Shown: one piece after another, positions 1 to 64,000 of the stretch
How positions within the stretch are numbered: the first letter of the stretch is position 1
Layout: each line of letters opens with the position of its first letter
From: a virus
Virus record (IMG/VR): IMGVR_UViG_3300035703_004050
Span: 1-64,000 of that record
DNA: 64,000 bases
Reading direction: 5' to 3' (one strand)
The notes under the pieces: model-generated
The model's database searches: none
Told to the model about the DNA's origin: nothing
The model's input: only the letters and a program-made list of their open reading frames with translations
Program-made: the position numbers and the translations under genes

Positions 1-543
1 AATTGGCAAAATGCTTTCTTAGGTTATTTTATCCCTGGTAATTTAGATGTAAAAGCTGTAATTGATACACTGTCAAAAAAACAAATAGTTGGTGTTGCTA
101 ATGGGTATGCAGAATGGGGACCACGAGCGTTAGGTAATAGAAGTTTACTTGCTGATCCTCGTCCATCAAACATTAAAGATAGAGTTAACGAAATAAAGCG
201 TCGTCAAATGTATCGCCCATTTGCTCCAGCAGTACTAGAAGAACACGCAGACAAATATTTTAAATTAAAAAAAGCATACGACTATCGTTACATGCAATAT
301 GCAGTGGACGTTAAAGACGATTATCCATATCCTTCTACATGTCATGTTGATAATACTGCTCGGGTGCAAATAGTACCAAAAGACGGTAGCAATATACGTA
401 ATATATTAGAAGCATGGTATGCAAAAACAAAGTGTCCTGTATTATTAAACACTAGCCTAAATATACGAGGTGAACCTATAGTAAATGATAGGGTAGATGG
501 GATACGCTTTGCTAAAGAATATGATATAACAGTTATTAGTTAA
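1..543 (+). CDS. Carbamoyltransferase, NodU/CmcH family (C-terminal part, 5' cut by window edge)
   Basis: The reading frame is open from base 1, and 180 codons are visible. Around codons 31-50 it carries the family signature GYAEWGPRALGNRS followed by LADPR, then RPFAPAVLEE at about codon 71. Members transfer a carbamoyl group from carbamoyl phosphate to a sugar or antibiotic hydroxyl; the visible part is the C-terminal YrdC/Kae1-like region. It sits beside glycan-modifying genes, so a sugar substrate is likely. The end overlaps the convergent minus-strand gene by 8 nt. The N-terminal half lies outside the window. Confidence 0.9.
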   Translation, partial: NWQNAFLGYFIPGNLDVKAVIDTLSKKQIVGVANGYAEWGPRALGNRSLLADPRPSNIKDRVNEIKRRQMYRPFAPAVLEEHADKYFKLKKAYDYRYMQYAVDVKDDYPYPSTCHVDNTARVQIVPKDGSNIRNILEAWYAKTKCPVLLNTSLNIRGEPIVNDRVDGIRFAKEYDITVIS

Positions 544-1330
544 AGTTAGGATTAGTGAAATTAAATTTAACTCCAATTAAATTTTCTATCTTATTTCTAA
601 AATTTTGAGTTGCTGTTAAACATTCTTCAAATGCATTTTTATACACAATACTTTTATCAAATAAATCATCAGTAACACTATTTGCAATTATAGGCGAATG
701 TTTCATAGTGAAAAACTTACTGGGCAATGTTTCACTAATTACAAAAGTTTTTTTACCAAGTAATGTAGACCAATAGGCGCCGTGATAACTACTAGTAAAA
801 ACGTATTCGTGATCTGCAATACAGTCTAGTATATCTGTTACATTTTTATTTTTGTTGTTAATCGCAGTGTGTTCGTATGGAAAATTTATTGGTCTTTTCC
901 AATGATTAATTACTAAAAATTTCTTTGTAGGGTTTGTTGCTAAATTAGTAAAAATAGAGTTATGTAAGACACTTGGGCAAGGTGTCCAATCATATCCTGT
1001 TACATTGTTATCTCTAATACCAAATAAGTCGTATGGTGCTGTTATATTATTGGTAAAATTAGGACTAATACCAACTCCCCACACTATTTTAAACCTTGCA
1101 TTTACTTTTTCTAAAATTTTCTCAATTGAACTAGTAAAATGATCGGTTGAAAATATTGCACCTCCCCCAATAAAAAGTACATCAACATCTATATTTGGAA
1201 TATTATCGTTGTAAACGTCTAGTATTATTCCATGTTTATCTTCTGTTGAATAATGTCTTATAGTGCTGTATAAATCTCCAGCGTTTTCAAAATCTTGCCT
1301 AAACAAGTAAGCATATTTTAGTTTTGACAT
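536..1330 (-). CDS. Polysaccharide pyruvyl transferase-like protein
   Basis: 264 aa. The N-terminal NAGDLYS resembles the GD-N start of the family. It is followed by DVLFIGGGAIFS, a WGVGIS strand, DLFGIRDNN, and the C-terminal TSSYHGAYWSTLLGKK, which fits the nucleotide/donor-binding half of PF04230-type pyruvyl transferases. It probably modifies a surface glycan. Start chosen at 1330 because AAGGAAA lies just upstream; an in-frame extension to 1381 has no such site. It overlaps the upstream minus-strand gene by 13 nt, so the two are probably translationally coupled. Confidence 0.75.
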   Translation of the reverse strand: MSKLKYAYLFRQDFENAGDLYSTIRHYSTEDKHGIILDVYNDNIPNIDVDVLFIGGGAIFSTDHFTSSIEKILEKVNARFKIVWGVGISPNFTNNITAPYDLFGIRDNNVTGYDWTPCPSVLHNSIFTNLATNPTKKFLVINHWKRPINFPYEHTAINNKNKNVTDILDCIADHEYVFTSSYHGAYWSTLLGKKTFVISETLPSKFFTMKHSPIIANSVTDDLFDKSIVYKNAFEECLTATQNFRNKIENLIGVKFNFTNPNFN

Positions 1331-2187
1331 AGATGTTTCCTTAAATTTATCCAAGCATATTCTAATTCTTCTTCTAACCATTCTTTATGACATAGTTCAA
1401 TAAACCATTGATCTCTATTTGGAGTTGGTAAAGATTCAATTAAAGAGACATTGCTAGTTCCCATTTCATAAGCTAAACTTTCTTCACTAACAATAGATGA
1501 TGTACCTGCTATTATTGCGTTTACTCCACTATTACTACTATGGCTAATTACACAATGACAATGCGCTAATAACGGTTCTAAATCAAAACTATCGTATGTT
1601 TGCTGTATGTGTTTTGGTATATTCCAATCAACTTTATTTTCTTTATAAAAATTGTTATCTACAGTAAAGAAGATGTTTTCTCTATAACGGGGATGACTTC
1701 GTATCACAATAGGTCTATCGGTATATTTCCTAACATCTAAAACAACCTGTTTGTAATATTTGTCCATTAACGGCATATTACGCCATTGTTCGCTTTTGCC
1801 GTGCTGTCCACATATTAAAACGTAATCTCCTGTATGCCATGGCAAAATGCTTAAGTTAAGCATTTTAGGTCTATCATAATCAAACTTTTCTATTTTAGGA
1901 AATATTGCAGAACGAGTAATTCCATTAATTGATAATCGCCAAGTAACGTTTCGAACTAGTCCGCCAACTTCTATTACAATAACAGGTTTATTTTTACTTC
2001 TATAATAATCCCAAACATTTTTATTCCTGCTCATTCTGCCATTCCATAAAATACTCCAAATCAATGCTGCATCCGCATCATAACTACATTCAACAGTTTG
2101 ATCTGTTTTATTCATATAAGAAACAATATCCTGATACAAATTAATCCCATTTGCTGGAACATGGGAAGGCCACACACTTATTCTCAT
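1318..2187 (-). CDS. Capsule-synthesis-like (KpsS/KpsC-type) glycosyltransferase, paralogue 1
   Basis: 289 aa. Visible landmarks are an internal GDYVLICGQHG strand, KYTDRPIVIRSHPR, and the late motif HSSNSGVNAIIAG, which resembles the conserved S-S-G-x-A-x-x-G end of capsule polysaccharide transferases (GT-B-like fold). The same order appears in two plus-strand neighbours, so the three are paralogues. Start chosen at 2187 (MRISVWPSH); no clear ribosome-binding site is present. The start codon is one arm of an 18-bp perfect palindrome shared with the divergent gene. The enzymatic role is inferred. Confidence 0.7.
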   Translation of the reverse strand: MRISVWPSHVPANGINLYQDIVSYMNKTDQTVECSYDADAALIWSILWNGRMSRNKNVWDYYRSKNKPVIVIEVGGLVRNVTWRLSINGITRSAIFPKIEKFDYDRPKMLNLSILPWHTGDYVLICGQHGKSEQWRNMPLMDKYYKQVVLDVRKYTDRPIVIRSHPRYRENIFFTVDNNFYKENKVDWNIPKHIQQTYDSFDLEPLLAHCHCVISHSSNSGVNAIIAGTSSIVSEESLAYEMGTSNVSLIESLPTPNRDQWFIELCHKEWLEEELEYAWINLRKHLCQN

Positions 2188-2202
2188 ATAATTAATTATA
2201 TG
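2185..2202. promoter_or_regulatory. Perfect 18-bp palindrome joining two divergent start codons
   Basis: CATATAATTAATTATATG is its own reverse complement. Its outer triplets are the ATG codons of the minus-strand gene (2187) and the plus-strand gene (2200). Only 12 nt separate the two starts and neither has a Shine-Dalgarno sequence. TATAATTA on each strand resembles a -10 or late-promoter core. An operator or bidirectional promoter role is inference. Confidence 0.45.
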
Positions 2203-2994
2203 AATTATTATTACCCTGAGATAGGTAGCCAAAGTAAAGCAATTTGGGTACTAGATGCAATAGCTAAAAATGATAAGAAAACTCAAATTAGCAGAGATAT
2301 GACTATCAATAATTCTCCTGGTGTTTTTTGGGGACTTGCAAGACAAAATTTTGACTTAATAAAAGAGTATCAAAATTTGAATAAACAGTTTTACTTTACT
2401 GATATGCCTTATTGGAACAGATATATGGGTAATAACAGGGATACATGTAGCTGGAGAATAATACCAAATAGTTTGCATTGTAATTGGGTAGAAGATTATC
2501 CTAACGATAGATTTAAAAAGCTTAATATTACAGTTAAGGAATGGAGAAAAACAGGAGATCATATCTTAGTATGCCCGAGCAGCAATACTATTAATAGATT
2601 TTATAATCAAAATAATTGGTTAAATGATACTTTAGCAGAATTAAAAAAATATACAGATAGACCAATTAAAATTCGTAATAAACCAAGGAATAGTAAAACT
2701 AGCGGCCCACTTGCTGCACTAACAACTTTTGAGGAAGACGTTAAAAATGCATGGGCAGTCGTTACATTAGTAAGTATAGCAGGGGTCGAAGCTGCTTGTT
2801 TAGGAATACCAGTGTTTTGCAATCTAGCAAGTCCAGTTGCAACTCTCGGCAATACTAATATAGCTAATATAGAATCTCCTTTATTAAATGACAGAACTAA
2901 ATGCTTAAATACACTTGCGTATTATCAATATACTGAGAATGAACTAAAAGCTGGAATGTGTAAAATTATAAATGATACTTTTTTATCTAAATAA
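2200..2994 (+). CDS. Capsule-synthesis-like glycosyltransferase, paralogue 2
   Basis: 264 aa. It aligns by eye with the following gene: VFWGLARQ matches VFAGIIRG, KKYTDRPIKIRNKPR matches SKHTSAPIVIREKP, and AGVEAACLGIPVFC matches the glycine-rich acceptor end. The start at 2200 (MNYYYPEIG) gives an N-terminus comparable in length to its paralogues; an upstream in-frame extension to 2098 would run antisense into paralogue 1. No ribosome-binding site is seen. The 3' end overlaps the next gene by 23 nt. Substrate unknown. Confidence 0.7.
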   Translation: MNYYYPEIGSQSKAIWVLDAIAKNDKKTQISRDMTINNSPGVFWGLARQNFDLIKEYQNLNKQFYFTDMPYWNRYMGNNRDTCSWRIIPNSLHCNWVEDYPNDRFKKLNITVKEWRKTGDHILVCPSSNTINRFYNQNNWLNDTLAELKKYTDRPIKIRNKPRNSKTSGPLAALTTFEEDVKNAWAVVTLVSIAGVEAACLGIPVFCNLASPVATLGNTNIANIESPLLNDRTKCLNTLAYYQYTENELKAGMCKIINDTFLSK

Positions 2995-3829
2995 TAAGAA
3001 TCAAAAACAAGCTAAATTTATTAGGTACTTGTTTAGAAGCTACACTGGTGAAAAGCATATTCAACCAACAAATAGATTTGATTCCAATGCAAGATTAAAT
3101 CTTCAAGCTAAATGGATAGTTTTTGCAGGGATTATTCGAGGTGAAGGGTTAATTTACAAATACTGTAAAGAAAACAATAAAAAATTTTTATATGTAGATC
3201 ATGCCTATGTTGATCGAGGTTATAATAAAGTTAACGAAGATTTAGAATGGATGAGAATAACACCAAGTTCATTTACTTGGCATCTAAATCAACCAGAATC
3301 AAATGATCGTTGGGAAGAATTTTTTGGAAAGAAATATCAACTTTCTCCTTGGAATTCAAAACAAGGAAAAAATATATTAGTATTACCACCAAGTGAAGCA
3401 ACGAAAATGCTTTTTCCAGAAAGCGAAGAGTGGGTTAAAAACACAATTGAAGAAATTAGTAAGCATACATCGGCACCAATCGTAATTAGAGAAAAACCAG
3501 AGCAACCAGTAATTGATACACTAACTAATCAAGTTATTGATAGAAAAATTATCACGTATGAAAATAGTATTGAAAAAGAGATGTTAGATGCAAAGTGTAT
3601 TGTAACATTCAATAGTGCTGTACCAGTATTAGGAACTATTTTGGGTATACCTTGTTATTGTAGTCCACATGCAGCGGCATACCCAATGAATGTAAATTTA
3701 AACTATATAAATGATCCGCCAGAACCAAAAAGACAAGAATGGTTAAATCAACTTGTTTATCACCAATACAAAACAAGTGAAATGAAAAACGGAAAAGTTT
3801 GGAAATTATTAGAAAAATATATGAGGTAA
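2972..3829 (+). CDS. Capsule-synthesis-like glycosyltransferase, paralogue 3
   Basis: 285 aa. The order of motifs is the same as in the two preceding genes: AKWIVFAGIIRGEG near residue 46, FLYVDHAYVDRGY, KNILVLPPSEATK, PIVIREKPEQP, CIVTFNSAVPVLGTILGIPCYC, and a C-terminal YHQYKTSEMKNG. The start overlaps the previous gene in another frame, so coupled translation is likely. It probably acts on a surface polysaccharide or nucleotide sugar. The family call rests on similarity of fold motifs, not on a catalytic residue I can name. Confidence 0.7.
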   Translation: MILFYLNNKNQKQAKFIRYLFRSYTGEKHIQPTNRFDSNARLNLQAKWIVFAGIIRGEGLIYKYCKENNKKFLYVDHAYVDRGYNKVNEDLEWMRITPSSFTWHLNQPESNDRWEEFFGKKYQLSPWNSKQGKNILVLPPSEATKMLFPESEEWVKNTIEEISKHTSAPIVIREKPEQPVIDTLTNQVIDRKIITYENSIEKEMLDAKCIVTFNSAVPVLGTILGIPCYCSPHAAAYPMNVNLNYINDPPEPKRQEWLNQLVYHQYKTSEMKNGKVWKLLEKYMR

Positions 3830-3832
3830 AAA

Positions 3833-4453
3833 ATGGAAAATATAACTATAAAAGAAGGTTGGTATTGGCCAACGAAAGATTTAAAATGTTGGCCTTGGTT
3901 GCAAAATGAAAAAGATTTGCCTAGAGAAATATCAAATCATGTTTCACAAAAAAGAGTAGCAATACAAGCTGGCGGCAATTGTGGATTTTATACCAAACAA
4001 TATGCAAGTTTATTCAAAACAGTTTATACTTTTGAACCAGATGAGTTAAACTTTAGATGCCTTGTGTTAAATTTAGAAGGTTTAAATGTCTATAAACAGC
4101 AAGCTTGCTTAAGTGATGAACACAAACTAATGGCAATAACAAGCAGCGATAAAAATATTGGAGCATATGCAGTAAACACGAAGGTACAGGGTGTTATCCC
4201 AACATTTTTAATAGATGATCTAGCATTAGACGTTTGTGACTTAATACATTTAGATATTGAAGGTTGGGAATTTCCAGCTTTAAAAGGTGCAATTAATACC
4301 ATTAAAAAATGTAAGCCTGCGATAGCACTAGAATGGATGGATCACGGATCTAAGTTTGGGTTTCCCCAAGCAGAAATTGAATCTTGGTTAAATAATTTAG
4401 GTTATAGCAAATCAATTAACATAATGAACGAAAGAGTATTTTTGGCAACATGA
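3833..4453 (+). CDS. FkbM-family SAM-dependent methyltransferase
   Basis: 206 aa. The SAM-binding motif I appears as AIQAGGNCGFYTKQYA (residues about 43-58), followed by the acidic strand end VYTFEPDELNF, the motif LIHLDIEGWEFPALKGA, and ALEWMD. This order is typical of FkbM methyltransferases, which O-methylate sugars or polyketides. It begins 3 nt after the previous stop and its own stop overlaps the next ATG (ATGA), so it belongs to the same operon. Sugar methylation on a surface glycan is the likely role. Confidence 0.85.
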   Translation: MENITIKEGWYWPTKDLKCWPWLQNEKDLPREISNHVSQKRVAIQAGGNCGFYTKQYASLFKTVYTFEPDELNFRCLVLNLEGLNVYKQQACLSDEHKLMAITSSDKNIGAYAVNTKVQGVIPTFLIDDLALDVCDLIHLDIEGWEFPALKGAINTIKKCKPAIALEWMDHGSKFGFPQAEIESWLNNLGYSKSINIMNERVFLAT

Positions 4454-5202
4454 TATTTCACACCGCAGCAGAACAAAAGTATTATAATGCTTTTTTTAAA
4501 AGATGGCATAAAAGCATAAAGTCACGATGTCCTAATGTAAGATTTTCTTTAAAGTTTGTAGGCGAAGTTGATAATACTGATGTTTTGGAATACACTAAAG
4601 AAAACGATATCTCTCTCATTTTAGATCCAACTACCCCAGAAGATTTAATCAATACATACGGTTCTATGGAAATCGGCAGAGGGTACTACCCTATGGCAAG
4701 ATGGAATTCTATACCTGTTGAAGATGATCATGTTTGTGTAACAGATGTTGATGTAGTTATGGTTAAAAATGATCTTGATGAAATGCTAGAACTTTTAAAT
4801 GATTTTGATTTAGTTAGTATTTCTAGAAATAAGCAACCCAAGATCAACATGATGATGATCAATTATATTAATAAAGATAAATGTCAAACAGTTAGTGACT
4901 TTGCTAAATCGTTGATGGATTCAAAAGATTTTAAATGGGATATTGATCTTGAAGTAATGTCTAATATGAAGAAAAAAATGAGTTACACATATCTTCATAG
5001 ATTAGTTAAGTTTGATTCATCTGCGGGACTAATACCAAAATTATTTACGGATACATCATTTGGTTATTATAGTGCAGTTAGTGTAAGATTTGATAACGTT
5101 GAATATGAAGGTGGATACGATTCTAAAAAAGCAAAATATGAGTGGGCAGACAAGCACGATATAATTAATTTTGCCACCAAGCACTTGTTTTCGCGCCAAT
5201 AG
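4450..5202 (+). CDS. Glycosyltransferase-like protein with DXD motif
   Basis: 250 aa. It has a Rossmann-like GT-A layout with VCVTDVDVVMVKNDLDEM around residues 97-114, where DVDVV fits a metal/nucleotide-sugar DXD motif. I do not recognise a closer family. The ATG overlaps the stop of the FkbM gene. The 3' end overlaps the convergent minus-strand glycosyltransferase by 38 nt, the longest convergent overlap in the window. Function as a glycosyltransferase is inferred from the motif and neighbours. Confidence 0.65.
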   Translation: MIFHTAAEQKYYNAFFKRWHKSIKSRCPNVRFSLKFVGEVDNTDVLEYTKENDISLILDPTTPEDLINTYGSMEIGRGYYPMARWNSIPVEDDHVCVTDVDVVMVKNDLDEMLELLNDFDLVSISRNKQPKINMMMINYINKDKCQTVSDFAKSLMDSKDFKWDIDLEVMSNMKKKMSYTYLHRLVKFDSSAGLIPKLFTDTSFGYYSAVSVRFDNVEYEGGYDSKKAKYEWADKHDIINFATKHLFSRQ

Positions 5203-5956
5203 TTCTTTCTGTTTTCTTACTGCGACCAACTTTCTTGCGAGGGCCCTTCATGTGATCCATGTAATCGCCTAGCACACAATTAATAAACGGATGACCTGCT
5301 ACATACCCAGGAGTTATATTTTGGTTTACCATACCTTTAGATTCATACTCGAGTCTAACGACATCAAATACAAAACTATCGTGCCATTCTTTTAAATTAA
5401 AAATAGTATCTTGCCTGTAGTAATTAATAAACGTTTCCCAAAAATCTAACATTAAAGGATGTTGGGTATGATAAACTACCCATCCACACTCGCTATATTG
5501 TTTAATTCTGCCAAGATAAGCAACACCAAAATTTTCTTTTGGAAAGTTATTAATTAAAAAATTTTCTGGAACTTTAGTATGAGTAACAGTGTCTGCATCT
5601 ATCCATACTACACTTTTTCGAGTATTGTTTTTAACTGCATCATACAATGCAAATACTTTGTGACTAAAACGTATAGCATCATATTTAAAATCCTTTGTAT
5701 TTTCGTTATTTTTAAATCCATTTGCTGCTAGATTATTTTTATGTTTTTCTTTAAAGGCAACTAACTCTTTAACACCTAATAAATCCTTCACTAAGATTCG
5801 TTCATTACGCAATGATTTATCTAAATCCACATTTTCAGTGTATACTATTATTTGTTGATTAGTTGGCCAATTACGTAAAAATGTTGCTAACATTTTTTTA
5901 CCGTATAAATCGTAACCTTCTTTATTAAACGTTGTTACTAGGATGTAATTGTTCAT
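5165..5956 (-). CDS. Glycosyltransferase-like protein (GT-A, DXD)
   Basis: 263 aa. It begins MNNYILVTTFNKEGYDLYG, a beta-alpha start seen in GT-A enzymes. It carries KSVVWIDADTVTH near residue 110 (DAD as metal-binding DXD), then HPLMLDFWETF and an acidic WHDSF segment. The start at 5956 has GGTAA upstream; a TTG nine bases earlier is possible. It lies 2 nt downstream of the next minus-strand gene's stop, so the pair is an operon. The C-terminus is basic (GPRKKVGRSKK). Confidence 0.7.
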   Translation of the reverse strand: MNNYILVTTFNKEGYDLYGKKMLATFLRNWPTNQQIIVYTENVDLDKSLRNERILVKDLLGVKELVAFKEKHKNNLAANGFKNNENTKDFKYDAIRFSHKVFALYDAVKNNTRKSVVWIDADTVTHTKVPENFLINNFPKENFGVAYLGRIKQYSECGWVVYHTQHPLMLDFWETFINYYRQDTIFNLKEWHDSFVFDVVRLEYESKGMVNQNITPGYVAGHPFINCVLGDYMDHMKGPRKKVGRSKKTERTIGAKTSAWWQN

Positions 5957-5958
5957 CG

Positions 5959-6648
5959 TTACCAACTTTTTATAAAATCTGCGCGTTCGTCATACCATTG
6001 TTGACTATATTCACAATTTTCATAACCGGGCATGAATGGCATTCCTAAAGTATAATGTATAAAGCTAGGGTGGCCATCTTCTGGTTCTTTATAATGCCCA
6101 ACTAGCCAATTCCATTCATGATGCAATTCACCAATATCTTCATCGTCCAACCATTGGAAACGATGCAAGTAACTCATTTCCTGTTTGTTCATAAACTCTG
6201 GATAAAGATATTGTTTATTTTTTGGATGAGCGCAATTAAACAGCATACAGCTACTCCAATTTTTACGTGGATAAGCGTGTTGAACTTGTCCATCCATTTT
6301 TGCTACGCCATCTAATACACTGTAATCGTGCTTAACAACTTGTACGGCATAACGATCATCAGCTAAATCAAACAATTTATTGACATCTTGACGAGCTAAA
6401 AAGTCGCAATCTATAAACACAGCCCACCCTTCATACCCATTTAGATAAGGTATTAAGAATCGAGTAAATGTAAATTGTGTTGAGGCTTTTGGATCATCAG
6501 GACGAGTTACTAACCCTTGTGCTTTTAATTCATCAAGTTTAAGTGGCAAAACTTCGATGTTGTTACTTAAACGATGTATACTATGTTTACAAACTTGATA
6601 AGCTATATCTTCTCTAGGATCCCATCCAATGTAAACTCGTCTCTTCAT
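5959..6648 (-). CDS. Glycosyltransferase, GT8-like
   Basis: 229 aa. It starts MKRRVYIGWDPREDIAYQVC, and has STQFTFTRFLIPYL followed by GWAVFIDCDFLARQDV (the DCD metal site of GT8-like enzymes), then NWSSCMLFNC, WLDDEDIGELHHEWNWL and a late HYTLGMPF. This arrangement is common in marine phage and bacterial retaining GT8-like transferases. Promoter elements for this strand probably lie in 6649-6700, where ACTAAATA resembles a late promoter. Substrate unknown. Confidence 0.8.
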   Translation of the reverse strand: MKRRVYIGWDPREDIAYQVCKHSIHRLSNNIEVLPLKLDELKAQGLVTRPDDPKASTQFTFTRFLIPYLNGYEGWAVFIDCDFLARQDVNKLFDLADDRYAVQVVKHDYSVLDGVAKMDGQVQHAYPRKNWSSCMLFNCAHPKNKQYLYPEFMNKQEMSYLHRFQWLDDEDIGELHHEWNWLVGHYKEPEDGHPSFIHYTLGMPFMPGYENCEYSQQWYDERADFIKSW

Positions 6649-6670
6649 AAATGATATACTCCAATAAATG

Positions 6671-6690
6671 TTAAATAGTAGTATATTTAG
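6671..6690. promoter_or_regulatory. Facing late-promoter-like elements between divergent genes
   Basis: TTAAATA on the plus strand and CTAAATA on the minus strand face each other around TAGTAGTATATT. The same TAGTAGTATATT string recurs at about 17271-17282, again between divergent genes. This suggests a shared regulatory element, but the assignment rests on sequence alone. Confidence 0.35.
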
Positions 6691-6704
6691 TGTTTGGAAG
6701 CAAC

Positions 6705-7460
6705 ATGATTGTAGGAATTTGTACTGGGGGATTTGACCCCGTCCACAGCGGGCATATAAATTATCTAAAAGCCGCGGCAGAACATTGCGACTTATTAATA
6801 GTAGGTGTTAACAGTGATAAATGGTTAGAACGTAAAAAAGGAAAATCTTTTATGCCTATAGAAGAACGTGTTGCTGTTTTAAGTGCAATGCGTAATGTTG
6901 ATAAAGTTATCACTTTTGATGATAGTGATGGATCAGCTAGAGACGCTATACGTCAAGTAAAAGCAATGTACCCAACTGCTATTATAAAGTTTATGAATGG
7001 CGGCGATAGAAACGGTGAAAATATTCCAGAGTTAAGCGAGGACGTTGAATTTTTGTTTGGTGTAGGCGGCGATAACAAAGCAAATTCTAGTAGTTGGATA
7101 CTACAAGAATGGAAACATCCAAAAACAATTCGTCCATGGGGTTATTATCGTGTGTTACACACTGAAGGCACACACATTAAAGTAAAAGAGTTAGTAGTTG
7201 AACCAGGGAAAAGTTTAAGTAGTCAACGACATTTACACAGAGCAGAATTTTGGATTGTAAGTAAAGGTTGTGCTGCTGTTGGTATTGGTGAAAAAGAATC
7301 GGTTATTCATTTGCACGAACAACAAGAAATACATATAGAAACAGGGCAATGGCATAGGCTTTTTAACGATAGTAAAGAACCAGTCCATATTGTTGAAATA
7401 CAGTATGGAGCGAAATGTGAAGAAGAAGATATACAAAGGAGATCTTTTAGTGTCGATTAG
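6705..7460 (+). CDS. Fusion: cytidylyltransferase-like (RfaE/HldE-type) domain + cupin (ManC C-terminal type)
   Basis: 251 aa. Residues 1-130 are a nucleotidyltransferase: GICTGGFDPVHSGHINYLK contains the GxFDPxHxGH active-site motif of RfaE2/TagD/CCT enzymes. Residues 145-250 are a cupin like the phosphomannose-isomerase half of ManC: RPWGYYRVL, VEPGKSLSSQRHLHRAEFWIV, and GQWHRLFN with metal-ligand histidines. Start chosen at ATG 6705 because GGAAG lies 5 nt upstream; a GTG at 6690 is in frame. It probably makes an NDP-sugar. The pairing of these two domains is unusual. Confidence 0.85.
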   Translation: MIVGICTGGFDPVHSGHINYLKAAAEHCDLLIVGVNSDKWLERKKGKSFMPIEERVAVLSAMRNVDKVITFDDSDGSARDAIRQVKAMYPTAIIKFMNGGDRNGENIPELSEDVEFLFGVGGDNKANSSSWILQEWKHPKTIRPWGYYRVLHTEGTHIKVKELVVEPGKSLSSQRHLHRAEFWIVSKGCAAVGIGEKESVIHLHEQQEIHIETGQWHRLFNDSKEPVHIVEIQYGAKCEEEDIQRRSFSVD

Positions 7461-8430
7461 TAAACTTTATATAAGTCACGTTGATGCTGATTTCAAAAAG
7501 ATACCAGGTATTTTTTTAAATAACAAAAATTTAAATAAAATTTTACATGATAATTCTTATCATGTATGCAAAACATCTCCTGTTGATTTATCGTTTAATA
7601 ATTTTGCAAATGTAATTGATTCAACACAAACATTTGAAATTGTTGATATTGATGATACTGTTTTTTTAAATCTTAGCGATATTGATTTTTGTACTTATGG
7701 TAGATTTTTTGTTTTATTACAAGAATCAAATAAACCTATTACTAATTTTCAATTTATTGAAAATTTATTTTATGAACGATTTGCTATAATTGATAAAAAT
7801 AGAAAGACTAATAACAAAACACTCTGGGTAGCTGGTTGTTCAATTACAGCAGGTACAGGAGTAAACGAAAATGAAAGATTTGGGGATATTTTAAGTAAAC
7901 AATATTATGTAGATTACGATTATATTAACATAGCAAAATCTGCTTCTTCCATATGGTTTCAAGCCAACAAAATATTACAAGCAGACATACAAGCAAATGA
8001 CATAGTTATTTGGGGAATCACAGCTTCTAATCGTATTGAATATATTGAAAAAGACGGGGTGATAAAATCTATATCACAAGGCAACGATAAATTTGGTGTA
8101 GCTAAATTAGAAAAATCTCAGCAATTTTGGAATGAAGAATATTTCTATAGCAAATTGCTTTACTTATCAAATATTAATTTAATAATTTCTGTAATCAACT
8201 GTTGTAAGAAAATAGGGGCTAAATTAATTTTGGTTAACTTTTTAGAAATGGAGATTGTACCGTTAGCTTTTAAAAATTTAAATATTTTTTTAAACATCAC
8301 AAAAAATAGCGGATTAATTGAAAAAAAATTTTTAGATTTTGGAATTGATAGCATACATCCTGGACCAAAACAACATTTAGAGTATGCAGATAAAATTCAT
8401 AAGTTTATACAAGAAAGGTATTTTAAATGA
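7450..8430 (+). CDS. SGNH/GDSL-hydrolase-like protein
   Basis: 326 aa from a GTG start with AGGAG nine bases upstream; it overlaps the preceding gene by 11 nt. The central segment KTLWVAGCSITAGTGVNENE fits SGNH block I with Cys in the usual Asp place (G-C-S). NIAKSASS resembles block II and DSIHPGPKQHLEYA supplies the D-x-x-H catalytic pair near the C-terminus. Such proteins often de-acetylate or acetylate sugars. The N-terminal 120 residues are not recognised. Very AT-rich. Confidence 0.7.
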   Translation: MSISKLYISHVDADFKKIPGIFLNNKNLNKILHDNSYHVCKTSPVDLSFNNFANVIDSTQTFEIVDIDDTVFLNLSDIDFCTYGRFFVLLQESNKPITNFQFIENLFYERFAIIDKNRKTNNKTLWVAGCSITAGTGVNENERFGDILSKQYYVDYDYINIAKSASSIWFQANKILQADIQANDIVIWGITASNRIEYIEKDGVIKSISQGNDKFGVAKLEKSQQFWNEEYFYSKLLYLSNINLIISVINCCKKIGAKLILVNFLEMEIVPLAFKNLNIFLNITKNSGLIEKKFLDFGIDSIHPGPKQHLEYADKIHKFIQERYFK

Positions 8431-8771
8431 AGAGTGGAAAAGTTTGGGGTAACACAGAATTACTTGAGGCAAATGGTGTATTAGAATTTCACCGTGCGGA
8501 GATAAAAGCAGGATATAGATGTTCAAAACATCTACACAAATATAAGTGGAATGGATTCTTTGTCGAGTCTGGCGTACTTGAGATACATGTTTGGAAAAAC
8601 AACTATGATCTAGTAGACATAACTGTACTAAAAGCAGGGGACTATACTAAAGTTCCACCTGGTGAAAAACATATGTTTGTGTGTAAAGAAGACTGTGTAT
8701 GTTTTGAATTGTATTGGGCAGAATTCGCTCACAATGATATCGAACGAGATAGTGTAGGTGGAGAAGTATAA
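8427..8771 (+). CDS. Small cupin-fold protein
   Basis: 114 aa. It contains EIKAGYRCSKHLHKYKWNGFFVESG and a second half with KAGDYTKVPPGEKHMFVC, matching the two conserved cupin motifs with histidine metal ligands. It resembles the cupin half of the fusion protein upstream and may act on the same sugar intermediates. The ATG overlaps the previous stop (ATGA) and the end overlaps the next gene by 14 nt. Exact chemistry unknown. Confidence 0.75.
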   Translation: MKSGKVWGNTELLEANGVLEFHRAEIKAGYRCSKHLHKYKWNGFFVESGVLEIHVWKNNYDLVDITVLKAGDYTKVPPGEKHMFVCKEDCVCFELYWAEFAHNDIERDSVGGEV

Positions 8772-9483
8772 TCTCATAGTAGTTAAATGGGGAAACTTGT
8801 ATGGTCCTGAATACGTTATAAATTTGTATGAAGGAGCAAAGAGGTATACTACAGTCCCATTTAACTTTTATGTTTTTACTGATGATACTGAAGGATTGCC
8901 AAAGGATAAAAATTGGCAGTTTAAAAAATTGCCTAAATTTATACTACCGGCAAATAGAGCTTGGTGGTATAAAATGGAAATATTTAATCAACTGCACGAT
9001 TTACAAGGCAAAAACTTATATATAGATTTAGATGCAATTATTATTAAAGATCTTAAAATTTTTTGGGATTTGATCCTAACAAACGGGTTGTATATTTGCA
9101 GGGATTTCAATAGGCAATTTTTGCCAAGCTACCAACATTGTAACAGCAGTGTGTTGGGTTGGAAAGATAACAGTTTTGATTACTTGTATAGAAAGTTTTC
9201 AAACAACATAGCTGAAAGTACAAAAAAGTTTCGAGGTGATCAAGACTTTATACAAGCATATGCGGGTTCAAGAATATTTTGGCCAGATGACACAGCAATG
9301 AGTTGGAAATGGGAATGTTGGCGTCGAGGAAAAGTTGGCTCAAAAAATTACAAATCAGATAAGCTGCAAACATTTATTAAACAAGATACACGCATATTAG
9401 TATTTCATGGTCAACCAAAACCACATGAATGCGAGGATAAACGTATGATTGAACTTTGGCGAGGAACAATAAAACACAAGTAA
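8758..9483 (+). CDS. Glycosyltransferase-like protein (GT-A, DXD)
   Basis: 241 aa from a GTG start overlapping the cupin gene. FNFYVFTDD, ANRAWWYKMEIFN and GKNLYIDLDAIIIKDL (DLD as DXD) form the donor site; later RGDQDFIQAYAG and VFHGQPKPHE are typical of phage-encoded GT-A transferases. It closes the plus-strand glycan operon 6705-9483. No better start than GTG 8758 is available upstream of the conserved core. Confidence 0.75.
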   Translation: MEKYNLIVVKWGNLYGPEYVINLYEGAKRYTTVPFNFYVFTDDTEGLPKDKNWQFKKLPKFILPANRAWWYKMEIFNQLHDLQGKNLYIDLDAIIIKDLKIFWDLILTNGLYICRDFNRQFLPSYQHCNSSVLGWKDNSFDYLYRKFSNNIAESTKKFRGDQDFIQAYAGSRIFWPDDTAMSWKWECWRRGKVGSKNYKSDKLQTFIKQDTRILVFHGQPKPHECEDKRMIELWRGTIKHK

Positions 9484-9500
9484 ATTTCCGCAGTGTTTCC

Positions 9501-9508
9501 TTTAAATA
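9501..9508 (+). promoter_or_regulatory. Weak late-promoter-like TTTAAATA
   Basis: The octamer lies 16 nt before the SprT-like gene and is followed by an AGGGGA ribosome-binding site. It matches the NATAAATA late consensus imperfectly. Confidence 0.3.
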
Positions 9509-9523
9509 ATTTAGGGGAACAAA

Positions 9524-9943
9524 ATGAACGCTCATGCCAAACTTCGCAAGCTAGTAAACAGCGCAGATAATTCATGTAGTGTTTTTACTCCAACCCCTTT
9601 ACAAGTTGCTCGAACATATAACATACTCAACAAATGCATCTTTAACGGTAAGTTGAAAAAACCCAACATTATAATTAAACCTTTAGAAGAAATATGGGCA
9701 CTATGTGAGGGTGATATCTATACAGGTGATGATCGTTTTGAAAATGATCCCGTTTGTCATAGGATTATTTTACACCCACAATTTCCAACACGTAAATTTT
9801 TTATAGAAGTACTGGCACACGAAATGGTACACCAATATCAATGTGAATACTTAAACAGAATGGACCACGGACAAACGTTCTGGGAATGGGAAGAAAAGCT
9901 AGGAAAATACAACTTACGATTGTTTTTGGCTAAAAATAGCTAA
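9524..9943 (+). CDS. SprT-like zinc metalloprotease
   Basis: 139 aa. The zinc-binding motif is HEMVHQYQ near residue 104 (HExxH), with a third ligand in the following MDHGQTFWEW segment, as in SprT/Spartan-type proteases. The N-terminal part (LQVARTYNILNKCIFNGKL) matches the SprT start, where the enzyme folds a small protease domain. Spartan homologues cut DNA-bound proteins; phage versions are common but of unproven role. AGGGGA precedes the ATG at good spacing. It is a stand-alone gene between the glycan operon and the early block. Confidence 0.85.
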   Translation: MNAHAKLRKLVNSADNSCSVFTPTPLQVARTYNILNKCIFNGKLKKPNIIIKPLEEIWALCEGDIYTGDDRFENDPVCHRIILHPQFPTRKFFIEVLAHEMVHQYQCEYLNRMDHGQTFWEWEEKLGKYNLRLFLAKNS

Positions 9944-9973
9944 ATGCTTGTTTTCATTACAGAATTTTTTTGA

Positions 9974-10012
9974 TTGACATTTGGACACAATATAATACAA
10001 TGCTTATAAATA
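9974..10012 (+). promoter_or_regulatory. Early promoter (TTGACA-16-TACAAT) with adjoining late box TATAAATA
   Basis: TTGACA at 9974-9979 and TACAAT at 9996-10001 are 16 bp apart, the spacing of several early promoters here. A perfect T4 late-type TATAAATA follows at 10005-10012. AGGAG precedes the ATG at 10032. Confidence 0.6.
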
Positions 10013-10031
10013 AAGCAGTTAGGAGCAATTA

Positions 10032-10220
10032 ATGCGCGTTAATGAAGTTGTACGCCTTGAAGGCAAGAAGTTGCATGAAGCACTGGAAAAGGAAAACAGC
10101 ACTGGTGTTGCTACTGCTAACCTTGTAAAGATTGTTGAGGCGCACCGCGCGGATAATTGGCAACGTTTTGAAACTAACGAAGCGTTTGATGCTTATTTGG
10201 ATAGCTTGGCGGAAAAGTAA
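10032..10220 (+). CDS. Small protein, possible antitoxin-like partner
   Basis: 62 aa, charged, predicted helical (VVRLEGKKLHEALEKEN; NEAFDAYLDSLAEK). I do not recognise a family. It has its own strong promoter and an AGGAG site, and the next gene starts with GTG on the base after its stop. The small-upstream/RelE-like-downstream order resembles a toxin-antitoxin pair, but no DNA-binding motif is evident. Confidence 0.75.
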   Translation: MRVNEVVRLEGKKLHEALEKENSTGVATANLVKIVEAHRADNWQRFETNEAFDAYLDSLAEK

Positions 10221-10595
10221 GTGTCTGTAGTATTTGAGGTAAGTCCGCTTTTCCAAGAATCTGTTATCGTTATGAAGGCGAGACTTCCCAATATTATTGA
10301 TTTAATTAGGGATTTTCGTGATTTTAAATCCGCAAATCCGCTTGCCGCATACGGAAATAGCGATAAATCTTCTGCCCCAGATGGCAACTTTAATCAAGAA
10401 GTTCCTAAAATTCGTCATGCTCATTTAACACATGACGTAAGTATTTGGTACACTATTTCTGGAAAAAACCCAAATGTTATAAGACTTTACGGGGTATTTA
10501 GTCACGACCAATCCGGAACTGGTCAGCCCCCTGCCAGAAATGTTCAAAAAAAGCTTGCTAAAAAGATGGCAAAACAGACGTTTATTCGAGCGTAA
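10221..10595 (+). CDS. RelE/ParE-like fold protein (putative)
   Basis: 124 aa from GTG directly abutting the previous stop. The C-terminal half has strands HAHLTHDVSIWYTISG and NVIRLYGVFSHDQSGTGQ, then a basic helix QKKLAKKMAKQ, resembling the beta-sheet and tail of RelE-superfamily RNases. If active it would cleave mRNA or bind ribosomes early in infection. A plain phage protein without toxin activity is equally possible. Followed by an 100-nt gap with the next promoter. Confidence 0.6.
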   Translation: MSVVFEVSPLFQESVIVMKARLPNIIDLIRDFRDFKSANPLAAYGNSDKSSAPDGNFNQEVPKIRHAHLTHDVSIWYTISGKNPNVIRLYGVFSHDQSGTGQPPARNVQKKLAKKMAKQTFIRA

Positions 10596-10635
10596 ATTAC
10601 AACTAAAAATTGTGCCAAAAAGATGCTTTTTTTGG

Positions 10636-10663
10636 TTGACACACCCAATATAGGCTGTATATT
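10636..10663 (+). promoter_or_regulatory. Early promoter TTGACA-16-TATATT
   Basis: TTGACA at 10636 and TATATT at 10658 precede the gene at 10696, which also has AAGGA upstream of its ATG. Confidence 0.65.
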
Positions 10664-10695
10664 AAGGATATAACAGCAAAGCAAGGAACTAGCAA

Positions 10696-10983
10696 ATGGC
10701 TTACGTAGTTTATGAAGTTGAGTCCACCCGCATTGCTACCCCCAAGCCGTACGGCAAGGAATACTACGCCACTGAAGGTGCCGCAAAGGCGGCTAAGACG
10801 CGCATGGAAAAGGGCAAGCGTTGGGCTGGTAAGCAGCTTGAGGTTGCAGAAATTACTGTTTATAAGACGCTTATTGAAAAGATGGTTGAGCGCACGAACC
10901 TCATGTCGGGCAAGAAGTATATGGAAAGCGTGAACACGCCCAACTATTGCAGCCCCGCTAGCGAAGCTTATTGGAGCATGTAA
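10696..10983 (+). CDS. Hypothetical early protein, GC-rich codon use
   Basis: 95 aa, basic, beginning MAYVVYEVESTRIATPK. I do not recognise its family. It has its own promoter and its codons favour C or G in third position, unlike the AT-rich neighbours at 1-9.5 kb. The SRIA-PKPYGKEYYATEGAAKAAKTRM region looks like a small alpha-beta fold. Likely an abundantly made early protein. Confidence 0.8.
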   Translation: MAYVVYEVESTRIATPKPYGKEYYATEGAAKAAKTRMEKGKRWAGKQLEVAEITVYKTLIEKMVERTNLMSGKKYMESVNTPNYCSPASEAYWSM

Positions 10984-10992
10984 AAATACCAG

Positions 10993-11020
10993 TTGACACA
11001 CTCCTACAGTGTGCTAATAT
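10993..11020 (+). promoter_or_regulatory. Early promoter TTGACA-16-TAATAT
   Basis: TTGACA at 10993 and TAATAT at 11015 with 16-bp spacing. The AAA+ gene follows at 11051 with AGGAG upstream. Confidence 0.65.
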
Positions 11021-11050
11021 CCAACTATAACGAAACTAGGAGAACATTTA

Positions 11051-12076
11051 ATGCAGTACGTGACCATTAAGAACGGCAGCTACCGTAACGCCCCCGTTGT
11101 TGACACTGTGTTTCCGCTTATTAAGCCTTACCAAACTGGCGCTAAGGGCGGCTTTGTTACAGTTGATGCGCGTGATGTGATTGGGTTTGAGGGCTCGCCC
11201 GGTATTGTGCGTATTAAGGTTGAACCTGGTAACTATGAGGTTGTTGGAGAAAAGATGTCGTTGGAACCGATCCAGGTTGAAACTGCTCCGGTTGTTGAAG
11301 AGCCGGAAGAGCAGGTGATCGAGCGTATTGCTGAACGCTTTGCTATCCTTGAGGAGATGACCCGCGCTACCATTAACGGCGATGTCCGTGCGATGATTGT
11401 TGTGGGTCCGCCCGGCGTTGGTAAGTCGTTTGGTGTTGAAGCTGAGCTGCAAAAGAACGGTCTTATTGACCAGCTTGCGGGACGCCGTGCGCGTTACGAA
11501 GTTGTTAAGGGCGCAATGACCCCGATTGGTCTGTATGCCAAGCTGTATGAGTACAGTGAGGAAGGCAACGTTATTGTGTTTGACGACTGTGATAGCATCT
11601 TGCTTGATGACGTTTCCCTTAACGTGCTTAAGGCTGCACTCGACAGCTCCAAGAAGCGCACCATCCACTGGAACGCAGACAGCCGACTGCTCCGCAGTGA
11701 GGGCATTCCCAACAAGTTTGACTTTAAGGGTGCAGTGATCTTTATTACTAACATTAAGTTCGACAATGTGCGTAGTGCCAAGCTTAAGGATCACCTTGAG
11801 GCGCTTATGTCCCGTTGCCACTACTTGGATCTTACGATTGATACGGTGCGCGACAAGCTGCTCCGCATTAAGCAGATTGCACAGACGGGTACGCTGTTCC
11901 CTGCTTACGGTATGACCAACGAGCAGGAGCAGGAGATCCTGGACTTTATGTTCGATAATAAGGACAAGCTGCGTGAGATCTCGCTGCGTATGGCGATTAA
12001 GCTTGCAGACCTGCGGCGCATGAGTGCTAACCGTTGGCAGGCGATTGCAATGAACACCTGCATGAGAAGTCGGTAA
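11051..12076 (+). CDS. AAA+ ATPase, MoxR-like
   Basis: 341 aa. After a roughly 110-residue N-terminal region, Walker A appears as VVGPPGVGKSFG (about residues 117-128) and Walker B as VIVFDDCDS (about 174-182), then a sensor-like FITNIKFDN and a C-terminal helical lid. This is the AAA+ core of MoxR-type or host-takeover ATPases in T4-like marine phages. Partner and substrate are unknown. Codons are GC-rich. It is followed by a strong terminator, so it ends this early unit. Confidence 0.85.
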   Translation: MQYVTIKNGSYRNAPVVDTVFPLIKPYQTGAKGGFVTVDARDVIGFEGSPGIVRIKVEPGNYEVVGEKMSLEPIQVETAPVVEEPEEQVIERIAERFAILEEMTRATINGDVRAMIVVGPPGVGKSFGVEAELQKNGLIDQLAGRRARYEVVKGAMTPIGLYAKLYEYSEEGNVIVFDDCDSILLDDVSLNVLKAALDSSKKRTIHWNADSRLLRSEGIPNKFDFKGAVIFITNIKFDNVRSAKLKDHLEALMSRCHYLDLTIDTVRDKLLRIKQIAQTGTLFPAYGMTNEQEQEILDFMFDNKDKLREISLRMAIKLADLRRMSANRWQAIAMNTCMRSR

Positions 12077-12085
12077 AGTTTCCCC

Positions 12086-12109
12086 CTACCGTTTCTCCTA
12101 GGACGGTAG
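12086..12109 (+). other. Hairpin after the AAA+ gene
   Basis: CTACCGT and ACGGTAG form a 7-bp stem around a 10-nt loop just before the terminator. It may stabilise the transcript 3' end. Confidence 0.4.
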
Positions 12110-12117
12110 TAACTTGA

Positions 12118-12144
12118 GGGCAGTGGCAACACTGCCCTTTTTTT
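12118..12144 (+). terminator. Intrinsic terminator
   Basis: GGGCAGTG and CACTGCCC form a perfect 8-bp stem around GCAA, followed by seven Ts. It ends the early unit that finishes with the AAA+ gene. Confidence 0.92.
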
Positions 12145-12147
12145 GTA

Positions 12148-12176
12148 TTGCTATTACAAAATAGAAAGCATATATT
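12148..12176 (+). promoter_or_regulatory. Promoter TTGCTA-17-TATATT, leaderless
   Basis: The -10 box ends 6 nt before the ATG at 12183, and there is no Shine-Dalgarno sequence. Transcription would start at or next to the start codon. Confidence 0.5.
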
Positions 12177-12182
12177 AACAGC

Positions 12183-13331
12183 ATGGCATTGACATATCTT
12201 GAAGATTATATTGAATTCCTTTATGGCTCGTTGAATAAAAATGGAGAATCTGCCTCCGTTTTATACAAGCACCTAACATCAAACGATACGATTAAACTGG
12301 CTACATATGATCGTAGCCCAGTTACAAGTATGGGAAGTTTTTGTGCTAAAACAAGAATTCAAAAAGAGCAGGAATGCTTGACTGATCGCCAAGTTGATCT
12401 AGCAAACAAGATAGTCTACAAATACAAGAGACAATTGGCAACTATTGGAGTGACCTTACCTGATGAATCCGTTGGGTTGCCACTACGTCATGGTGTTAGG
12501 AAGATTGACCGTTCCAAATATTTGAACCATAACGTTGACGAAAAAACAGTCACGTTAAAGTTTCCATATGATCCCGCTAAGATTAGTTCCCTGCACAATT
12601 ATGTCCAAAACAGTGCAGGAAATGTTGAGTGGGATAACACCAAAAAGGAATGGAAGATGGACTTAACAGAGGGCAATCTTCTAAAAATCTTGGAGTTATT
12701 CAAAAGCGAAGATCTAAAGATCTCTGAAACTTTAGAACCGTATATTGTTGACTTGTATAGTGCAACACCACGCAACTTGCCTTCGCTCTACTTACGCGAT
12801 AATGCAATGCGTTTGGAAAACTGCCATAGCAGCGTTGAAGATTATCTAATTTCTAAAAATTGGAATCAAGATGATGTAAGCAACTTGTCTTATTGGGCAT
12901 CAATAGCAGCAGGTCTTGCACTGCGTATTGATGAATCTGTAAAAGAAGAGTTGTCTAAACACTATACTAATAGTGTAGTTGATATTATAACTCAAAGAAA
13001 AGTAACACTACCAAGCAACAATCAACCTGATGGCGCTTGGTACAATACTTTGCTTGAAGCAAACCGTGCTTTAAACAAGAATCCTTGGATACTGCATCTA
13101 AACTGGTGGACAAATAAAACAGATTGGTCACCGTTTAGTAATTTGATTCGTCCTCTTACAAAGGATAGAAATCAATTTAGGGTATCCAAAGAATTTGCCG
13201 ATCTTCTAACTAGCAATCAAAATGCAATTGTCATTGTTGATTCAGTAGTAGGCAGAGATGCTGTACGTAATTTTATTGAAAACAACTCGATAAAAATTGT
13301 ATATATAAGTGATATCGGGCATGATCAATGA
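12183..13331 (+). CDS. Protein with HARP-like DNA-binding segment, upstream of UvsW
   Basis: 382 aa. Around residues 118-165 the text VTLKFPYDPAKI, followed by VEWDNTKKEWKMDLT, resembles the HARP/SMARCAL1-type element (F-P-Y-D ... W-D...K.W). That element recognises branched DNA and is often attached to annealing helicases. No ATPase motif is present. Its stop overlaps the start of uvsW (ATGA-type), so the two are co-translated and may form a bipartite remodeler. The start has no ribosome-binding site. The rest of the sequence is unrecognised. Confidence 0.75.
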   Translation: MALTYLEDYIEFLYGSLNKNGESASVLYKHLTSNDTIKLATYDRSPVTSMGSFCAKTRIQKEQECLTDRQVDLANKIVYKYKRQLATIGVTLPDESVGLPLRHGVRKIDRSKYLNHNVDEKTVTLKFPYDPAKISSLHNYVQNSAGNVEWDNTKKEWKMDLTEGNLLKILELFKSEDLKISETLEPYIVDLYSATPRNLPSLYLRDNAMRLENCHSSVEDYLISKNWNQDDVSNLSYWASIAAGLALRIDESVKEELSKHYTNSVVDIITQRKVTLPSNNQPDGAWYNTLLEANRALNKNPWILHLNWWTNKTDWSPFSNLIRPLTKDRNQFRVSKEFADLLTSNQNAIVIVDSVVGRDAVRNFIENNSIKIVYISDIGHDQ

Positions 13332-14794
13332 AAAAATGTAAACTAGTAATTAAGGATGAGGTAAATGTAAAGTTTGAAAATCTTGACCTTGAAATGCGTA
13401 AGCTATTAAGCAAGAAGTTCAAATATCAAATACCATATGCTAGGCATTTACCAGCAGTGAGACTAGGGCGTTGGGATGGGTGCGTAGCCTTCTTTCAATT
13501 AGGAGGCAGCACCTATCTTAATCTTTTGCCTGAAATATTTCCTATACTAGATCAAAAAGGATGGGAAATTGATTTAGAAGATTTGCGCCAAGAGAAGCCA
13601 GACTTCAACTTTGCAACAGTGACCGAAGATTCGTTTAGTCACATAAGTTGGCCTAAAGGACATCCACAAGCAGGGCAACCAATTGTTTTACGAGACTACC
13701 AAGTTGAAGTAATCAATGGGTTCTTATCTAACCCTGGATGCTTGCAAGAAGTTGCTACAGGCGCAGGCAAAACTATTATGACTGCTGCACTCAGTAGTCG
13801 TGTTGAACCATATGGTCGTAGCATTGTTATTGTTCCAAACAAAAGCTTAGTAACACAAACAGAAGCGGACTACATCAATTTAGGATTAGATGTGGGAGTG
13901 TTTTTTGGTGATAGAAAAGAGTGGAACAAGACACATACTATTTGCACATGGCAAAGTCTCAATAGCTTGTTTAAGAAATCACGCGATGGCGATATTGAAG
14001 ATCTAGCTACATTTGGTATTGAAAAGTTTGTCGATGGCGTAGTTGCAATCATTGTTGACGAAGTGCATATGGCTAAAGCTGATGCACTTAAGACACTTCT
14101 TACTGGCGTAATGTCTAACATACCGCTGCGTTGGGGATTAACTGGAACTGTACCCAAAGAAGATTTTGAGTTTATGTCTATCAAGTGCAGTTTGGGAGAT
14201 GTTGTTAATAGACTTGCTGCTAGCGAACTACAAGATAAAGGAGTACTAGCACAATGTCACGTACAAATCCTACAAACGCAAGAGACACAAGACTATAAGA
14301 ATTATCAAAGCGAAGTTGCATATCTAGTTACTGATTCAAAACGTTTGGATTGGATTGCAGATCAAATAAAGCTAATGCGTAAAACAGGTAACACACTTAT
14401 ATTGGTAGACCGTATTAATTGCGGACAGGAACTTATTTCAAGGATAGATGATGCAGTATTCGTATCTGGTAACACGAAGGCAAGCCAGCGTAAGGAGGAA
14501 TATGACGAGGTTGCTGAAGCTAGCGACAAAGTTATCGTTGCTACTTATGGGGTTGCTGCTGTTGGTATTAATATTCCCCGTATTTTTAATCTTGTTCTTG
14601 TTGAGCCTGGTAAGTCTTTTGTCCGTGTTATCCAATCAATTGGTCGTGGCATACGTAAAGCAGAAGATAAAGACTTTGTACAAATTTGGGACATCACAAG
14701 CAACTGTAAATTCTCAAAGCGACATCTTACCAAAAGAAAAACCTTCTACAATGAAGCAAATTACCCATACACAATACAAAAGGTAAATATTTAA
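13328..14794 (+). CDS. uvsW: UvsW-type ATP-dependent DNA helicase
   Basis: 488 aa, superfamily 2. It shows the N-terminal UvsW domain (RHLPAVRLGRWDGCVAFF), then the Q-like LRDYQVEVINGF, Walker A VATGAGKTIMTAA (about residue 140), DEVH Walker B (about 243), LTGT motif III, and motif VI QSIGRGIRKAE. T4 UvsW drives branch migration and R-loop unwinding and switches replication to the recombination mode. Length is close to the T4 protein. It overlaps the HARP-like gene by 4 nt and the convergent amidinotransferase gene at its 3' end. Confidence 0.95.
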   Translation: MKKCKLVIKDEVNVKFENLDLEMRKLLSKKFKYQIPYARHLPAVRLGRWDGCVAFFQLGGSTYLNLLPEIFPILDQKGWEIDLEDLRQEKPDFNFATVTEDSFSHISWPKGHPQAGQPIVLRDYQVEVINGFLSNPGCLQEVATGAGKTIMTAALSSRVEPYGRSIVIVPNKSLVTQTEADYINLGLDVGVFFGDRKEWNKTHTICTWQSLNSLFKKSRDGDIEDLATFGIEKFVDGVVAIIVDEVHMAKADALKTLLTGVMSNIPLRWGLTGTVPKEDFEFMSIKCSLGDVVNRLAASELQDKGVLAQCHVQILQTQETQDYKNYQSEVAYLVTDSKRLDWIADQIKLMRKTGNTLILVDRINCGQELISRIDDAVFVSGNTKASQRKEEYDEVAEASDKVIVATYGVAAVGINIPRIFNLVLVEPGKSFVRVIQSIGRGIRKAEDKDFVQIWDITSNCKFSKRHLTKRKTFYNEANYPYTIQKVNI

Positions 14795-15999
14795 TCAAAC
14801 CCTAAATCAACTATTTCATTAGTTCTGTTAGGGAAATAATCTTCCATTACCCCTTCTCGATACAAGTCTAGGGTAATACAGTGTAGTCCACCATCCCAAA
14901 AATATCTGTGTCGCCACGGTACGATAATTGGTTCTATTTTGTGCTTCTTGAAAAAAGCAAACGCTGTTTCGTTGTAGTTGTTAACACAAACATGATGCTC
15001 GTCTAGCATCAATACGTTGACATCAAAAACCGATTCTTCACAAAACCCAACCCAATCATTTAACCATGTTTCTACAAATTGTATAAATTCATCGTTATTT
15101 TCTTCACCAGGTACCCACCATTTGCCATTTACTTTATTTTTAATTTTTATAAATCCTTCAATAAGGTCCCATGATTGATTTGGTAAGTAGCAAATATCCC
15201 AATTTGGAAATGTTTTTTCATACTGTTGAATTTCGTAAAGACTTAAAATTACTCCTGGTTTAAGAGTATGAAATGATCCATCATTGTGCCCACCAATATT
15301 TAAGGTATTAAATCTAATATCAGTGTGATTTTTTTTTAAATATTCAATAACTTGATTAGAAATATTTTGTTCTCTATAATCGATATACAAATCTTTTCCT
15401 ACCAAAGTAGTTGAAGGTGGTGATGGTAATGTTAAATTTTTAATTCGATTCTTGTATTCCTCTTTAATTTCTGGTTTAATTTTTTCAAAATAATTTGGTT
15501 TTAGATAATCTTCATAAGTTAACCAATCTTTTCCTGCATGTATGTTAAATTCTTTTTCGCTAATTTTTTTTGATAAATCTGCTGGCAAAGATTGATACAA
15601 ATCAAGATCTTCCTTGTTATAATTTTTAAAAATGTTTATAAATTCGCCGTTTGCGTCACTGCCGTTACAATACAATTTGTTTCCTAACACAAATTGCCAA
15701 TCTCTTGGTTGTAAAGGTGCTCGAGGAATGTTTTTTACTTTTCCCCTGTCGATAAAATTCATTATTGATAAATTTAAATCAATGTCTGGTCTTAATACGT
15801 TACATCCAAAATCTTTTAAAACTTTTTCATAGTACTCTAAATCCTCTAGAGTTTCCTCAGTAATTTTAGTTAATGCTGATCTAATTTTATCATTTTTAAT
15901 GTCATGGTAAAAGCTAACAGGATAGCAATTTCCTAACACAACAGTTTTTAAAGTGTGCCATTTGCACCAAACATTATATTGGTTTTTATCTTTTAGCAT
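14791..15999 (-). CDS. Amidinotransferase family protein (pentein fold), paralogue A
   Basis: 402 aa. Catalytic landmarks are the His motif GGHNDGSFHTLKPGVIL, a conserved acidic DVNVLMLD strand, and the C-terminal WDGGLHCITLDL, where Cys is the nucleophile of amidinotransferases/deiminases (GATM, StrB type). The family moves an amidino group from arginine to an amine. A second copy lies just upstream. Protein identity is very high at both ends while codons differ, so both copies are under selection. Substrate may be a sugar amine or a small amine. Confidence 0.85.
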   Translation of the reverse strand: MLKDKNQYNVWCKWHTLKTVVLGNCYPVSFYHDIKNDKIRSALTKITEETLEDLEYYEKVLKDFGCNVLRPDIDLNLSIMNFIDRGKVKNIPRAPLQPRDWQFVLGNKLYCNGSDANGEFINIFKNYNKEDLDLYQSLPADLSKKISEKEFNIHAGKDWLTYEDYLKPNYFEKIKPEIKEEYKNRIKNLTLPSPPSTTLVGKDLYIDYREQNISNQVIEYLKKNHTDIRFNTLNIGGHNDGSFHTLKPGVILSLYEIQQYEKTFPNWDICYLPNQSWDLIEGFIKIKNKVNGKWWVPGEENNDEFIQFVETWLNDWVGFCEESVFDVNVLMLDEHHVCVNNYNETAFAFFKKHKIEPIIVPWRHRYFWDGGLHCITLDLYREGVMEDYFPNRTNEIVDLGFD

Positions 16000-16026
16000 C
16001 TTAGTTTTCTTAATATAAAATACATT

Positions 16027-17250
16027 TTAAATTTCAGTAATTGAATTAGTTCTATCAGGGAAATAATCTTCCATTACACCTTCTCGATATAATTCAAGAG
16101 TAATGCAATGCAATCCACCATCCCAAAAATATCTATGACGCCAAGGAACAATTATAGGTTCAATTTTGTGTTTCTTAAAGAAAGCAAAAGCAGTTTCATT
16201 GTAGTTGTTAACACAAACATTATATTTGTCTAACATCAAAACATTTACATCAAACACACTTTCTTCACAATACCCTACCCAGTCATTTAACCAAGTTTCT
16301 ACGAAATTAATAAATTGATCGTTATCTTCTTCACCAGGTACCCACCATTTGCCATTTACTTTTTTCTTCATTTTTAAGAAATCTGATACTGCATGAAAAG
16401 ATTGATTTTCCAAATAACATATTTCCCAATTTGGAAATGTTTTTTCATAATTTTTTACTTCTTCAATGCTAATAATTACTCCTGGTTTAAGAGTATGAAA
16501 ACAACCATCGTGATGTCCTTCAATTACTAGTCTATTAATTCTTAAATCTTGACAATATTCTTTGTAAGTTTCGCAGATAAAATTACAAGTTTTATTACTA
16601 CCGGTAGTATCTAAATATAAGTCTCTTCCAACTAATGTTGAGTTTCCAGCATCGTCGTAAGTATTAATCATAAATGATGTAATTTCATCAAGTATATTTT
16701 GTTCAATATTTTCAAAATTGTTGTTGTAATAATTTTCGTAAGTTGGCCAACTTGATCCTTTTAAAATCTCATATTGATTTTTGGTTAACTTAATTACTTT
16801 ATCAGTGATGTCTGGTTTGCGATTTTTAAAATTCTCAAAATTGATAATGTCTTTACTATTATATTGATATAATAATTTTGCAATTTCGCCGTTTGCGTCT
16901 AATCCTTGTAGATACAACTTGTTGCCAATAATAAATTGATAATCTCTAGGTTGTAATGGTGAACGAGGAATTCCTTGTCTAAAGCTATAGTATTCAGTGC
17001 TGTTAACATTAGCAAAATTTAGTATAGATAAGTTTTTATCTACGTGAGGTCTTAGTACAGTGCATCCAAAATCTTTTAAAACTTTTTCGTAGTACTCCAA
17101 ATCTTCTAATGTTTCCTCGGTAATTTTTGTTAATGCCGATCTAATTTTGTCATTTTTAATATCTTTGAAAAAATTTGGAGAATAACTATTTCCTAACACA
17201 ACAGTTTTTAGGGGGTCCCACATATTCCAAACATTATATTGGTTGTTCAT
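16027..17250 (-). CDS. Amidinotransferase family protein (pentein fold), paralogue B
   Basis: 407 aa. It shares KNDKIRSALTKITEETLED and KVNGKWWVPGEE with copy A. The catalytic set is intact: GHHDGCFHTLKPGVI and WDGGLHCITLEL. The middle third (residues about 130-230) diverges strongly and probably sets the acceptor specificity. AAAGGTAAAG precedes the ATG. The gap to copy A is 27 nt, so they form one transcript. In a phage the role is unclear: glycan decoration or arginine-derived metabolite synthesis are both possible. Confidence 0.85.
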   Translation of the reverse strand: MNNQYNVWNMWDPLKTVVLGNSYSPNFFKDIKNDKIRSALTKITEETLEDLEYYEKVLKDFGCTVLRPHVDKNLSILNFANVNSTEYYSFRQGIPRSPLQPRDYQFIIGNKLYLQGLDANGEIAKLLYQYNSKDIINFENFKNRKPDITDKVIKLTKNQYEILKGSSWPTYENYYNNNFENIEQNILDEITSFMINTYDDAGNSTLVGRDLYLDTTGSNKTCNFICETYKEYCQDLRINRLVIEGHHDGCFHTLKPGVIISIEEVKNYEKTFPNWEICYLENQSFHAVSDFLKMKKKVNGKWWVPGEEDNDQFINFVETWLNDWVGYCEESVFDVNVLMLDKYNVCVNNYNETAFAFFKKHKIEPIIVPWRHRYFWDGGLHCITLELYREGVMEDYFPDRTNSITEI

Positions 17251-17262
17251 ACTTTACCTTTA

Positions 17263-17291
17263 TTGACTTATAGTAGTATATTACTTATACT
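17263..17291 (+). promoter_or_regulatory. Promoter TTGACT-17-TATACT, leaderless
   Basis: TTGACT at 17263 and TATACT at 17286. The ATG at 17299 begins 7 nt after the -10 box with no ribosome-binding site. Confidence 0.6.
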
Positions 17292-17298
17292 GCAAAAT

Positions 17299-17634
17299 AT
17301 GGACATTTATCATATTTGGGCAAACAAAGAAGGTGATATCAGCGATATTGATTGGTATCATAATCTAAAATCGTTCCTAAATCATTTAGTTTCTGAGAAC
17401 AAAATGGTAAGCTATCGTATAACTAGATGTAAAATGGGATTTAGAAGTATACCCAATTTGCCAGAGTGGCATATTATGATGGAGTTTACTGATATGACGC
17501 AACTTGATGCAGCGTTTAAGCGTGTAGCACCATTAGAGGGCGAACTTGAAGCAAAGCACAAGTCGTTTAATCAGTTTGTTGCAGATGATATTCAACATGC
17601 ATTATACAGGGATTGGCCAGATGAGATACGCTAG
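17299..17634 (+). CDS. DUF6614-like small protein
   Basis: 111 aa. MDIYHIWANKEGDISDIDW, then SYRITRCKMGFRSIP, WHIMMEFTDMTQLDAAF and HALYRDWPDE match my memory of the alphaproteobacterial DUF6614 family (ferredoxin-like dimeric fold), whose function is unknown. The leaderless-type promoter fixes the start at 17299. It overlaps the following gene by 14 nt and begins a run of short early genes. A host-derived origin is plausible. Confidence 0.75.
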   Translation: MDIYHIWANKEGDISDIDWYHNLKSFLNHLVSENKMVSYRITRCKMGFRSIPNLPEWHIMMEFTDMTQLDAAFKRVAPLEGELEAKHKSFNQFVADDIQHALYRDWPDEIR

Positions 17635-18061
17635 AATTGATTTAACGAAAACAAATTATCAACGCCTAACTCCTCCAGCAACTAGATTTTTGCAAGGTCA
17701 TGTTAATGTTCAAAATATGAACACACTTTATAAAAAGTATTGCCAATATAAGAAATTTAAAAGTGTGATGCCAATTTTTGATAGCGAATACAGAGACGAG
17801 AAAAATCATATTCATGGATACTACGATCCAATTACTGATAAACTAATTGCTTTTAGTCTTATTCGCGTTTATGATACGTCTAATGTCGAAGCAATACAGT
17901 TTGCTTGGGATTATGAAAAACCTGAACTCATGTTGGGTATTGAAAGTCTAAAAAATGAGTGTGCTTTTTATAAGGAAGCAGGATTTAAATATTATTATCT
18001 GGGCGGCGCTGATGAATACAAAAAACAATTTGATGGGTTTGAAATATTAGGTCCAGCATGA
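17621..18061 (+). CDS. GNAT-fold protein resembling the C-terminal half of arginyl/leucyl-tRNA-protein transferases
   Basis: 146 aa. The segments IQFAWDYEKPELMLGIESLKN and FYKEAGFKYYYLGG match the Ate1/Bpt C-terminal signature (W-D-Y..PELxLG, then GLxYYYLG). Those enzymes add Arg or Leu to protein N-termini and feed the ClpS/ClpAP N-degron pathway. The Cys-rich N-terminal domain of Ate/Bpt is not present, so activity could differ. A ClpS gene lies at 57314. Start chosen as MRYARID; it is coupled to flanking genes by overlaps. Confidence 0.7.
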   Translation: MRYARIDLTKTNYQRLTPPATRFLQGHVNVQNMNTLYKKYCQYKKFKSVMPIFDSEYRDEKNHIHGYYDPITDKLIAFSLIRVYDTSNVEAIQFAWDYEKPELMLGIESLKNECAFYKEAGFKYYYLGGADEYKKQFDGFEILGPA

Positions 18062-18564
18062 TAGAACAACTAAAAGCAGATGTTGCTACTTGGATATTAG
18101 ATTGGGTAAGTGTGCATAATGATGCACTAGGAGTAACACCTTGTCCTTTTGCTAAACAAGCATTAATTAATAATAAAATTGATTTTACAATTGCTGGTAA
18201 TTTAGAAGTGTTGGTTAGCTTGCTTGAGATGATTGCTAAAACAGGACTAAAAAGCGAAGTACTAATTATAGGCATGCGTAAAGAAGCTATACATCATAGA
18301 GAGTTATCAAGTGTAGTGGAATTAGCCAATGTCAAACATTTAATGCCAGCAGGTTATGTTGCATTGGAAGACCACCCCGATGACGAAGAATTTGTTAACG
18401 GGGTCAAGATGAATCAAGGCACCTGGGCGTTAATTTTAATACAAGCTACAGAAAAACTAAATCAAGCATCGCTGGTCTTGCAAAAGCAAGGCTATTATGA
18501 CAACTGGACACAAGAAGAATATAACGATGTTGTCAGTTGGAGATTTAAGAAAGAAAAAGAATGA
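18058..18564 (+). CDS. Hypothetical protein with TPCPFAK motif
   Basis: 168 aa. The motif HNDALGVTPCPFAKQAL near residues 19-36 recalls the N-CPFA segment of DUF1415 proteins, and EDHPDDEEFVNG is acidic. I cannot give a function. Overlaps its neighbours by 4 nt on each side (ATGA), so it is part of a tight operon from 17299 to 19555. Confidence 0.75.
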   Translation: MIEQLKADVATWILDWVSVHNDALGVTPCPFAKQALINNKIDFTIAGNLEVLVSLLEMIAKTGLKSEVLIIGMRKEAIHHRELSSVVELANVKHLMPAGYVALEDHPDDEEFVNGVKMNQGTWALILIQATEKLNQASLVLQKQGYYDNWTQEEYNDVVSWRFKKEKE

Positions 18565-19061
18565 AAATTTTAACTGCCGAAAATACTAGTTATGAAATGA
18601 ATGAGCTTCCAGAGTATGTAGAAGATCTTAGATTCTGTGTACTTGATAATAGTGATCCTAGAGATCCAGATTATTTTTTCATACCGCTAGTGTTTTTGGA
18701 AACATTTAATGATCCAGCACTAGTACTAAAAATAGGAAAACATACCATAAAGATGCCATATAACTGGCAACTATTGATTGGTGAACCTGACTATGGTGAT
18801 CTAGAAGTTATACCGCTTACACGGTTAAATGATAGAAACTTTAAAGCGTTTACATTTAATCCAATTACAAATGCGATTCCAAAATATGAAACGATACAGA
18901 TTTTAGATGTATATCAAGATGTAAAATGGTATTTTCCTAAATTAAAGATGGGTCAAATATTAGCTATACCTCTAGATGAAAGTCCTAACCCTCCTTGTGC
19001 ATATTTTGTAAAAGAGATTTCTAAACAAAGCGAAGTAGTGGATATTACAAAAGCATGGTAA
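18561..19061 (+). CDS. Hypothetical early protein
   Basis: 166 aa. The sequence DLRFCVLDNSDPRDPDYFFIPLVFLE, split by proline-rich turns, and ILAIPLDESPNPPCAYFVKEI suggest a compact beta-rich fold. No family is recognised. It overlaps the previous gene by 4 nt and the next by 7 nt. Confidence 0.75.
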   Translation: MKILTAENTSYEMNELPEYVEDLRFCVLDNSDPRDPDYFFIPLVFLETFNDPALVLKIGKHTIKMPYNWQLLIGEPDYGDLEVIPLTRLNDRNFKAFTFNPITNAIPKYETIQILDVYQDVKWYFPKLKMGQILAIPLDESPNPPCAYFVKEISKQSEVVDITKAW

Positions 19062-19555
19062 AAAAGAACGAAGATTCAATCAGTTTAGATAATGTACTTC
19101 CAGCAATTGATCGCAAAGATATTGATTGGTGGGAAACACTTACACCTGGACAACAGAAGAAGTTCCCAGCCTGGTTGTATATGCGTTATGCATCCAATGT
19201 AAAAGGTGATGTAGATTTAGCAAGATATTATATTCTTGCAGTAAATGAACGTGTAAACAAAAAGTTTAATGATGTTCGAAAGCACAGCAAATTACAATAC
19301 TTGTTAATGACAAGTGCTAGTCCAGGTATGGGCAAGCAATTTCATCAATATCTTGCTCCGCCTAAAGGAACTAGATCAAACAAAAAGCAACTTAAGATAT
19401 TAGAGCAATTGTTTCCAAACGCAAATGATCTAGAGTTAGATGTGTTAGCTGAAGTTAATACAACAAAAGATATAGAAGAACATTTGATTTCTCTTGGTTG
19501 GACTGACAAAGAAATCAAGAATGCGCTGTCCACAAAAGATACAGACGACGAATAA
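19055..19555 (+). CDS. Possible clamp-loader small subunit (gp62-like)
   Basis: 166 aa. The middle region AWLYMRYASNVKGDVDLARYY, split before ILAVNE, and LQYLLMTSASPGMGKQ have the same order of hydrophobic and aromatic elements as T4 gp62 (a small clamp-loader subunit): helical segment, 'YLM' motif, then a basic proline turn. Length fits gp62. Overall identity is too low to be sure. It sits in the replication region with primase and helicase, which supports the idea. Confidence 0.6.
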   Translation: MVKKNEDSISLDNVLPAIDRKDIDWWETLTPGQQKKFPAWLYMRYASNVKGDVDLARYYILAVNERVNKKFNDVRKHSKLQYLLMTSASPGMGKQFHQYLAPPKGTRSNKKQLKILEQLFPNANDLELDVLAEVNTTKDIEEHLISLGWTDKEIKNALSTKDTDDE

Positions 19556-19572
19556 CTTTTTATGTAATATAT

Positions 19573-19595
19573 AATTGTAGAGGATATCTACAATT
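19573..19595 (+). promoter_or_regulatory. Hairpin with Shine-Dalgarno in loop, abutting a start codon
   Basis: AATTGTAGA and TCTACAATT form a perfect 9-bp stem with loop GGATA. The ATG at 19596 follows directly. AGGA lies at the loop edge, so folding would expose or hide the ribosome-binding site. A TATAAT at about 19570 overlaps the first bases. Confidence 0.55.
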
Positions 19596-20345
19596 ATGGC
19601 AAAGTCAAAAGGTGTTATGAGCGAGTTTCTAGAAATTATCAAAGAGGCAAAAGCACAAGGCCCTATTGATCAAAATCATGTTTGTCAATATTGTGGCAAA
19701 GCATTTGTACGTGAATCAACATTAGCAGCACACGTTTGCGAAAGTAAACGCAGGTATCAACAAAAAGAAGAAGTAGGGGTGCGTCTTGGATTTCAAGCTT
19801 GGTTGCGTTTTTATGAACTAACACAAGGTGTTTCAAAAAAGAAAACGTATGATGACTTTATTAAAAGCTCATATTATATTGCTTTTACAAAGTTTGGTCG
19901 CCATCTTCATAATATCCGTGCTATAAACCCAGCAGCGTTTATTGAGTATGTAATCAAAAATAATAAAAAATTAGATCATTGGTGCAGAGATAAATTGTAT
20001 GAAGAATACTTGCTGCAATATCTGCAGCGAGAAAATCCACAGGATGCACTTGAGCGTGGCATTATTGAAATGCAAACTTGGGCAGATGCAGAGCAAAGCG
20101 TAGTAAAAGACTTTTTTCGTTATGCAAATACAAACAAAATTGTTAGTATGATTGTAAATGGGCGTATTAGTCCATGGTTAATTTATTGTAGTGATACCGG
20201 ACAATCTTGTTTGGGAAAGTTTAATGATGAGCAGATCGCAATAGTTTACCCTTGGATTGATCCAGAACTTTGGCAACGTAAATTAAAGACTTATGCTGCT
20301 GATGCTGAATGGTGTAGAGAAGTTTTAAATCAAGCAGGTTTTTAA
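19596..20345 (+). CDS. Zinc-finger phage protein
   Basis: 249 aa. Residues about 29-50 hold a C2H2/C2HC-like finger, HVCQYCGKAFVRESTLAAH followed by VC, which is rare outside eukaryotes but seen in marine T4-like phages. The remainder is helical with FTKFGRHLHNIRAINPAAF and ISPWLIYCSD; a helicase-loader type role is conceivable from its place near primase and helicase. Start follows the regulatory hairpin. Its last base region overlaps the next ATG. Confidence 0.8.
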   Translation: MAKSKGVMSEFLEIIKEAKAQGPIDQNHVCQYCGKAFVRESTLAAHVCESKRRYQQKEEVGVRLGFQAWLRFYELTQGVSKKKTYDDFIKSSYYIAFTKFGRHLHNIRAINPAAFIEYVIKNNKKLDHWCRDKLYEEYLLQYLQRENPQDALERGIIEMQTWADAEQSVVKDFFRYANTNKIVSMIVNGRISPWLIYCSDTGQSCLGKFNDEQIAIVYPWIDPELWQRKLKTYAADAEWCREVLNQAGF

Positions 20346-20584
20346 TGCGTTGGAAATCTGAAACATATAAAGAAAAAAAAGAACGTTTAGAAAAATGGCG
20401 TAAATGTTTTGCATGGTTACCGGTTGTTATTGACGGCGAACGTGTTTGGTTAGAATGGGTATATAAAAGGACTAAGATGTATCATGGTGGCATGGGAGAT
20501 ACTGTGTATGAAACCGAGTACGGAGACGCAATGTCGATCCTCAAAAAACAAAAGTTTGATGGAGAATACGATGGGCTTGAGTGA
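20345..20584 (+). CDS. Small hypothetical protein (WLPV-type)
   Basis: 79 aa. RKCFAWLPVVIDGERVWLEWVYKR is mirrored in the next gene by EEWFAWYPVKKYFYFED, so the two are related small phage proteins. Function unknown. Overlaps the following gene by 14 nt. Confidence 0.75.
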   Translation: MRWKSETYKEKKERLEKWRKCFAWLPVVIDGERVWLEWVYKRTKMYHGGMGDTVYETEYGDAMSILKKQKFDGEYDGLE

Positions 20585-20864
20585 TGATCCCGCCACGTGG
20601 CATCGCAGTGTTCATAGTCCATATAGCGGTACTGCGTATCTTAATCCAACTTTTAGTCCATGGGAAGAATGGTTCGCATGGTACCCTGTAAAGAAATATT
20701 TTTATTTTGAAGATGCTGCATTACTTGGTATAAAAGCTTATCGTTGGATATGGTTAAAAAAGATTAACAGACGTAAAGTAACGCATGGCCCTGCTTTCGT
20801 AGGTGTATCTAAAACTGATTGGGAATATGCTACATTAATGGAATTACTAAAACATGGACATTGA
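20571..20864 (+). CDS. Small hypothetical protein (WYPV-type)
   Basis: 97 aa from MGLSDDPATWH; GGAG lies upstream at suitable spacing. The segment WEEWFAWYPVKKYFYFED resembles the preceding protein's core. Function unknown. Its end overlaps the DnaE-like gene start by 11 nt. Confidence 0.75.
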   Translation: MGLSDDPATWHRSVHSPYSGTAYLNPTFSPWEEWFAWYPVKKYFYFEDAALLGIKAYRWIWLKKINRRKVTHGPAFVGVSKTDWEYATLMELLKHGH

Positions 20865-21423
20865 TATTGACATTGGCAATCGAGATAACTTACTCAAGTT
20901 AATCAAACATGTTCCTGCTGCTATTAATAGAAACAATACCTGGTCTAAACACAATACAGGTGTTTATGTAACACAGATACCAGTTGATCCTATATCTAAC
21001 TTTGCTACTATCGATTATCAAACAGCAGAAGATATTGGATATATCAAACTCGACATTCTCAATCAATCAGTATATGAACAAGTCAAAGATGCAGAACATT
21101 TAGATAAGTTACTTTCAACTGAACCAATGTGGGAAATGCTGCAATACAAGGAATTTGTAGATCAAGTAGTTCATATAGGTAATCATTATGATACTATACA
21201 GCGTATACCAGAACCTATTAATAGCATTCCCCGTATGGCGATGTTACTCGCTATTATTAGACCAGCAAAACGACATTTAATTGGTAAAACGTGGAAAGAA
21301 GTTGGATTAGATGTTTGGAATAAACCAGCAGATGATGCTTATTACTTCAAAAAATCACATGCGGTTTCTTATGCACACTTAGTTAAGATACATATGAACT
21401 TGTTATGTAGGCTTGCGGACTAA
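20854..21423 (+). CDS. Miniature DnaE-like protein (DNA polymerase III alpha palm/finger elements)
   Basis: 189 aa. In order it shows MDIDIDIGNRDNLLKLI (like the PDxDIDF..RD palm Asp pair), GYIKLDILNQSV (like the K-x-D-x-L-G third Asp strand), MAMLLAIIRPAKR (like AL-RPG), and FKKSHAVSYAHLVKIH (like the F-N-K-S-H-A-A-Y-A-L finger). All three catalytic Asp positions seem kept, but the PHP, most of the fingers, and the beta- and tau-binding parts of the usual ~1100 aa protein are missing. A structural relic, a regulator, or a very small nucleotidyltransferase are possible. Confidence 0.75.
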   Translation: MDIDIDIGNRDNLLKLIKHVPAAINRNNTWSKHNTGVYVTQIPVDPISNFATIDYQTAEDIGYIKLDILNQSVYEQVKDAEHLDKLLSTEPMWEMLQYKEFVDQVVHIGNHYDTIQRIPEPINSIPRMAMLLAIIRPAKRHLIGKTWKEVGLDVWNKPADDAYYFKKSHAVSYAHLVKIHMNLLCRLAD

Positions 21424-21777
21424 TTGAATCATCTTACGTTTAGTACGTTTACCAGCTATTTCATGTAAACGTACAGCATGTCCTGCAAGTATTTCACACT
21501 CTTTAGTAATTAAAGTTTTAACGCAATATCTAAATTGTAACCAATCATCTTTTAGGAATATATTAATGGGTATCATACGATTTGATTCCCACCACCATTG
21601 ATTAGCTAATTCTAAAAACATTTTCTTATGATCGTCGGTTTTTAATGTATTGTAATCATATATTGTAGTTACATCAACGTCTTGATTTTGTACTATACAC
21701 ACGTATTCAATATCAGAATAACGGATGATGGCAAAAAAAGGATATTTTTCTAATAATTGTTGTAAAGCTTCATCCAT
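21403..21777 (-). CDS. Hypothetical minus-strand protein
   Basis: 124 aa. It begins MDEALQQLLEKYPFFAIIRY and has YVCIVQNQDVDVTTIYDYN and a basic C-terminus (AGKRTKRKMIQLVRK). I do not recognise it. It is the only minus-strand gene in the replication block, converging with and overlapping the DnaE-like gene by 21 nt. Confidence 0.8.
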   Translation of the reverse strand: MDEALQQLLEKYPFFAIIRYSDIEYVCIVQNQDVDVTTIYDYNTLKTDDHKKMFLELANQWWWESNRMIPINIFLKDDWLQFRYCVKTLITKECEILAGHAVRLHEIAGKRTKRKMIQLVRKPT

Positions 21778-21814
21778 TCTAACTTTACTTATACCAAAAA
21801 TATCTTTTGATTTG

Positions 21815-21843
21815 TTGACTAGAACACAGTTAATAACTATATT
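21815..21843 (+). promoter_or_regulatory. Promoter TTGACT-17-TATATT, leaderless
   Basis: TTGACT at 21815, TATATT at 21838. The primase ATG at 21852 is 8 nt after the -10 box and has no ribosome-binding site. Confidence 0.6.
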
Positions 21844-21851
21844 AAAGTGTT

Positions 21852-22832
21852 ATGAATTCTATCCAAGAAGCTATACGTTCAGTTATACCTGTAAAGCATA
21901 AAAATGCAAGTAAAGGATGGATCAGTTTTAATGCTCCATGCTGTACCCACAATGGCGAAACACCGGACAAAAAAGGTCGCGGTGGTATGCATTTTGATAA
22001 TAGCGGTGTTGTTTATCATTGCTTCAATTGTGGTTATAAAACAGGATGGCGACCTGGGTTGCATTTTGGGTTAAAAATACGCAAGCTTATGGAATGGATG
22101 GGCATGGACGAAGGTCTCATAATGAGATTACAGTTTGATGCACTACGGGATTTGGATGAAGAAGTTGTATACCAAGAGCGTATCAAAGAAGCAATACAAT
22201 TTGAATCACGTGAACTTCCAGAAAACACAATTGATTTAAAAGATGCAACCAATCAAGATGCGTTAGATACAATACAATATTTAAATAATAGAGGGTTTTA
22301 TCTAAATGATTTTGATTGGATGTGGAGTAGTTCTGAAGGTTATAATCGCAGAGTAATAATTCCATATACATGGGAAAACAAAGTAATTGGATACACTGCT
22401 CGCAGCATTGATTATCAAAGAAGTAAAGGAAAGTATATACAACACGTTGGAAGCGATTATGTATTTGGCATAGATCAACAAAAGCGAGACAGTAAATTTG
22501 CTATTGTAGTGGAAGGTGTGTTTGACGCAATACCACTTAACGGACTTGCAGTTCTTACTAATGAAGTTAGTGATAAAAAAGCAGAAATAATCGATACGTT
22601 AGGTAGAGAAATTATTGTTGTTCCAGATAAAGATAAATCTGGTAAACACTTAGTTAATGCTGCATTAAAGTATGGTTGGAGTGTAGCATTTCCAGATTGG
22701 CAGGAAGATGTCAAAGATTCTGCCGATGCTTGCTTACGTTATGGTAGACTTTATACAATGCGTTCAATACTTGCAACAAAGCAGTCAAACAAGCTAAAGA
22801 TTGAACTCTATAAAAAAAAGAATAGGTTTTAA
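21852..22832 (+). CDS. 61: DNA primase, gp61 type
   Basis: 326 aa, similar in length to T4 gp61. An N-terminal zinc-binding region uses PCCTHNGE and YHCFNCGYKTG. The TOPRIM core shows FAIVVEGVFDAI with the catalytic Glu, then VVPDKDKSGKHL as the metal-binding DxD. It makes RNA primers for lagging-strand synthesis with the gp41-type helicase, which follows after one inserted gene. Start fixed by the leaderless promoter. The next gene begins 3 nt after the stop. Confidence 0.92.
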   Translation: MNSIQEAIRSVIPVKHKNASKGWISFNAPCCTHNGETPDKKGRGGMHFDNSGVVYHCFNCGYKTGWRPGLHFGLKIRKLMEWMGMDEGLIMRLQFDALRDLDEEVVYQERIKEAIQFESRELPENTIDLKDATNQDALDTIQYLNNRGFYLNDFDWMWSSSEGYNRRVIIPYTWENKVIGYTARSIDYQRSKGKYIQHVGSDYVFGIDQQKRDSKFAIVVEGVFDAIPLNGLAVLTNEVSDKKAEIIDTLGREIIVVPDKDKSGKHLVNAALKYGWSVAFPDWQEDVKDSADACLRYGRLYTMRSILATKQSNKLKIELYKKKNRF

Positions 22833-22835
22833 ATA

Positions 22836-23561
22836 ATGTGGCATTTTCATGGGTGTAGTTTAAGCACAGACAACTACGTTAAAAACAAAGATGATGCCTA
22901 CCCACGATTAGTAGGCAAACACTTCAATCAAACAGTTGATATAAAGGCAGTTATGGGTAACTCAAACCAAACTATCTTTTCGTGTGCAATTGACTCTTTG
23001 TTAGACGATTCTGTTAACACGGTGTTTGTGCAAATTACTACCCCCGGGAGGCAAGCATTTTATCACGATTACAAATGTATAACATCTACTCTAGGTAAAA
23101 CAAGCTATGAAATTCCAAATAAAAAGTGGCAAACATTTCTAGACGTTTTCAACTTACTTGATCAAGAATACAATCAGTTTGTTCTATTGTCACATTATGT
23201 GCCGCGGCTTGCTAAACTTGCAAGCATAACAGGAAAGCATCTACATTTTATTAATGGATATATGACTATTGATCCTATATTTTTTAGCGACAACAAAGAT
23301 GTAAATTACTATTTGTTAAACGACGATACAAAACGTATACTAAACTTTAGCAATAAACCAAACGATAATATAGCGGCACAAATTGTTGACATAAAGCAGA
23401 AGCTAGCTTGTATGAAAGATACAAGTTGGGTAACGATAGTTAACCCGTTAAGGGACTATGCAGTTGATAAAGGGTTAGATGGATCGCACCCAGGGGTAAA
23501 GTCAAATAAAATTTTTGCAGAGATAATTATTGAATACTTAGAAAAAAAGCATGATAGATAG
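22836..23561 (+). CDS. SGNH-hydrolase-like protein between primase and helicase
   Basis: 241 aa. The N-terminal MWHFHGCSLSTDNYV fits SGNH block I with GCS, and the C-terminal DGSHPGVKSNKIFAE supplies D-x-x-H. The middle is not distinctive. It has the same block pattern as the larger SGNH-like protein at 7450. The stop overlaps the helicase start by 11 nt, so it is co-expressed with replication genes although its role is probably unrelated to them. Confidence 0.7.
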   Translation: MWHFHGCSLSTDNYVKNKDDAYPRLVGKHFNQTVDIKAVMGNSNQTIFSCAIDSLLDDSVNTVFVQITTPGRQAFYHDYKCITSTLGKTSYEIPNKKWQTFLDVFNLLDQEYNQFVLLSHYVPRLAKLASITGKHLHFINGYMTIDPIFFSDNKDVNYYLLNDDTKRILNFSNKPNDNIAAQIVDIKQKLACMKDTSWVTIVNPLRDYAVDKGLDGSHPGVKSNKIFAEIIIEYLEKKHDR

Positions 23562-24939
23562 CAAATACTCGGTAGATCTACAAAAACTATTCTTAGAAAT
23601 AATGTTGGCTGATGCACAATCATTTGTGCGTGTACAAAACATTTATGATCCCGTAAACTTTGATAAGAGCTTACGTGCAGCAGCAAACTTTTTGCAGGAG
23701 TATAGTAAGGATTATAACTCGTTGCCAACTATTGAACAGATTAAAGCTAGTTCAGGTGTAAACTTGCAAAAGCTTGATGCTGTGGATGAAAGTATGGTTG
23801 ATTGGTTTATGGATGAGTTTGAGTCTTTCACTAGACATGAAACGCTGTTGCGTGTAATTCTTAAGAGTGCCGATCTTATTGAAAAAGGCGAATATGATCC
23901 AATTGAAAAGCTAGTCAAAGATGCAGTGCAAATTTCATTAACAAGAGATTTAGGAACTGACTACTTTGATGATCCCCGTGCTAGGCTTATGAAGCTTAAA
24001 TCTAACAACGGGCAAATGAGTACTGGTTGGCCAACACTCGATAGCAAACTGTATGGCGGTTTTAATAGAGGCGAACTAGAAATCTTTGCTGGCGGATCTG
24101 GTGCAGGTAAATCTTTGTTTATGCAAAACCTAGCTGTTAACTGGATGCTAGCTGGTATTGATGGTGTATACATTACATTAGAGCTTAGTGAAGAACTTTG
24201 TTCTATGCGTATTGACAGCATGATTACAGGTGTTGCAACTAAGGAAATCTTCAAAGACCTCGACACAGTTGAAATGAAGATCAAGATGGTTGGCAAAAAA
24301 TCTGGTAATTTACGTATCAAATATATGCCGGCACAAAGCAATGTAAATGACTTACGTGCATATTTGAAAGAATTACAAGTACAAACTGGTAACAAGATTG
24401 GTTATTTGTGCGTAGATTATCTTGATCTTCTAATGCCAGTTAGCGCAAAGGTTAGCCCATCAGACTTGTTCGTTAAGGACAAATATGTATCAGAAGAGCT
24501 ACGTAACTTAGCAAAAGAATTAAACATTGTACTTGTTACAGCTTCCCAGCTTAACAGAGGTGCAGTTGAAGAAGTTGAATTTGATCACAGTCACATCTCG
24601 GGTGGTATTTCTAAGATCAATACAGCAGACAACGTATTTGGTATCTTTACAAGCCGTAGTATGAAGGAGCAAGGGCGTTATCAACTACAGCTTATGAAAA
24701 CACGTAGTTCTAGCGGCGTTGGACAAAAAGTTGAATTGGAATTTGATCTTAATTCAATGCGTATTATTGATAATGGCGAGGATACCCAAAGTAGTTTTAA
24801 AAAGCCCAGCAGTTCTATTATGGATAGCATTAAAAATAAGACAAATGTTACCCCAAGTGAGGTTACAGACGTTCCAAAAGTAAATGCTGAGGTACAAAGT
24901 GCTAAGTTAAAGCAGATGCTTGCCAATTTGAAAAAGTAA
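23551..24939 (+). CDS. 41: Replicative DNA helicase, DnaB family (gp41 type)
   Basis: 462 aa, near the T4 gp41 length. The RecA-like core begins around residue 160 (STGWPTLDSKLYGGFNRGE). Walker A is GGSGAGKSLFMQ (about 181), Walker B is IGYLCVDYLDLLM, and the sensor/arginine region is SQLNRGAVEE with GGISKINTADNVFGIF. It unwinds DNA 5'-3' ahead of the fork together with the gp61 primase. The N-terminal 130 residues form the helical collar. Confidence 0.93.
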   Translation: MIDSKYSVDLQKLFLEIMLADAQSFVRVQNIYDPVNFDKSLRAAANFLQEYSKDYNSLPTIEQIKASSGVNLQKLDAVDESMVDWFMDEFESFTRHETLLRVILKSADLIEKGEYDPIEKLVKDAVQISLTRDLGTDYFDDPRARLMKLKSNNGQMSTGWPTLDSKLYGGFNRGELEIFAGGSGAGKSLFMQNLAVNWMLAGIDGVYITLELSEELCSMRIDSMITGVATKEIFKDLDTVEMKIKMVGKKSGNLRIKYMPAQSNVNDLRAYLKELQVQTGNKIGYLCVDYLDLLMPVSAKVSPSDLFVKDKYVSEELRNLAKELNIVLVTASQLNRGAVEEVEFDHSHISGGISKINTADNVFGIFTSRSMKEQGRYQLQLMKTRSSSGVGQKVELEFDLNSMRIIDNGEDTQSSFKKPSSSIMDSIKNKTNVTPSEVTDVPKVNAEVQSAKLKQMLANLKK

Positions 24940-24944
24940 AAAAC

Positions 24945-24952
24945 AATAAATA
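24945..24952 (+). promoter_or_regulatory. T4-type late promoter AATAAATA
   Basis: AATAAATA lies 8 nt before the ATG at 24960, so the late transcript would start near the start codon. Confidence 0.5.
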
Positions 24953-24959
24953 GTTTATT

Positions 24960-25211
24960 ATGAAACGTAGAACTCGTAGCATACTTGATGAAATCACTAA
25001 TATTGTCCCAGATCATGATAGGGGCAGCATTATTGAAAGCCGTGCCTTACACATTATTACTAGTGCTGTAAATCTAATTAATTTAATACGCGAAACGTAC
25101 GATCCTGAAACAGCAGGGGAATTGGAGCGCAGACTGCTAAACAGCATTAGAGGGCAGGATTCAAGCAAGTTCATGCGTGGTATACGAAGGACAGACCGCA
25201 ATGAAGATTAA
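24960..25211 (+). CDS. Conserved T4-like phage hypothetical protein
   Basis: 83 aa. The sequence RRTRSILDEITNIVPDHDRG, ESRALHIITSAVNLINLI and LERRLLNSIRGQDSSKFMRG is the kind of short helical protein conserved in marine T4-like phages. Function unknown. Late promoter upstream suggests a virion or assembly role. Overlaps the next gene by 11 nt. Confidence 0.8.
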   Translation: MKRRTRSILDEITNIVPDHDRGSIIESRALHIITSAVNLINLIRETYDPETAGELERRLLNSIRGQDSSKFMRGIRRTDRNED

Positions 25212-25815
25212 TGAATTATTAAATGAAGGTCAACAGCTTGATGAAATATTTGGGTGGCTCAAGGGTACAGGTGATCAGATGACAAACAGATACCTTCCAG
25301 GTTTTATGCGTAAGTGGAAGGAATATATGACATTAGCACCGCAGACTGGTAATAGTCCAAACAATCCTGAATATAGAGTAAAAGTTTTGAAGCAAATGCT
25401 AGCGCGTTATGTAAGGCCAGTTGGTGAAGAAATAGATGTTTTAAATAAACTGATTGCCGACGCCGGGCAAAATATTGCTAATGATAATACAATAAAGCAA
25501 ATTGCTACTCGTGGAATTGCAATTGCATTGCAGCGAAGAATAGTTCCACCAGAAAAAGAAGCAGCAAAGAAAAAAGTAAAAGCAAAAACTTCTCCAACTA
25601 AAACTGCTCCGCCAGCCATTGGAACAGCTCCAATGGCTCCAAAAGTAACTTACTCCATTGCTGTTGGAACTCCTATAAAAGTAACGGATGCAACAGGAGA
25701 TGTTGAGTATGTTTGGAATGGATCCGAATGGCGAAATGGTAGAACAGGCAAAACAGCTTCGAAAAAAATAGCAAACTACTTAACACAAGCAGCCCCAAAG
25801 GTAAAAAAGATATGA
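25201..25815 (+). CDS. Hypothetical late protein with Lys/Ala/Pro-rich linker
   Basis: 204 aa from MKINELLNEGQQLDE, preceded by a GAAGGA-type site. After a helical first 100 residues comes a low-complexity stretch of Lys, Ala, Thr and Pro, then a small C-terminal fold with DVEYVWNGSEWRNGRTGK. Such layouts are typical of phage structural or tail-associated proteins. No family recognised. Overlaps the next gene by 4 nt. Confidence 0.75.
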   Translation: MKINELLNEGQQLDEIFGWLKGTGDQMTNRYLPGFMRKWKEYMTLAPQTGNSPNNPEYRVKVLKQMLARYVRPVGEEIDVLNKLIADAGQNIANDNTIKQIATRGIAIALQRRIVPPEKEAAKKKVKAKTSPTKTAPPAIGTAPMAPKVTYSIAVGTPIKVTDATGDVEYVWNGSEWRNGRTGKTASKKIANYLTQAAPKVKKI

Positions 25816-26498
25816 GTTTTGAATTTATCCAAGAACTTAGTGAAGCAAAGCTATTCCGCAATCCAACTAAACTAAAAGATGCTAGCGTAGGGCACCTTGC
25901 TGATAGTTTCTTTAATGCTATACTTGGTCTAGAAATACTAAAGCACACCGATCCAGCAGCAGCACAAAAGTATGCTAAACAAACCCTTGCTTATGGCAAT
26001 TTAAATGGATGGCGCAGTTCAGGCAGCGATCTACATAACATAGCACACTTGTTAATTAACAATAGACGTTACACAGATAAATTAGATATTGATAGAGTAG
26101 TTACTGTTCCAGAACTACAATTTAAAACATATCTTAAAAATTTAGCACAAGGTAAAAAAGATCCAACATTTGATAGAAAGTTTTTATTGAATTTACAAAA
26201 AGGATTAGGTATTAATAGTGCCGGACTTAAATCAGCTCGAAGATTAATTGGTGACTGGCCACGCACATTACCAAATGAAAAACAGTTAGCAGCAACACGA
26301 GTTTACATGGGACTACAGCACGATTTACAACAAAGTGACATGTGGGCACCATATACACGAACTATTAAACGAAATAAGCTTTTAATTAAAGATGCTAGCA
26401 TCCCAGCAAGCATACGAGCAGGAACTCCTCTGTGGGCTAAAATGGCTGTAGCTGGGGTTGCTGGTTATGCAATTGGCAAAAAATTAGCATTGGCATAA
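25812..26498 (+). CDS. Hypothetical late protein with C-terminal hydrophobic segment
   Basis: 228 aa. Predominantly helical, with SVGHLADSFFNAILGLEIL early and a terminal glycine-rich hydrophobic helix (WAKMAVAGVAGYAIGKKL) that could sit in a membrane. Family unknown. It belongs to the late block 24960-26498. Confidence 0.7.
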   Translation: MSFEFIQELSEAKLFRNPTKLKDASVGHLADSFFNAILGLEILKHTDPAAAQKYAKQTLAYGNLNGWRSSGSDLHNIAHLLINNRRYTDKLDIDRVVTVPELQFKTYLKNLAQGKKDPTFDRKFLLNLQKGLGINSAGLKSARRLIGDWPRTLPNEKQLAATRVYMGLQHDLQQSDMWAPYTRTIKRNKLLIKDASIPASIRAGTPLWAKMAVAGVAGYAIGKKLALA

Positions 26499-26515
26499 CT
26501 TTTTTTAATCAAATT

Positions 26516-26523
26516 GCTAAATA
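26516..26523 (+). promoter_or_regulatory. Late-promoter-like GCTAAATA
   Basis: GCTAAATA lies 44 nt before the abundant-looking structural gene at 26568, which has an AAGGAAAA ribosome-binding site. Confidence 0.5.
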
Positions 26524-26567
26524 AGTACAGCGCACAAAGCGCAGAAACTTAGATAAGGAAAAATAAA

Positions 26568-26951
26568 ATGGCCGGTGTAACAAAAGTAAATGGCGATATG
26601 GGTGTAGCAAATGATCCACAGTTCTTTGGTGGATCAAAGATTGCATTCTTTGGTATGATCGTAAAGAACGGTTCAGCTCAAGCAGTTGATATGAGCGGTG
26701 AAGGTGGTGTTGGTGAAGCTTGGGAAGCAATTTATCAAGCAATTTCCCTAAAGGGTACTCCAGTACTATTCCAGTACCAGAGTGGTTCTTCAGGCGTAGC
26801 AAGTTGGGGCGTTGAGCTCAATGGTGCTGGTTGGACTGCTGCTGATCTTCAAACAGCAATCCGCGCACTTGGTGCTGACGTAGGTGCTAACAGCGTAGAC
26901 GTTTCTGGTACAACTGTAACAGACGTTGGATTTAAGTTAGCTGCATCATAA
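26568..26951 (+). CDS. Small probable virion protein
   Basis: 127 aa, Gly/Ala/Val/Ser-rich with few charges: VNGDMGVANDPQFFGGSKIAF, split before FGMIVKNG, and ASWGVELNGAGWTAADLQ. The composition, its own late promoter, its good ribosome-binding site and a strong terminator after it are consistent with a highly made structural protein. A decoration or baseplate accessory is possible. No family assigned. Confidence 0.8.
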   Translation: MAGVTKVNGDMGVANDPQFFGGSKIAFFGMIVKNGSAQAVDMSGEGGVGEAWEAIYQAISLKGTPVLFQYQSGSSGVASWGVELNGAGWTAADLQTAIRALGADVGANSVDVSGTTVTDVGFKLAAS

Positions 26952-26972
26952 TAGCTAAAAATTAAAATAAGA

Positions 26973-27002
26973 AAGCCGCATATATACTGTGCGGCTTTTT
27001 TT
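26973..27002 (+). terminator. Intrinsic terminator abutting the next start codon
   Basis: AAGCCGCA and TGCGGCTT form an 8-bp stem around TATATACTG, followed by a seven-T run. The next gene's ATG at 27003 touches the end of the T-run. Confidence 0.9.
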
Positions 27003-27449
27003 ATGACTAAACATTTGCAATCTAAATATCGTGATCCTAGAATAGAACCGTATGAGTTAGCAAAATTAACTCCTATGGATTTGCATAGTGATGAACGTTG
27101 GCTTACTAGAGATTTGCCCCGTATTGTTGAATATGGGTTATGGTATCCTATAACATTGTACAAAGTTACTCCCGTTTGGTGGCACGGACTTTTCTCCAAA
27201 TGGCGACCAAAGAATAATAGGTATGTTGATCCTATTGTTAACGAAGATGGATTAATTTGGGTAATAAAGATGGGAAGTAATAGATATCAATGTGCCTTGC
27301 ATTTAGGATACAAAACAATAGATGCTATAATGTTTGATAATGCTAATGATTGTGTTAAACTAACTGTTTGGTTTAGGGAATGCGATCCTTTAAATAATAA
27401 AAACGCTCCAGCATATACTGGGGCTTATGAGTACAAAAATGTTATATAG
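27003..27449 (+). CDS. ParB/sulfiredoxin-like fold protein
   Basis: 148 aa. WVIKMGSNRYQCALHLGYKTI resembles the ParB-type motif G-x-x-R-x-x-A-x-x-x-G, and LPRIVEYGLWYPITLYKV fits the strand before it. Phage proteins of this fold can be nucleases, adenylases or regulators. Start at 27003 immediately follows a terminator and has no ribosome-binding site, so the true start might be downstream (ATG at 27075). Overlaps the next gene by 23 nt. Confidence 0.65.
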   Translation: MTKHLQSKYRDPRIEPYELAKLTPMDLHSDERWLTRDLPRIVEYGLWYPITLYKVTPVWWHGLFSKWRPKNNRYVDPIVNEDGLIWVIKMGSNRYQCALHLGYKTIDAIMFDNANDCVKLTVWFRECDPLNNKNAPAYTGAYEYKNVI

Positions 27450-27852
27450 ACACCTTTTATTCACCACAGTTGACATTACGCAAACTAATGTAAAAATTAA
27501 ATCAAATATAGATGATTGGGATTTAAAAAGAAATCAACAACGAAACTTAGATACGTTAATACAGACAATTGGACTTAGAAGTCAGCCCACTAATATTCAC
27601 ATACGTAAATTTCCCAATTGTAAATTACATTATGCCTTAGGAAAAAATCTTCCTGAAATAGCAGCTATGTGGGAAATGGAATTTGATATAGAGCACGAAG
27701 GTGCTTTTGGAAAAGATTGCGAGCTTGTTCTAAAAGATTTAAATTACGTTCCTATTATTAATGGATTAACAGAAACTGAACCTGCATTCCCGCCAGTGTT
27801 CCAAAGCTATGGAACATTTAAAAATGTCCATATAATATTTTTACCCCGCTAA
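27427..27852 (+). CDS. Hypothetical protein
   Basis: 141 aa. Begins MSTKMLYRHLLFTTVDITQ; an alternative start is 12 nt downstream. A weak hairpin CCAG..CTGG lies just before the ATG. Contains HYALGKNLPEIAAMWEMEFDI and a hydrophobic C-terminus (NVHIIFLPR). No family recognised. Confidence 0.7.
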   Translation: MSTKMLYRHLLFTTVDITQTNVKIKSNIDDWDLKRNQQRNLDTLIQTIGLRSQPTNIHIRKFPNCKLHYALGKNLPEIAAMWEMEFDIEHEGAFGKDCELVLKDLNYVPIINGLTETEPAFPPVFQSYGTFKNVHIIFLPR

Positions 27853-27860
27853 TATAAATA
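27853..27860 (+). promoter_or_regulatory. T4-type late promoter TATAAATA
   Basis: Perfect TATAAATA, 75 nt before the coiled-coil membrane protein gene at 27935. Confidence 0.7.
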
Positions 27861-27934
27861 TTTTGTGTTGAAAAACACATTAGGCACAATATAGGCACCC
27901 ATCAACTACTAATTTCAACTAATAAAGGGGTAGA

Positions 27935-28225
27935 ATGTCCTTATCGATTGAAAAACAAAGCCTAGAAGCACACGTTGATTTGTGTGCAGAGAGGTATGCT
28001 GGTTTGAAGGACGATTTAGCATCAATGTCCAAGCGAATTGAAAAGCTTGAAGATGGCATGAATGAACGCATGGATAAACTCGAAACTAGCGTTACCGAGA
28101 TCAAGGATATCTTAACTAAAAAAGAAACTAGTGCCCTACGTAGTATTATTGTTATTGGTTTAGCAATCATAGCTAGTTTAATTGGTACTGTTGGTGGATT
28201 AGTTTGGTACGTAGTAGCTCAATAA
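27935..28225 (+). CDS. Coiled-coil protein with C-terminal membrane helix
   Basis: 96 aa. Residues 20-65 form a coiled coil (MSKRIEKLEDGMNERMDKLE) and residues 70-93 a membrane helix (SIIVIGLAIIASLIGTVGGL, then VWYVV). The layout resembles small phage membrane proteins such as holin-like or superinfection proteins. A good AAGGGG site precedes the start. Function unproven. Confidence 0.8.
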   Translation: MSLSIEKQSLEAHVDLCAERYAGLKDDLASMSKRIEKLEDGMNERMDKLETSVTEIKDILTKKETSALRSIIVIGLAIIASLIGTVGGLVWYVVAQ

Positions 28226-28229
28226 GAGT

Positions 28230-28451
28230 ATGAAAAGAATCACTATCCTGTCTGGTGTTAACGTTTATATTTCCAACGAAATGATTAATATGTTAGATTT
28301 GATAGAATCAAACAAGGAAATTAAGTTTGATTCTTTAGAACTACCGCAAAAAAAGTTGCTTAAGGAATTGCACGAGCGTAACTTATTAGTTAGGAGAAGG
28401 AAAAACAATGAAGTTAGCTACAGCATACGATCAGGCATCAATTGGCGATAA
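28230..28451 (+). CDS. Small hypothetical protein, possible winged helix
   Basis: 73 aa. The helices ISNEMINMLDLIES and ELPQKKLLKELHERNLL followed by a basic hairpin (VRRRKNNEVSYSIR) suggest a winged-helix-like fold. No family assigned. The 3' end overlaps the next gene by 44 nt. Confidence 0.65.
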   Translation: MKRITILSGVNVYISNEMINMLDLIESNKEIKFDSLELPQKKLLKELHERNLLVRRRKNNEVSYSIRSGINWR

Positions 28452-28869
28452 ACTTAATAACTTAATTCAAGACACTCTTCCAACAATTACATTCCCAATT
28501 ATATCAAAAGGTAGCGATTGGGTACGTGTAAATGATATCCTAATTAGGGAAACAAACGATACATTTAAAGTTACTCGAAAAGGTGTTTTAATAACTCAAT
28601 TTGCTAAAAAGTCGTGGGCAATTGCTTATGCTGTGGCGCTATGTCAAAGCGATTTTCAAACTTGTTTAACACTTAAAAATAACAATCTAAGAGTAGAAAA
28701 ATACTTAGAAGAAATTGAACGTTATACCTATCATCTAGAACAAGCTAAAAATCGAGGTGATATCTATAAGGAAAATATGTTTAGTGACCGTTTAAGTCGC
28801 ACTATGAGCGAATACATAGCACTTATTGATGAAGTCTCTCCACTAATTAAAAGTCAATCATTTGTATAA
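28408..28869 (+). CDS. Hypothetical protein
   Basis: 153 aa from MKLATAYDQASIG; the strong site AGGAGAAGGA fixes the start even though it lies inside the previous gene. The middle shows WVRVNDILIRETNDTFKVTR and a C-terminal helical half. No family recognised. Confidence 0.75.
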   Translation: MKLATAYDQASIGDKLNNLIQDTLPTITFPIISKGSDWVRVNDILIRETNDTFKVTRKGVLITQFAKKSWAIAYAVALCQSDFQTCLTLKNNNLRVEKYLEEIERYTYHLEQAKNRGDIYKENMFSDRLSRTMSEYIALIDEVSPLIKSQSFV

Positions 28870-28872
28870 ATA
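28865..28872 (+). promoter_or_regulatory. T4-type late promoter TATAAATA
   Basis: Perfect TATAAATA overlapping the end of the previous gene, 24 nt before the ATG at 28897. Confidence 0.7.
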
Positions 28873-28896
28873 AGATATATAGTTAGGGATAACCAA

Positions 28897-29928
28897 ATGA
28901 AGCTTTCTGATATTGAAAAAACAAATAGTTCAGCAATGAACAAGAAGATGCGAGATGTGTTAGGATGGAATTTAAACTTAGATGCAATGACTGTAAGTTC
29001 TGCTACAAGCATGATGGAAAGCATTGACAGCAAGTTAGCAACAGTTCGTCAAAGTCATAAACTACATGAAAGCCAAAATAATCCAAATTATGTTGGTATG
29101 ATAATGGCAAAGCAAATTCTTGAAAGCTATGTTGCAGAAGCAATAAAGAAGAATGTAAAAGAATCAGAACTTAAAGTTAAAGAAGGTAATAAGTTCAGCG
29201 GAGAATTAACTAAAGCAAAAGCTTCTGGAAAAGAAGAGTTTGAAGTTGATGGCAAGAAGTATAAAGTTTCTGGCGGAAAAACTGAAAAGAAAGTTGACGA
29301 GTCAAAAAAGAAGGTTAATGAAAAAGCAGTATCAAAGTCACAGCAACAAGCTGCTGGTGCTGCACTAGCTGCAAAGCGTGGTGATGCTCCAAAGAGTAAA
29401 CTAAAAGGCGCATCAAAAGAAATGATGGGCATGAGCACTAAGGAACTTGAAAAGTTTGCTAAGACCAAGCACAAAGGTCTTCCAAAGAAGAAAGTTTCAG
29501 AATCCCGTTTATTTGAAGACGAGCTTGGACAAGCACAAGCAATGCTTGCTGCAAAGGACATGGTAGACTCAATGCAGGACATGATAGAAGATCTAAGCAA
29601 GATGCTTAACGAACAGCTTCCTCCACTTACAGACAGTATTCGTACAGCAATTGGTAGCGCAGAAGCAGATAGCTTTAAAGCAAGCGCAAGTTCAACACTT
29701 AGTTCATTGCTAACAACTGTACAGTCAAGCAGAGAAGCAATGGATCAAGCTGTACGTTCACTAAGTGGCGAACCAGCTGCTGTAAGTGTTCCAAGTGCCG
29801 GTGCAGACATGGACATGGGCGAACCAGATCTAGGTGATGATGATTTAGATCTAGGCGACGAGGATGATTTTGGTGCTAGCGATGCTGCTGTAGGCGGTGA
29901 TCTTCCAATGGGTCGTGAAAAGAGATAA
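28897..29928 (+). CDS. Probable virion/head-core protein with embedded DUF3008-like domain
   Basis: 343 aa. The N-terminal 115 residues are helical. Residues about 145-200 (SKSQQQAAGAALAAKRGD, KGASKEMMGMSTKELEKF, KTKHKGLPKK) match the small bacterial DUF3008 protein, found here inside a larger phage protein. A helical segment follows and then an acidic tail of Gly/Asp repeats. Basic-to-acidic composition fits scaffold or internal head proteins. Late promoter upstream. Confidence 0.8.
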   Translation: MKLSDIEKTNSSAMNKKMRDVLGWNLNLDAMTVSSATSMMESIDSKLATVRQSHKLHESQNNPNYVGMIMAKQILESYVAEAIKKNVKESELKVKEGNKFSGELTKAKASGKEEFEVDGKKYKVSGGKTEKKVDESKKKVNEKAVSKSQQQAAGAALAAKRGDAPKSKLKGASKEMMGMSTKELEKFAKTKHKGLPKKKVSESRLFEDELGQAQAMLAAKDMVDSMQDMIEDLSKMLNEQLPPLTDSIRTAIGSAEADSFKASASSTLSSLLTTVQSSREAMDQAVRSLSGEPAAVSVPSAGADMDMGEPDLGDDDLDLGDEDDFGASDAAVGGDLPMGREKR

Positions 29929-29933
29929 TATAA

Positions 29934-30287
29934 ATGCGTTTGTTTGAGATCGCCCCACAACGAACAGAAGGTCCCGAACCAGTTCTAATGGCTATACTAA
30001 GTTACCTTAAGGGTAAAGGCGATCAAAGAGCATCAGGTGTACGTGTACCAATGTCCAGCATTGAAGCATTAATGCAAAATGCTGGACAATCTATTACATA
30101 TGCTGAAATAGAAGATTTAAGACAAAAAAATCAAACAATTAACAATCTAATTAAAAGCATTAATCAAGATGAAATCATCATTAACACTCAAAGCAATGAT
30201 GAAGTAAGCGACGACCTAGAGTACCAACCTGGTGACGAACAAGATGTAGCAATGATGGCTAAAAGAGCAGCTACACGTCGTGATTAA
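29934..30287 (+). CDS. Small late protein
   Basis: 117 aa. Helical with KGDQRASGVRVPMSSIEALM and an acidic stretch (NDEVSDDLEYQPGDEQDV) before a basic end. It begins 5 nt after the previous stop and is probably co-transcribed. Likely structural or assembly-related; no family assigned. Confidence 0.75.
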   Translation: MRLFEIAPQRTEGPEPVLMAILSYLKGKGDQRASGVRVPMSSIEALMQNAGQSITYAEIEDLRQKNQTINNLIKSINQDEIIINTQSNDEVSDDLEYQPGDEQDVAMMAKRAATRRD

Positions 30288-30323
30288 TTTGTTATTTTAA
30301 ATAAAATCATTTAAACTTAATAG

Positions 30324-31010
30324 ATGTTATTAAAATCAATTTACGAGTATTCTAGTATTAAAAGAATACAATCTGATATTGGTCGTCAATATCTTACACC
30401 TGATGGTAACAAAGTTCCCAGCGTAACTACCATATTGGACAAAACAAAACCAATCGAAAAAGTCCAGGCACTAAACGAATGGCGTAACCGCGTTGGTCAT
30501 GCACAAGCAGCAGAGATTACAAAGAATGCTGCAAATCGTGGCACTATCATGCACAAGCGATTAGAGGAATATATTGCAGGAGAAATGAAACCCCCTGGTT
30601 CAAATGTTGTTCATGCTCAGGCTGCTAAGATGGCAGATGCAATTATTGAACAATATATGAAACCATTTGTAAGCGAAGTTTGGGGAAGTGAAGTAAACTT
30701 ATATTATACTGGTCTTTACGCAGGCACAACAGACTGTGTTGGTGTTTGGAAAGGTGCTCCAGCTATAATGGACTTTAAACAAACCAATAAGCCAAAGAAA
30801 CGAGAATGGATTGAGGATTATTTCCTACAATTATCTGCTTATGCTCATGCTCATAATCACATATATGGTACAGAGATTAAACAGGGTATTATTCTTATGT
30901 GTTCTGGAGAAATAGAAACACAGCTATTTGAACTTAATTTAGAAGAGTTTGATAAGCATAGTGATTTATGGTGGCAACGAGTTGAGCAATATCATCTAAA
31001 AAATACATAA
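30324..31010 (+). CDS. PD-(D/E)XK superfamily exonuclease-like protein
   Basis: 228 aa. Landmarks: GNKVPSVTTILD, GTIMHKRLEEYI (conserved His/Glu before the core), GLYAGTTDCVGVWKGAPAIMD (acidic residue), IMDFKQTNKPKK (the D..x-x-K core) and DYFLQLSAYAHAHN (the Q-x-x-x-Y motif of RecB-like nucleases). These are common in marine T4-like phages and are thought to act on DNA ends during recombination or packaging. Confidence 0.85.
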   Translation: MLLKSIYEYSSIKRIQSDIGRQYLTPDGNKVPSVTTILDKTKPIEKVQALNEWRNRVGHAQAAEITKNAANRGTIMHKRLEEYIAGEMKPPGSNVVHAQAAKMADAIIEQYMKPFVSEVWGSEVNLYYTGLYAGTTDCVGVWKGAPAIMDFKQTNKPKKREWIEDYFLQLSAYAHAHNHIYGTEIKQGIILMCSGEIETQLFELNLEEFDKHSDLWWQRVEQYHLKNT

Positions 31011-31013
31011 ATA
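31006..31013 (+). promoter_or_regulatory. T4-type late promoter CATAAATA
   Basis: CATAAATA at the end of the exonuclease gene, 23 nt before the tail-fibre ATG at 31037; AGGA lies between. Confidence 0.65.
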
Positions 31014-31036
31014 GTTAGATATAGCAGGATAACGAA

Positions 31037-32623
31037 ATGCCAATCATTACTATTAGCAAGATTCAACACAGATATGGTTTAGGGGAAAATTTACCACAAT
31101 TGTCAGCAGCAGAATTTGGTTGGGCAATTGATCAACGTAGATTGTTTATTGGTAATGGTCCAACAAGTGAAGGTGCCCCAAGTATTGGTAATACAGAAAT
31201 TTTAACCCAATACAGCAACCTTTTAGAAGTAGCACAAAATTCCTATACTTATAAGGATGTTGCTGTTGGATATGAAGCAGTAACTGGCCCAAGCCCAGCA
31301 TCGCCAACTACACGTAGTTTACAAGAAAAGTTAGACGACTTTGTTAACGTAAGAGATTATGGTGCTTTAGGTGATGGCGTTGTGGATGATACTGAAGCTA
31401 TTCAAAGAGCGTTATCAGATTTATATACAAGGGACGCAAATCCTGCAGTTAGAAGAATACTTTATTTTCCTGCAGGAAAATATTTAATTAGCGATACTAT
31501 TAAAATACCTCCTTATGCTACATTACAAGGTGAAGGTAAAAATTGTACAATTTTGTTTACTACAGATGACTCATTAGATTGTGTAGCACGTATTGCAGAT
31601 AGTAAATTACAAGTTGGTTCATCAATTGGTATGAATGGTGCAGTACTTCCAGTATATATTACAATAAATGATTTAACTTTTAACTCCAACTCATATGATA
31701 TGGATGTTTTTATTCTTAATGCTAGCAAGTATATACATTTTAATCGTGTAGCATTTGATGGTAATAGAAGTATTGTTCCGACTACAACTGGTACACTCGC
31801 AACCGGCGTAAAAATATTCAGTACGGAAATTAACATTTCTAGAAATATTGTTTTTAATGAATGTGAGTTTTCAGGACTTAACTACGGCACTATATTAGAT
31901 GATGACATGGAAAACGTTGTATTTGATAAGTGTGTATTCAAAAAACTTTTTATTGCTGCTAAAATAAGTGAATCTACATTAGGAACAGGTACAAGTGTGC
32001 TTGGTCCTCAAGGGTTGAGAATAACCAATAGTTTGTTTGATGAAATTTACAATTCAGCTATTGTAAACTATACAGAAAACAAGTTTACAAGCGCGTTTAA
32101 TACATATTTGGATGTTGGTAATCAAAGCATAAACAATCCAACTTATCCAATTATAATATTTCAAGGTAGCGGTAGCGCAAGTATTTGCGACTCTTTCAAA
32201 AGAACTAATACAGAAAATTTATCAAGTCCTAGAATAAGTTACGATGATACTAAATCAATTTTTATTGAACCATCACTTGGATTGTTTGTAGGTAAAAGAC
32301 AAATTGAAGCAGGAGATGTAATTACATTAACTGATAATACTAGTGTTGCTACTAACACAACTATCGCATTTAAGACTACAACTAAGTCACAAAAAGTTAA
32401 TTACATAGCAACAAGAGATACTATAGTGAGAAATGGCACATTAGAAATTACTGCTACAGATGCAGGCATCACAGTTAGCGATAATTTTACTGAAAATGGT
32501 TCTGACATGGGACTAACATTAACAGCAACAATATCAGGATCCGATGTACTTGTAAAGTATACTACAACTAATACTGGTGACGATATTACTTTCTCTTATA
32601 GCGTGGATCGCAATCTAATTTGA
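31037..32623 (+). CDS. Tail fibre/spike with pectate-lyase beta-helix
   Basis: 528 aa. The N-terminal 80 residues (MPIITISKIQHRYGLGENLP and LSAAEFGWAIDQRRLFIGNG) form the virion-attachment domain common in marine phage fibres. From residue 98 (DDFVNVRDYGALGDGVVDDT) a Pectate_lyase_3-type right-handed beta-helix begins and runs to about residue 400, then a small C-terminal beta domain. It likely binds or cleaves the host surface polysaccharide. Its stop overlaps the TTG start of the next gene. Confidence 0.9.
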   Translation: MPIITISKIQHRYGLGENLPQLSAAEFGWAIDQRRLFIGNGPTSEGAPSIGNTEILTQYSNLLEVAQNSYTYKDVAVGYEAVTGPSPASPTTRSLQEKLDDFVNVRDYGALGDGVVDDTEAIQRALSDLYTRDANPAVRRILYFPAGKYLISDTIKIPPYATLQGEGKNCTILFTTDDSLDCVARIADSKLQVGSSIGMNGAVLPVYITINDLTFNSNSYDMDVFILNASKYIHFNRVAFDGNRSIVPTTTGTLATGVKIFSTEINISRNIVFNECEFSGLNYGTILDDDMENVVFDKCVFKKLFIAAKISESTLGTGTSVLGPQGLRITNSLFDEIYNSAIVNYTENKFTSAFNTYLDVGNQSINNPTYPIIIFQGSGSASICDSFKRTNTENLSSPRISYDDTKSIFIEPSLGLFVGKRQIEAGDVITLTDNTSVATNTTIAFKTTTKSQKVNYIATRDTIVRNGTLEITATDAGITVSDNFTENGSDMGLTLTATISGSDVLVKYTTTNTGDDITFSYSVDRNLI

Positions 32624-33072
32624 TTTGGCACGACATTAGTTGTCGAGATCGTATATTAAAATGGCGAGAATGGCGCAATACCCTTTCTCTTTTGCCTCTC
32701 AACGATTGTTTAACTGAAGTAGCAGTAGCATGGGCAAAAGCACCTGTAGTAAATCATTATCTAACACCAGATGATATAAATGAATGGCCAGATCCTTGGA
32801 ACTTAATTAATGATAATATCTACTGTGATTTAAGTATTACGCTAGGTATGTTTTATACTCTTTCACTTTCCGATAATTCACATATTCCCAATAATATAAG
32901 CATAGAAATATATAAGACCAACGATGGTTGGGTTAATTTATGCTCGCTTGACAATGGATTATACATGCTTAATTGGGAACCTAGAACTATTGTAAATAAA
33001 TCCACGATCCCCAATTTAGGGAATCCAATTTTTAGTTATTCTAAAATTGACCTACAAAGCAAGTTAAATTAA
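32620..33072 (+). CDS. Conserved T4-like marine phage hypothetical protein
   Basis: 150 aa from a TTG start (TTGA overlap with the fibre stop). DISCRDRILKWREWRNTLSL, then HYLTPDDINEWPDPWNLIN, DNIYCDLSITLGMFYTLSL are strongly patterned and familiar from marine T4-like phages, but its function is unknown. Its place right after the fibre suggests a fibre chaperone or assembly factor. Tightly coupled to the fibre gene. Confidence 0.8.
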   Translation: MIWHDISCRDRILKWREWRNTLSLLPLNDCLTEVAVAWAKAPVVNHYLTPDDINEWPDPWNLINDNIYCDLSITLGMFYTLSLSDNSHIPNNISIEIYKTNDGWVNLCSLDNGLYMLNWEPRTIVNKSTIPNLGNPIFSYSKIDLQSKLN

Positions 33073-33098
33073 ACTATTAAGTTATTAAAGGAACGTCT

Positions 33099-35402
33099 AT
33101 GAACAAAATTCAAGTAACAAAGCGTAATGGCGCCAAAGAAGATTTAAACCTAGATAAGCTACACAAAGTAGTATTTTGGGCAACTGAAGGAATCGCTGGT
33201 GTAAGTGCTAGCGAAGTTGAACTTCGAAGTCAAATTCAATTCTATAACAACATTAAAAGTACTGAGATACAAGAAATGTTGATTAAGAGTGCTGCTGATT
33301 TAATTACAGAAGATAGCCCAAATTATCAATATGTTGCTGGTCGTTTAATTAATTTTCATTTGCGTAAGCAAGTGTATAGTCGCTTTTTGCCATGGAGTTT
33401 ACTTGAAATTGTTAATAAGAACATTGAACGTGGACTATACGATAAAGAACTAATCAATTACTATACAGAAGAAGAGTGGCGCAAGCTTGATAGCTACATT
33501 AAACATGATCGCGATATGGAACTTACATATGTTGCTATGGAACAGCTACGTGGTAAGTATCTAGTACAGAACCGTGTTAACGGTGAAATTTACGAAACTC
33601 CACAAGTGGCATATATGCTTATTGCTGCTACACTATTTGCAAATTATCCAAAGGAGACACGCATTGGTTGGGTCAGAGACTATTACGAGGCAATTAGCAA
33701 GCATGATATCAGCTTACCCACACCAGTCATGGCAGGAGTACGAACACCGCAGCGTCAATTTAGTTCCTGTGTTCTTATTGAAAGCGAGGATAGCTTGGAT
33801 TCTATCAACGCAACAGCTAGTTCAATCGTTAAGTATGTTTCGCAAAAAGCTGGCATTGGTATTGGTGCGGGAAGTATTAGGGCTATTAATAGTCCTATAC
33901 GTAATGGTGATACCGCTCATACTGGCGTTATCCCATTCTTCAAATATTTTCAATCAGCCGTTAAGTCTTGTAGCCAAGGAGGTGTACGTGGAGGTGCAGC
34001 AACGCTTTACTATCCCATATGGCACCTTGAAGTAGAAGATTTACTCGTACTAAAGAATAACAAAGGAACAGATGATACCCGTGTGCGTCATATGGATTAT
34101 GGTGTTCAGTTTAACAAGTTAATGTATGAGCGTCTTCTAACAGGTGGGGATATTACACTATTCTCTCCAAACGATGTACCAGGATTGTATGAAGCATTTT
34201 TTAATGATCAAGATAAGTTTCGCGAACTATATGAAACGGCAGAACGTAACACAAGACTACGAAAAAAGAAGATAAAAGCCATTGATTTGTTTAGTTCATT
34301 TATGAGTGAACGAAAAGACACTGGTCGTATCTATCTACAAAATGTAGATCATAGCAATACACACAGTTCATTTGATGAAAAGAAGTGGCCAGTAAAAATG
34401 TCAAATCTTTGTGCAGAAATTACACTACCAACAAAACCACTTACACATATGTTTGACGAAGAAGGTCGCATTGCACTTTGTACACTAAGCGCAATCAACT
34501 GGGGTAACATTAAAGATCCAAAAGATTTTGAAAAACCATGTACACTAGCTATTCGTGGGCTTGATGCATTATTAAGTTATCAAAATTATCCAGTATTAGC
34601 TGCGGAACTTTCTACAAACGATTTTCGCCCTCTCGGCGTTGGTATTATTAACCTTGCGTACTTCCTTGCAAAAAACGACGTAAGCTATAGTGATCCAGCA
34701 GCACTTGCACTTGTAGATGAATATGCAGAAGCATGGAGTTATTATCTCATTAAGGCCAGTGCAGATCTTGCAGCAGAGCAAGGTGCATGTGGTCTTAGCG
34801 AAGATACAAAGTATGCAAAAGGCATGGTACCATGCGATACACGTAAACTTGAAGTAGATGAATTAGTATCTCACAATGAGCGTATGCCGTGGAACGATTT
34901 ACGTGAACAACTAAAAGAAACTGGCATTCGTAATGCAACTGTTATGGCACTTATGCCAGCAGAAACAAGCGCACAAATTGCCAATGCTACAAACGGTATT
35001 GAACCTCCTCGCGCCTATGTTTCCGTTAAGCAGTCAAAGCACGGTGTGCTTAAGCAAGTAGTGCCTGGTTATCCGCGTTTAAAGAACAAGTATGAACTAC
35101 TTTGGGATCAGCAGAGTCCAGAAGGTTATTTAAAGATTTGTGCTATTCTCCAAAAGTGGATAGATCAAAGCATTTCAACTAATACTTCTTATAATCCAAC
35201 GTTCTATGATGATGATAAGATTCCAATGAGTGAAATGCTTAAGCACTTAGTACTTTGCTATAAGTATGGAATCAAAACTCTTTATTACTTCAATACATTT
35301 GATGGTGCAGGTGAAGTAGATGTTGACAAGATGGTTAATAAAGCTGTAGAGTTAGAACCTGTAGTTACAGATGATGAATCTTGCGATAGTTGTGTAATTT
35401 AA
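33099..35402 (+). CDS. nrdA: Ribonucleoside-diphosphate reductase, large subunit (class Ia)
   Basis: 767 aa, full length. N-terminal ATP-cone (VTKRNGAKEDLNLDKLHKVV), active-site Cys in FSSCVLIES, GGVRGGAATLYYPIWH loop, LCAEITLPTKPL with the second redox Cys, and the C-terminal CDSC thioredoxin/glutaredoxin-exchange tail. It reduces ribonucleotides with NrdB, supplying dNTPs for phage replication. AAAGGA precedes the ATG. Followed immediately by nrdB and a glutaredoxin. Confidence 0.97.
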   Translation: MNKIQVTKRNGAKEDLNLDKLHKVVFWATEGIAGVSASEVELRSQIQFYNNIKSTEIQEMLIKSAADLITEDSPNYQYVAGRLINFHLRKQVYSRFLPWSLLEIVNKNIERGLYDKELINYYTEEEWRKLDSYIKHDRDMELTYVAMEQLRGKYLVQNRVNGEIYETPQVAYMLIAATLFANYPKETRIGWVRDYYEAISKHDISLPTPVMAGVRTPQRQFSSCVLIESEDSLDSINATASSIVKYVSQKAGIGIGAGSIRAINSPIRNGDTAHTGVIPFFKYFQSAVKSCSQGGVRGGAATLYYPIWHLEVEDLLVLKNNKGTDDTRVRHMDYGVQFNKLMYERLLTGGDITLFSPNDVPGLYEAFFNDQDKFRELYETAERNTRLRKKKIKAIDLFSSFMSERKDTGRIYLQNVDHSNTHSSFDEKKWPVKMSNLCAEITLPTKPLTHMFDEEGRIALCTLSAINWGNIKDPKDFEKPCTLAIRGLDALLSYQNYPVLAAELSTNDFRPLGVGIINLAYFLAKNDVSYSDPAALALVDEYAEAWSYYLIKASADLAAEQGACGLSEDTKYAKGMVPCDTRKLEVDELVSHNERMPWNDLREQLKETGIRNATVMALMPAETSAQIANATNGIEPPRAYVSVKQSKHGVLKQVVPGYPRLKNKYELLWDQQSPEGYLKICAILQKWIDQSISTNTSYNPTFYDDDKIPMSEMLKHLVLCYKYGIKTLYYFNTFDGAGEVDVDKMVNKAVELEPVVTDDESCDSCVI

Positions 35403-35412
35403 AGAGGAAATA

Positions 35413-36525
35413 ATGAGCGTATTTGATATTAATAATAAGAGCGACCATACTAAAAGTTTGGCGTTTTTAGATCCAAATGGTGGTGTAACTATTCAACGTT
35501 ATGATACTATGAAGTATCCAGCTATTGACAAACTTACTGACAAGCAGCTAAGTTTCTTTTGGCGTCCAGAAGAAGTTGATACACTGCGTGATGCTAAGGA
35601 CTTTAAAGCTCTTACAGATCATGAACAGCATATCTTTACAAGTAATCTAAAGCGTCAAATACTTTTAGATAGTGTTCAAGGTCGCGCACCAAGTGTAGCG
35701 TTTGGTCCTATCTGTTCATTGCCAGAACTTGAGAATTGGATTACTACTTGGACATTTAGTGAAACAATTCACTCACGTTCATATACACACATCATTCGTA
35801 ATGTCTACGCAAATCCAAGTGTTATCTTTGATGGCTTAATGGACATTGCAGAGATTATTGATTGTGCTAAAGACATTAGTAAGAATTACGATGAATTAAT
35901 TCATTACAATAATGTTCTTGCTACACTGCCAAAAACATACGAAGAAACACCCAATGCTGCCTATAAACATAAACGAGCACTTTGGCTTGCGCTTATGAGC
36001 GTAAACATTCTAGAAGGTGTGCGCTTCTATGTCAGCTTTGCTTGCAGTTGGGCGTTTGCTGAAACCAAACGTATGGAAGGCAACGCAAAGATTATCAAAT
36101 TTATTGCAAGAGATGAAAATCTACACTTGGCGGGGACGCAACTCTTGTTAAAGACATTGCCTAAAGACGATCCAGTATTTGTACAAATTGCAGAAGAAAC
36201 AAAAGAAGAAGCAATTAAAATGTTTGTAGATGCTGCTAATCAAGAGAAATCTTGGGCAAAGTATCTATTTAAAGACGGATCAATGATTGGTCTCAACGAA
36301 CAATTGTTAAACGAGTACGTAGAATGGATTACTGCTCGACGTATGCAAAGTGTAGGATTGCCGTGTCCATATAAAGTTGGATCTAATCCATTACCTTGGA
36401 CACAAAAGTGGATTAGTGGTATGGAAGTACAAGTTGCACCTCAAGAAACAGAAATCAGTTCATACACTATTGGCGCCGTAAAACAAGACGTTAATGAAAA
36501 TACATTTAAAGGAATAAGCCTATGA
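35413..36525 (+). CDS. nrdB: Ribonucleoside-diphosphate reductase, small subunit (class Ia)
   Basis: 370 aa. The diiron and radical sites are visible: WTFSETIHSRSYTHIIRN (Glu, His and the radical Tyr) and ARDENLHLAGTQ (Glu/His ligands), with helices that match R2. It carries the tyrosyl radical needed by NrdA. Starts 10 nt after nrdA and its stop overlaps the glutaredoxin ATG (ATGA), showing one operon. Confidence 0.96.
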   Translation: MSVFDINNKSDHTKSLAFLDPNGGVTIQRYDTMKYPAIDKLTDKQLSFFWRPEEVDTLRDAKDFKALTDHEQHIFTSNLKRQILLDSVQGRAPSVAFGPICSLPELENWITTWTFSETIHSRSYTHIIRNVYANPSVIFDGLMDIAEIIDCAKDISKNYDELIHYNNVLATLPKTYEETPNAAYKHKRALWLALMSVNILEGVRFYVSFACSWAFAETKRMEGNAKIIKFIARDENLHLAGTQLLLKTLPKDDPVFVQIAEETKEEAIKMFVDAANQEKSWAKYLFKDGSMIGLNEQLLNEYVEWITARRMQSVGLPCPYKVGSNPLPWTQKWISGMEVQVAPQETEISSYTIGAVKQDVNENTFKGISL

Positions 36526-36776
36526 AGACACTTACAATTTATACTAAACCCGGTTGCCAATATTGCGCTGCGGCTAAACAATATCTTAATGAGCAAGGTA
36601 TCGCTTATAATGAAGTTGATATTACTCTTAATGAAGATAAAGCAGATTGGTTGCGTAATCAAGGATTTAGAAGTTTACCAGTAATATATGCTGGAGATGA
36701 ACCACTTATTAACGGTGGTTGGACTACACTCAAAACAATGCGTAAGCATGAAATTATGGAAAGGTTAGCAGCTTAA
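36522..36776 (+). CDS. Glutaredoxin
   Basis: 84 aa. TIYTKPGCQYCAAAKQYL holds the CQYC redox motif; SLPVIYAGDE has the cis-proline and INGGWTTLK matches the glutathione-binding helix. It supplies electrons to NrdA via its C-terminal CxxC. Directly coupled to nrdB and to the Sm-like gene on either side. Confidence 0.92.
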   Translation: MKTLTIYTKPGCQYCAAAKQYLNEQGIAYNEVDITLNEDKADWLRNQGFRSLPVIYAGDEPLINGGWTTLKTMRKHEIMERLAA

Positions 36777-37108
36777 TGCTATTAAACAAATCATACAATC
36801 AAGGCGATGTAATTACTTTCAAACTAACAACTGGTGAGGAAGTAATTGCTCGCTATGAGGGCGAAACATTAACTGAATATCAAATTAAAAAACCAGTTAC
36901 ATTAGCACCAACTCCAAATGGTAATCTTGGAATGTTGCCATCCATGTTTTCTGTAGAGTTAAATACAGTTACAATTAATTTGCAGAAGAGTGCTGTAGCA
37001 ATGTCAGCACAGAGTCGTAAAGAAGTAAGCGATGAATATACTCGCGGAACTAGCGGCATTAAACCTGCAAACTCAATTAACGAGTTATTAAATGTTAAAA
37101 ACAACTAA
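36776..37108 (+). CDS. Sm/LSM-fold-like phage protein
   Basis: 110 aa. VITFKLTTGEEVIARYEGET, then IKKPVTLAPTP and VELNTVTINLQKSAVAM resemble an Sm-type five-strand barrel used by Hfq-like phage proteins. It may bind RNA or be a virion component; no assignment is secure. Begins on the last base of the glutaredoxin stop and its end overlaps the oxygenase gene by 17 nt. Confidence 0.65.
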   Translation: MLLNKSYNQGDVITFKLTTGEEVIARYEGETLTEYQIKKPVTLAPTPNGNLGMLPSMFSVELNTVTINLQKSAVAMSAQSRKEVSDEYTRGTSGIKPANSINELLNVKNN

Positions 37109-37679
37109 TACAAATGACGTTATTGTTATTGATGACTTTATACCTTTAAGTCTACAAGAACATTATAAAAATGTGTTACTTAAAGAAAACTTTCCTTGGT
37201 ATTATATGCAAGATATAACTACGGATAAAAATTTACAACTGAGACCTGCAGTTTCACATGTGTTGTATGATAATGGAACTAAAATTAGCCCACTTGAGAT
37301 TGATATTTTAGCTCATCTAGGAGCAGAAAAGTTTGGGTGGGCAATTAATTCAATAGTAAATGGAAAAACTATTTTACAGTTCCCTTTAAATCAAGATTTA
37401 ATTGGCACAGAAAAAGATAATTTACATATAGATATAGATCCATTTTATCCACATTTGGTTGTATTATACTACGTTCTCGATGCTGATGGAGATACAATTA
37501 TTACTAACGTCAAAACTGACGGCAAAACACCAAGTACAATTAAATTTGAAAATCAACCAATACTACAAAAAATAACACCAAAGCAAGGTCGTGTTGTTCT
37601 TTTTAACGGTAGTCATTATCATACTGCTGAACAACCAAAAAATGGAATTCGTTGTGTTATTAATTTAAACATTTATTAA
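37092..37679 (+). CDS. 2-oxoglutarate/Fe(II)-dependent oxygenase
   Basis: 195 aa. The double-stranded beta-helix core shows NLHIDIDPFYPHLVVLYYV (HxD iron ligands), GRVVLFNGSHYHTAEQPKNG with the distal His and the 2OG-binding Arg in the following GIRCVIN. Its members hydroxylate proteins, DNA or small molecules. In this operon with nrd genes a nucleotide or protein substrate is conceivable but unproven. Confidence 0.85.
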   Translation: MLKTTNTNDVIVIDDFIPLSLQEHYKNVLLKENFPWYYMQDITTDKNLQLRPAVSHVLYDNGTKISPLEIDILAHLGAEKFGWAINSIVNGKTILQFPLNQDLIGTEKDNLHIDIDPFYPHLVVLYYVLDADGDTIITNVKTDGKTPSTIKFENQPILQKITPKQGRVVLFNGSHYHTAEQPKNGIRCVINLNIY

Positions 37680-37697
37680 AGCTTCATATTTTTCTAA

Positions 37698-37705
37698 GTT
37701 AAATA
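37698..37705 (+). promoter_or_regulatory. Late-promoter-like GTTAAATA
   Basis: GTTAAATA followed by CTATG, 24 nt before the PAAR gene at 37730, which has AAGGA before its ATG. Confidence 0.5.
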
Positions 37706-37729
37706 CTATGTATTTAAAAGGATTGATGA

Positions 37730-38017
37730 ATGCCACGAGTAGTTCGAGAAGGTGATAAAAATGATGCAGGCGGAAAAGTACTAAAAGGAAATTCTAACTT
37801 TATTGTAGATGGAAAACCAGTTAGTGTAGACGGTTCTCCAGTATCCGCACACAGGCCGTTTAAAAAACCACATAAACCAAATGGAACTCCAAAAACAGCT
37901 AATGGAACTAATCGATTCTTAGTTGATGGAATACCAGTTAATGTAATTGGCAATAAAGACACCTGCAAACATACTAGGGTAGAAGGCAGTCCTAATTTTT
38001 ATGTGGCTAAGAGTTAA
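37730..38017 (+). CDS. PAAR-domain spike tip protein
   Basis: 95 aa. PRVVREGDKNDAGGKVLKGN and repeated short beta hairpins with FIVDGKPVSVDGSPVS and FLVDGIPVNVIGNKD fit the PAAR cone that sharpens the tip of contractile tail spikes (T4 gp5.4 type). Conserved His and Cys near the end (KDTCKHT) would bind the iron or zinc. It is followed 11 nt later by the large baseplate gene. Confidence 0.9.
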   Translation: MPRVVREGDKNDAGGKVLKGNSNFIVDGKPVSVDGSPVSAHRPFKKPHKPNGTPKTANGTNRFLVDGIPVNVIGNKDTCKHTRVEGSPNFYVAKS

Positions 38018-38028
38018 GGAAGCATTAG

Positions 38029-41000
38029 ATGGCAGATAAAATACCAATTCCAAAACCAAAACCTGCTGCGATAGCGGCCGCTAGACAACAAGCGTTATCG
38101 GGTGCAATTGGTAATGTAACAGGTGGTGCAAATACACTTACTAATCCACCAGGTGGAACTCCAAACTCAGGATGTTCTCCAGCGACCCCAACAGGTGAAG
38201 CGCCTCCAGCAGGTGAAAATGCAGTCCAAGGCCCAACAACAAACGCGCCCGGGGGATTAAGTGGTCCATTAGGTGGTGTAAGCCCTTCAGTTCAAAATAT
38301 GGTTAGAAATTCTATACCTGCTGGGTGTAGAGCTCAAGTAACGCCTAATGGTGGAGCAAGACCAAGAGGTGTCGGGGGTTCTGCTCATCCAAGAGGGTTA
38401 GCAGTGGATACTAATTTGTTTTGCGGAGGTAAGCAACAATTCCGCGGTAGCCCGCAAATGAATCAATATATTTCCAATTTGCATAAAAATGGTGCAAGGG
38501 GGTTATCATATTATAATTCAGGATTTGTCCATGCAGATTTAATGGGGAACAGAACAAGGCGCTGGGGATCAAATCAAGGATATGTAAATGCTTTAGCAGC
38601 AGGACAAGATCCAGGCCCTGGAGCAGCACAAGCTGCCCAAGAAGGTGGATATGGTGGTGGTGGCGATCCTTGCGGCGGCGGAGGCAGCGGCGGATGTCAA
38701 CCTGTTCAAAGTTCTGCTCCACAGATTGCTTCAGGACTATCTCAAAATCTAGGAATGGATGTTCCTAGTATGGTTCAAGGACTAGCTGGTTCCTTACTTG
38801 GTGGTAGTCCTTTAGCAGCAGCAATGTCACAAGTTACAGGTGCAATACAGAGTGCTTTAGGTGCTGCTGGTGGTTTATCTGGTTTGCTTGGTGCATTACC
38901 ACTTAGTCCAGCAGCTTTATCAGATCCAGCTGGGGCGATCTCAAAAGCTATAACTGATAAAGTAGCTGGAATGGGCGCAAATATTTTACCTAGTATTGTA
39001 GGCAATGTACCAGCAGGATTACAACAATTCTCTGGTATAGCACAAGGACAAATATCAGACAAAATTACCTCAACAGCTAATCAAATTTTTTCAAAAAGTA
39101 GCCCACCACAATTAGATAAATTTATTAGCATTTTTAATGCTGCTAATGGGGCTCAAGGATTTTCTAGTGCTTTACAAGAAACTGTTGGTAACACTTTAAA
39201 TAATGTGTTTGGTAATGCTGGTGAACTTTTTCAAAATCCTCAAAAAAATAATTGGGCTTTAAGATCTTCTATACCAACAGAGGAAAATGAATTTATACAA
39301 TTAAATGGTCCCTTTATTGGAGAAGTAAGTGATGCAGTTGCTCAAACTGTAGTTAGGAGTCAATTTATTGGTGATCCAAAAACAGTTTTATCTAATTTAA
39401 TTGGAAGATCTACTTTAAATGCATTCTCTTCTATGTTTTACGATTGGGACGCATATGTAACTCGAGGTTACGGTACTATAACAAATAATGTAATTCAACT
39501 TGGTACTGATTTTAAAAGTTTAGGAAAACTCGCTGATTTAAATGATATATTGCGTATTGGTACTCCTGGTCAAATTTCTCAACAAATTATTTTAAATGGT
39601 GGAGGAGCAGCTACAGGTTTATTGAATTTTATGGTTGAATCGGGGTTATCGTTTTTTGATTTATCAAGTGTTGAAAATGATCCAAAAGCTGCAGAGTTTT
39701 TAAAAAGCGTTGCAGATCCAGAATTAATAGATTATGTTAAGCAAATTTTAGAAATGGATTCTAATCTTAATTTGTCAACTCTTGAAGATTTATTAGATAC
39801 TAAAAAAATCTTACCACTTAGCTATGAATATAACTATTTTGAAAATTTAAATGATATTGCTGTTTTTTTAAGTATGTGTAACGGAGCAGGGCAAGTCACA
39901 ACACTTCGCGCACTTGGTGAATTATTAGAATCATTTGAAGTATTATTTGATTCTTCTTCATTAACTGGTGATCCCGCAGTTTATAATTATGAACAATTAA
40001 CAGAGTTTTCTAGTCAATATGCACCAGTAAGTTATTTTTCAACAGATGGCACTTTAACTATTGCTGATTTTATTGGAACTGCTGCTGGGTATATACATGA
40101 AACAACTGTTCCTAGAATAGCTGAAATTCAAAATGAACTTTATCAAGATACTGAATACTTTGATGATTACTTAGAATTATTAGAATTATTGCGTGATGCT
40201 GCAAATGGTAATTATAAAGTCTTAGGAACACCACCGGCTCCTAATACAGTAGTGATACCATCAACTGCTGGTTATGGATTTGGGACATATCTAACTTTAG
40301 ATGACGCAATGTCTGATATTGTTGATGCTATAGAAGAGGAATTAGCATTCATTTTAGAAACAATACAAGAAGACGAAAATGATGAAGTTTTAGAATTAAT
40401 TAGAGAATTAGATTCTCTGCATACAGAAAGTGCTATGCAATTAGCAAAGGAACATAAACTTAGAAAAGAATATGGTTTTCCTTTGGGACCAAGCAAAAAT
40501 ACGGATGAATTCATTGGTGATGGAGTAACTAGAGTTTTACCATTAACACAAGATATTGATACAGAAGATGAAATTAATATCTTTATAAGTGGTGTTTGGC
40601 AATCTCCTTCAAAATATACTGTAAATGCTACAGCTAATACAGTAACTTTGGTAACAGCACCGGCACAAGGTAGATTAGTTTCTGTAAATTATAAAACTGG
40701 AGCATTTAACGGAACTGCTAATAAAATGCAAGTTTGGGAATTCGCATCCAGTTTAGAAAACTATGCATTAGAAACTGGATATGGAAAATCTGCAGATTTC
40801 TTAAGACGTGTAGTAACAAATGACGAATATGGACAAAGAATTAATGCCACATTAATGAACGCAAGAAACAAAGCTCGATCTGAAGCGGTAGGTTTAAATT
40901 GTCCAAATTTTGAAACAGTTAATGGTGCTAGCCCAACATACATAAATTATGTTAATTGGACTGGAGTATGGACTAGTAATGCAACTAGAGCAGCAGAAAT

Positions 41001-41535
41001 ATGGTTACAAGATAAACAAGACGTTAATGAAAGTTCTGAATATTTAATTAGAAGAATGAGTCAAAATAAAATTAATATCGAAGCAGAAATTGATTTACTA
41101 ACATCAAACTTTGTAAGACAATTAATATTTTATAATAATGGAAACTTAGCCATAACTGATTTAATGTCTGATTTATATAACGTTAATCAAAATAATAAAA
41201 TATATCGCGATAACAGAAATGATTTGTTTATCAATTATTCAAATGAAATTACATCAGATGGATATATTTTAGGCCCATATAAAGAAATTTTAACAATAAT
41301 TACAGATAAGGAAAATATTAGGAACGATGTTTTCACAACATCTGTTTCATTTAATACAGAATCTTATTTAAAATCTATTAATATAGATTTAAAATTATTA
41401 GTAACAATTATACAAAGAGTGCTAACTGTGAGTACTTCAAAATATTTGGGTATTTCTGAAAATGATTTCAAAGAGATTTTTGGTATACAAAGTGTAAGCA
41501 AAGCTATTCTAAGAAACATAGTCAATAATTACTAA
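38029..41535 (+). CDS. Large baseplate/tail protein with M15-type peptidase domain
   Basis: 1168 aa. N-terminal Pro/Gly-rich 85 residues are followed by an M15-like zinc peptidase: HPRGLAVDTN (H120, D127) and GFVHADLMG (H168). It could cut peptidoglycan during DNA injection. A Gly-rich linker and long Ala/Gly/Ser helical region follow, then around residue 825 a small beta domain (FIGDGVTRVLPLTQDI, INIFISGVWQSPSKYTV) seen in tail fibres. The position after PAAR supports a tail-tip or baseplate hub role. Confidence 0.85.
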   Translation: MADKIPIPKPKPAAIAAARQQALSGAIGNVTGGANTLTNPPGGTPNSGCSPATPTGEAPPAGENAVQGPTTNAPGGLSGPLGGVSPSVQNMVRNSIPAGCRAQVTPNGGARPRGVGGSAHPRGLAVDTNLFCGGKQQFRGSPQMNQYISNLHKNGARGLSYYNSGFVHADLMGNRTRRWGSNQGYVNALAAGQDPGPGAAQAAQEGGYGGGGDPCGGGGSGGCQPVQSSAPQIASGLSQNLGMDVPSMVQGLAGSLLGGSPLAAAMSQVTGAIQSALGAAGGLSGLLGALPLSPAALSDPAGAISKAITDKVAGMGANILPSIVGNVPAGLQQFSGIAQGQISDKITSTANQIFSKSSPPQLDKFISIFNAANGAQGFSSALQETVGNTLNNVFGNAGELFQNPQKNNWALRSSIPTEENEFIQLNGPFIGEVSDAVAQTVVRSQFIGDPKTVLSNLIGRSTLNAFSSMFYDWDAYVTRGYGTITNNVIQLGTDFKSLGKLADLNDILRIGTPGQISQQIILNGGGAATGLLNFMVESGLSFFDLSSVENDPKAAEFLKSVADPELIDYVKQILEMDSNLNLSTLEDLLDTKKILPLSYEYNYFENLNDIAVFLSMCNGAGQVTTLRALGELLESFEVLFDSSSLTGDPAVYNYEQLTEFSSQYAPVSYFSTDGTLTIADFIGTAAGYIHETTVPRIAEIQNELYQDTEYFDDYLELLELLRDAANGNYKVLGTPPAPNTVVIPSTAGYGFGTYLTLDDAMSDIVDAIEEELAFILETIQEDENDEVLELIRELDSLHTESAMQLAKEHKLRKEYGFPLGPSKNTDEFIGDGVTRVLPLTQDIDTEDEINIFISGVWQSPSKYTVNATANTVTLVTAPAQGRLVSVNYKTGAFNGTANKMQVWEFASSLENYALETGYGKSADFLRRVVTNDEYGQRINATLMNARNKARSEAVGLNCPNFETVNGASPTYINYVNWTGVWTSNATRAAEIWLQDKQDVNESSEYLIRRMSQNKINIEAEIDLLTSNFVRQLIFYNNGNLAITDLMSDLYNVNQNNKIYRDNRNDLFINYSNEITSDGYILGPYKEILTIITDKENIRNDVFTTSVSFNTESYLKSINIDLKLLVTIIQRVLTVSTSKYLGISENDFKEIFGIQSVSKAILRNIVNNY

Positions 41536-41542
41536 AAACGAA

Positions 41543-41570
41543 TTGACAATAAATTGAAATAAAGTATAAT
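41543..41570 (+). promoter_or_regulatory. Promoter TTGACA-16-TATAAT, leaderless
   Basis: Consensus-perfect boxes at 41543 and 41565. The ATG at 41577 follows 6 nt after the -10 box and lacks a ribosome-binding site. Confidence 0.75.
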
Positions 41571-41576
41571 ACGTTT

Positions 41577-41876
41577 ATGGAACAAAACTTTTATTATGAT
41601 TTCTCAGATTGGAACCAAAAGCGTAGTATGCTTTGGAAGTCAATTCAATTACGCGGTGATGGGATAGTTATGATGGAATCATGGAGAGACCACAATACTC
41701 TCTACAAATTGATGACTAATGCTGATCAATATGCAATGCACATCCAACGTGAAGAAACCAATTGTCGTAGACTTAGGAAGCAAACAACACGGCATCGTAA
41801 GTTAATCAAAACTTTTGAAGAGACTTTCCAAACATTAGAAACTATGGCTATTATGTATAGGTTGACCTACGCATAA
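41577..41876 (+). CDS. Conserved phage hypothetical protein
   Basis: 99 aa, helical and basic: FSDWNQKRSMLWKSIQLRGD and NCRRLRKQTTRHRKLIKTFE. Function unknown. Start set by the leaderless promoter; an internal ATG at 41628 is possible but without a good ribosome-binding site. Confidence 0.75.
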   Translation: MEQNFYYDFSDWNQKRSMLWKSIQLRGDGIVMMESWRDHNTLYKLMTNADQYAMHIQREETNCRRLRKQTTRHRKLIKTFEETFQTLETMAIMYRLTYA

Positions 41877-41879
41877 ATA
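41872..41879 (+). promoter_or_regulatory. T4-type late promoter CATAAATA
   Basis: CATAAATA lies 7 nt before the ATG at 41887, so a late transcript would start close to the start codon. Confidence 0.6.
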
Positions 41880-41886
41880 TGTCGAT

Positions 41887-42069
41887 ATGGAAACACATAA
41901 GAGAAGTATAGTTAAATCAATCACATGGCGTGTAATTGCAACTTTAATCGCAGCATATTGGGTAGGGTTTGAAATAGCAATTCTAATGAACATTGTTCAA
42001 ACAATTGCTTATTACATACATGAAAGACTTTGGGTACACATTAATTGGGGACGCCAAACTAATAATTGA
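41887..42069 (+). CDS. DUF2061 small membrane protein
   Basis: 60 aa. ETHKRSIVKSITWRVIATLI is the family signature (R-S-x-x-K-x-I-s-W-R) and two membrane helices follow (residues 15-32 and 37-52). DUF2061 proteins in bacteria are often next to sulfate-assimilation genes and are of unknown function. In the phage it directly precedes the tmRNA promoter. No ribosome-binding site; see the late box just upstream. Confidence 0.85.
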   Translation: METHKRSIVKSITWRVIATLIAAYWVGFEIAILMNIVQTIAYYIHERLWVHINWGRQTNN

Positions 42070-42094
42070 CCTAAAGATGCTTATCGCGTATAAG
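42066..42094 (+). promoter_or_regulatory. Promoter of the permuted tmRNA, TTGACC-17-TATAAG
   Basis: TTGACC at 42066 (its first bases overlap the DUF2061 stop) and TATAAG at 42089. The predicted start near 42101 lies about 63 nt before the CCA end of the acceptor piece, right for a two-piece tmRNA. Confidence 0.7.
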
Positions 42095-42100
42095 TATATT

Positions 42101-42164
42101 TGTAAGCGTTGATAGTGCTTTAAAAACATTTGGGACCGGGGGGCAGTACCCCGCGCCTCCACCA
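42101..42164 (+). ncRNA. ssrA: Permuted tmRNA, acceptor piece (3' half of the tRNA-like domain)
   Basis: The 3' end reads CGCCTCC-A-CCA. The T-arm is CGGGG/CCCCG around loop GGCAGTA, the unusual loop of alphaproteobacterial two-piece tmRNA. CGCCTCC pairs over all 7 bp with GGGGGCG at 42535-42541, and the third pair is G-U, the G3-U70 identity element for alanyl-tRNA synthetase. TTGGGA at 42130 can pair with TCCCAA at 42733 to join the pieces. The 5' end is inferred from the promoter. Confidence 0.9.
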
Positions 42165-42176
42165 TAAGGAAATGGT

Positions 42177-42533
42177 ATGCGTATAAGTGAAATGACATTA
42201 GATGTACCAAACATTTTGTATCATGCCACTTATCGTCCATTGCTTAGTTCAATTAAAAAGAACGGACTAGGTGGGACAGGTAGTGAAGTTAAACGATGGG
42301 ATGATAGTATCCATGGAATCGTTTATCTTGCATTAGATCCAGATGTCGCTGAAAGTTATGCAGAAACAAGTGAAAATGTTCCTGATGAATGGCTAGATGA
42401 AATCGTAGTGTTAAAAATTGATACTACACAATTAGATAAATCTAAGTTTCGTTTAGATAAAAACGTTCAAGATAACACAGGTGACACATTGGAATATAAT
42501 GGAGTAATACCTATCTCAGCAATTTCCTTATGA
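42177..42533 (+). CDS. ADP-ribosyltransferase-fold-like protein encoded inside the tmRNA intervening segment
   Basis: 118 aa. ILYHATYRPLLSSIKKNGLG, GIVYLALDPDVAESYAE and TLEYNGVIPIS have the order H-x-T, then a Tyr in the A-x-x-Y-A strand, then Glu, resembling the H-Y-E layout of ART/KptA-like enzymes. Its AAGGA site starts 2 nt after the tmRNA CCA end, and its TGA stop ends 1 nt before the coding piece begins, so the ORF fills the spacer. Possible roles: NAD-dependent RNA/protein modification or tRNA 2'-phosphate removal. The fold call is by motif only. Confidence 0.8.
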   Translation: MRISEMTLDVPNILYHATYRPLLSSIKKNGLGGTGSEVKRWDDSIHGIVYLALDPDVAESYAETSENVPDEWLDEIVVLKIDTTQLDKSKFRLDKNVQDNTGDTLEYNGVIPISAISL

Positions 42534-42534
42534 T

Positions 42535-42740
42535 GGGGGCGAACTAGGCTCGACCTGTGTATAATAAGGGCAAGGGAGTTTACAGTGAGGCGACTGACTT
42601 TTACAGCGCAATATAATAAATGCAAACGATAACTTCGTTCGTAACGAGCAAATTGCTCAGTCTATCGTAGTTCGCGACCGCGACCTCGTAGCAGCATAAG
42701 CTCAACGGGCCGTTGGGAGCCTTGGAACAGAATCCCAACA
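42535..42740 (+). ncRNA. ssrA: Permuted tmRNA, coding piece with 25-residue tag
   Basis: Begins GGGGGCGAAC and has AGGCTCGACC, like the conserved 5' end of alphaproteobacterial tmRNA coding pieces. The tag reading frame starts with GCA at 42622 and stops at TAA 42697: it begins ANDNF, contains several Arg and Asp, and ends RDLVAA. Typical tags start AND/ADN and end ALAA. GTTGGGA at 42712 and TCCCAAC at 42733 can form a stem or compete for the acceptor piece. The exact 3' end is uncertain by about 5-10 nt. Confidence 0.92.
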
Positions 42741-42770
42741 TTTGACACAGACACACAGAAAGGAAAAACT

Positions 42771-42995
42771 ATGTCATTAAATCCATATGAGATTCGTCTC
42801 GAACTTCTAAAACTAGCACAAACAACTCTAAATGAAAAGGCCTACAATTCTCGTCAAGCATTGATGGATCAATATCAGTACGAACGTGAAAATAGTCCAA
42901 ATACTGCTTTTCCAAAGCTTCCAACAATGCCTACTTCTGAGGAAATCATTGCTGAAGCCAAAAAACTTAATGACTTTGTAAGCAATAGTCAGTAA
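42771..42995 (+). CDS. Conserved marine T4-like phage hypothetical protein
   Basis: 74 aa. MSLNPYEIRLELLKLAQTT, then QALMDQYQYERENSP and EEIIAEAKKLNDFV is a helical protein conserved in marine T4-like phages without known function. AAAGGAAAA precedes the ATG. It follows the tmRNA coding piece by about 30 nt and is probably on the same primary transcript. Confidence 0.85.
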   Translation: MSLNPYEIRLELLKLAQTTLNEKAYNSRQALMDQYQYERENSPNTAFPKLPTMPTSEEIIAEAKKLNDFVSNSQ

Positions 42996-43110
42996 TGTAA
43001 AGTGGTAGGCACATACCGTAAAGTTGTGTCGTGAACGATGGATCGGTCACACGAAAGAGGACGCTGGATTGCGTAACCAGCACATAACATTTATAAATGG
43101 AGTATGAATA

Positions 43111-43596
43111 TTGAAGAACTATATTAAGTCTGCAATTGCAGCACTAGCACTTGTTGGCATGACCACTACGAGCATGGCAACGGATTCAAATTCAGACAGC
43201 GCAGGGTTTAAGGTTGGTACACTTACATGCCACTTTGACACTAGCGTTGGTTGGGTAATTGGTTCCGTTAAGGAAGCTGATTGTCTTTACAAGGGACTAA
43301 ACGGCGAAGAGCAGCTTTATACTGCTGAACTTGGTCGCCTTGGTGTGGACATTGGTGTAACTGGCGCACAGACAGTTGTTTGGGCAGTTATTGCTCCAGG
43401 TAAGGCACAACCAGAAAGCCTTGAAGGTACTTATGTTGGTGCTAGCGCAGAAGCAACTGCTATTGTTGGGCTAACTGCTAATGCACTGCTTGGTGGTTTT
43501 AAGAAGAGCATTGCACTACAACCAGTAAGCATTGGTTCACAAACTGGACTAAACGTTGCACTTGGTGTTGGTTCACTACGACTAACAGCACAATAA
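43111..43596 (+). CDS. Exported DUF992-family protein
   Basis: 161 aa from a TTG start with GGAG 8 nt upstream. Residues 1-23 are a signal peptide (IKSAIAALALVGMTTTSMA). The mature part contains VGTLTCHFDTSVGWVIGS, then GRLGVDIGVTGAQTVVWAVI, and TYVGASAEATAIVGLTANAL, and IALQPVSIGSQTGLNVALGV, matching the alphaproteobacterial DUF992 family of periplasmic proteins. Function unknown. A phage copy probably came from the host and may alter the envelope. Confidence 0.9.
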   Translation: MKNYIKSAIAALALVGMTTTSMATDSNSDSAGFKVGTLTCHFDTSVGWVIGSVKEADCLYKGLNGEEQLYTAELGRLGVDIGVTGAQTVVWAVIAPGKAQPESLEGTYVGASAEATAIVGLTANALLGGFKKSIALQPVSIGSQTGLNVALGVGSLRLTAQ

Positions 43597-43601
43597 AATA
43601 A

Positions 43602-43633
43602 ATAGGGCTCGTTCTTTAGAGCCCTATTTTTTT
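43602..43633 (+). terminator. Intrinsic terminator
   Basis: ATAGGGCTC and GAGCCCTAT form a 9-bp stem around an 8-nt loop, followed by a run of Ts. Confidence 0.9.
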
Positions 43634-43635
43634 CT

Positions 43636-43663
43636 TTGACTTATCAAAAATATCACTTATATT
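43636..43663 (+). promoter_or_regulatory. Early promoter TTGACT-16-TATATT
   Basis: TTGACT at 43636 and TATATT at 43658, spacing 16. Gene at 43684 has AGGAG upstream. Confidence 0.65.
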
Positions 43664-43683
43664 GTCTAGTATAGGAGAAAGCT

Positions 43684-43911
43684 ATGCTAGACAAAAATCA
43701 AATGGAACGTTGGCAAAAAGTTAATGCATTTCTTGAACAAGCACTTGATCAAGTTCAAAATGACAAAACTAAAAGCCGCAAAATCAAAAACATTCGTTCA
43801 AAGCTAGCATGGGCTTTGGACCAATACGAAAGTGGTCTTTCAGGTAAAACTGAATTACTACAAAAGCTAACACCTGAAGTAGCAGAAAAGTTTCAAGAAA
43901 TTTTAGGATGA
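43684..43911 (+). CDS. Small helical hypothetical protein
   Basis: 75 aa. MERWQKVNAFLEQALDQVQN and IRSKLAWALDQYESG are two amphipathic helices; AEKFQEIL ends it. No family assigned. Its stop overlaps the TilS start (ATGA), so the two are co-translated. Confidence 0.75.
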   Translation: MLDKNQMERWQKVNAFLEQALDQVQNDKTKSRKIKNIRSKLAWALDQYESGLSGKTELLQKLTPEVAEKFQEILG

Positions 43912-44513
43912 TTAAACTCCTTACATCATTGCCAAAAACACTATACGTCGCTTGTAGCGGCGGTGTAGATTCTATGGCTGCGTTGGACTTTTTGTCACGC
44001 AAACATGATGTAACCGCTGCATACTTTGATCATTATACAGCACATGGCATGGAAGCAAAACACTGGTTGTGGCGTTATTGCCAAAACAAAAACATTCCTT
44101 TTGTTCACAGTGAATTATCTAGATCAAAATTGTCAGGTGAAAGTATTGAAGAGTTTTGGCGTAATCAACGTTATGATTGGTTTGATACACTTCCAGGCAC
44201 TGTCGTTACTGCACATCACTTGGATGATGCTGTTGAAACTTGGGTATGGGCTAGTATGCACGGTCAACCAAAGTTGCCAGAAATTTATCGTAACAATGTA
44301 ATCCGTCCATTCTTAGCAACACCAAAACAAGAATTAATGGATTGGTGCATTAAGAATAACGTACCATGGTTTGATGATACATCAAACACGGATACTAAAT
44401 ATATGCGTAACTATGTTCGACATGTTGCGATGCCTGTTGTCCAAAAGATTAATCCAGGTATCCAAAAGACTATCAAAAAGAAATTGCTTTCTAAATTAGA
44501 TAGTGTATATTAA
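43908..44513 (+). CDS. tilS: tRNA(Ile)-lysidine synthetase, TilS-like
   Basis: 201 aa. The N-type ATP pyrophosphatase P-loop is YVACSGGVDSMAALD (about residues 13-27), followed by YFDHYTAH, VVTAHHLDDAVETWVW and RPFL, then WFDDTSN with TKYMRNYVRH. These are the TilS hallmarks. The enzyme adds lysidine to C34 of tRNA-Ile(CAU). Only the catalytic domain is present; the C-terminal tRNA-binding domains of bacterial TilS are absent. A tRNA with anticodon CAU follows directly. Confidence 0.9.
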   Translation: MIKLLTSLPKTLYVACSGGVDSMAALDFLSRKHDVTAAYFDHYTAHGMEAKHWLWRYCQNKNIPFVHSELSRSKLSGESIEEFWRNQRYDWFDTLPGTVVTAHHLDDAVETWVWASMHGQPKLPEIYRNNVIRPFLATPKQELMDWCIKNNVPWFDDTSNTDTKYMRNYVRHVAMPVVQKINPGIQKTIKKKLLSKLDSVY

Positions 44514-44522
44514 GTGGACAAT

Positions 44523-44599
44523 GCGCTGGTAGCTCAATTGGTCAGAGCAGCGGACTCATAATCCGTTGGTTGGGGGTTCGAGTCCCTCCCGGCGCACCA
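44523..44599 (+). tRNA. tRNA with CAU anticodon, probably tRNA-Ile2 (lysidine substrate)
   Basis: 77 nt with encoded CCA. Acceptor GCGCTGG pairs with CCGGCGC (one U-G), D-arm GCTC...GAGC, anticodon stem GCGGA/TCCGT around loop CTCATAA, T-arm GGGGG/CCCTC with TTCGAGT. The anticodon CAT at 44557-44559 reads AUG as Met or, after lysidine, AUA as Ile. The adjacent TilS gene and a loop resembling bacterial tRNA-Ile2 favour Ile; elongator Met is not excluded. Confidence 0.92.
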
Positions 44600-44618
44600 T
44601 ACACTTTAAGGAGCAAAC

Positions 44619-45134
44619 ATGCTTAAGAAAATTGCAACAGGTTTAGTCGCACTGGCATTGATGAGTTCAACAGCCATAAGCGCAGAAGTTTATAGACGCA
44701 ACACAGGACAGTGGACTATTAGTGGTCATGTTGGAAACGGCGATGCCAGTTGTGTTGTAAGCACATATTGGGGAAATGGTGCTCAAATTAATGTAAACGT
44801 TTTCCCACGTTATGATGGTAGTCAATATACTACTATGACAATTACAAATCCAAATTGGCGGCCAGTTAATGCACATATGAATGAACCATTCCTTGCTGAC
44901 ATTATTTTTATTGGACGTGCAATTGGAACTGTACGCTTAACAGGTGAATTCCAAATTTATGGATCACGCAAAGTTATTTTGCGTAACTTATCTGGAGCAT
45001 TTAGCGACTACTTTATTGCTGCACGGGAAATGATTATTTTTCCAGGCACAGCAGATGAAATGGTTGTTGGGTTACGCGGTACGCGCAATGCCAGCTATGC
45101 ACTAACAGATTGTATTAACAGGGTATTACGATAA
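44619..45134 (+). CDS. Exported protein, paralogue of the next gene
   Basis: 171 aa. A signal peptide occupies residues 1-22 (IATGLVALALMSSTAISA). The mature part has WTISGHVGNGDASCVVSTYW, SYALTDCINRVL and paired cysteines. AAGGAG precedes the ATG. The next gene has the same layout (signal, W-x-I-x-G, two Cys, acidic/basic core), so they are related. Family not recognised; a periplasmic envelope-modifying role is suggested. Confidence 0.8.
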   Translation: MLKKIATGLVALALMSSTAISAEVYRRNTGQWTISGHVGNGDASCVVSTYWGNGAQINVNVFPRYDGSQYTTMTITNPNWRPVNAHMNEPFLADIIFIGRAIGTVRLTGEFQIYGSRKVILRNLSGAFSDYFIAAREMIIFPGTADEMVVGLRGTRNASYALTDCINRVLR

Positions 45135-45724
45135 TGAAAAAACTATTTGCTTCAACAATTCTAGCAGCTTCTCTATTTGTTACTCCGGTGCTAGCCGAAG
45201 GTGAGATTTTCTACGATGGTGGTGTAGAGGGTGCATGGAACATTTTTGGTAATGCAGGCAGCACTACGCAAAATCCTGCTTGTGTAGCAGAAGTAACATG
45301 GCAAGATGGGAGCAAGTTTCAATTAATTAAAGATCTTGCTGATGGTGAACTTTATATTTGGTTTAAAAATAATGAGTGGAACATTTCAGATCCACCAGGC
45401 AATTATCCATTTACAATGAATATTGTTGATTCACGTGGCAATGTAATTAATGGTGAATTGCAATATGAGCTTATTAACAAAAATACAATTGCTGTTAGAA
45501 AAATTGATGTAGATAGTTTTATCCCTCCATTTATGTCAATGGCAGAAATGCGCTTTGTCATGCCAGGTGATATTCAAAATGCTTATGTTACATTAAATGG
45601 TTCTTCAGGTGCAGTTGATAAACTTTTAGCATGTATTGATACTTTTGAAAAGAAACGTCCAGCACCGGCCCCTGCTCAACCACCGGCAGATCAACCAAAG
45701 AAATCACTTGGTCAAGAAATATAA
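45134..45724 (+). CDS. Exported protein with Pro-rich tail
   Basis: 196 aa. Signal peptide residues 1-21 (FASTILAASLFVTPVLA). Mature part: WNIFGNAGSTTQNPACVAEV, MSMAEMRFVMPGDIQNAYV, KLLACIDTFEKKRP. The end is Pro/Ala-rich (PAPAPAQPPADQP). It starts on the last base of the preceding stop. Related to the preceding protein. Function unknown, probably periplasmic. Confidence 0.8.
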   Translation: MKKLFASTILAASLFVTPVLAEGEIFYDGGVEGAWNIFGNAGSTTQNPACVAEVTWQDGSKFQLIKDLADGELYIWFKNNEWNISDPPGNYPFTMNIVDSRGNVINGELQYELINKNTIAVRKIDVDSFIPPFMSMAEMRFVMPGDIQNAYVTLNGSSGAVDKLLACIDTFEKKRPAPAPAQPPADQPKKSLGQEI

Positions 45725-46731
45725 TGATTATTGGGTTATTTAGTGATTTTAATGCAGGCGGACACTTTTTAAATTGGAGCCTGCATTTCCTAGCAGGACA
45801 TAATGAATATTTTCTTTCTAAAAAAAATAAATTTCTACCTTTAACTAGTAACCCTCTAACTAAAATTAATGCACATGAATTTGCATCTAATGTGGCAATC
45901 GATGCTAATGAATTTGATAATTTGTTTACAAATTTAACAAATCGCTCTACTGATACATTCCATACTTTTCATTTGCAAAGATTTAAGAGTTTTGAATTTC
46001 CGCCTTCGCTAATTTGCAATAATACAAAAAATGCAAGCAACACTATCTGTAAAGTAAGTCAAAAAAATATATTCTTGCAAATGCCAAACAAGTACGTACT
46101 TTATAGTGCTAAGTACGAAGGTCGAGTTTTACCTACTAAATTAAATTCATTAACTGAATATTATAAAAATTATGATGAACAACATAATGATTTTATCGAT
46201 ACTTTTTTTAGTGAATCAAAAAAAGTATGGGAAGAATCAAATTTTAACAAATGGGATAAGCGAGAATTTCTAGCTCTAAATATTCGTCCATATGATTATT
46301 TTGATTTATTGCCAAATTTTGATCAAACTATAGATCATTATCATTTAAGTTTTACAGAAATATGCAACTTCTTTGATTCAACGGTATACAAGCTATTTGA
46401 CTATTTAGATATATCAATTAACAAAGATAGATATTTAGAATGGTTGCCAATATATAAACAATGGCAATCTATACATATAGATCGTTTATTGTTTGTTGAA
46501 TACTTCGACACAATTGTTAATAGTGTTATTAATAATTATTGTTTAGATTTGTCTAGATTTAACCTGGACATTATTAGAGAAGCAACTATCCAACATGAGT
46601 TAATATACAAGCATGGGTTAACAATTAAAGGATGGGGACTTGAAAAGTTTCCAAATAACGCAAAAGATTTACACAAGTTAATAGAACCAAATGTTTATCA
46701 TAAAGTTGAAAACATCTACGGGTTGTTATAA
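45724..46731 (+). CDS. Hypothetical protein, possible sulfotransferase-like
   Basis: 335 aa, AT-rich. MIIGLFSDFNAGGHFLNWSL at the start could hold a weak PAPS-like loop, and later WEESNFNKWDKREFLALNIR appears. I cannot assign a family. Start overlaps the previous stop (TAATG). Its base composition is more like the glycan genes than like the exported-protein genes around it, so it may have a separate origin. Confidence 0.7.
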   Translation: MIIGLFSDFNAGGHFLNWSLHFLAGHNEYFLSKKNKFLPLTSNPLTKINAHEFASNVAIDANEFDNLFTNLTNRSTDTFHTFHLQRFKSFEFPPSLICNNTKNASNTICKVSQKNIFLQMPNKYVLYSAKYEGRVLPTKLNSLTEYYKNYDEQHNDFIDTFFSESKKVWEESNFNKWDKREFLALNIRPYDYFDLLPNFDQTIDHYHLSFTEICNFFDSTVYKLFDYLDISINKDRYLEWLPIYKQWQSIHIDRLLFVEYFDTIVNSVINNYCLDLSRFNLDIIREATIQHELIYKHGLTIKGWGLEKFPNNAKDLHKLIEPNVYHKVENIYGLL

Positions 46732-46756
46732 TAAGTAGTAATCAATGGAGGAAAAG

Positions 46757-47050
46757 ATGAAAAAGATTCTAACAACTATTACCGCAATTGCTATTGCAAC
46801 AACAATGGTAATTACACCGGCAAGTGCTGACAATAGTGAGGAAATCGCAATTGGTGTTGGTGCGTTCCTTGGTGGGTTAATTATTGGTGAAGCAGTTCGT
46901 TCACGCCCACGTTATGTTGAACGTGTATACGTTGACGAACCAGTGTATGTACGCGAATGCTACACAAGAATTGTACGCAGGTACGATCCACATTATGGTC
47001 GTTACGTAAAGACTAAGAAAAGAGTTTGTCAGCTAGTCCCAGCGTATTAA
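46757..47050 (+). CDS. Small exported protein with glycine-zipper segment
   Basis: 97 aa from the ATG with GGAGG upstream. Signal peptide (ILTTITAIAIATTMVITPASA) is followed by EIAIGVGAFLGGLIIGEAV, which looks like a glycine zipper, and then a basic Arg/Tyr/Val-rich part with RYVERVYVDEPVYVRECYTR and two Cys. Probably envelope located; function unknown. Its stop overlaps the convergent endolysin by 4 nt. Confidence 0.8.
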   Translation: MKKILTTITAIAIATTMVITPASADNSEEIAIGVGAFLGGLIIGEAVRSRPRYVERVYVDEPVYVRECYTRIVRRYDPHYGRYVKTKKRVCQLVPAY

Positions 47051-47532
47051 GCTTCATTAGTGCTTAAAGCACCAGTAAACTTAGCAAACACCGGTCCTTG
47101 AGTTGGGAGCGGTGTTTTTGCTGGCCAACGTATTGCCTTTAATCTATTTTTAGCAATGCGTGTAATTGTTACAGCATTGTTTTGATTTCCGCCCAATACA
47201 TGTAATGCATCCTTATCCTCGCTAACATAAAAGCCAACGTGGCCGCCACCTGATCTAGTGAAAACTAACAATGCTCCAGGACTTGCTTTTTGTATTGGTA
47301 CTCCCCAGCTTGCCCAGTTTAAAGCACCTAAGCTGTTTTGTCCAACTGGCAATCCACTTACTCTAAAGCAGTGTGCTACAAAGAGTCCGCACCATGGTAT
47401 CTCGTCTGCATTGTAAAACTTAGCGATCCATCCTCCAATACCTTTTGCCCAGTTTAGGATAACTGGGTTATGTCTATTTCCAACTATTTCTCTTGTTCCT
47501 AGCAAACTTTTTGCGGTACTAAACCATTGCAT
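47047..47532 (-). CDS. Endolysin, NlpC/P60-CHAP-like (TIGR02594 type)
   Basis: 161 aa. IPWCGLFVAHCFRVSG contains the catalytic Cys in W-C-G, ALNWASWGVPI follows, and GGGHVGFYVSEDKD supplies the His. Late ALHVLGGNQNNAVTI and IRWP are typical of the TIGR02594 group. It cleaves peptidoglycan at lysis. A minus-strand late box at 47556 and AAAGGGG upstream of the ATG fit a late gene. It converges with the exported protein at 47050. Confidence 0.9.
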   Translation of the reverse strand: MQWFSTAKSLLGTREIVGNRHNPVILNWAKGIGGWIAKFYNADEIPWCGLFVAHCFRVSGLPVGQNSLGALNWASWGVPIQKASPGALLVFTRSGGGHVGFYVSEDKDALHVLGGNQNNAVTITRIAKNRLKAIRWPAKTPLPTQGPVFAKFTGALSTNEA

Positions 47533-47555
47533 GTAAATTTTCCCCTTTATACACG

Positions 47556-47563
47556 TATTTATT
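47556..47563 (-). promoter_or_regulatory. T4-type late promoter AATAAATA (minus strand)
   Basis: AATAAATA on the minus strand, 24 nt upstream of the endolysin ATG. It lies in the 158-nt gap that also holds the next early promoter on the plus strand. Confidence 0.65.
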
Positions 47564-47625
47564 GTAGAACGCTAAGTGTTTGAATTCATTAAGGAATCTT
47601 TTTTGCATTTTTGGCGTCTTTTTGG

Positions 47626-47653
47626 TTGACGCGGACTGCTTTGGTGCTAATAT
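47626..47653 (+). promoter_or_regulatory. Early promoter TTGACG-16-TAATAT
   Basis: TTGACG at 47626, TAATAT at 47648. It feeds the 54-codon gene at 47691, which has an AGGAAAA site. Confidence 0.65.
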
Positions 47654-47690
47654 GTACATATAGCAGTTAACAACAAACAGGAAAACACAC

Positions 47691-47855
47691 ATGACCAAGT
47701 CCGAAATGCTTGCACTTGCTGCCGCCGCTACTGTTGCTGTTACCATTGCCCCTGCTGTTTACGCCAAGGGTGTAAAGAAGCCCAAGCGTGTTACCAAAGC
47801 ACACGCAAAGCGTGTAGACGCTATTGTTTCTCGCTACATTAAGCCCGCAGCCTAA
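47691..47855 (+). CDS. Small exported basic protein
   Basis: 54 aa. MTKSEMLALAAAATVAVTIA then PAVYA is a signal-like hydrophobic segment; the rest (GVKKPKRVTKAHAKRVDAIV) is strongly basic. Ribosome-binding site AGGAAAA. Uses GC-rich codons like other early genes. Function unknown; could be a small membrane or envelope-acting early factor. Confidence 0.7.
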   Translation: MTKSEMLALAAAATVAVTIAPAVYAKGVKKPKRVTKAHAKRVDAIVSRYIKPAA

Positions 47856-47860
47856 AACGG

Positions 47861-47888
47861 TTGACAAGCGCCAAAAGTGCGCTATACT
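47861..47888 (+). promoter_or_regulatory. Early promoter TTGACA-16-TATACT
   Basis: TTGACA at 47861 and TATACT at 47883. The gene at 47918 has GAGGGA upstream. Confidence 0.7.
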
Positions 47889-47917
47889 GCACAAGTAACA
47901 TAAAACGCGAGGGAAAA

Positions 47918-48304
47918 ATGCAGACCATAGTCCGAGAAGAAACTACCAATACTACCCGTAGCTGTAATCCTCTTGGCAGCTTGCTTGATGCGCGAGACAA
48001 GAGCGATCGTGCTTATTTGCTGCACCACAAAAAGTTTAACAGCCCTGCACATATTGATCGTGTTGTCGCAGTGTGCCAAATACTTGAAAACTTTTTTAAC
48101 TGTAAGGTTACGTACCTTACTTATCGTGGGCTTGGCAAGTTTGCTAAAAAGCCGTTTGAAAATATTAAGATGGAGCAGGTCGGGCACATTTTGAGCCGTA
48201 CCCCTGTTGCTCGTAAGAATGAAAACCTCTATGGTCCGTTGATGGCGCTTGGCAACGTTGAAGTTGTTAGCAAGAATGGTCATCTTATTGTGAGGGTTTA
48301 CTAA
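47918..48304 (+). CDS. Hypothetical early protein
   Basis: 128 aa from the ATG with a GAGGGAAAA site. RVVAVCQILENFFNCKVTYL and GLGKFAKKPFENIKMEQVGH suggest an alpha-beta fold. No family recognised. Its own promoter and GC-rich codons mark it as an early gene. The next ATG overlaps its last codon (TAATG), starting a run of very short genes. Confidence 0.75.
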   Translation: MQTIVREETTNTTRSCNPLGSLLDARDKSDRAYLLHHKKFNSPAHIDRVVAVCQILENFFNCKVTYLTYRGLGKFAKKPFENIKMEQVGHILSRTPVARKNENLYGPLMALGNVEVVSKNGHLIVRVY

Positions 48305-48438
48305 TGCGTCTTTCTTTCCTGCTTATTTTGGTTCTGTTGCAGTTTACCATGCTTCCGTTTATGAGTATGGTAGCGCACAATGAGCACCCTGAGTTTAGGG
48401 TATATGGTAACACCATCGTTTATAAGGACATGAATTAA
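48304..48438 (+). CDS. Short hydrophobic peptide
   Basis: 44 aa. MRLSFLLILVLLQFTMLPFM is a single hydrophobic helix or signal segment, then a short charged tail. Begins on the last base of the previous stop and overlaps the next ATG. Too short for a family call. Confidence 0.6.
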   Translation: MRLSFLLILVLLQFTMLPFMSMVAHNEHPEFRVYGNTIVYKDMN

Positions 48439-48617
48439 TGGAATGGGTTTTGGTAATTTACGTTTACGCTGGCATGTGGGCTAAGGGCGATTCAGTTGCG
48501 CTGACAAACGTGCCAGTTGCTACGCAGGAACTTTGTATTTCCGCAGGTGAGCGACTTAGCGGACTTACAAGTGGATCAAGTAAAACTCTTCGTTATGAAT
48601 GTATAAAGGTGCAGTAA
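48438..48617 (+). CDS. Short hypothetical protein
   Basis: 59 aa. MEWVLVIYVYAGMWAKGDSV then ALTNV is a possible membrane-adjacent strand; AGERLSGLTSGSSK follows and two Cys are present. Start overlaps the previous stop by one base. Function unknown. Confidence 0.6.
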   Translation: MEWVLVIYVYAGMWAKGDSVALTNVPVATQELCISAGERLSGLTSGSSKTLRYECIKVQ

Positions 48618-48839
48618 ATGGGATACCGTGTCCTCGGTAAGCGCGACGAAAAATGGCAGCCCCGTAAGGGACTGGAAGGTCCGTTTTTTTATGCTAACGG
48701 CAAAGTGCTGTATTATGATCCTAAGGCTGGTGAGTATTGGGATCCCACAACGGACTTTTACATGAGCCGTGAAGAAATGGACATGCTACACCAAATGACG
48801 GTTGACATTCTAGCAAAAGAGCATATAGTAAGAGTATGA
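48618..48839 (+). CDS. Small hypothetical protein
   Basis: 73 aa. LEGPFFYANGKVLYYDPKAG and EYWDPTTDFYMSREEMDML give a beta hairpin plus helix; related wording (Y-D-P-K-x-x-x-Y-x-D) recurs in the protein at 50831 (YYDPKSAKWYFDRDDVFSY), so they may be paralogues. Starts directly after the previous stop. Confidence 0.7.
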   Translation: MGYRVLGKRDEKWQPRKGLEGPFFYANGKVLYYDPKAGEYWDPTTDFYMSREEMDMLHQMTVDILAKEHIVRV

Positions 48840-48985
48840 CAAAGCGCCGCAAGCCGTTTACATACAAGACCATCAAAAAGAAGGATGGTTCCCGAGAGGT
48901 AACTGAGACTAGCGAGTTTGAGGTTACCAAATATTATTATGATGCAAATGGCATTTTACGTTCAGTAATTACTGTAGAGGAATAA
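48836..48985 (+). CDS. Short basic protein
   Basis: 49 aa. TKRRKPFTYKTIKKKDGSRE then a beta-rich segment EVTKYYYDANGILRSVIT. The ATG overlaps the previous TGA (ATGA). No family. Confidence 0.6.
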   Translation: MTKRRKPFTYKTIKKKDGSREVTETSEFEVTKYYYDANGILRSVITVEE

Positions 48986-48986
48986 A

Positions 48987-49175
48987 ATGAACAGTTGGTT
49001 AGACCGTGGTTTGTTTGCAATGACATGGGTAGGGTGTATATGGATTGCAGACGCAACCATCGGCACTGGTACAGGTCGCACAAGTTTTCTTGCACTAATG
49101 ATTGGTGCAGCTAGCATTGCGCTAGTTGGACTAGTCATTCAAGCATTTTCTAATGGAGCAAAGCGAAATGGCTAA
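48987..49175 (+). CDS. Small membrane protein
   Basis: 62 aa with two hydrophobic segments (GLFAMTWVGCIWIADATIG and SFLALMIGAASIALVGLVIQ). Likely an inner-membrane early protein. Overlaps the next ATG by 8 nt. Confidence 0.7.
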   Translation: MNSWLDRGLFAMTWVGCIWIADATIGTGTGRTSFLALMIGAASIALVGLVIQAFSNGAKRNG

Positions 49176-49386
49176 ACCAAAATACACAGTTGAAATACCC
49201 ACACAGGAAGAATTTGAAAATATGTTTGGGGATATGTCTGAGGAAAAGTTCGAGGCTCAGATTGAAGCACTCGAAAATGTTGAAACAATGGACGAGCTAA
49301 TTGAGCTTCTCCAAAGTGTTGGCGTAGAACTTGTTGATGAACGTAGTTGGGAACGGGGACCAGGACCGCATGACACAATCCATTAA
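49168..49386 (+). CDS. Small acidic protein
   Basis: 72 aa, very acidic: EFENMFGDMSEEKFEAQIEA, LENVETMDELIELLQSVGVE. GGAG lies 10 nt upstream of the chosen ATG. A helical, possibly DNA-mimic or regulatory protein; no assignment. Overlaps the bL12-like gene by 17 nt. Confidence 0.65.
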   Translation: MAKPKYTVEIPTQEEFENMFGDMSEEKFEAQIEALENVETMDELIELLQSVGVELVDERSWERGPGPHDTIH

Positions 49387-49783
49387 GGTAACTGAACGTG
49401 TGCGCCGTGCAAGTATCAATTGGGTACTTGCTATGCAGAAGGCATATGGACAGGAAGTTGGTATGAAATGTTTTGACGTAATGCGTGAAACATTTGGTGA
49501 GGAACTGTGTGGTGCTGTGCTATTTGGTATCATGGAAGGTGTACGTGGTGATTCTATCACTATCCGTACAACTACTAGCGACTTAACACGTAAGATTGAA
49601 GCAATTAAGGAAATCCGTCACATTAGCGGGTGGGGCCTTAAAGAAGCAAAGGATGCTGTTGAGGCCGCCTGTTTTAATGATGTAAGTGTGTCGCTATCAT
49701 ACGATATGCTTAAAGAAGAAAATAGTCACAAGCTTGACAATTCAATCCGCGTACTTGAGCAAGTTGGAGTTACAGTATTCTAA
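49370..49783 (+). CDS. Protein with bL12 (L7/L12) C-terminal-like domain
   Basis: 137 aa. The C-terminal RKIEAIKEIRHISGWGLKEA, KDAVEAA and RVLEQVGVTVF match the KxxVIKxVRxxTxLGLKEAKxxVE and EAGAxVE pattern of the L7/L12 C-terminal domain, which recruits translation factors to the ribosome. The N-terminal 70 residues do not look like the L12 N-terminal dimer helix, so it may bind something else. bL12-like proteins have been reported in viruses. Early block, overlapped by its neighbours. Confidence 0.8.
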   Translation: MTQSIKVTERVRRASINWVLAMQKAYGQEVGMKCFDVMRETFGEELCGAVLFGIMEGVRGDSITIRTTTSDLTRKIEAIKEIRHISGWGLKEAKDAVEAACFNDVSVSLSYDMLKEENSHKLDNSIRVLEQVGVTVF

Positions 49784-50121
49784 TGTCTGGTAGTAATATC
49801 TTTATTGTATCATGGGACATGACTGGACTTGAGTGTATCATTGACGCACACGAACTTCAAGGTGAAGATGTCATGCGAGCTCTGCGAGGTGATAAAGGCA
49901 GCAAGCTTGGACAAACATTGTTTTACTTGACAATGCGAGCTCGTGCTAATACCCATCGCCACTATGAGATTTATACTATCCATACTACACCAGAGATTAC
50001 TAAAGAGACACTAGCAGAACTGTTTAACGAAAATCCGCAAGCTGGTGCTGATTTAATTCGTAAACATGGGTCTAAGATTTACAGTGACCGTTCGACAACT
50101 AAAACGCAGGTAATTACATGA
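49783..50121 (+). CDS. Hypothetical protein
   Basis: 112 aa. IFIVSWDMTGLECIIDAHEL, then FYLTMRARANTHRHYEIYTI and HTTPEITKETLAELFNENPQ, separated by acidic turns. Found in an early operon of short genes; no family recognised. Overlaps the next gene by 4 nt. Confidence 0.75.
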   Translation: MSGSNIFIVSWDMTGLECIIDAHELQGEDVMRALRGDKGSKLGQTLFYLTMRARANTHRHYEIYTIHTTPEITKETLAELFNENPQAGADLIRKHGSKIYSDRSTTKTQVIT

Positions 50122-50834
50122 GGATCATTGGAGGGCATGATTATTACGACAGCGCACTTGCATATGGTCGTGATGATGACATTTTGTTTGTGCGCGATAC
50201 TCGTCAGTTTATGCACAAGGACACACCACTTGACTGGCCTGGTGTAGACGTTTTTGCTCACACCCGCTATGCTCCAAATTTTGCTCATGTAGTTGATAAA
50301 AATTATAGGTATACACGATCACTTGTGCTTTACATTTGCGGTGTGCGTTATTTTGGTGTAGAAATTTATGAGTCGTTTGGTGACTTCAAGGAAGTCATTT
50401 GGTCATACGACAAGCTAGTTGAGTATGCAACCAAACATAAGTTGAAGATTATTGACAACTCGAAGTGGAGTTGGCGTCCAGAACCTTCGCTTGAGCAACG
50501 TTGGAACATGAAAACAACCAAGGAGCAACTGGATTGGCTTATTGAAAATCGTGTTGCGCTTGCTGTTGGTGGATATGAGAACAACGAATTCCGTGATCCA
50601 AAAGATCGTATGGTTTGGTATTGTAACGATGCCAAAACGCATTCCCTGCGTTCGCTACAGTTCCAAAAGGTAATGGATCCGTTTACACTGTTTCAGGAGT
50701 TAAGCATGTTTGTTGGTAACCTTCCAAAGGATGGTCCACCAATGGTTCAAATTACTGATCCAGATATTAAGATTGCAAAGCACGGATTTGATAAGTGGTC
50801 TTTCCGTCGTCATAAGGATGACGCAAAGAAATGA
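50118..50834 (+). CDS. Conserved phage hypothetical protein
   Basis: 238 aa. Begins MRIIGGHDYYDSALAYGRDD, contains YICGVRYFGVEIYESFGDFK and RDPKDRMVWYCNDAKTHSLR. Such proteins recur in marine phages; no function is known. A possible enzymatic fold is unproven. Overlaps the next gene by 4 nt. Confidence 0.8.
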   Translation: MRIIGGHDYYDSALAYGRDDDILFVRDTRQFMHKDTPLDWPGVDVFAHTRYAPNFAHVVDKNYRYTRSLVLYICGVRYFGVEIYESFGDFKEVIWSYDKLVEYATKHKLKIIDNSKWSWRPEPSLEQRWNMKTTKEQLDWLIENRVALAVGGYENNEFRDPKDRMVWYCNDAKTHSLRSLQFQKVMDPFTLFQELSMFVGNLPKDGPPMVQITDPDIKIAKHGFDKWSFRRHKDDAKK

Positions 50835-51058
50835 TTGCTGATCGTGCAGAAGTTTTAGACTTACCAGCATCAGAAGTTCTCCGTAAATTAAGTTACGGGG
50901 AACTTTTTCACGTATATGATTTAGGAGATTGGCTACGTCCTTTTTATTATGATCCAAAAAGTGCCAAATGGTACTTTGACAGAGATGATGTTTTCAGCTA
51001 TATTGAACTAATAAACGCACTCAACAAAACATATAGGGCAACTAGAGCAAATGGATAA
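50831..51058 (+). CDS. Small hypothetical protein
   Basis: 75 aa. YYDPKSAKWYFDRDDVFSYI resembles part of the 48618 protein. Overlaps both neighbours (4 nt and 8 nt). Function unknown. Confidence 0.7.
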   Translation: MIADRAEVLDLPASEVLRKLSYGELFHVYDLGDWLRPFYYDPKSAKWYFDRDDVFSYIELINALNKTYRATRANG

Positions 51059-51218
51059 AGTTGAACACATAGCACGTTCGTTATGTATTGCTGATGGTGT
51101 CGATCCAAACGGTTACACTCGTCTTGGATTTATGGGATTATTTGGTCCAACTGTAGTAAATTGGACTGGTTATATACGTCAGGCAATTGCTGCAATTGAA
51201 GCTATGGAGAAAAATTAA
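51051..51218 (+). CDS. Short hypothetical protein before DNA ligase
   Basis: 55 aa, MDKVEHIARSLCIADGVDPN, then YTRLGFMGLFGPTVVNWTGY; helical end AIAAIEAMEKN. The TAA stop shares its last base with the ligase ATG, so translation of ligase may depend on it. Confidence 0.65.
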   Translation: MDKVEHIARSLCIADGVDPNGYTRLGFMGLFGPTVVNWTGYIRQAIAAIEAMEKN

Positions 51219-52549
51219 TGACGCCGTGGGAAATTATTAAACAACTCGAATCAACTAACAGTCGTTTGGACAAGGAGCGCATTCTACAGAGTGTGCTGCT
51301 TACCATGCCTGAGGATAAGCAATTTTGGGAAGGTTGCAGGCTTGCATTTGACAGTCTAATTACGTTTGGTATCAAACAAGTACCAATTAAAGAAGATGAT
51401 AGTGGCAATGGTCTTGACTACGATAATTTTTCTCTCGCAATTACAGGTCTAGTTAATCGTTCCTTTACAGGCAATGCTGCTCGCGATCTTGTAGACCGTA
51501 TGATGGCAAACGCAACACAAGACCAGTGGAACCATTGGTATCGCCGTATCCTCATTAAGGACCTGCGTTGCGGAGTGACCGAGACTACTATTAACAAGGT
51601 TCGCCCTAACACAGTGCCAGTATTCTCATGTCAGCTTGCTAAGGATGCTGCTGACCATGAAAAGAAGATGGGCGGCAAAAAGATTCTCGATTATAAGCTA
51701 GATGGTGTGCGTGTGCTTGCTGTTATTCAGCGAGTTGATACTGGTACTCTTACCTCTATGCTTATGCCAAAGGTAACGCTACACAGCCGCAATGGTAAGG
51801 TGTTTGAAAACTTCAAGCACATCGAAAACGAAATTGCTATGGCGTTTAAGGATTTGGATGAAGATTGGGTGCTTGATGGCGAAGTAACTAGCCGTACGTT
51901 CCAATCACTAATGACGCAGGTACATCGTAAGAAGGATGCTGATGCAAGCGATGCAGTGTTCAATGTATTTGATGCAATCCCACTTAATGATTTTCTAAAA
52001 GGCAAGTATAAGAAAACGCAACATGAGCGTAGCAAACACCTTGTTGGTTTAGTTTATAGTTTTTTTGCTAATAGTAAGGTAGTTAAACGCCTTGATTACG
52101 TTGTTGCAGATCTTAACACAGATGAAGGCAAACAACAACTCGAGGACATGCGCGATTTAGCTGCAAAGATGGGACTCGAAGGTGTAATGGTAAAGGACGC
52201 TAATGCACCATATGAGTGCAAGCGCACAGATGCTTGGCTTAAGATTAAGCCAAACATTACAGTTGACCTCACAGTTGTAAATATTGAAGAAGGTACTGGA
52301 CGCAATGAAGGTCGTCTTGGTGCCCTCGTCTGTAAGGGAGTAGACAATGGAAGAAGCATCTGCGTTAATGTGGGGTCTGGGTTTTCTGATGGGGATCGCG
52401 ATGTTTTTTGGAATAATCGTAGCTCTGTTGTGGGACAAACCGTAGAAGTAAAAGCTGACGCAGTTACACAAAATCAAGATGGTAGCTATTCACTACGCTT
52501 CCCTCGCTTTTTGCGCTTCCGTGGATTTGAAGCTGGAGAGAAGCTGTGA
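51218..52549 (+). CDS. 30: ATP-dependent DNA ligase (gp30 type)
   Basis: 443 aa. The adenylation core is DYKLDGVRVLAVI (Lys is the AMP acceptor), with HSRNGKVFENF, LDGEVTSRTF, MGLEGVMVKD and AWLKIKPN motifs in the correct order, and a C-terminal OB-fold. An N-terminal helical domain matches T4 ligase in arrangement. It seals nicks in replication and recombination. The last third also contains a 32-codon alternate-frame ORF at 52347. Confidence 0.93.
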   Translation: MTPWEIIKQLESTNSRLDKERILQSVLLTMPEDKQFWEGCRLAFDSLITFGIKQVPIKEDDSGNGLDYDNFSLAITGLVNRSFTGNAARDLVDRMMANATQDQWNHWYRRILIKDLRCGVTETTINKVRPNTVPVFSCQLAKDAADHEKKMGGKKILDYKLDGVRVLAVIQRVDTGTLTSMLMPKVTLHSRNGKVFENFKHIENEIAMAFKDLDEDWVLDGEVTSRTFQSLMTQVHRKKDADASDAVFNVFDAIPLNDFLKGKYKKTQHERSKHLVGLVYSFFANSKVVKRLDYVVADLNTDEGKQQLEDMRDLAAKMGLEGVMVKDANAPYECKRTDAWLKIKPNITVDLTVVNIEEGTGRNEGRLGALVCKGVDNGRSICVNVGSGFSDGDRDVFWNNRSSVVGQTVEVKADAVTQNQDGSYSLRFPRFLRFRGFEAGEKL

Positions 52550-52785
52550 GCCGTAGATACGATCTTTTCGAATACAAGCGAACTTTTTATTACGAGAAGA
52601 ATGGCAATTGGTTTGTCAAACATGGAATAACTTACGACCTTAGAACTACCGCACAAGCTGATATGGTAGTAGTAATTGAAGAAGACGGGTATGGACGCAT
52701 AATTAAAGATCGTAGCTACGATACTAAAACATTAATTGATCCAGATGAAATGACTATGATTGTATTAAAAGCAGAACCAATATGA
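52546..52785 (+). CDS. Tandem-repeat family protein 1 of 4
   Basis: 79 aa from GTG overlapping the ligase stop, with GGAGAG upstream. FYYEKNGNWFVKHGITYDLR, DMVVVIEEDGYGRIIKDRS and DPDEMTMIVLKAEPI set the pattern of strands and the final E-M-x-M-I-x-L-K-A-E that recurs in the next three genes. The family is unknown to me. Confidence 0.75.
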   Translation: MSRRYDLFEYKRTFYYEKNGNWFVKHGITYDLRTTAQADMVVVIEEDGYGRIIKDRSYDTKTLIDPDEMTMIVLKAEPI

Positions 52786-53018
52786 AACTGGTTACTTATT
52801 TCTTTGTAATGGAAGATAAAATCTACCGTCGAACTTTTGATGGTAATGCTCCTTGGTTTGAAAGAATGTCGGATCTTCATTATAAAGCAGATCAAATTAT
52901 CGAGATAACTTATACTGGTAGGGGGAAAGTAATTCGAGATAAACTTACCGTGCCAGAAAAGAAATACTTTACTAAAAAAGAAATTGTTATGCTATCCTTA
53001 CAAGCAGAGACAGTATAA
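52782..53018 (+). CDS. Tandem-repeat family protein 2 of 4
   Basis: 78 aa. YFFVMEDKIYRRTFDGNAPW, then QIIEITYTGRGKVIRDKL and KKEIVMLSLQAETV. Same strand order as its neighbours at low identity. Starts and ends overlapping them by 4 nt or 1 nt. Confidence 0.75.
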   Translation: MKLVTYFFVMEDKIYRRTFDGNAPWFERMSDLHYKADQIIEITYTGRGKVIRDKLTVPEKKYFTKKEIVMLSLQAETV

Positions 53019-53257
53019 TGGAAACTTACTTTTTAATCTATCATACAGGTAAAGTTTATCGTAAAGATATTAACGTTATCTCATCAGCTTCAATATGGCA
53101 ACAATTATCAATGAAACTTGCAGCTGGTTCTGATTTGATTATTAAGTTAACAGAAAATGGTGAGGGATATTCTATAAAGAACAGGTATAAAGAAAACCCA
53201 CAAATCTTTTCAAAAGACGACATGATTATGTTATCGTTACAAGCGGAGAATGTTTGA
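53018..53257 (+). CDS. Tandem-repeat family protein 3 of 4
   Basis: 79 aa. YFLIYHTGKVYRKDINVISS, DLIIKLTENGEGYSIKNRYK, SKDDMIMLSLQAENV. The C-terminal MLSLQAE matches copy 2 closely, showing recent duplication followed by divergence. Confidence 0.75.
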   Translation: METYFLIYHTGKVYRKDINVISSASIWQQLSMKLAAGSDLIIKLTENGEGYSIKNRYKENPQIFSKDDMIMLSLQAENV

Positions 53258-53553
53258 TGCATACTTGCTATTATCACCAAGGTGAATCGTGGTATGTAAT
53301 GGAACGTGATGATACACAAAAGCTTCTACTAGCAGACGTGGTTATTAAGTTAACTACAAATGGTAACGGAATCTTTGTCAAAGGGTTTCGTTCAGATTTA
53401 GAAGACGAACTAAAACTGCGAAAATACATGCCAATTGATTGCATGGCAAAAGAAGAAATGGTACTCATAGCTTTGCGGGCTATACCTAAACCTGGTATTT
53501 TTATCCGTGAGCCAAGATTTGCACAACACCAAATATGGAGAAGTAAATGGTAA
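53257..53553 (+). CDS. Tandem-repeat family protein 4 of 4, extended
   Basis: 98 aa from an ATG overlapping the previous TGA; a TTG three bases earlier is also in frame. DVVIKLTTNGNGIFVKGFRS and KEEMVLIALRAIPKPGIFIR carry the family pattern, with an extra C-terminal extension absent from copies 1-3. Function unknown. Confidence 0.75.
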   Translation: MHTCYYHQGESWYVMERDDTQKLLLADVVIKLTTNGNGIFVKGFRSDLEDELKLRKYMPIDCMAKEEMVLIALRAIPKPGIFIREPRFAQHQIWRSKW

Positions 53554-53825
53554 ACGTAGTATTAAGAAAAACAGGAAAAAAAGATCCTTATAAAGAATTT
53601 GCACTGATGGTGCGTGATTATAATGGTATCGAAGTTGATTGGGAAACACTGTGCTACATGGATTATTTCAGCGCAAGTCGACTTAACGGGGAAGAGATTA
53701 GTTGGTGGGATGGTGATGAAGAAATGAAAGAACCAGCGAGGGCATTACGTTTGGAACACCCAAGCTTACGTGAAGCATGGGAAAACTATCTAGTTCAAAA
53801 AGAATTGTTCACAAAACGTAAATAA
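53547..53825 (+). CDS. Hypothetical protein
   Basis: 92 aa. FALMVRDYNGIEVDWETLCY and EEISWWDGDEEMKEPARALR then HPSLREAWENYLVQKELF. Overlaps copy 4 by 7 nt. No family recognised. Confidence 0.7.
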   Translation: MVNVVLRKTGKKDPYKEFALMVRDYNGIEVDWETLCYMDYFSASRLNGEEISWWDGDEEMKEPARALRLEHPSLREAWENYLVQKELFTKRK

Positions 53826-53829
53826 CAGT

Positions 53830-54246
53830 ATGGAATTTACTGTTTTTAGTGCTTTAGTAGAAGCAATACAAAAAATATTAGGTATTGCAGAAACACTTAG
53901 TCAAGCCGAGGAGCGACGTAGAGAACGTGTCGCTGCTTGGCTTAATCATTTAAGTGAAGTGATTGGGGACATAGCAGATAAGATTGAGCTAGGACAATAT
54001 CCACATGAAATGTGTGCTCAAATGGAAATAATGGTAATGCATTTTCCAAAGCTTGTTGATGACTTAATTGAAAAAGAACTATTAGATTCTTTAATGGATT
54101 CGTTAGTTGCATCCACTAAAATTGAACAATTGTTTGGTGAGTTACACGAATTAGGCAAGCAAGAAAAAGATGAAAAACTCATAATACTACTAAATGCTAG
54201 TGGAAAGCTTGCAGGACTAGCTACCATAATAAAGCATATGGATTAA
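53830..54246 (+). CDS. Hypothetical helical protein
   Basis: 138 aa. Long helices ALVEAIQKILGIAETLSQAE and DKIELGQYPHEMCAQMEIMV and KEKDEKL-type turns; entirely helical. Begins 4 nt after the previous stop. Function unknown. Confidence 0.75.
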   Translation: MEFTVFSALVEAIQKILGIAETLSQAEERRRERVAAWLNHLSEVIGDIADKIELGQYPHEMCAQMEIMVMHFPKLVDDLIEKELLDSLMDSLVASTKIEQLFGELHELGKQEKDEKLIILLNASGKLAGLATIIKHMD

Positions 54247-54272
54247 TATTGCTTTAATTCAGCAACTGTAAT

Positions 54273-54280
54273 AATAAATA
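54273..54280 (+). promoter_or_regulatory. T4-type late promoter AATAAATA
   Basis: AATAAATA lies 4 nt before the ATG at 54285, so its transcript would be nearly leaderless. Confidence 0.55.
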
Positions 54281-54284
54281 TTCC

Positions 54285-55283
54285 ATGCGTTTCTTTAACT
54301 TTTTCACATTAGCAGTTGCTATAATCATTTCTATCTGTGCTGCTTATTACAGCATTATAGGTTTAACTGCCATATTCGCTGCTGCGTTTTGGCCTATTAT
54401 CATTATGGGTAGCGTGTTAGAGCTAGGAAAGTTAACAGGCGCAGTTTGGTTACACTTAAATTGGAAACATGCACATTGGTGGATCAAAGTATACATGGTC
54501 CCAGCAGTGGCAGTTCTCATGCTTATTACTAGCATGGGTATTTTTGGTTTCTTAAGCAAAGCCCATATTGAACAAACTGCTGGTAAGTTTGACGTAGCAA
54601 CTCAAGTAGAACAACTTAATCTTGATGTTTCTGTACAACAGCAAACAATTGATAATAACAAAAAGTTAATCGCACAATTAGACGCCGCAGTAGATAGTTT
54701 GATTGGCGCTGCCACTACACAAGGTCAAGAAAAGCGCCAGCAAAATTCAAGAGAAGCACGTCGTGCTGCTCAAGAAGCAACTAAGTTACGTACATCACAA
54801 GAACCAGAACGTGCTAAGTTACAGGCTGAAATTGTAGCTGCATCAAACAAAATTGCTGAAATAAACAAAGCTAAGTTAGTATTAGAACAAGAAGTTAAAA
54901 AACTCGAAGTAGAAGTTGGTCCAATCAAGTATGTTGCAGAATTAATTTATGGTAACAACCCTGGGGTAGACACACTTGAAAAAGCAGTCCGTTGGATGAT
55001 AATTATACTTGTGGTGGTATTTGATCCACTCGCGGTAGTGCTGATTCTTGCAGCAACCAGTGGACTACAAACTCCTGTATCATTCTCTGCTATCCCTGCT
55101 GTAATGCCTGCTCGTAAAAAAGAAGAAGAAATACCTAACGATTCTGAGGAAGAACCAAAAAAAAACTTAACGGAAATTCAAATTCAAGAAGTATTGTTGC
55201 CAGAGTCCTCGTTAGAACCATCCGTGTCCCCCAAGAAATCATCCGCTACAAAACGCGCACCAAGAAAGTCGAAGTCCCAGTAG
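54285..55283 (+). CDS. Membrane/coiled-coil protein, frame-0 product of a probable frameshifting gene
   Basis: 332 aa. Two to three membrane helices in the first 95 residues (FFTLAVAIIISICAAYYSII; VPAVAVLMLITSMGIFGFL), a coiled coil at about 105-220 (QQQTIDNNKKLIAQLDAAVD; EPERAKLQAEIVAASNKIAE), another membrane helix near 235-260 (WMIIILVVVFDPLAVVLILA), then a charged tail. Near codon 292 lies the slippery heptamer A AAA AAC. Frame 0 ends at 55283. Function unknown; probably a virion or inner-membrane protein made late. Confidence 0.85.
   Translation: MRFFNFFTLAVAIIISICAAYYSIIGLTAIFAAAFWPIIIMGSVLELGKLTGAVWLHLNWKHAHWWIKVYMVPAVAVLMLITSMGIFGFLSKAHIEQTAGKFDVATQVEQLNLDVSVQQQTIDNNKKLIAQLDAAVDSLIGAATTQGQEKRQQNSREARRAAQEATKLRTSQEPERAKLQAEIVAASNKIAEINKAKLVLEQEVKKLEVEVGPIKYVAELIYGNNPGVDTLEKAVRWMIIILVVVFDPLAVVLILAATSGLQTPVSFSAIPAVMPARKKEEEIPNDSEEEPKKNLTEIQIQEVLLPESSLEPSVSPKKSSATKRAPRKSKSQ
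55160..55166 (+). promoter_or_regulatory. Predicted -1 ribosomal frameshift site A AAA AAC
   Basis: In frame 0 the codons read AAA AAA AAC, giving the canonical X XXY YYZ slippery heptamer. A TGA at 55145 closes the -1 frame just before it, and the -1 frame is then open to 55951 with no ATG, GTG or TTG until 55406. No strong downstream hairpin is obvious to me. Confidence 0.6.
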
Positions 55284-55951
55284 AGATAATCAAATACAGG
55301 ACAAAGACCGTTGAGGTACCTGTTGAGAAAATTGTAGAGAAAATAGTAGAGGTTCCAGTTGAGGTTCAAGTTATTAAGGAAGTTGAGAAGATTGTTGATC
55401 GGCCCGTGCCGCAGACGATCGAGGTCATCAAAGAAGTAGAGAAGATCGTTGAAGTTCCAGTCGAGAAGATTGTTGAGCGTATTGTTGAAGTTCCCGTTGA
55501 AGTAATCAAAGAGATAATCAAGGAAGTACCTGTTGAGGTAATTAAAACAGTTGAAGTTCCAGTTGAAAAAATTGTTGAGCGCGTAGTTGAAAAACCAATT
55601 GAAGTTCCTGTTACAACTACTATTGAAGAACAACTTGCACCACAAGTTGATTCATTTGATCCGTTCTTACAAAAAGGTTCAGCAACATTTGGTACAGCTT
55701 GGCCCTCAAATCCTGCTAAAGGAGATTTGTTTTTAAAAGTTGACTCTAAACCAAATAAGTTGTATAAATGGAATGGACGTAAATGGATAGAGATCGATAA
55801 ACAAAGAGTAAATGACACACTAGTTTATGATACAGCATATATAGATTATGTAATCGACCAAGTACGTCGCGGACATAGAGATTATGAAGATTTAAGTGAA
55901 ATTGAGAAGAGTCAAATAGTTGCAAGAATTAAACAACAAAATAATCAATGA
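55166..55951 (+). CDS. -1 frame extension with VPVE/KIVE repeats (frameshift product with 54285 gene)
   Basis: 261 codons in the -1 frame. The segment at 55262-55610 is a chain of V-E-V-P-V-E-x-I-x-K/E-type repeats (KIVEVPVEKIVERIVEVPVE). It is followed by a compact domain with PAKGDLFLKVDSKPNKLYKW and a helical end. Joined to the upstream membrane/coiled-coil part it would make a protein of about 555 aa. An internal GTG start at 55406 (no ribosome-binding site) would cut the repeat array in half, so frameshifting is preferred. Confidence 0.65.
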   Translation, partial: LNGNSNSRSIVARVLVRTIRVPQEIIRYKTRTKKVEVPVEIIKYRTKTVEVPVEKIVEKIVEVPVEVQVIKEVEKIVDRPVPQTIEVIKEVEKIVEVPVEKIVERIVEVPVEVIKEIIKEVPVEVIKTVEVPVEKIVERVVEKPIEVPVTTTIEEQLAPQVDSFDPFLQKGSATFGTAWPSNPAKGDLFLKVDSKPNKLYKWNGRKWIEIDKQRVNDTLVYDTAYIDYVIDQVRRGHRDYEDLSEIEKSQIVARIKQQNNQ

Positions 55952-56336
55952 TGAGCATGTAATTGTTACAGCGCCAGATAGATTTTTTCAAGATTCAATA
56001 GTTGTATTGTTAGTTGATTGGCCAGCAGATTTAATTGATCAAGCATTGTCATCTATAAAAGGCAGTCAAACTCGTATTGCGATACACATATTTGACTACA
56101 ACGATAGTGACTATAATTGGTTAATTGATGTAGCTAATCAAGCAGATGTAATAGCAATTAACCTAAATAGCATTAATCACATTGATTTGATTAAGGGACA
56201 TCTAATATCAAAATCAAAAAGTTACTACTTTGGTAGATTAGGAATTAACAAGATTTTTTCCAATTTTACTAATGACCCAATTGGGGAATTATTAGTTAAG
56301 ATTGGTCAAAAAATATCGCAAATGGAGGAAAAATGA
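55920..56336 (+). CDS. Hypothetical protein
   Basis: 138 aa from a TTG start overlapping the -1 frame end; GAGAAGAG lies upstream. VIVTAPDRFFQDSIVVLLVD, ADVIAINLNSINHIDLIKG and PIGELLVKIGQKISQMEEK form an alternating alpha-beta pattern. Its stop overlaps the bS21 ATG. Function unknown. Confidence 0.7.
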   Translation: MQELNNKIINDEHVIVTAPDRFFQDSIVVLLVDWPADLIDQALSSIKGSQTRIAIHIFDYNDSDYNWLIDVANQADVIAINLNSINHIDLIKGHLISKSKSYYFGRLGINKIFSNFTNDPIGELLVKIGQKISQMEEK

Positions 56337-56566
56337 GCGATCGAAACGATGACTTTGAACGTCAAGGTCTATACGTCAAAGTAAAAAACAATGACGTAAA
56401 CAAAGCTATGCGTAAGCTTAAGAAGATGATGACCGCAGAGGGAATCTTCCAAGAGTTACGCAAACGTGAATTTTACGAGCCACCAAGCATTCGTAAGAAG
56501 CGCGAAAAGGCGCAGGCCGTAAAGCGTTGGAAAAAGAAGCAAGCAGAAATTTCAGAAAATCTTTGA
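56333..56566 (+). CDS. rpsU: Ribosomal protein bS21
   Basis: 77 aa. GLYVKVKNNDVNKAMRKLKK, MMTAEGIFQELRKREFYEP, SIRKKREKAQAVKRWKKKQ is the bS21 pattern (conserved helix-turn-helix with Arg/Lys-rich tail). bS21 sits near the mRNA-exit/anti-SD region of the 30S subunit. Viral bS21 has been reported in pelagiphages and is thought to favour phage mRNAs. AATGGAGGAAAA gives a strong ribosome-binding site. Overlaps the preceding gene by 4 nt. Confidence 0.95.
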   Translation: MSDRNDDFERQGLYVKVKNNDVNKAMRKLKKMMTAEGIFQELRKREFYEPPSIRKKREKAQAVKRWKKKQAEISENL

Positions 56567-56574
56567 AATAACTC

Positions 56575-56602
56575 TTGTTTATTTTAAACTAGTAATTATA
56601 TA
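56575..56602 (+). promoter_or_regulatory. Promoter TTGTTT-16-TATATA for hsp20
   Basis: TTGTTT at 56575 and TATATA at 56597, spacing 16. The predicted start near 56609 coincides with the first base of the large hairpin. Confidence 0.5.
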
Positions 56603-56607
56603 TAGTA

Positions 56608-56640
56608 GCGTAAAACAGTGCCATGAGGGCTGTTTTACGC
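56608..56640 (+). promoter_or_regulatory. 5'-end hairpin of the hsp20 transcript
   Basis: GCGTAAAACAG and CTGTTTTACGC form a perfect 11-bp stem around an 11-nt loop. There is no T-run after it, so it is not a terminator. It would be the extreme 5' end of the mRNA and may protect it or act as a temperature-sensitive structure. Confidence 0.6.
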
Positions 56641-56665
56641 ATCTTGCTTAACAAAGGAGAAAAAG

Positions 56666-57106
56666 ATGAATACACTTACTAAGTTTGACTTAACCCCATT
56701 TAACCGTGCTACAGTTGGTTTTGATCGCGTATTTGATATACTTGATCGCCAATTTGCTAATTCTGTAAGCACAACTTATCCCCCATACAATATTATTAAG
56801 GAAGCAGAAGACAACTACAAGATTGAAATTGCAGTTGCCGGTTTCCGTGAGGATGAGCTAGACATTACTGTTAAGGATTATGTCCTTACTGTAACTGGGG
56901 AACAAAAGCGTGAAGAGAACGCCGAAGGTCCAACTTACCTTCACAAGGGTATTTCTGCTCGCAGCTTTACACGCACATTTACTTTGGGCGATCATGTTGA
57001 AGTAAAGGGCGCAGTAGTTCAAAACGGACTACTTGTTATTAGCTTAGAGCGTGAAGTTCCAGAAGAAGCAAAACCAAAGAAAATTTCTATCACTTTCCAG
57101 AAGTAA
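56666..57106 (+). CDS. Small heat-shock protein, Hsp20/IbpA-like
   Basis: 146 aa. The alpha-crystallin domain covers residues 33-140: YNIIKEAEDNYKIEIAVAGF, then ELDITVKDYVLTVTGEQKRE, and GISARSFTRTFTLGDHVEVK; the C-terminal IxI-like KISITFQ anchors the oligomer. It holds unfolding proteins for refolding. A good AAAGGAG site precedes the start. Stand-alone gene with its own promoter and 5' hairpin. Confidence 0.93.
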   Translation: MNTLTKFDLTPFNRATVGFDRVFDILDRQFANSVSTTYPPYNIIKEAEDNYKIEIAVAGFREDELDITVKDYVLTVTGEQKREENAEGPTYLHKGISARSFTRTFTLGDHVEVKGAVVQNGLLVISLEREVPEEAKPKKISITFQK

Positions 57107-57232
57107 AGCCGTTGAACGGAAACACCGCGTAAGAGTTGGTATTGGGTGGTCTTACTTCACTTAAACTTACAGGCCTGTAAATTTTTCAGGTGTGAACTTT
57201 GATCTTAATGTAGTCCCAAAACTGGAAAGCAC

Positions 57233-57261
57233 AAGTGGACGGGGAAACCTGTCCACTTTTT
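57233..57261 (+). terminator. Intrinsic terminator
   Basis: AAGTGGAC and GTCCACTT form an 8-bp stem (extended by GG/CC) with a short T-run. It separates hsp20 from clpS. The 200-nt gap before it holds no other feature I can support. Confidence 0.85.
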
Positions 57262-57264
57262 CAT

Positions 57265-57292
57265 TTGCAATACGATACAATTATGTTATAGT
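57265..57292 (+). promoter_or_regulatory. Promoter TTGCAA-16-TATAGT
   Basis: TTGCAA at 57265 and TATAGT at 57287. The clpS ATG at 57314 has AGAGGA upstream. Confidence 0.6.
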
Positions 57293-57313
57293 AAAGTCTA
57301 ACAGAGGATTAAA

Positions 57314-57622
57314 ATGGCTAAGACACAAACAACTACCAAAGTAAAAGTAAAGCCCCGCACGGATATTGAACCACCACGTCAGTTTAAAGTCATTTATCTA
57401 AACGATGAAGTTACTACAATGGACTTTGTTGTCCAAACTCTTATGGAAATCTTTGATCATAACGAAGAATCTGCAATGGACATTACTCAAAAGATCCATG
57501 AAGAAGGCAGTGCTGTTGTTGGCGTTTATTCATTTGAGATTGCTGAACACAAAGGTGTTGAGGTTACTGTAATGGCGCGGGCTAACGGATTTCCTTTACA
57601 GGTGAAAGTTGAGCCAGAATAA
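57314..57622 (+). CDS. clpS: ClpS adaptor protein (N-degron recognition)
   Basis: 102 aa. FKVIYLNDEVTTMDFVVQTL carries the ClpS motif N-D-x-x-T-x-x-x-V. It is followed by ESAMDITQKIHEEGSAVVGV and EVTVMARANGFPLQVKVEPE, matching the ClpS binding core. It hands N-end-rule substrates to ClpAP and can block ssrA-tagged substrates from ClpA. Phage copies are uncommon. Here it accompanies a tmRNA and an Ate-like GNAT. Confidence 0.93.
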   Translation: MAKTQTTTKVKVKPRTDIEPPRQFKVIYLNDEVTTMDFVVQTLMEIFDHNEESAMDITQKIHEEGSAVVGVYSFEIAEHKGVEVTVMARANGFPLQVKVEPE

Positions 57623-57812
57623 GCTTTTCCTCAGTTACAGCTTAATTAAAAAGATTAAGGAAGTAACTGGGAAAGAGTTTGATTGGAAAGCAGGAACAGG
57701 TGAGGGCTGGCGAGTAGAAAGAGATACTGACGCGAGCTATGTTTTCAATATTATTTTTGATAATGATGAATCTAAAATTATGTTTTTACTAAAATATGGA
57801 AATGGAAAATAA
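57609..57812 (+). CDS. Small hypothetical protein
   Basis: 67 aa from a TTG start inside the clpS end, with GGTGAAAG upstream. KLFLSYSLIKKIKEVTGKEF and SYVFNIIFDNDESKIMFLLK. No family. Overlaps the exonuclease ATG by one base. Confidence 0.65.
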   Translation: MSQNKLFLSYSLIKKIKEVTGKEFDWKAGTGEGWRVERDTDASYVFNIIFDNDESKIMFLLKYGNGK

Positions 57813-58345
57813 TGGACGTAATGTTTGACCTCGAGACACTTGACACAAAACCGAGTGCAGTTATTCTTAGCCTTGGTGCTATTAGATTTGATCCCCTAGA
57901 AGACGGAATCGATCACAATGACGGACGTTTAAGTATGCGCCTAGAGATTGATCCACAATCGGGTATGGGAAGAACTATTTCTGAAGACACAATTGCTTGG
58001 TGGGCTACACAAAGCAAGGAAGCGCAAGACGCTGCATTTGGTGACGATAACAGAATTCCAGTAATTGAGGCAGTAGAAAAGTTTCACAAGTTTGTATGGG
58101 GTTGTGATAGGATATGGAGTCAAGGCAGCTTTGACGTAAACATTATGGAGCACCTATATACAAGTATTGGAAAACCATATACTTGGCAATATTGGCAAGT
58201 ACGTGATAGTCGTACACTGTTTGACTTCGTAGATGGTGCTATGGATCGTACTAAGCATCACGATGCAGTAGAGGATGCTATTGCACAAGCAGAAGCAGTA
58301 CAACGGGCATTGCGTAAAATTGGTTGGAATGGAACGCGACTTTAA
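57812..58345 (+). CDS. DEDDh 3'-5' exonuclease, Rv2179c-like (DexA-type)
   Basis: 177 aa. Exo I MFDLETLDTKPSAVILSLGA (Asp, Glu), Exo II SQGSFDVNIMEH (Asp), Exo III HHDAVEDAIAQAEAV (His, Asp) are all present. The family degrades RNA or single-stranded DNA; T4 DexA is an analogue. Overlaps its neighbours by 1 and 17 nt. Confidence 0.88.
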   Translation: MDVMFDLETLDTKPSAVILSLGAIRFDPLEDGIDHNDGRLSMRLEIDPQSGMGRTISEDTIAWWATQSKEAQDAAFGDDNRIPVIEAVEKFHKFVWGCDRIWSQGSFDVNIMEHLYTSIGKPYTWQYWQVRDSRTLFDFVDGAMDRTKHHDAVEDAIAQAEAVQRALRKIGWNGTRL

Positions 58346-58661
58346 TATAGAACGCGACTTACAACGTTCTGATAAAATACTTGAAAAAGTAAAAGGGTAT
58401 GTTTACGCTCAAGCTCTTTATGCTGCACTCTGTAACAATACTTGGTTGCCATTAGATGTAATGAAACTTCTTAAAGATGATGGGTTTATGTGTAGTTGGC
58501 GTTATGCAGGGGGTCTAGTAGCAAGACTTAGGGGACACGGGGATTACATGGATTTCTATTGTTCTAGTTTAACAAACGATGTTTATATTCCTGAAGGTGT
58601 AGTTATTGATGAGATTGAAAACGATTTGAAAGAAGCTGGTTGGGTATTAAAGCGTAATTAA
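58329..58661 (+). CDS. Hypothetical protein
   Basis: 110 aa from MERDFNIERDLQRSD. YAQALYAALCNNTWLPLDVM, KLLKDDGFMCSWRYAGGLVA, RLRGHGDYMDFYCS. Overlaps the exonuclease by 17 nt and the convergent phosphoesterase gene by 15 nt. Function unknown. Confidence 0.75.
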   Translation: MERDFNIERDLQRSDKILEKVKGYVYAQALYAALCNNTWLPLDVMKLLKDDGFMCSWRYAGGLVARLRGHGDYMDFYCSSLTNDVYIPEGVVIDEIENDLKEAGWVLKRN

Positions 58662-59432
58662 TTTTGGATAATAAATGGGGAAGATTGAATCATCTGGTCT
58701 TCCCCTTGGGTTACTAACATAACGTATTCCATCAATAGTTTTATCACATGCTTCATCGTGATAATGACCAAAGCACCATGTAGTTATTTTACCATTTGTG
58801 TCGGCTTCTAATACACGATTTAAATTAGAACTATACATTTTAGTTGAATCACCAGTTGCCATATAGCTTGACAGATTAAACAAATCTTTTCTTGGAAGCG
58901 TATGTGTAACTACAACTATTTCATTAATCATTTCTGCTTTATTAAATTCACTAACAATATTATATAAAAATTCTCCGTTTTCAACAGATTCATCCCAAAT
59001 GCTAATAGCAACTTCATTTGGTAAATTATATAAATTACAAAACTCGTCTATTTGTTCGTATTTAGGTATGTGTGGTTCAGAATAATCAAAACTCCACCAA
59101 CCATTTGTACCAACAATTGCTACATTATCAAACACACAAGTTGAATCCCACAAATATGTAATATTAGATTTTTTGCTGAGCTCTTCTTCTAACCATTCAC
59201 AATTTTTTACAATGTTGAAATAGTCTGGTTTGTGTTCGTGATTTCCATCAACAAATATAACCTGTTTGTAATGGTATGATAATTGGAATAAAAAGTCTCT
59301 AGTAGTTGTTATTTTTTTTGAAACATCACCAGCCACAATACAGTTTAAGCTGGTTCCCAATCCTTTAAAATTCAATTTTTGATCTGCATCCCACAAATCA
59401 ATGTGGAGATCTGAAATTAAGTCAAAATCCAT
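58647..59432 (-). CDS. Calcineurin-like metallophosphoesterase
   Basis: 261 aa. All five blocks are present: SDLHIDLWD (D-x-H), VAGDVS (GD), VDGNHEHK (GNHE), VVVTHTLPRKD (H) and CFGHYHDEACD (GHxH). Binds two metals and hydrolyses phosphoesters; substrate unknown. Only minus-strand gene in this stretch; converges with the upstream operon. Confidence 0.9.
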   Translation of the reverse strand: MDFDLISDLHIDLWDADQKLNFKGLGTSLNCIVAGDVSKKITTTRDFLFQLSYHYKQVIFVDGNHEHKPDYFNIVKNCEWLEEELSKKSNITYLWDSTCVFDNVAIVGTNGWWSFDYSEPHIPKYEQIDEFCNLYNLPNEVAISIWDESVENGEFLYNIVSEFNKAEMINEIVVVTHTLPRKDLFNLSSYMATGDSTKMYSSNLNRVLEADTNGKITTWCFGHYHDEACDKTIDGIRYVSNPRGRPDDSIFPIYYPKLITL

Positions 59433-59537
59433 TATAACTTATTTACTTCAAATTGACTGGTATGCAAATTTTGCAGTTGTAATTCTATGTTGCAAGTGCT
59501 AAGTATATATGCAATGCAATATGAAAAGAGGAAAAAG

Positions 59538-59714
59538 ATGATGATCGCAGGAATTGGTAGACTTTTAATCAATGGTGTATGTAGAGGAAATGAGAATGAC
59601 GGAATTGTCCGCATGTTTGAAGTAGAATATGCAAAGGATTACCGTGCAGCAAGGCGTGCTGGTGTACACATTGATAGACATTTCGTAGAAGAGTTCCTAA
59701 AAGCTACAAAATAA
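59538..59714 (+). CDS. Short basic protein
   Basis: 58 aa. AGAGGAAAA precedes ATG ATG. FEVEYAKDYRAARRAGVHID, RHFVEEFLKATK, and an N-terminal hydrophobic strand (IAGIGRLLINGV). Function unknown. The gap 59433-59537 holds no recognisable promoter. Confidence 0.7.
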   Translation: MMIAGIGRLLINGVCRGNENDGIVRMFEVEYAKDYRAARRAGVHIDRHFVEEFLKATK

Positions 59715-59715
59715 A

Positions 59716-59744
59716 TTGACTTTATAAAGTTGATTAAGCATAAT
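59716..59744 (+). promoter_or_regulatory. Promoter TTGACT-17-CATAAT, leaderless
   Basis: TTGACT at 59716 and CATAAT at 59739. The ATG at 59751 lies 6 nt after the -10 box without a ribosome-binding site. Confidence 0.55.
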
Positions 59745-59750
59745 AAATTC

Positions 59751-60110
59751 ATGCTCGTAGTATTTGGAAAAGAAAACGCAGACAAGCTCAAGGATCGTAT
59801 GACGCTTCTTGAGCTTGATACATTTATGCAGGATGGATTAGAAAGTCCTGTTACAGCTTATGCTGTGTTACAAGTTGAAGATATTCCGTTACAAGAACTT
59901 CCGCAACTTGAAAACATGACAACTTTACATAACACAATGTGGACAGAATATCGTGCTCGTAGATTTAGTTTCTGTGAGCAGGCTATGGAACATTTACGCG
60001 GTAAATGGAAAGGGACGCTTGACAGTTTTTATGATGAGTTTAGTCAAAGAATTAAAACTTTGGAAAACTCTTCTCTTGATGAAAATTGGACAGGTATTAT
60101 ACATAAATAA
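59751..60110 (+). CDS. Hypothetical protein
   Basis: 119 aa from MLVVFGKENADKLKDRMTLL. LPQLENMTTLHNTMWTEYRA and REMEH-type helices; WTGIIHK ends it. A TTG-initiated upstream extension would include the promoter and is rejected. Function unknown. Confidence 0.75.
   Translation: MLVVFGKENADKLKDRMTLLELDTFMQDGLESPVTAYAVLQVEDIPLQELPQLENMTTLHNTMWTEYRARRFSFCEQAMEHLRGKWKGTLDSFYDEFSQRIKTLENSSLDENWTGIIHK
60102..60109 (+). promoter_or_regulatory. T4-type late promoter CATAAATA
   Basis: CATAAATA at the end of the previous gene, 112 nt before the GH19 gene; a terminator lies between, so it may serve a small RNA or be fortuitous. Confidence 0.35.
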
Positions 60111-60170
60111 ATTTTTAAAGTACTTGGGTAATCCAAGATGAAAAAATTAGGTGTTTAATATTTTTATTAA

Positions 60171-60199
60171 AAAGGTCATATGAAAATATGACCTTTTTT
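60171..60199 (+). terminator. Intrinsic terminator
   Basis: AAAGGTCATA and TATGACCTTT form a 10-bp stem around TGAAAA with a six-T run. ATTAAATA follows at about 60200 as a possible late promoter of the GH19 gene. Confidence 0.88.
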
Positions 60200-60221
60200 A
60201 TTAAATACGCTGGAGAATAAT

Positions 60222-60986
60222 ATGGACTTAGAAAAGCAATTTATAGCTATGGGAATGACACCCGTGCAAGCAAAAGAACATGCAGATAATTTTGTTAAAG
60301 GGTTAAAAGAATTAGGACTGTCTGATCAAAAAGAACAGCTAACAGAGGCTGTCCCAGCTACTATGAGAATTGTTTCTAGCAACAATAATATTGCTAAAGC
60401 TTTATTAAGCGTGGGAGTAAAAGCAAACTTAGTCCAAATGTATGAACCTCATTTAACTAAAACAATGCAGGAATTTTTCATTAACAATAAAAATAGAAGA
60501 GCAATGTTTTTAGCACAAATATTACATGAAAGTGCAATGCTATCAGCAGTAGTTGAGAATTTAAACTACAGCGAACAGGGTTTAGTTACTACTTTTAAAA
60601 AGTACTTTGATCGTAAACGAGCTCAACGTTATGCACGTAAACCACAACAAATAGCAAACTATGTGTATGCTAACCGTATGGGAAATGGCAATGAACAATC
60701 GGGGGATGGTTGGCGTTTTCGCGGCAGAGGTCTTATACAATTAACTGGCAAGGACAATTATGTTGCTGCTGGAAAAGGATTAGGGGTTGATTTGTTAAAG
60801 AATCCAGATTACTTGTTAAGCCCAGAAGGTGCATCGCGCTCGGCGGGTTGGTTTTGGAACAGTAGGAATTTAAACAGAACTGCTGATGCAGGAAATATAC
60901 GAGAAAATACACGTTTAATTAATGGTGGATTTAAAGGATTAGATCATAGAACACAATTATATAATTCATTATTAAGGGTGTTGTGA
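60222..60986 (+). CDS. Glycoside hydrolase family 19 (chitinase/lysozyme-like)
   Basis: 254 aa. The catalytic domain begins near residue 70: AQILHESAMLSAVVENLNYS (the H-E-S/T-x-x-x..N-Y-S pattern with catalytic Glu), then YVYANRMGNGNEQSGDGW and RFRGRGLIQLTGKDNY, and a typical C-terminal NGGFKGLDHR. Phage GH19 enzymes hydrolyse peptidoglycan. N-terminal 65 residues are an unrelated helical segment. Together with the NlpC-like endolysin it gives two wall hydrolases. Converges with the next gene. Confidence 0.9.
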   Translation: MDLEKQFIAMGMTPVQAKEHADNFVKGLKELGLSDQKEQLTEAVPATMRIVSSNNNIAKALLSVGVKANLVQMYEPHLTKTMQEFFINNKNRRAMFLAQILHESAMLSAVVENLNYSEQGLVTTFKKYFDRKRAQRYARKPQQIANYVYANRMGNGNEQSGDGWRFRGRGLIQLTGKDNYVAAGKGLGVDLLKNPDYLLSPEGASRSAGWFWNSRNLNRTADAGNIRENTRLINGGFKGLDHRTQLYNSLLRVL

Positions 60987-62237
60987 TCGATATAAATCAT
61001 AATAATACTTAAAGACAGTGATGTTGTTTTCTATCTCACTCGCCAAATATTTTTTTTGTGTGTTATTAAAAATATCATGCAGTATTTTAAACTCAAAATT
61101 TTGAAACTCTTTAGAATTATATGATTCAATATCTGTAATAATTGATTGATTAATGTAGTTGATATCATTTTGATTCAAATTATTAATAAATTTATCAAAC
61201 ATTAGTGGTTCTTTAGTTTTATTGTGTTTTAATGCTTTTTCTAAATTGATAATCATTTCATCTCTTATAGTTTTTTCAAACCCATTGTAAAAGTAATTCC
61301 TGTTGTATAATAATATTTCTTTCATTTTATCCAACATCTGATGAATCTCAAATTCGCTTAGGTTACCAATGTAATCAATAATTTCTAAAATTCTTTTTAA
61401 TCTTTCATTGTGATCTAAAATATCGTCATAATCTTCTGGCCAAAAATCATTAAATGTTTTGAACCCATAATCCTTTAAGTACTTTAACGCTCCAGGGCTT
61501 GAAATTAAGATAAAAGGCCTACAACAAATAATAGGTCTAAACACTTTTTCAGTTAGATGTATTCTTTTTTCGTAAAATATTCTTTCAGTTACTAGATGAC
61601 AAAATGAATTAATGAAATCTTTAGGGCTTATTGTATAGGAGTAATTTTGACTAATTGTTTCATCAACATTATGAAATACATCTACATCTACATTGTGACA
61701 ACTAACTATACTTTTATCTAAAAAATTATCAAGCAAGTGTTTTGCAATTATTAACCTATGTTCCCTATTTTTTAGTATGCGATTATAGCTACTAAATATT
61801 TTTGTAGGTCTCCAATTATTTTCAAAGTAAGATGCATGTTTGTAAAATCTATACCATTCTAAAGATAAAAATCCGTTACTAAACCAATAAAAATCAGCCC
61901 AACCAGAGGTAGCAAGCAGAGTATCTTTATCAACACTGTTTTTTTCGCTATTACTTAAAATGTGACTAGGGTTAAATCTATTCAACATATAAATTTTGTA
62001 CAACCATTGTTTTTTAAATTCCGAAAAAAGTATTGGTTCTTGATCATGAAATAATATTTTACTCTTTGTTAAATTAGGGTACATATCGCCAAACAAATCA
62101 TACTTAAAAGTAGGATCACCAAAATTAGCAGGATTGTTTTCTCCTAAATTTGGATAAATTTCAAAAGAAATATTATAATTGTTATTTTTGCAAACATCAA
62201 TTAGTATATGATATAAGTTATAAAAAGGATCATTCAT
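60972..62237 (-). CDS. Glycosyltransferase-like protein (GT10/exostosin-type C-terminal motif)
   Basis: 421 aa from MNDPFYNLYHILIDV. HLTEKVFRPIICCRPFILIS, ALKYLKDYGFKTFNDFWPED and YDDILDHNERLKRILEIIDY resemble the C-terminal donor-binding half of GT10/exostosin-type transferases (E-K-x-F-P, P-F-I, L-x-x-L-x-x-x-G-F-K-T-F, Y-D). The longer frame to 62330 would run antisense through the dehydrogenase gene and is rejected. Its ATG overlaps the divergent gene's ATG. Very AT-rich. Confidence 0.75.
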   Translation of the reverse strand: MNDPFYNLYHILIDVCKNNNYNISFEIYPNLGENNPANFGDPTFKYDLFGDMYPNLTKSKILFHDQEPILFSEFKKQWLYKIYMLNRFNPSHILSNSEKNSVDKDTLLATSGWADFYWFSNGFLSLEWYRFYKHASYFENNWRPTKIFSSYNRILKNREHRLIIAKHLLDNFLDKSIVSCHNVDVDVFHNVDETISQNYSYTISPKDFINSFCHLVTERIFYEKRIHLTEKVFRPIICCRPFILISSPGALKYLKDYGFKTFNDFWPEDYDDILDHNERLKRILEIIDYIGNLSEFEIHQMLDKMKEILLYNRNYFYNGFEKTIRDEMIINLEKALKHNKTKEPLMFDKFINNLNQNDINYINQSIITDIESYNSKEFQNFEFKILHDIFNNTQKKYLASEIENNITVFKYYYDLYRSQHP

Positions 62238-63459
62238 GTTTTGTATTTCAATAATTGGATTAGGTAAGCTTGGTAAACCAACAGCGGATCTTATGATAGA
62301 ACTTGGGCACGATGTTCGTCCATACGACAACGCATTCGATACTGGTTATCTATTTGAAGAAGCAATACGCGACCGCGATATAATATTTATTGCAGTTCCA
62401 ACACCACATGATGCAGAATATGATGGCAGCAAACAAATTAGTCATTTAGAACCAAAAGATTTTGATTACAGTATTTTAGAACAAGTTGTAAATAATTGCC
62501 AACTCTATCAACCTAACATTCCAGTTGTTATTATTTCAACAGTATTGCCAAGTACAATACGCAGACTGTTTGGAAAATATGGGGACAAAATTATCTATAA
62601 TCCATATCTCATTGGAATGGGTTCAGTTAAAGAAGATTTAAAGGATCCTGATATTTTAATTATTGGTACACATGATGGGAAACCAAATGAAATTACAGAT
62701 ACATTGTTAACCATTTATAATCAAATGCACGACTATGCTTTTCCTTACGAAAAGATAAATATAGGTACTTGGGAAGAAGCAGAATCAATTAAGATATTCT
62801 ATAACACTTTTATCTCCGCAAAACTTGCTCTTGTCAATATGATACAAGACGTTGCTATGAAAACTGGTAACATGAATGTTGATGTAGTAACAAAAGCACT
62901 GCAAAATTCAACAAAACGTATTACAAGTTCTAAGTATATGACAGCTGGTATGGGTGACGGCGGTCCTTGTCATCCCCGAGATAACATTGCGCTACGTTGG
63001 TTAGCACAAGAACTTGATTTAGGATATGATATATTTGCAACTATTGTTGCATCTAGAGAAGTACAAGCAAACAATTTAGCAAAATTTTTAGTTAAATTAT
63101 CATTAGAAAACTCTTTACCAATCTACATACACGGTAAAAGTTTCAAACCCGGCGTTCCTTATACAGAGGGCAGTTACAGTATACTTGTTGGGGAAGGTAT
63201 TAAACGTATAACTGGTCAAGATCCAACCTATATCGATCCATTAACAGAAAAAGAACTTCCTATGGATGTTAAAGGTGTTGTTTTATTAGCCCACAATGCT
63301 TCTGTTACGTATAACTATACTAGTAAGTATACTAACGATCTATACACTAATTTTATGGACGGTAGTATCATCGTAGATCCATGGCGAACATATAAACCCC
63401 AAGATCAATCAATAAAGGTAATACACTATGGCAATTCAAGGACCAGCACTACCTGGTAA
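62236..63459 (+). CDS. UDP-glucose/GDP-mannose dehydrogenase family protein
   Basis: 407 aa. NAD-binding ISIIGLGKLGKPTADLMIEL, IFIAVPTPHDAEYDG, the middle domain IFYNTFISAKLALVNMIQDV, catalytic GDGGPCHPRDN (Cys), and the C-terminal FKPGVPYTEGS. Oxidises an NDP-sugar to an NDP-uronate. AAGGA precedes the ATG. First gene of a plus-strand glycan module that runs past the window end. Confidence 0.88.
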   Translation: MFCISIIGLGKLGKPTADLMIELGHDVRPYDNAFDTGYLFEEAIRDRDIIFIAVPTPHDAEYDGSKQISHLEPKDFDYSILEQVVNNCQLYQPNIPVVIISTVLPSTIRRLFGKYGDKIIYNPYLIGMGSVKEDLKDPDILIIGTHDGKPNEITDTLLTIYNQMHDYAFPYEKINIGTWEEAESIKIFYNTFISAKLALVNMIQDVAMKTGNMNVDVVTKALQNSTKRITSSKYMTAGMGDGGPCHPRDNIALRWLAQELDLGYDIFATIVASREVQANNLAKFLVKLSLENSLPIYIHGKSFKPGVPYTEGSYSILVGEGIKRITGQDPTYIDPLTEKELPMDVKGVVLLAHNASVTYNYTSKYTNDLYTNFMDGSIIVDPWRTYKPQDQSIKVIHYGNSRTSTTW

Positions 63460-64000
63460 AAAACATCTACCATACGGGGGTGCTAGAGCAATCAATAATC
63501 ACGTAATTACTGAGTTTATCAATTTTGTACTGGGTAAAGATTTTCAACAGCAAACTAAACAACCAGATATAGTTGACGACTTTTTAGATAACTATGTTAA
63601 CTGGTTGTCTAATTCTAAAATAAATCTTTTAACTGGGTTTGACAAGTTTCCATATAAAACTTATGCAAACGGCACAACAGAAGTTTTTGATAAATGGTAT
63701 ATAAGATATAAGCATAGAAGATTGCGTATATTTCGTGGTGAATATATGTATCATTTTGCAACTTACAGAAATTTAGATATGCCTTACAAATGGTTAGAAG
63801 ATGAACCATTAAAAGAAAATGATCATGTTATTATAAGCTTGCCTTTTGCAGATTCAGGTAATATACGTCACGAAACAATTAGCATTTTAAATACTGCTGT
63901 ACTGTTAAATGTACCAGTTTTAATAGATGCAGCATACTTAGGATTAACGCATAATCTAGAATTTGATTTTAGTCATCCAGCAATTGATACGATAGCTGTT
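63428..64000 (+). CDS. Probable PLP-dependent (fold type I) enzyme, 3' cut by window edge
   Basis: 191 codons visible and open to the last base. Begins MAIQGPALPGKKHLPYGGAR. VIISLPFADSGNIRHETISI and LLNVPVLIDAAYLGLTHNLE resemble the S-x-P-x-x-x-G and V-x-I-D-x-A-Y segments of aminotransferases (Asp/Tyr that contact PLP). The catalytic Lys would lie beyond the edge. An aminotransferase for a sugar intermediate would fit its neighbours. Overlaps the dehydrogenase gene by 32 nt. Confidence 0.6.
   Translation, partial: MAIQGPALPGKKHLPYGGARAINNHVITEFINFVLGKDFQQQTKQPDIVDDFLDNYVNWLSNSKINLLTGFDKFPYKTYANGTTEVFDKWYIRYKHRRLRIFRGEYMYHFATYRNLDMPYKWLEDEPLKENDHVIISLPFADSGNIRHETISILNTAVLLNVPVLIDAAYLGLTHNLEFDFSHPAIDTIAV

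What the first reader, a model, noticed from the sequence alone, without database searches (positions are those of the whole stretch)
20854..21423. A 189-residue miniature DnaE-like protein keeping the palm aspartates
DIDIDIG..RD, KLDIL, AIIRPAKR and KKSHAVSYAHL appear in the same order as in bacterial Pol III alpha (DIDF..RD, K-D-LGL, AL-RPG, NKSHAAAYAL), but the protein is about one sixth the length. T4-like phages use a family B polymerase, so a shrunken C-family protein is unexpected. It lies just upstream of the primase and helicase genes.
Basis: partly seen in the sequence, partly recalled or inferred. Interest (0 to 1): 0.75.

Follow-up and report, generated by a model that had tools for sequence, protein, structure and literature searches.

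The report
Half of a split phage polymerase
This small phage gene encodes one of two pieces of a stripped-down bacterial-type DNA polymerase (Pol III) whose other piece sits elsewhere in the genomes of related phages; a 2021 survey already described this split enzyme, but nobody has shown that it works.

Summary
The 189-aa ORF at 20854-21423 is a real, conserved relative of the C-family (DnaE/PolC) polymerase catalytic core. The three palm aspartates, K-x-D, RP and F-x-x-x-H-x-x-x-Y are invariant in 54 homologues. An AlphaFold2 model (pLDDT 94) aligns 180-186 of its 189 residues to DnaE and PolC, from E. coli residue D401 to residue 780.

It is not a self-contained miniature DnaE. It is the C-terminal half of a split palm. 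All 13 named phages tested also carry, elsewhere and usually tens of kb away, a ~170-aa protein with the GRGS loop. That protein ends at the position of E. coli residue 393, and this one starts at 401. All 13 also carry a family B polymerase. This split, minimal Pol III alpha was described in 2021 (PMC7824862), so the window holds a new member of a known kind.

The N-half was not found in the window's own 72-kb record, which is a fragment.

Most likely mechanism (inferred): the halves reassemble into an accessory nucleotidyltransferase/DNA polymerase working beside the primase, helicase and family B replicase. Details not found in the papers read: the split-junction position, a fully replaced R390 (to Glu or Asp), a 141-kb non-jumbo carrier, and a conserved convergent partner gene.

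The parts
20854..21423 (+). C-terminal half of the split minimal Pol III alpha (189 aa; PHROG_11778)
20857..20871 (+). DIDID: codons of D2, D4, D6 = E. coli DnaE D401, D403, D405 (palm metal-binding motif)
   Evidence: invariant in 54/54; structural alignment of residue 1 to E. coli 401
20950..20961 (+). HNTG (33-36) = DnaE H511...G514 motif
   Evidence: H33 and G36 invariant in 54/54; hhalign column match
21046..21060 (+). KLDIL (65-69) = DnaE K553-F-D555-F-L557, third catalytic Asp
   Evidence: K65, D67, L69 invariant in 54/54
21256..21273 (+). IRPAKR (135-140) = DnaE F-R639-P640-G
   Evidence: R136 and P137 invariant in 54/54; G641 position is A/G/S
21346..21372 (+). FKKSHAVSY (165-173) = DnaE F756-N-K-S-H760-S-A-A-Y764
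   Evidence: F165, H169, Y173 invariant in 54/54
21403..21777 (-). Convergent ~124-aa gene of unknown function (PHROG_11637, WWWESNR motif, basic tail), overlapping the C-half tail to tail by 21 bp; candidate partner
   Evidence: found downstream on the minus strand in 91 of 94 C-half loci, 66 of them overlapping
21852..22832 (+). DNA primase (gp61/DnaG-like, PHROG_47)
   Evidence: E 2.4e-36
23551..24939 (+). DnaB-like replicative helicase (gp41-like)
   Evidence: PF03796 7.1e-22, PHROG_19 1.7e-67
13328..14794 (+). SF2 helicase (UvsW position in the conserved replication cluster)
   Evidence: PF04851 2.1e-16; same place in RaK2 and CBB

Best explanation
The ORF is the C-terminal subunit of a two-protein, minimal C-family (Pol III alpha) catalytic core. 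The missing half of the palm, with the GRGS triphosphate-binding loop, is a second ~170-aa protein encoded elsewhere in the genome. The two chains most likely assemble into one Pol-beta-fold nucleotidyltransferase site: GRGS from one chain, D2/D4/D67 plus K65, R136, K167 and H169 from the other. This site would add nucleotides to a primer end during replication or repair of the phage genome, as an accessory to the family B replicase. Its place beside the primase and helicase makes primer extension and hand-off the likeliest task. Shown: homology, fold, conservation, the split point, co-occurrence of both halves, and co-occurrence with family B. Inferred: assembly, catalysis, the task, and that the window's own phage has the N-half.
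For: Fold: AlphaFold2 pLDDT 93.9. The top 9 Foldseek matches are all Pol III alpha. The top 15 VIA rows are all DnaE or PolC, Z 6.1-9.2 over 180-186 of 189 residues, E. coli 400/401..780; the next unrelated row is Z 3.2. Sequence: PHROG_405 matched by 53/54 members, best 3.2e-9; hhalign against 8 full-length Pol III alphas E 3.5e-6. Catalytic residues 54/54; strong purifying selection. Partner: an N-half found by PF07733 over its cut-off in 8 of 12 records and by profile in 13 of 13 named phages. All 72 aligned N-halves keep GRGS and stop within two residues of the EF(L/I)(K/R/N) position that matches E. coli 393. N-half model: Z up to 11.9 to Pol III alpha over 93 residues; E. coli range 279..393. 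Family B polymerase in the same 13 phages. Conserved replication-gene neighbourhood. The published description of the same split enzyme is PMC7824862.
Against: R390, invariant in full-length Pol III alpha, is Glu or Asp in all 72 N-halves (71 Glu, 1 Asp). R396 falls in the split gap, and the YQEQ motif and the PHP, thumb, HhH, OB and tau-binding parts are absent, so catalysis may be altered or lost. The N-half is not in the window's 72-kb record, including 51 kb downstream of this gene, nor in the four 75-87-kb contigs checked, which include two of its closest relatives. By sequence alone the C-half profile does not find DnaE in the PDB, and only 7/54 members weakly match the Pfam finger model.
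Confidence: 0.72

Rival explanations
1. The C-half (with or without the N-half) is catalytically dead. It is a Pol III-derived scaffold or decoy that binds replication partners of the phage or host.
For: Loss of thumb, PHP, OB and HhH parts and much of the fingers; R390 replaced by Glu or Asp in all N-halves; the phages already have a family B replicase.
Against: All three catalytic Asp plus K553, R639, H760 and Y764 equivalents are invariant across 54 homologues down to 36% identity, and GRGS is invariant in 72/72 N-halves. A scaffold need not keep these.
Confidence: 0.15
2. The 189-aa protein works alone as a miniature DNA polymerase.
For: It has all three metal-binding Asp on one chain and a confident compact fold. 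The window's record shows no N-half.
Against: It lacks the GRGS half of the palm, which always exists as a separate gene in the 13 named phages. 72 N-halves end at the mapped break, position 393, and the C-half starts at 401.
Confidence: 0.06
3. The pair is an active nucleotidyltransferase whose substrate is not a primer-template, for example a terminal or RNA-end transferase.
For: The Pol-beta fold is widely reused for such reactions (established knowledge); thumb and DNA-binding domains are missing.
Against: The conserved place between replication helicases and primase and the retained finger motifs favour template-directed DNA synthesis.
Confidence: 0.07

Closest known systems
Split minimal DNA polymerase III alpha of group 2.2 jumbo phages (PMC7824862)
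   Same: [quoted passage not shown] other Pol III domains absent; family B polymerase present; same phages (e.g. Atu_ph07).
   Different: The window's member is from an uncultured phage fragment and its partner was not seen. The position of the break (393/401), the replacement of R390, a 141-kb non-jumbo carrier and the convergent gene were not found in the passages read.
Bacterial DnaE / PolC (family C DNA polymerase)
   Same: Palm-plus-finger fold, catalytic DxD and K-x-D motifs, HxxG, RP and F-x-K-x-H-x-x-x-Y motifs, in the same order.
   Different: About 1160 aa in one chain in E. coli, with PHP, thumb, HhH, OB and tau-binding regions; here 189 aa with only parts of residues 401-780.
CBB_328, 'truncated' Pol III alpha of Pectobacterium phage CBB (PMC5259590)
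   Same: A C-family fragment of 172 aa in a relative; inferred from its size and place to be the N-half partner of this protein.
   Different: It is the other half; in the passages read, that paper did not mention the C-half (CBB_287).

Membership tests
C-family (Pol III alpha) catalytic core | Palm DxD and K-x-D catalytic triad | tested here: met
   D2, D4, K65, D67 in 54/54; structural alignment from E. coli 401
C-family (Pol III alpha) catalytic core | Overall palm/finger fold | tested here: met
   15 of 15 top VIA rows are DnaE/PolC, Z 6.1-9.2 over 180-186 residues, next row 3.2; Foldseek top 9
C-family (Pol III alpha) catalytic core | GRGS loop in the same polypeptide | tested here: not met
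   ORF starts at D401; GRGS lies in a separate gene in relatives
C-family (Pol III alpha) catalytic core | PHP, thumb, HhH and OB domains | tested here: not met
   The whole 189-aa chain aligns within E. coli 401-780
C-family (Pol III alpha) catalytic core | Template-directed DNA synthesis | not testable with these tools
   needs biochemistry
Split minimal Pol III alpha of group 2.2 jumbo phages (PMC7824862) | C-terminal unit with Mg-binding residues as a stand-alone protein | tested here: met
   PHROG_11778 2.8e-58
Split minimal Pol III alpha of group 2.2 jumbo phages (PMC7824862) | N-terminal NTP-binding unit encoded by a distant gene in the same genome | tested here: inconclusive
   13 of 13 named phages and 16 of 24 IMG/VR records carry both, but none in the window's 72-kb fragment
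Split minimal Pol III alpha of group 2.2 jumbo phages (PMC7824862) | Accompanied by a family B DNA polymerase | tested here: inconclusive
   present in all 13 named phages; not in the window's 72-kb fragment

The most novel reading that the evidence does not exclude
These phages run a two-polymerase replisome. A reassembled split C-family core, perhaps with the convergently encoded PHROG_11637 protein as a third component, extends primers laid by the neighbouring primase and hands over to the family B replicase. It would be the smallest working C-family polymerase, with one active site built from two chains whose genes lie about 11 kb to over 100 kb apart.
Probability: 0.2. Interest if true: 0.75.

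Novelty: new member of a known kind. Interest (0 to 1): 0.38.

Why it matters
If active, it would show how little of a Pol III alpha is needed for nucleotide transfer, that a polymerase palm can be split between its GRGS loop and its catalytic aspartates, and that bacterial-type and archaeo-eukaryotic-type polymerases can share one phage replisome. It bears on the proposal in PMC7824862 that such pieces model ancestral Pol III. The proteins are small and come from cultured phages of laboratory hosts, so it is directly testable.

Tried and rejected
Chance resemblance: rejected. Pseudogene or decay product: rejected by dN/dS 0.04-0.08 and conservation. Missing start or frameshift hiding a longer DnaE: rejected, since a stop lies two codons before the ATG (open frame of 190 codons) and most homologues start at the same place or a few residues upstream. 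N-half adjacent or fused: none in the C-half loci, none of the N-half ORFs runs on, no ORF matches both profiles. N-half in the window or in 63-72 kb of the record: none. PF07733 search of the window's genome: no match. PF00476 (family A) in relatives: nothing over the cut-off. C-half profile against PDB sequences: no Pol III match, attributed to the internal deletions. MAFFT addition of the C-half to full-length DnaE gave ragged alignments, so motif anchors, hhalign and structure were used instead. Convergent gene: no Pfam or PDB match of note. Hits in bacterial and archaeal MAG contigs were read as binned phage contigs, not tested further.

Full report
Check of the observation. The ORF at 20854-21423 (+) is an intact 189-aa frame, opening two codons after a stop. 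tblastn found 63 phage records with relatives below 60% identity, nearly all with genomes of 280-490 kb (RaK2, PBECO4, CBB, Atu_ph07, PA5oct, XacN1, SCTP-2 and others), and 80 IMG/VR loci. In an alignment of 54 members, the positions matching E. coli DnaE D401, D403, D405, H511, G514, K553, D555, L557, R639, P640, F756, H760 and Y764 never vary. Near relatives show dN/dS 0.04-0.08.

Is it C-family? The window protein alone matches the phage Pol III family PHROG_405 only weakly (E 5e-4), but 53 of 54 homologues match it, best E 3.2e-9. hhalign against eight full-length Pol III alphas gives E 3.5e-6. The clearest test is the fold. The AlphaFold2 model has mean pLDDT 93.9. Foldseek's first nine matches are all Pol III alpha. 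In VIA-align 2 the first fifteen rows are all DnaE or PolC, Z 6.1-9.2, aligning 180-186 of 189 residues; the E. coli rows run from 400/401/403 to 780, and the next unrelated row drops to Z 3.2. DnaE and PolC score alike, so the sub-lineage is not resolved.

The other half. PF07733, which the C-half does not match, finds a second ORF of about 170 aa over the curated cut-off in eight of twelve relatives. It carries G-V/L-G-R-G-S-S and stops at EF(L/I)(K/R/N), with at most one or two further residues. 72 of 72 aligned members match PF07733, best 1.2e-11, and its model aligns to Pol III alpha with Z up to 11.9, E. coli range 279..393. So the N-half ends at 393 and the C-half starts at 401: one palm cut in two between its GRGS loop and its catalytic aspartates. 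With the N-half profile, 13 of 13 named phages carry both halves, including those that tblastn had missed. All 13 also carry a family B polymerase; no family A polymerase passed its cut-off in the records checked. In 28 of 29 records with both halves they lie on the same strand, most often 29-55 kb apart (the records are related, so this is not 28 independent events).

Departures from Pol III. R390, invariant in the full-length set, is Glu in 71 and Asp in 1 of 72 N-halves. Y340/F341 are Leu (or Val), P381 is Ser (or Ala). R396 lies in the gap. The stretch between D405 and H511 and the YQEQ part of the fingers are deleted, and PHP, thumb, HhH, OB and tau-binding parts are missing. These are reasons for caution about activity.

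The window's own phage. Its record is a 72-kb fragment. It shows neither an N-half nor a family B polymerase. That includes 51 kb downstream of the C-half; in several relatives the N-half lies 85-120 kb away, so absence is not shown. The closest homologues (L001-L007) are also on fragments, at most 78.5 kb long.

Neighbourhood. SSB, UvsX, a DnaQ-like exonuclease and an SF2 helicase upstream, and primase and DnaB downstream, recur in Phosso, PHA46, CBB, RaK2, PBECO4 and others, not every gene in every one. Between the C-half and the primase lies a convergent minus-strand gene (PHROG_11637, 21403-21777). A homologue is found downstream on the minus strand in 91 of 94 C-half loci, and 66 overlap the C-half's end by 4-87 bp. 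Two exceptions are truncated and the third (Slicko01) has a divergent minus-strand gene at the same place. It has no Pfam or PDB relative of note. Whether it belongs to the enzyme is unknown.

Mechanism. Shown: homology, fold, split point, conservation, co-occurrence. Inferred: the two chains reassemble one Pol-beta-type active site and add nucleotides. The place beside the primase suggests primer extension before hand-over to the family B enzyme, by analogy with DnaE and PolC in Bacillus subtilis (own knowledge, not checked here). PMC7824862 suggests synthesis of one strand or repair.

Known or new. PMC7824862 (2021) describes a phage-specific minimal Pol III alpha in group 2.2 jumbo phages, split into two proteins encoded by distant genes and accompanied by family B. 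PMC5259590 (2017) had noted a 172-aa truncated Pol III alpha in phage CBB. The window ORF is therefore a new member of a known kind. Four details here were not found in the papers read: the residue-level break, the complete replacement of R390, a 141-kb circular carrier outside the jumbo size class (Alishewanella phage Slicko01), and the convergent gene.

Noticed in passing
window 21403-21777 (-): A ~124-aa minus-strand gene (PHROG_11637; WWWESNR core, basic tail) sits convergent to the C-half in 91 of 94 loci, 66 overlapping tail to tail by 4-87 bp, inside an otherwise plus-strand cluster.
   Followed up: partly
window 14791-17250 (-): Two similar 402- and 407-aa genes in tandem on the minus strand are inserted between the SF2 helicase and the genes leading to the C-half; no Pfam match. 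By eye they resemble amidinotransferases (untested).
   Followed up: no
L198 / OQ508956.1 (Alishewanella phage Slicko01, 141 kb circular): Both halves of the split Pol III plus a family B polymerase occur in a phage below the 200-kb jumbo limit.
   Followed up: partly
PHROG_13169 (463 positions) and PHROG_7513 (461 positions): Two other phage families match the N-half close to their C-terminal ends (340-409 and 359-438), which could mean further Pol III alphas split near the same site in other phages.
   Followed up: no
window 57812-58345 (+): A 3'-5' exonuclease-like protein (PF16473, E 3e-32) lies 36 kb downstream of the C-half; several relatives have a DnaQ-like exonuclease close upstream of it instead.
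   Followed up: no
L211-L222 (genome contigs): C-half relatives lie in 12 contigs binned into bacterial and archaeal MAGs, one of 335 kb; these look like phage contigs wrongly binned.
   Followed up: no

What the first reader, a model, noticed from the sequence alone, without database searches (positions are those of the whole stretch)
42066..42745. Permuted two-piece tmRNA whose intervening segment is filled by an ADP-ribosyltransferase-like gene
The acceptor piece ends in CCA at 42164 and the coding piece begins with GGGGGCG at 42535; the seven base pairs match, including the G3-U70 pair. Between them a 118-codon ORF has its own AAGGA site starting 2 nt after CCA and a stop ending 1 nt before the coding piece. 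Known permuted tmRNA genes have short non-coding spacers. Here a protein gene sits within the RNA precursor, so tmRNA maturation and mRNA use are in conflict or linked. The H-Y-E-like motifs raise the possibility of an RNA- or translation-targeting enzyme that is produced and switched off by the same processing.
Basis: partly seen in the sequence, partly recalled or inferred. Interest (0 to 1): 0.92.

Follow-up and report, generated by a model that had tools for sequence, protein, structure and literature searches.

The report
Protein genes nested inside phage tmRNA
In this phage the gene for a two-piece ribosome-rescue RNA (tmRNA) carries a complete small protein gene in the segment that is cut out when the RNA matures, and many other aquatic phages use the same slot for many unrelated small genes, an arrangement I could not find described.

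Summary
A permuted tmRNA (RF04321, 101.6 bits, E 1.2e-18) encloses a 118-codon ORF that fills its 370-nt intervening segment (IVS). The ORF is a real gene: a 65%-identical copy sits in the same place in an otherwise unrelated phage (pN/pS 0.30, synonymous sites near saturation), and its predicted fold matches the ART-fold lobe of KptA/Tpt1. It is not a one-off. Scans that ignored IVS content gave 137 non-redundant phage IVSs. Of those at least 160 nt long, 24 of 33 hold an IVS-spanning ORF (0.2 expected from shuffles). Seventy distinct nested proteins form 47 families, including thioredoxin, GNAT, DUF2061, Cys-rich and tiny membrane proteins. All these IVSs are closed by a covarying helix that continues the acceptor stem. 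In coding IVSs its 5' arm carries the Shine-Dalgarno sequence, and the conserved UGAU before the RNase P site often supplies the stop. The same cargo occurs in different tmRNA backbones. I read the IVS as a cargo slot in a dual-use precursor that is first mRNA, then tmRNA. The structure and coding are shown; the translation/maturation switch is inferred. An ART-specific role in translation is unsupported. No published description was found.

The parts
42068..42164 (+). acceptor (3') piece of the permuted tmRNA; T-arm and CCA end
   Evidence: alpha_tmRNA starts at 42068, RF04321 at 42102; CCA 42162-42164 read directly
42165..42534 (+). 370-nt intervening segment (IVS), removed during maturation
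   Evidence: lies between CCA and G1 of the coding piece; treated as an insert by RF04321 and alpha_tmRNA
42165..42173 (+). 5' arm of the IVS-closing helix (UAAGGAAAU), stacked on the acceptor stem
   Evidence: paired in the MFE fold; register covaries across phages
42166..42170 (+). Shine-Dalgarno AAGGA of the nested ORF, inside the 5' arm
   Evidence: GG at IVS positions 4-5 in 20/30 coding vs 2/72 non-coding IVSs, p 6.5e-12
42177..42533 (+). nested 118-aa ART-fold (KptA/Tpt1-like) protein gene
42522..42530 (+). 3' arm of the closing helix (AUUUCCUUA); encodes the protein's last residues
42531..42534 (+). UGAU: stop codon of the ORF and RNase P leader; opposite ACCA with a conserved C74.A mismatch
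   Evidence: conserved in coding (26/30) and non-coding (50/72) IVSs; pairing table
42535..42742 (+). coding (5') piece of the tmRNA
   Evidence: RF04321 ends at 42699, alpha_tmRNA at 42742
42622..42699 (+). tag reading frame ANDNFVRNEQIAQSIVVRDRDLVAA and stop
41887..42069 (+). DUF2061 membrane-protein gene directly upstream; the same family is nested inside the tmRNA of L266
   Evidence: Pfam PF09834: E 5.2e-9; nested copy in L266 E 3.5e-20

Best explanation
The IVS of this permuted tmRNA gene is a protein-gene slot, and the primary transcript is used twice. SHOWN: the IVS is closed by a helix that extends the acceptor stem; the ORF fills the IVS and is under purifying selection; its SD lies in the 5' arm and its stop in the UGAU just before the RNase P site; many phages carry other small genes in the same frame of SD, start and stop. 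INFERRED: ribosomes load on AAGGA while the transcript is nascent or the helix is open. A ribosome reaching UGA covers the start of the coding piece and delays acceptor-stem formation. Once the helix closes, the SD is masked, cargo translation stops, and host RNase P (helped by the A(-2)U(-1) leader) and a 3'-end nuclease cut out the IVS, leaving two-piece tmRNA. So one transcript is cargo mRNA first and tmRNA later, with the two states mutually exclusive. INFERRED for the cargo here: an ART-fold enzyme, possibly carried in the virion as T4 Alt is, because of its M-R-I-x-E N-terminus.
For: tmRNA and ORF. Same nesting in L001, whose neighbours share nothing else with the window. Purifying selection: pN/pS 0.30 and mostly 0.13-0.47 in other cargo families. 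Permuted tmRNA confirmed by RF04321 in 16/16 further loci and in 10 or more environmental loci. Spanning ORFs far above shuffles. Helix covariation: IVS positions 3-8 paired 92-100% in non-coding IVSs vs 44-75% after shuffling partners. SD enrichment 23/30 vs 5/72, p 3e-12, with the 3' arm weakened to G.U opposite the SD (15/24 vs 9/30 of IVSs with G at position 4). The window precursor folds with the SD paired (z -4.4). 33 of 70 distinct ORFs end at the UGA of UGAU. Tags stay intact, 82 of 96 distinct tags ending in LAA, IAA or MAA. Leader A(-2)U(-1) is optimal for RNase P and RCCA pairing is inhibitory (PMC9433436).
Against: No transcript, ribosome-profiling, proteomic or cleavage data. The closing helix also exists in non-coding IVSs, so it is primarily a processing element, and masking of the SD could be a by-product rather than a regulatory device. 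Some IVS ORFs follow an ATAAATA motif like a T4 late promoter inside the IVS (L085, L144, L181, L127), which suggests separate transcription there.
Confidence: 0.62

Rival explanations
1. Neutral compaction: the IVS is simply spare transcribed space in a dense genome. Small genes settle there by recombination between conserved IVS ends and are expressed without regulatory coupling to tmRNA.
For: Cargo is functionally miscellaneous and moves between tmRNA backbones; ATAAATA motifs inside a few IVSs.
Against: SD and start sit at one fixed offset (43 of 70 at +11, 15 at +12) and the stop is often the UGA of the leader; the G.U weakening opposite the SD suggests that SD access is tuned. The offset count is partly built in, because one of the three scans fixed the spacing.
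Confidence: 0.28
2. The ART acts on tmRNA, tRNA or ribosomes, so nesting links an RNA-targeting enzyme to its own maturation.
For: ART fold closest to KptA/Tpt1, an RNA enzyme.
Against: Other cargoes are unrelated; ART relatives lie in large proteins away from tmRNA; the N-terminal lobe of KptA is absent and the Pfam score is below cut-off (12.9 vs 26).
Confidence: 0.06
3. Chance ORF in a long non-coding spacer, or an assembly artefact.
For: Spanning ORFs shorter than 40 codons do arise by chance: 9 observed vs 4.25 expected in IVSs of 80-120 nt.
Against: 118 codons, homologue in the same place, pN/pS 0.30; independent contigs show the architecture.
Confidence: 0.01
4. The cargo is a selfish or mobile gene that homes into tmRNA, like homing endonucleases in tmRNA group I introns.
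For: tmRNA genes are known insertion targets, and homing endonucleases occur in tmRNA introns (PMC11915505).
Against: No nuclease among the cargoes tested with Pfam; no intron; boundaries coincide with the RNA helix.
Confidence: 0.03

Closest known systems
[quoted passage not shown]
   Same: Acceptor piece, IVS, coding piece in that order; seven-pair acceptor stem; tag frame; Rfam scores above gathering.
   Different: The IVS carries a protein gene with its own SD and stop. The 97,179-sequence survey mentions a tRNA-Ala in one IVS and a repeat in another, not protein genes (PMC11915505).
tmRNA with group I intron carrying a homing endonuclease
   Same: A protein gene inside a tmRNA gene; 36 of 883 intron-form genes (PMC11915505).
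   Different: No intron or splicing here; cargo is not an endonuclease; it lies at the permutation junction, not in the T-loop.
Methylophilales phage Melnitz ssrA (MZ577097)
   Same: Cultured marine phage with permuted tmRNA; its IVS holds an SD-like GGAG and a 41-codon frame before the coding piece.
   Different: Recorded only as SsrA; the paper discusses a glutamine riboswitch, not a nested gene (PMC9004378).
KptA/Tpt1 RNA 2'-phosphotransferase
   Same: ART fold; LYH-T and GL motif; Foldseek E 1.5e-4.
   Different: 118 aa against about 180; N-terminal lobe absent; below Pfam cut-off.
T4 Alt (virion-packaged ADP-ribosyltransferase)
   Same: ART activity class; short N-terminus with an I-x-E site, like Alt's ITE-6 (PMC5694885).
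   Different: Far smaller; packaging not shown; no sequence relationship tested.

Membership tests
Permuted (two-piece) tmRNA | both pieces in permuted order above the family cut-off | tested here: met
   RF04321 101.6 bits (cut-off 47), alpha_tmRNA 73 (cut-off 50)
Permuted (two-piece) tmRNA | acceptor stem with G3-U70 and CCA end | tested here: met
   GGGGGCG pairs with CGCCUCC, CCA at 42162-42164
Permuted (two-piece) tmRNA | tag frame ending in a proteolysis-type hydrophobic C-terminus | tested here: met
   ANDNFVRNEQIAQSIVVRDRDLVAA
Permuted (two-piece) tmRNA | processing into two RNAs; charging; trans-translation | not testable with these tools
   needs RNA from infected cells
ADP-ribosyltransferase (ART) fold | fold | tested here: met
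   Foldseek best hits are KptA/Tpt1, E 1.5e-4, prob 1.00; weak Pfam hits in family members are PTS_2-RNA, RES and Exotox-A_cataly
KptA/Tpt1 | PF01885 above gathering score and N-terminal lobe | tested here: not met
   12.9 bits vs 26; 25-residue match only
KptA/Tpt1 | NAD+-dependent RNA 2'-phosphate removal | not testable with these tools
   biochemical assay needed
T4-type packaged internal head protein | N-terminal targeting sequence cut by prohead protease | tested here: inconclusive
   MRISE and IKE/LTE sites resemble T4 sites; resemblance only, no virion data
Homing endonuclease insertion | nuclease gene, intron or homing site | tested here: not met
   ART fold for this ORF; no intron; Pfam scans of cargoes found no nuclease

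The most novel reading that the evidence does not exclude
A widespread class of phage RNAs is bifunctional: one precursor is an mRNA for a small cargo protein until its closing helix folds, then becomes ribosome-rescue tmRNA. In a subset (L027, L075, L007, Melnitz) the ORF has no stop before the RNase P site, so tmRNA maturation itself turns the cargo message into a non-stop mRNA, the substrate of tmRNA, giving feedback between rescue capacity and cargo expression.
Probability: 0.25. Interest if true: 0.92.

Novelty: new variant of a known kind. Interest (0 to 1): 0.83.

Why it matters
It adds a class of overlapping information to one of the best-studied bacterial RNAs: a ribosome-rescue RNA gene whose discarded segment is a translated gene. 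It explains why long IVSs exist in phages, shows why ARAGORN overlooked this gene and how nested genes may escape annotation, gives a ready list of hidden small phage proteins, and makes a testable case of competition between translation of an RNA and its maturation into a stable RNA. The fixed boundaries also suggest a natural cassette-exchange slot.

Tried and rejected
Chance ORF: rejected by a homologue in the same place and by pN/pS, and by shuffles; spanning ORFs in IVSs of 80-120 nt are only about twice chance, so those are not all claimed. ART-specific linkage: lowered after finding dozens of other cargoes and ART homologues without tmRNA. Bacterial control: a scan of 84,980 genomes for T-arm-CCA-TAAGGA gave two hits, a standard tmRNA (L306) and a tRNA (L307); the pattern misses the alpha-type loop CAGTACCC, so this control is partial. 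I could not draw bacterial relatives for a virus record. Late-promoter motif as a general feature: rejected; ATAAATA precedes 3/21 M[RK]xxE ORFs vs 85/2302 others and is absent from the window IVS. Cultured phages MD18, RcRudolph, CcrBL9, EliS-L02, QDWS359, X1 and Rb1 have permuted-type tmRNA genes with short IVSs in which I saw no SD-led ORF. One Pfam call failed on a wrong frame. Literature searches found no protein gene in a permuted tmRNA IVS, but subscription papers and preprints are not held.

Full report
Observation. Rfam covariance models find a permuted tmRNA at the stated place: RF04321 42102-42699, 101.6 bits, E 1.2e-18; alpha_tmRNA 42068-42742, 73 bits. ARAGORN does not report it. 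The acceptor piece ends in CCA at 42164, the coding piece begins GGGGGCG at 42535, and all seven pairs form, G3-U70 included. The tag is ANDNFVRNEQIAQSIVVRDRDLVAA. The 370-nt intervening segment (IVS) is filled by a 118-codon ORF: AAGGA at 42166-42170, ATG 42177, UGA 42531-42533, one base before the coding piece.

The ORF is a gene. A homologue with 65% identity lies in L001, a 249.6-kb contig, again inside a permuted tmRNA (RF04321 78.8 bits). No other protein within the compared regions is shared. Window against L001: pN/pS 0.30 with synonymous sites near saturation (57 of 76), and differences by codon position 32/22/64. Eighteen loci carry the family; outside L001 (fetched again as L319) they have no tmRNA and are mostly domains of long proteins. 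An AlphaFold2 model (mean pLDDT 80.6) matches KptA/Tpt1 structures best (E 1.5e-4, probability 1.00). Pfam PF01885 stays below its cut-off and the N-terminal lobe is missing, so I call it ART-fold, not KptA.

The arrangement is general. A scan of viral contigs for CCA-TAAGGA-N5-ATG returned 69 stretches, most of them tmRNA acceptor ends followed by different small ORFs. RF04321 confirmed all 16 loci tested and further loci. They gave 160 distinct and 137 non-redundant IVSs. Spanning ORFs against dinucleotide shuffles: under 80 nt 0/55 (0.72 expected); 80-120 nt 9/38 (4.25); 120-160 nt 6/11 (0.93); 160-260 nt 13/21 (0.19); 260 nt or more 11/12 (0.01). The excess is about a quarter of these phage tmRNAs. 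An alpha-type acceptor scan also shows nested ORFs (L391, L362, L417, L379).

Cargo. Seventy distinct nested proteins with an SD fall into 47 families; family pN/pS is mostly 0.13-0.47, two small families reaching about 0.7. Pfam identifies thioredoxin (L053, E 1.4e-20) and GNAT (L144, 2e-6), DUF2061 (L266, 3.5e-20) and a CxxCxxCC domain (L077). Many others are 23-41-residue hydrophobic peptides. DUF2061 is also the gene directly upstream of the window's tmRNA. Some cargo families occur in different tmRNA backbones, and one backbone carries different cargoes, so cargo and RNA recombine.

RNA anatomy. In coding and non-coding IVSs alike the two IVS ends pair and continue the acceptor stem. Positions 3-8 are paired in 92-100% of non-coding IVSs (44-75% with shuffled partners) with several pair types each, and in 87-100% of coding ones. 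The last four bases are usually UGAU, opposite ACCA with a conserved C74.A mismatch. Coding IVSs put GG at positions 4-5 (20/30 vs 2/72, p 6.5e-12) and accept G.U on the other arm (15/24 vs 9/30), which is what selection for a usable SD inside a helix would give. The ORF start is +11 or +12 after CCA in 58 of 70 (partly fixed by the pattern), and 33 of 70 stop at the UGA of UGAU. The window precursor folds this way, SD paired, z -4.4.

Mechanism. A(-2)U(-1) is the optimal RNase P leader dinucleotide, and pairing of the leader with RCCA slows RNase P (PMC9433436). So the UGAU leader with its C74.A mismatch reads as an RNase P element, and the cargo borrows its UGA as stop. I infer that translation occurs while the helix is open, chiefly on nascent RNA; that a ribosome ending at UGA shields the coding-piece start; and that helix closure masks the SD and commits the RNA to maturation. 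This is not demonstrated. The rival is uncoupled, space-saving nesting, supported by late-promoter-like motifs inside four IVSs.

Cargo function. Long nested proteins often begin M-[RK]-I-x-E, and ART relatives begin MRAxEF with GVAEG linkers between domains. T4 internal head proteins have short N-terminal targeting sequences cut by the prohead protease, and T4 Alt, an ADP-ribosyltransferase, is cut at ITE-6 (PMC5694885). Packaging of the window's ART in the virion is therefore a reasonable guess, no more.

Novelty. The 97,179-sequence tmRNA survey (79 from phages) mentions a tRNA-Ala in one IVS, a repeat in another, and homing endonucleases in T-loop introns, but no protein gene in a permuted IVS in the passages read (PMC11915505). 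Melnitz, a cultured phage with permuted tmRNA, has an SD-led 41-codon frame in its IVS recorded only as SsrA. I found no earlier description; preprints and subscription papers were not searchable.

Noticed in passing
window 57314-57622 and 56666-57106: The same phage encodes ClpS (PF02617, E 5.7e-29) and an Hsp20 (6e-22). From general knowledge, ClpS steers ClpA away from SsrA-tagged substrates, so tmRNA plus ClpS in one phage is suggestive.
   Followed up: partly
window 43908-44513 and 44523-44599: A TilS-like PP-loop protein gene is followed 9 bases later by a CAU-anticodon tRNA; ARAGORN calls it Met, but with TilS alongside it may be tRNA-Ile2.
   Followed up: no
L085, L144, L181, L127 IVS: ATAAATA (T4 late-promoter-like) lies just before the nested ATG inside the IVS.
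   Followed up: partly
L027, L075, L007, L312 (Melnitz): Nested ORF has no stop before the RNase P site and reads into the tmRNA, so maturation would make its mRNA non-stop.
   Followed up: partly
L047, L100, L185, L049, L069: The first nested ORF ends well before the coding piece (92 to 358 nt where measured), so these IVSs have room for a second ORF.
   Followed up: no
L317-L334: The ART domain recurs in long multi-domain phage proteins starting MRAxEF, with GVAEG and NFADG linkers that resemble prohead-protease sites.
   Followed up: partly
L001, L013, L017, L052, L058, L061, L173, L206: Phage tmRNA tags ending in VNA, ANA, ANG or LAV instead of LAA.
   Followed up: no
window 14791-17250: Two adjacent paralogous proteins (402 and 407 aa, minus strand); the first has no Pfam hit below 1e-3.
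   Followed up: no
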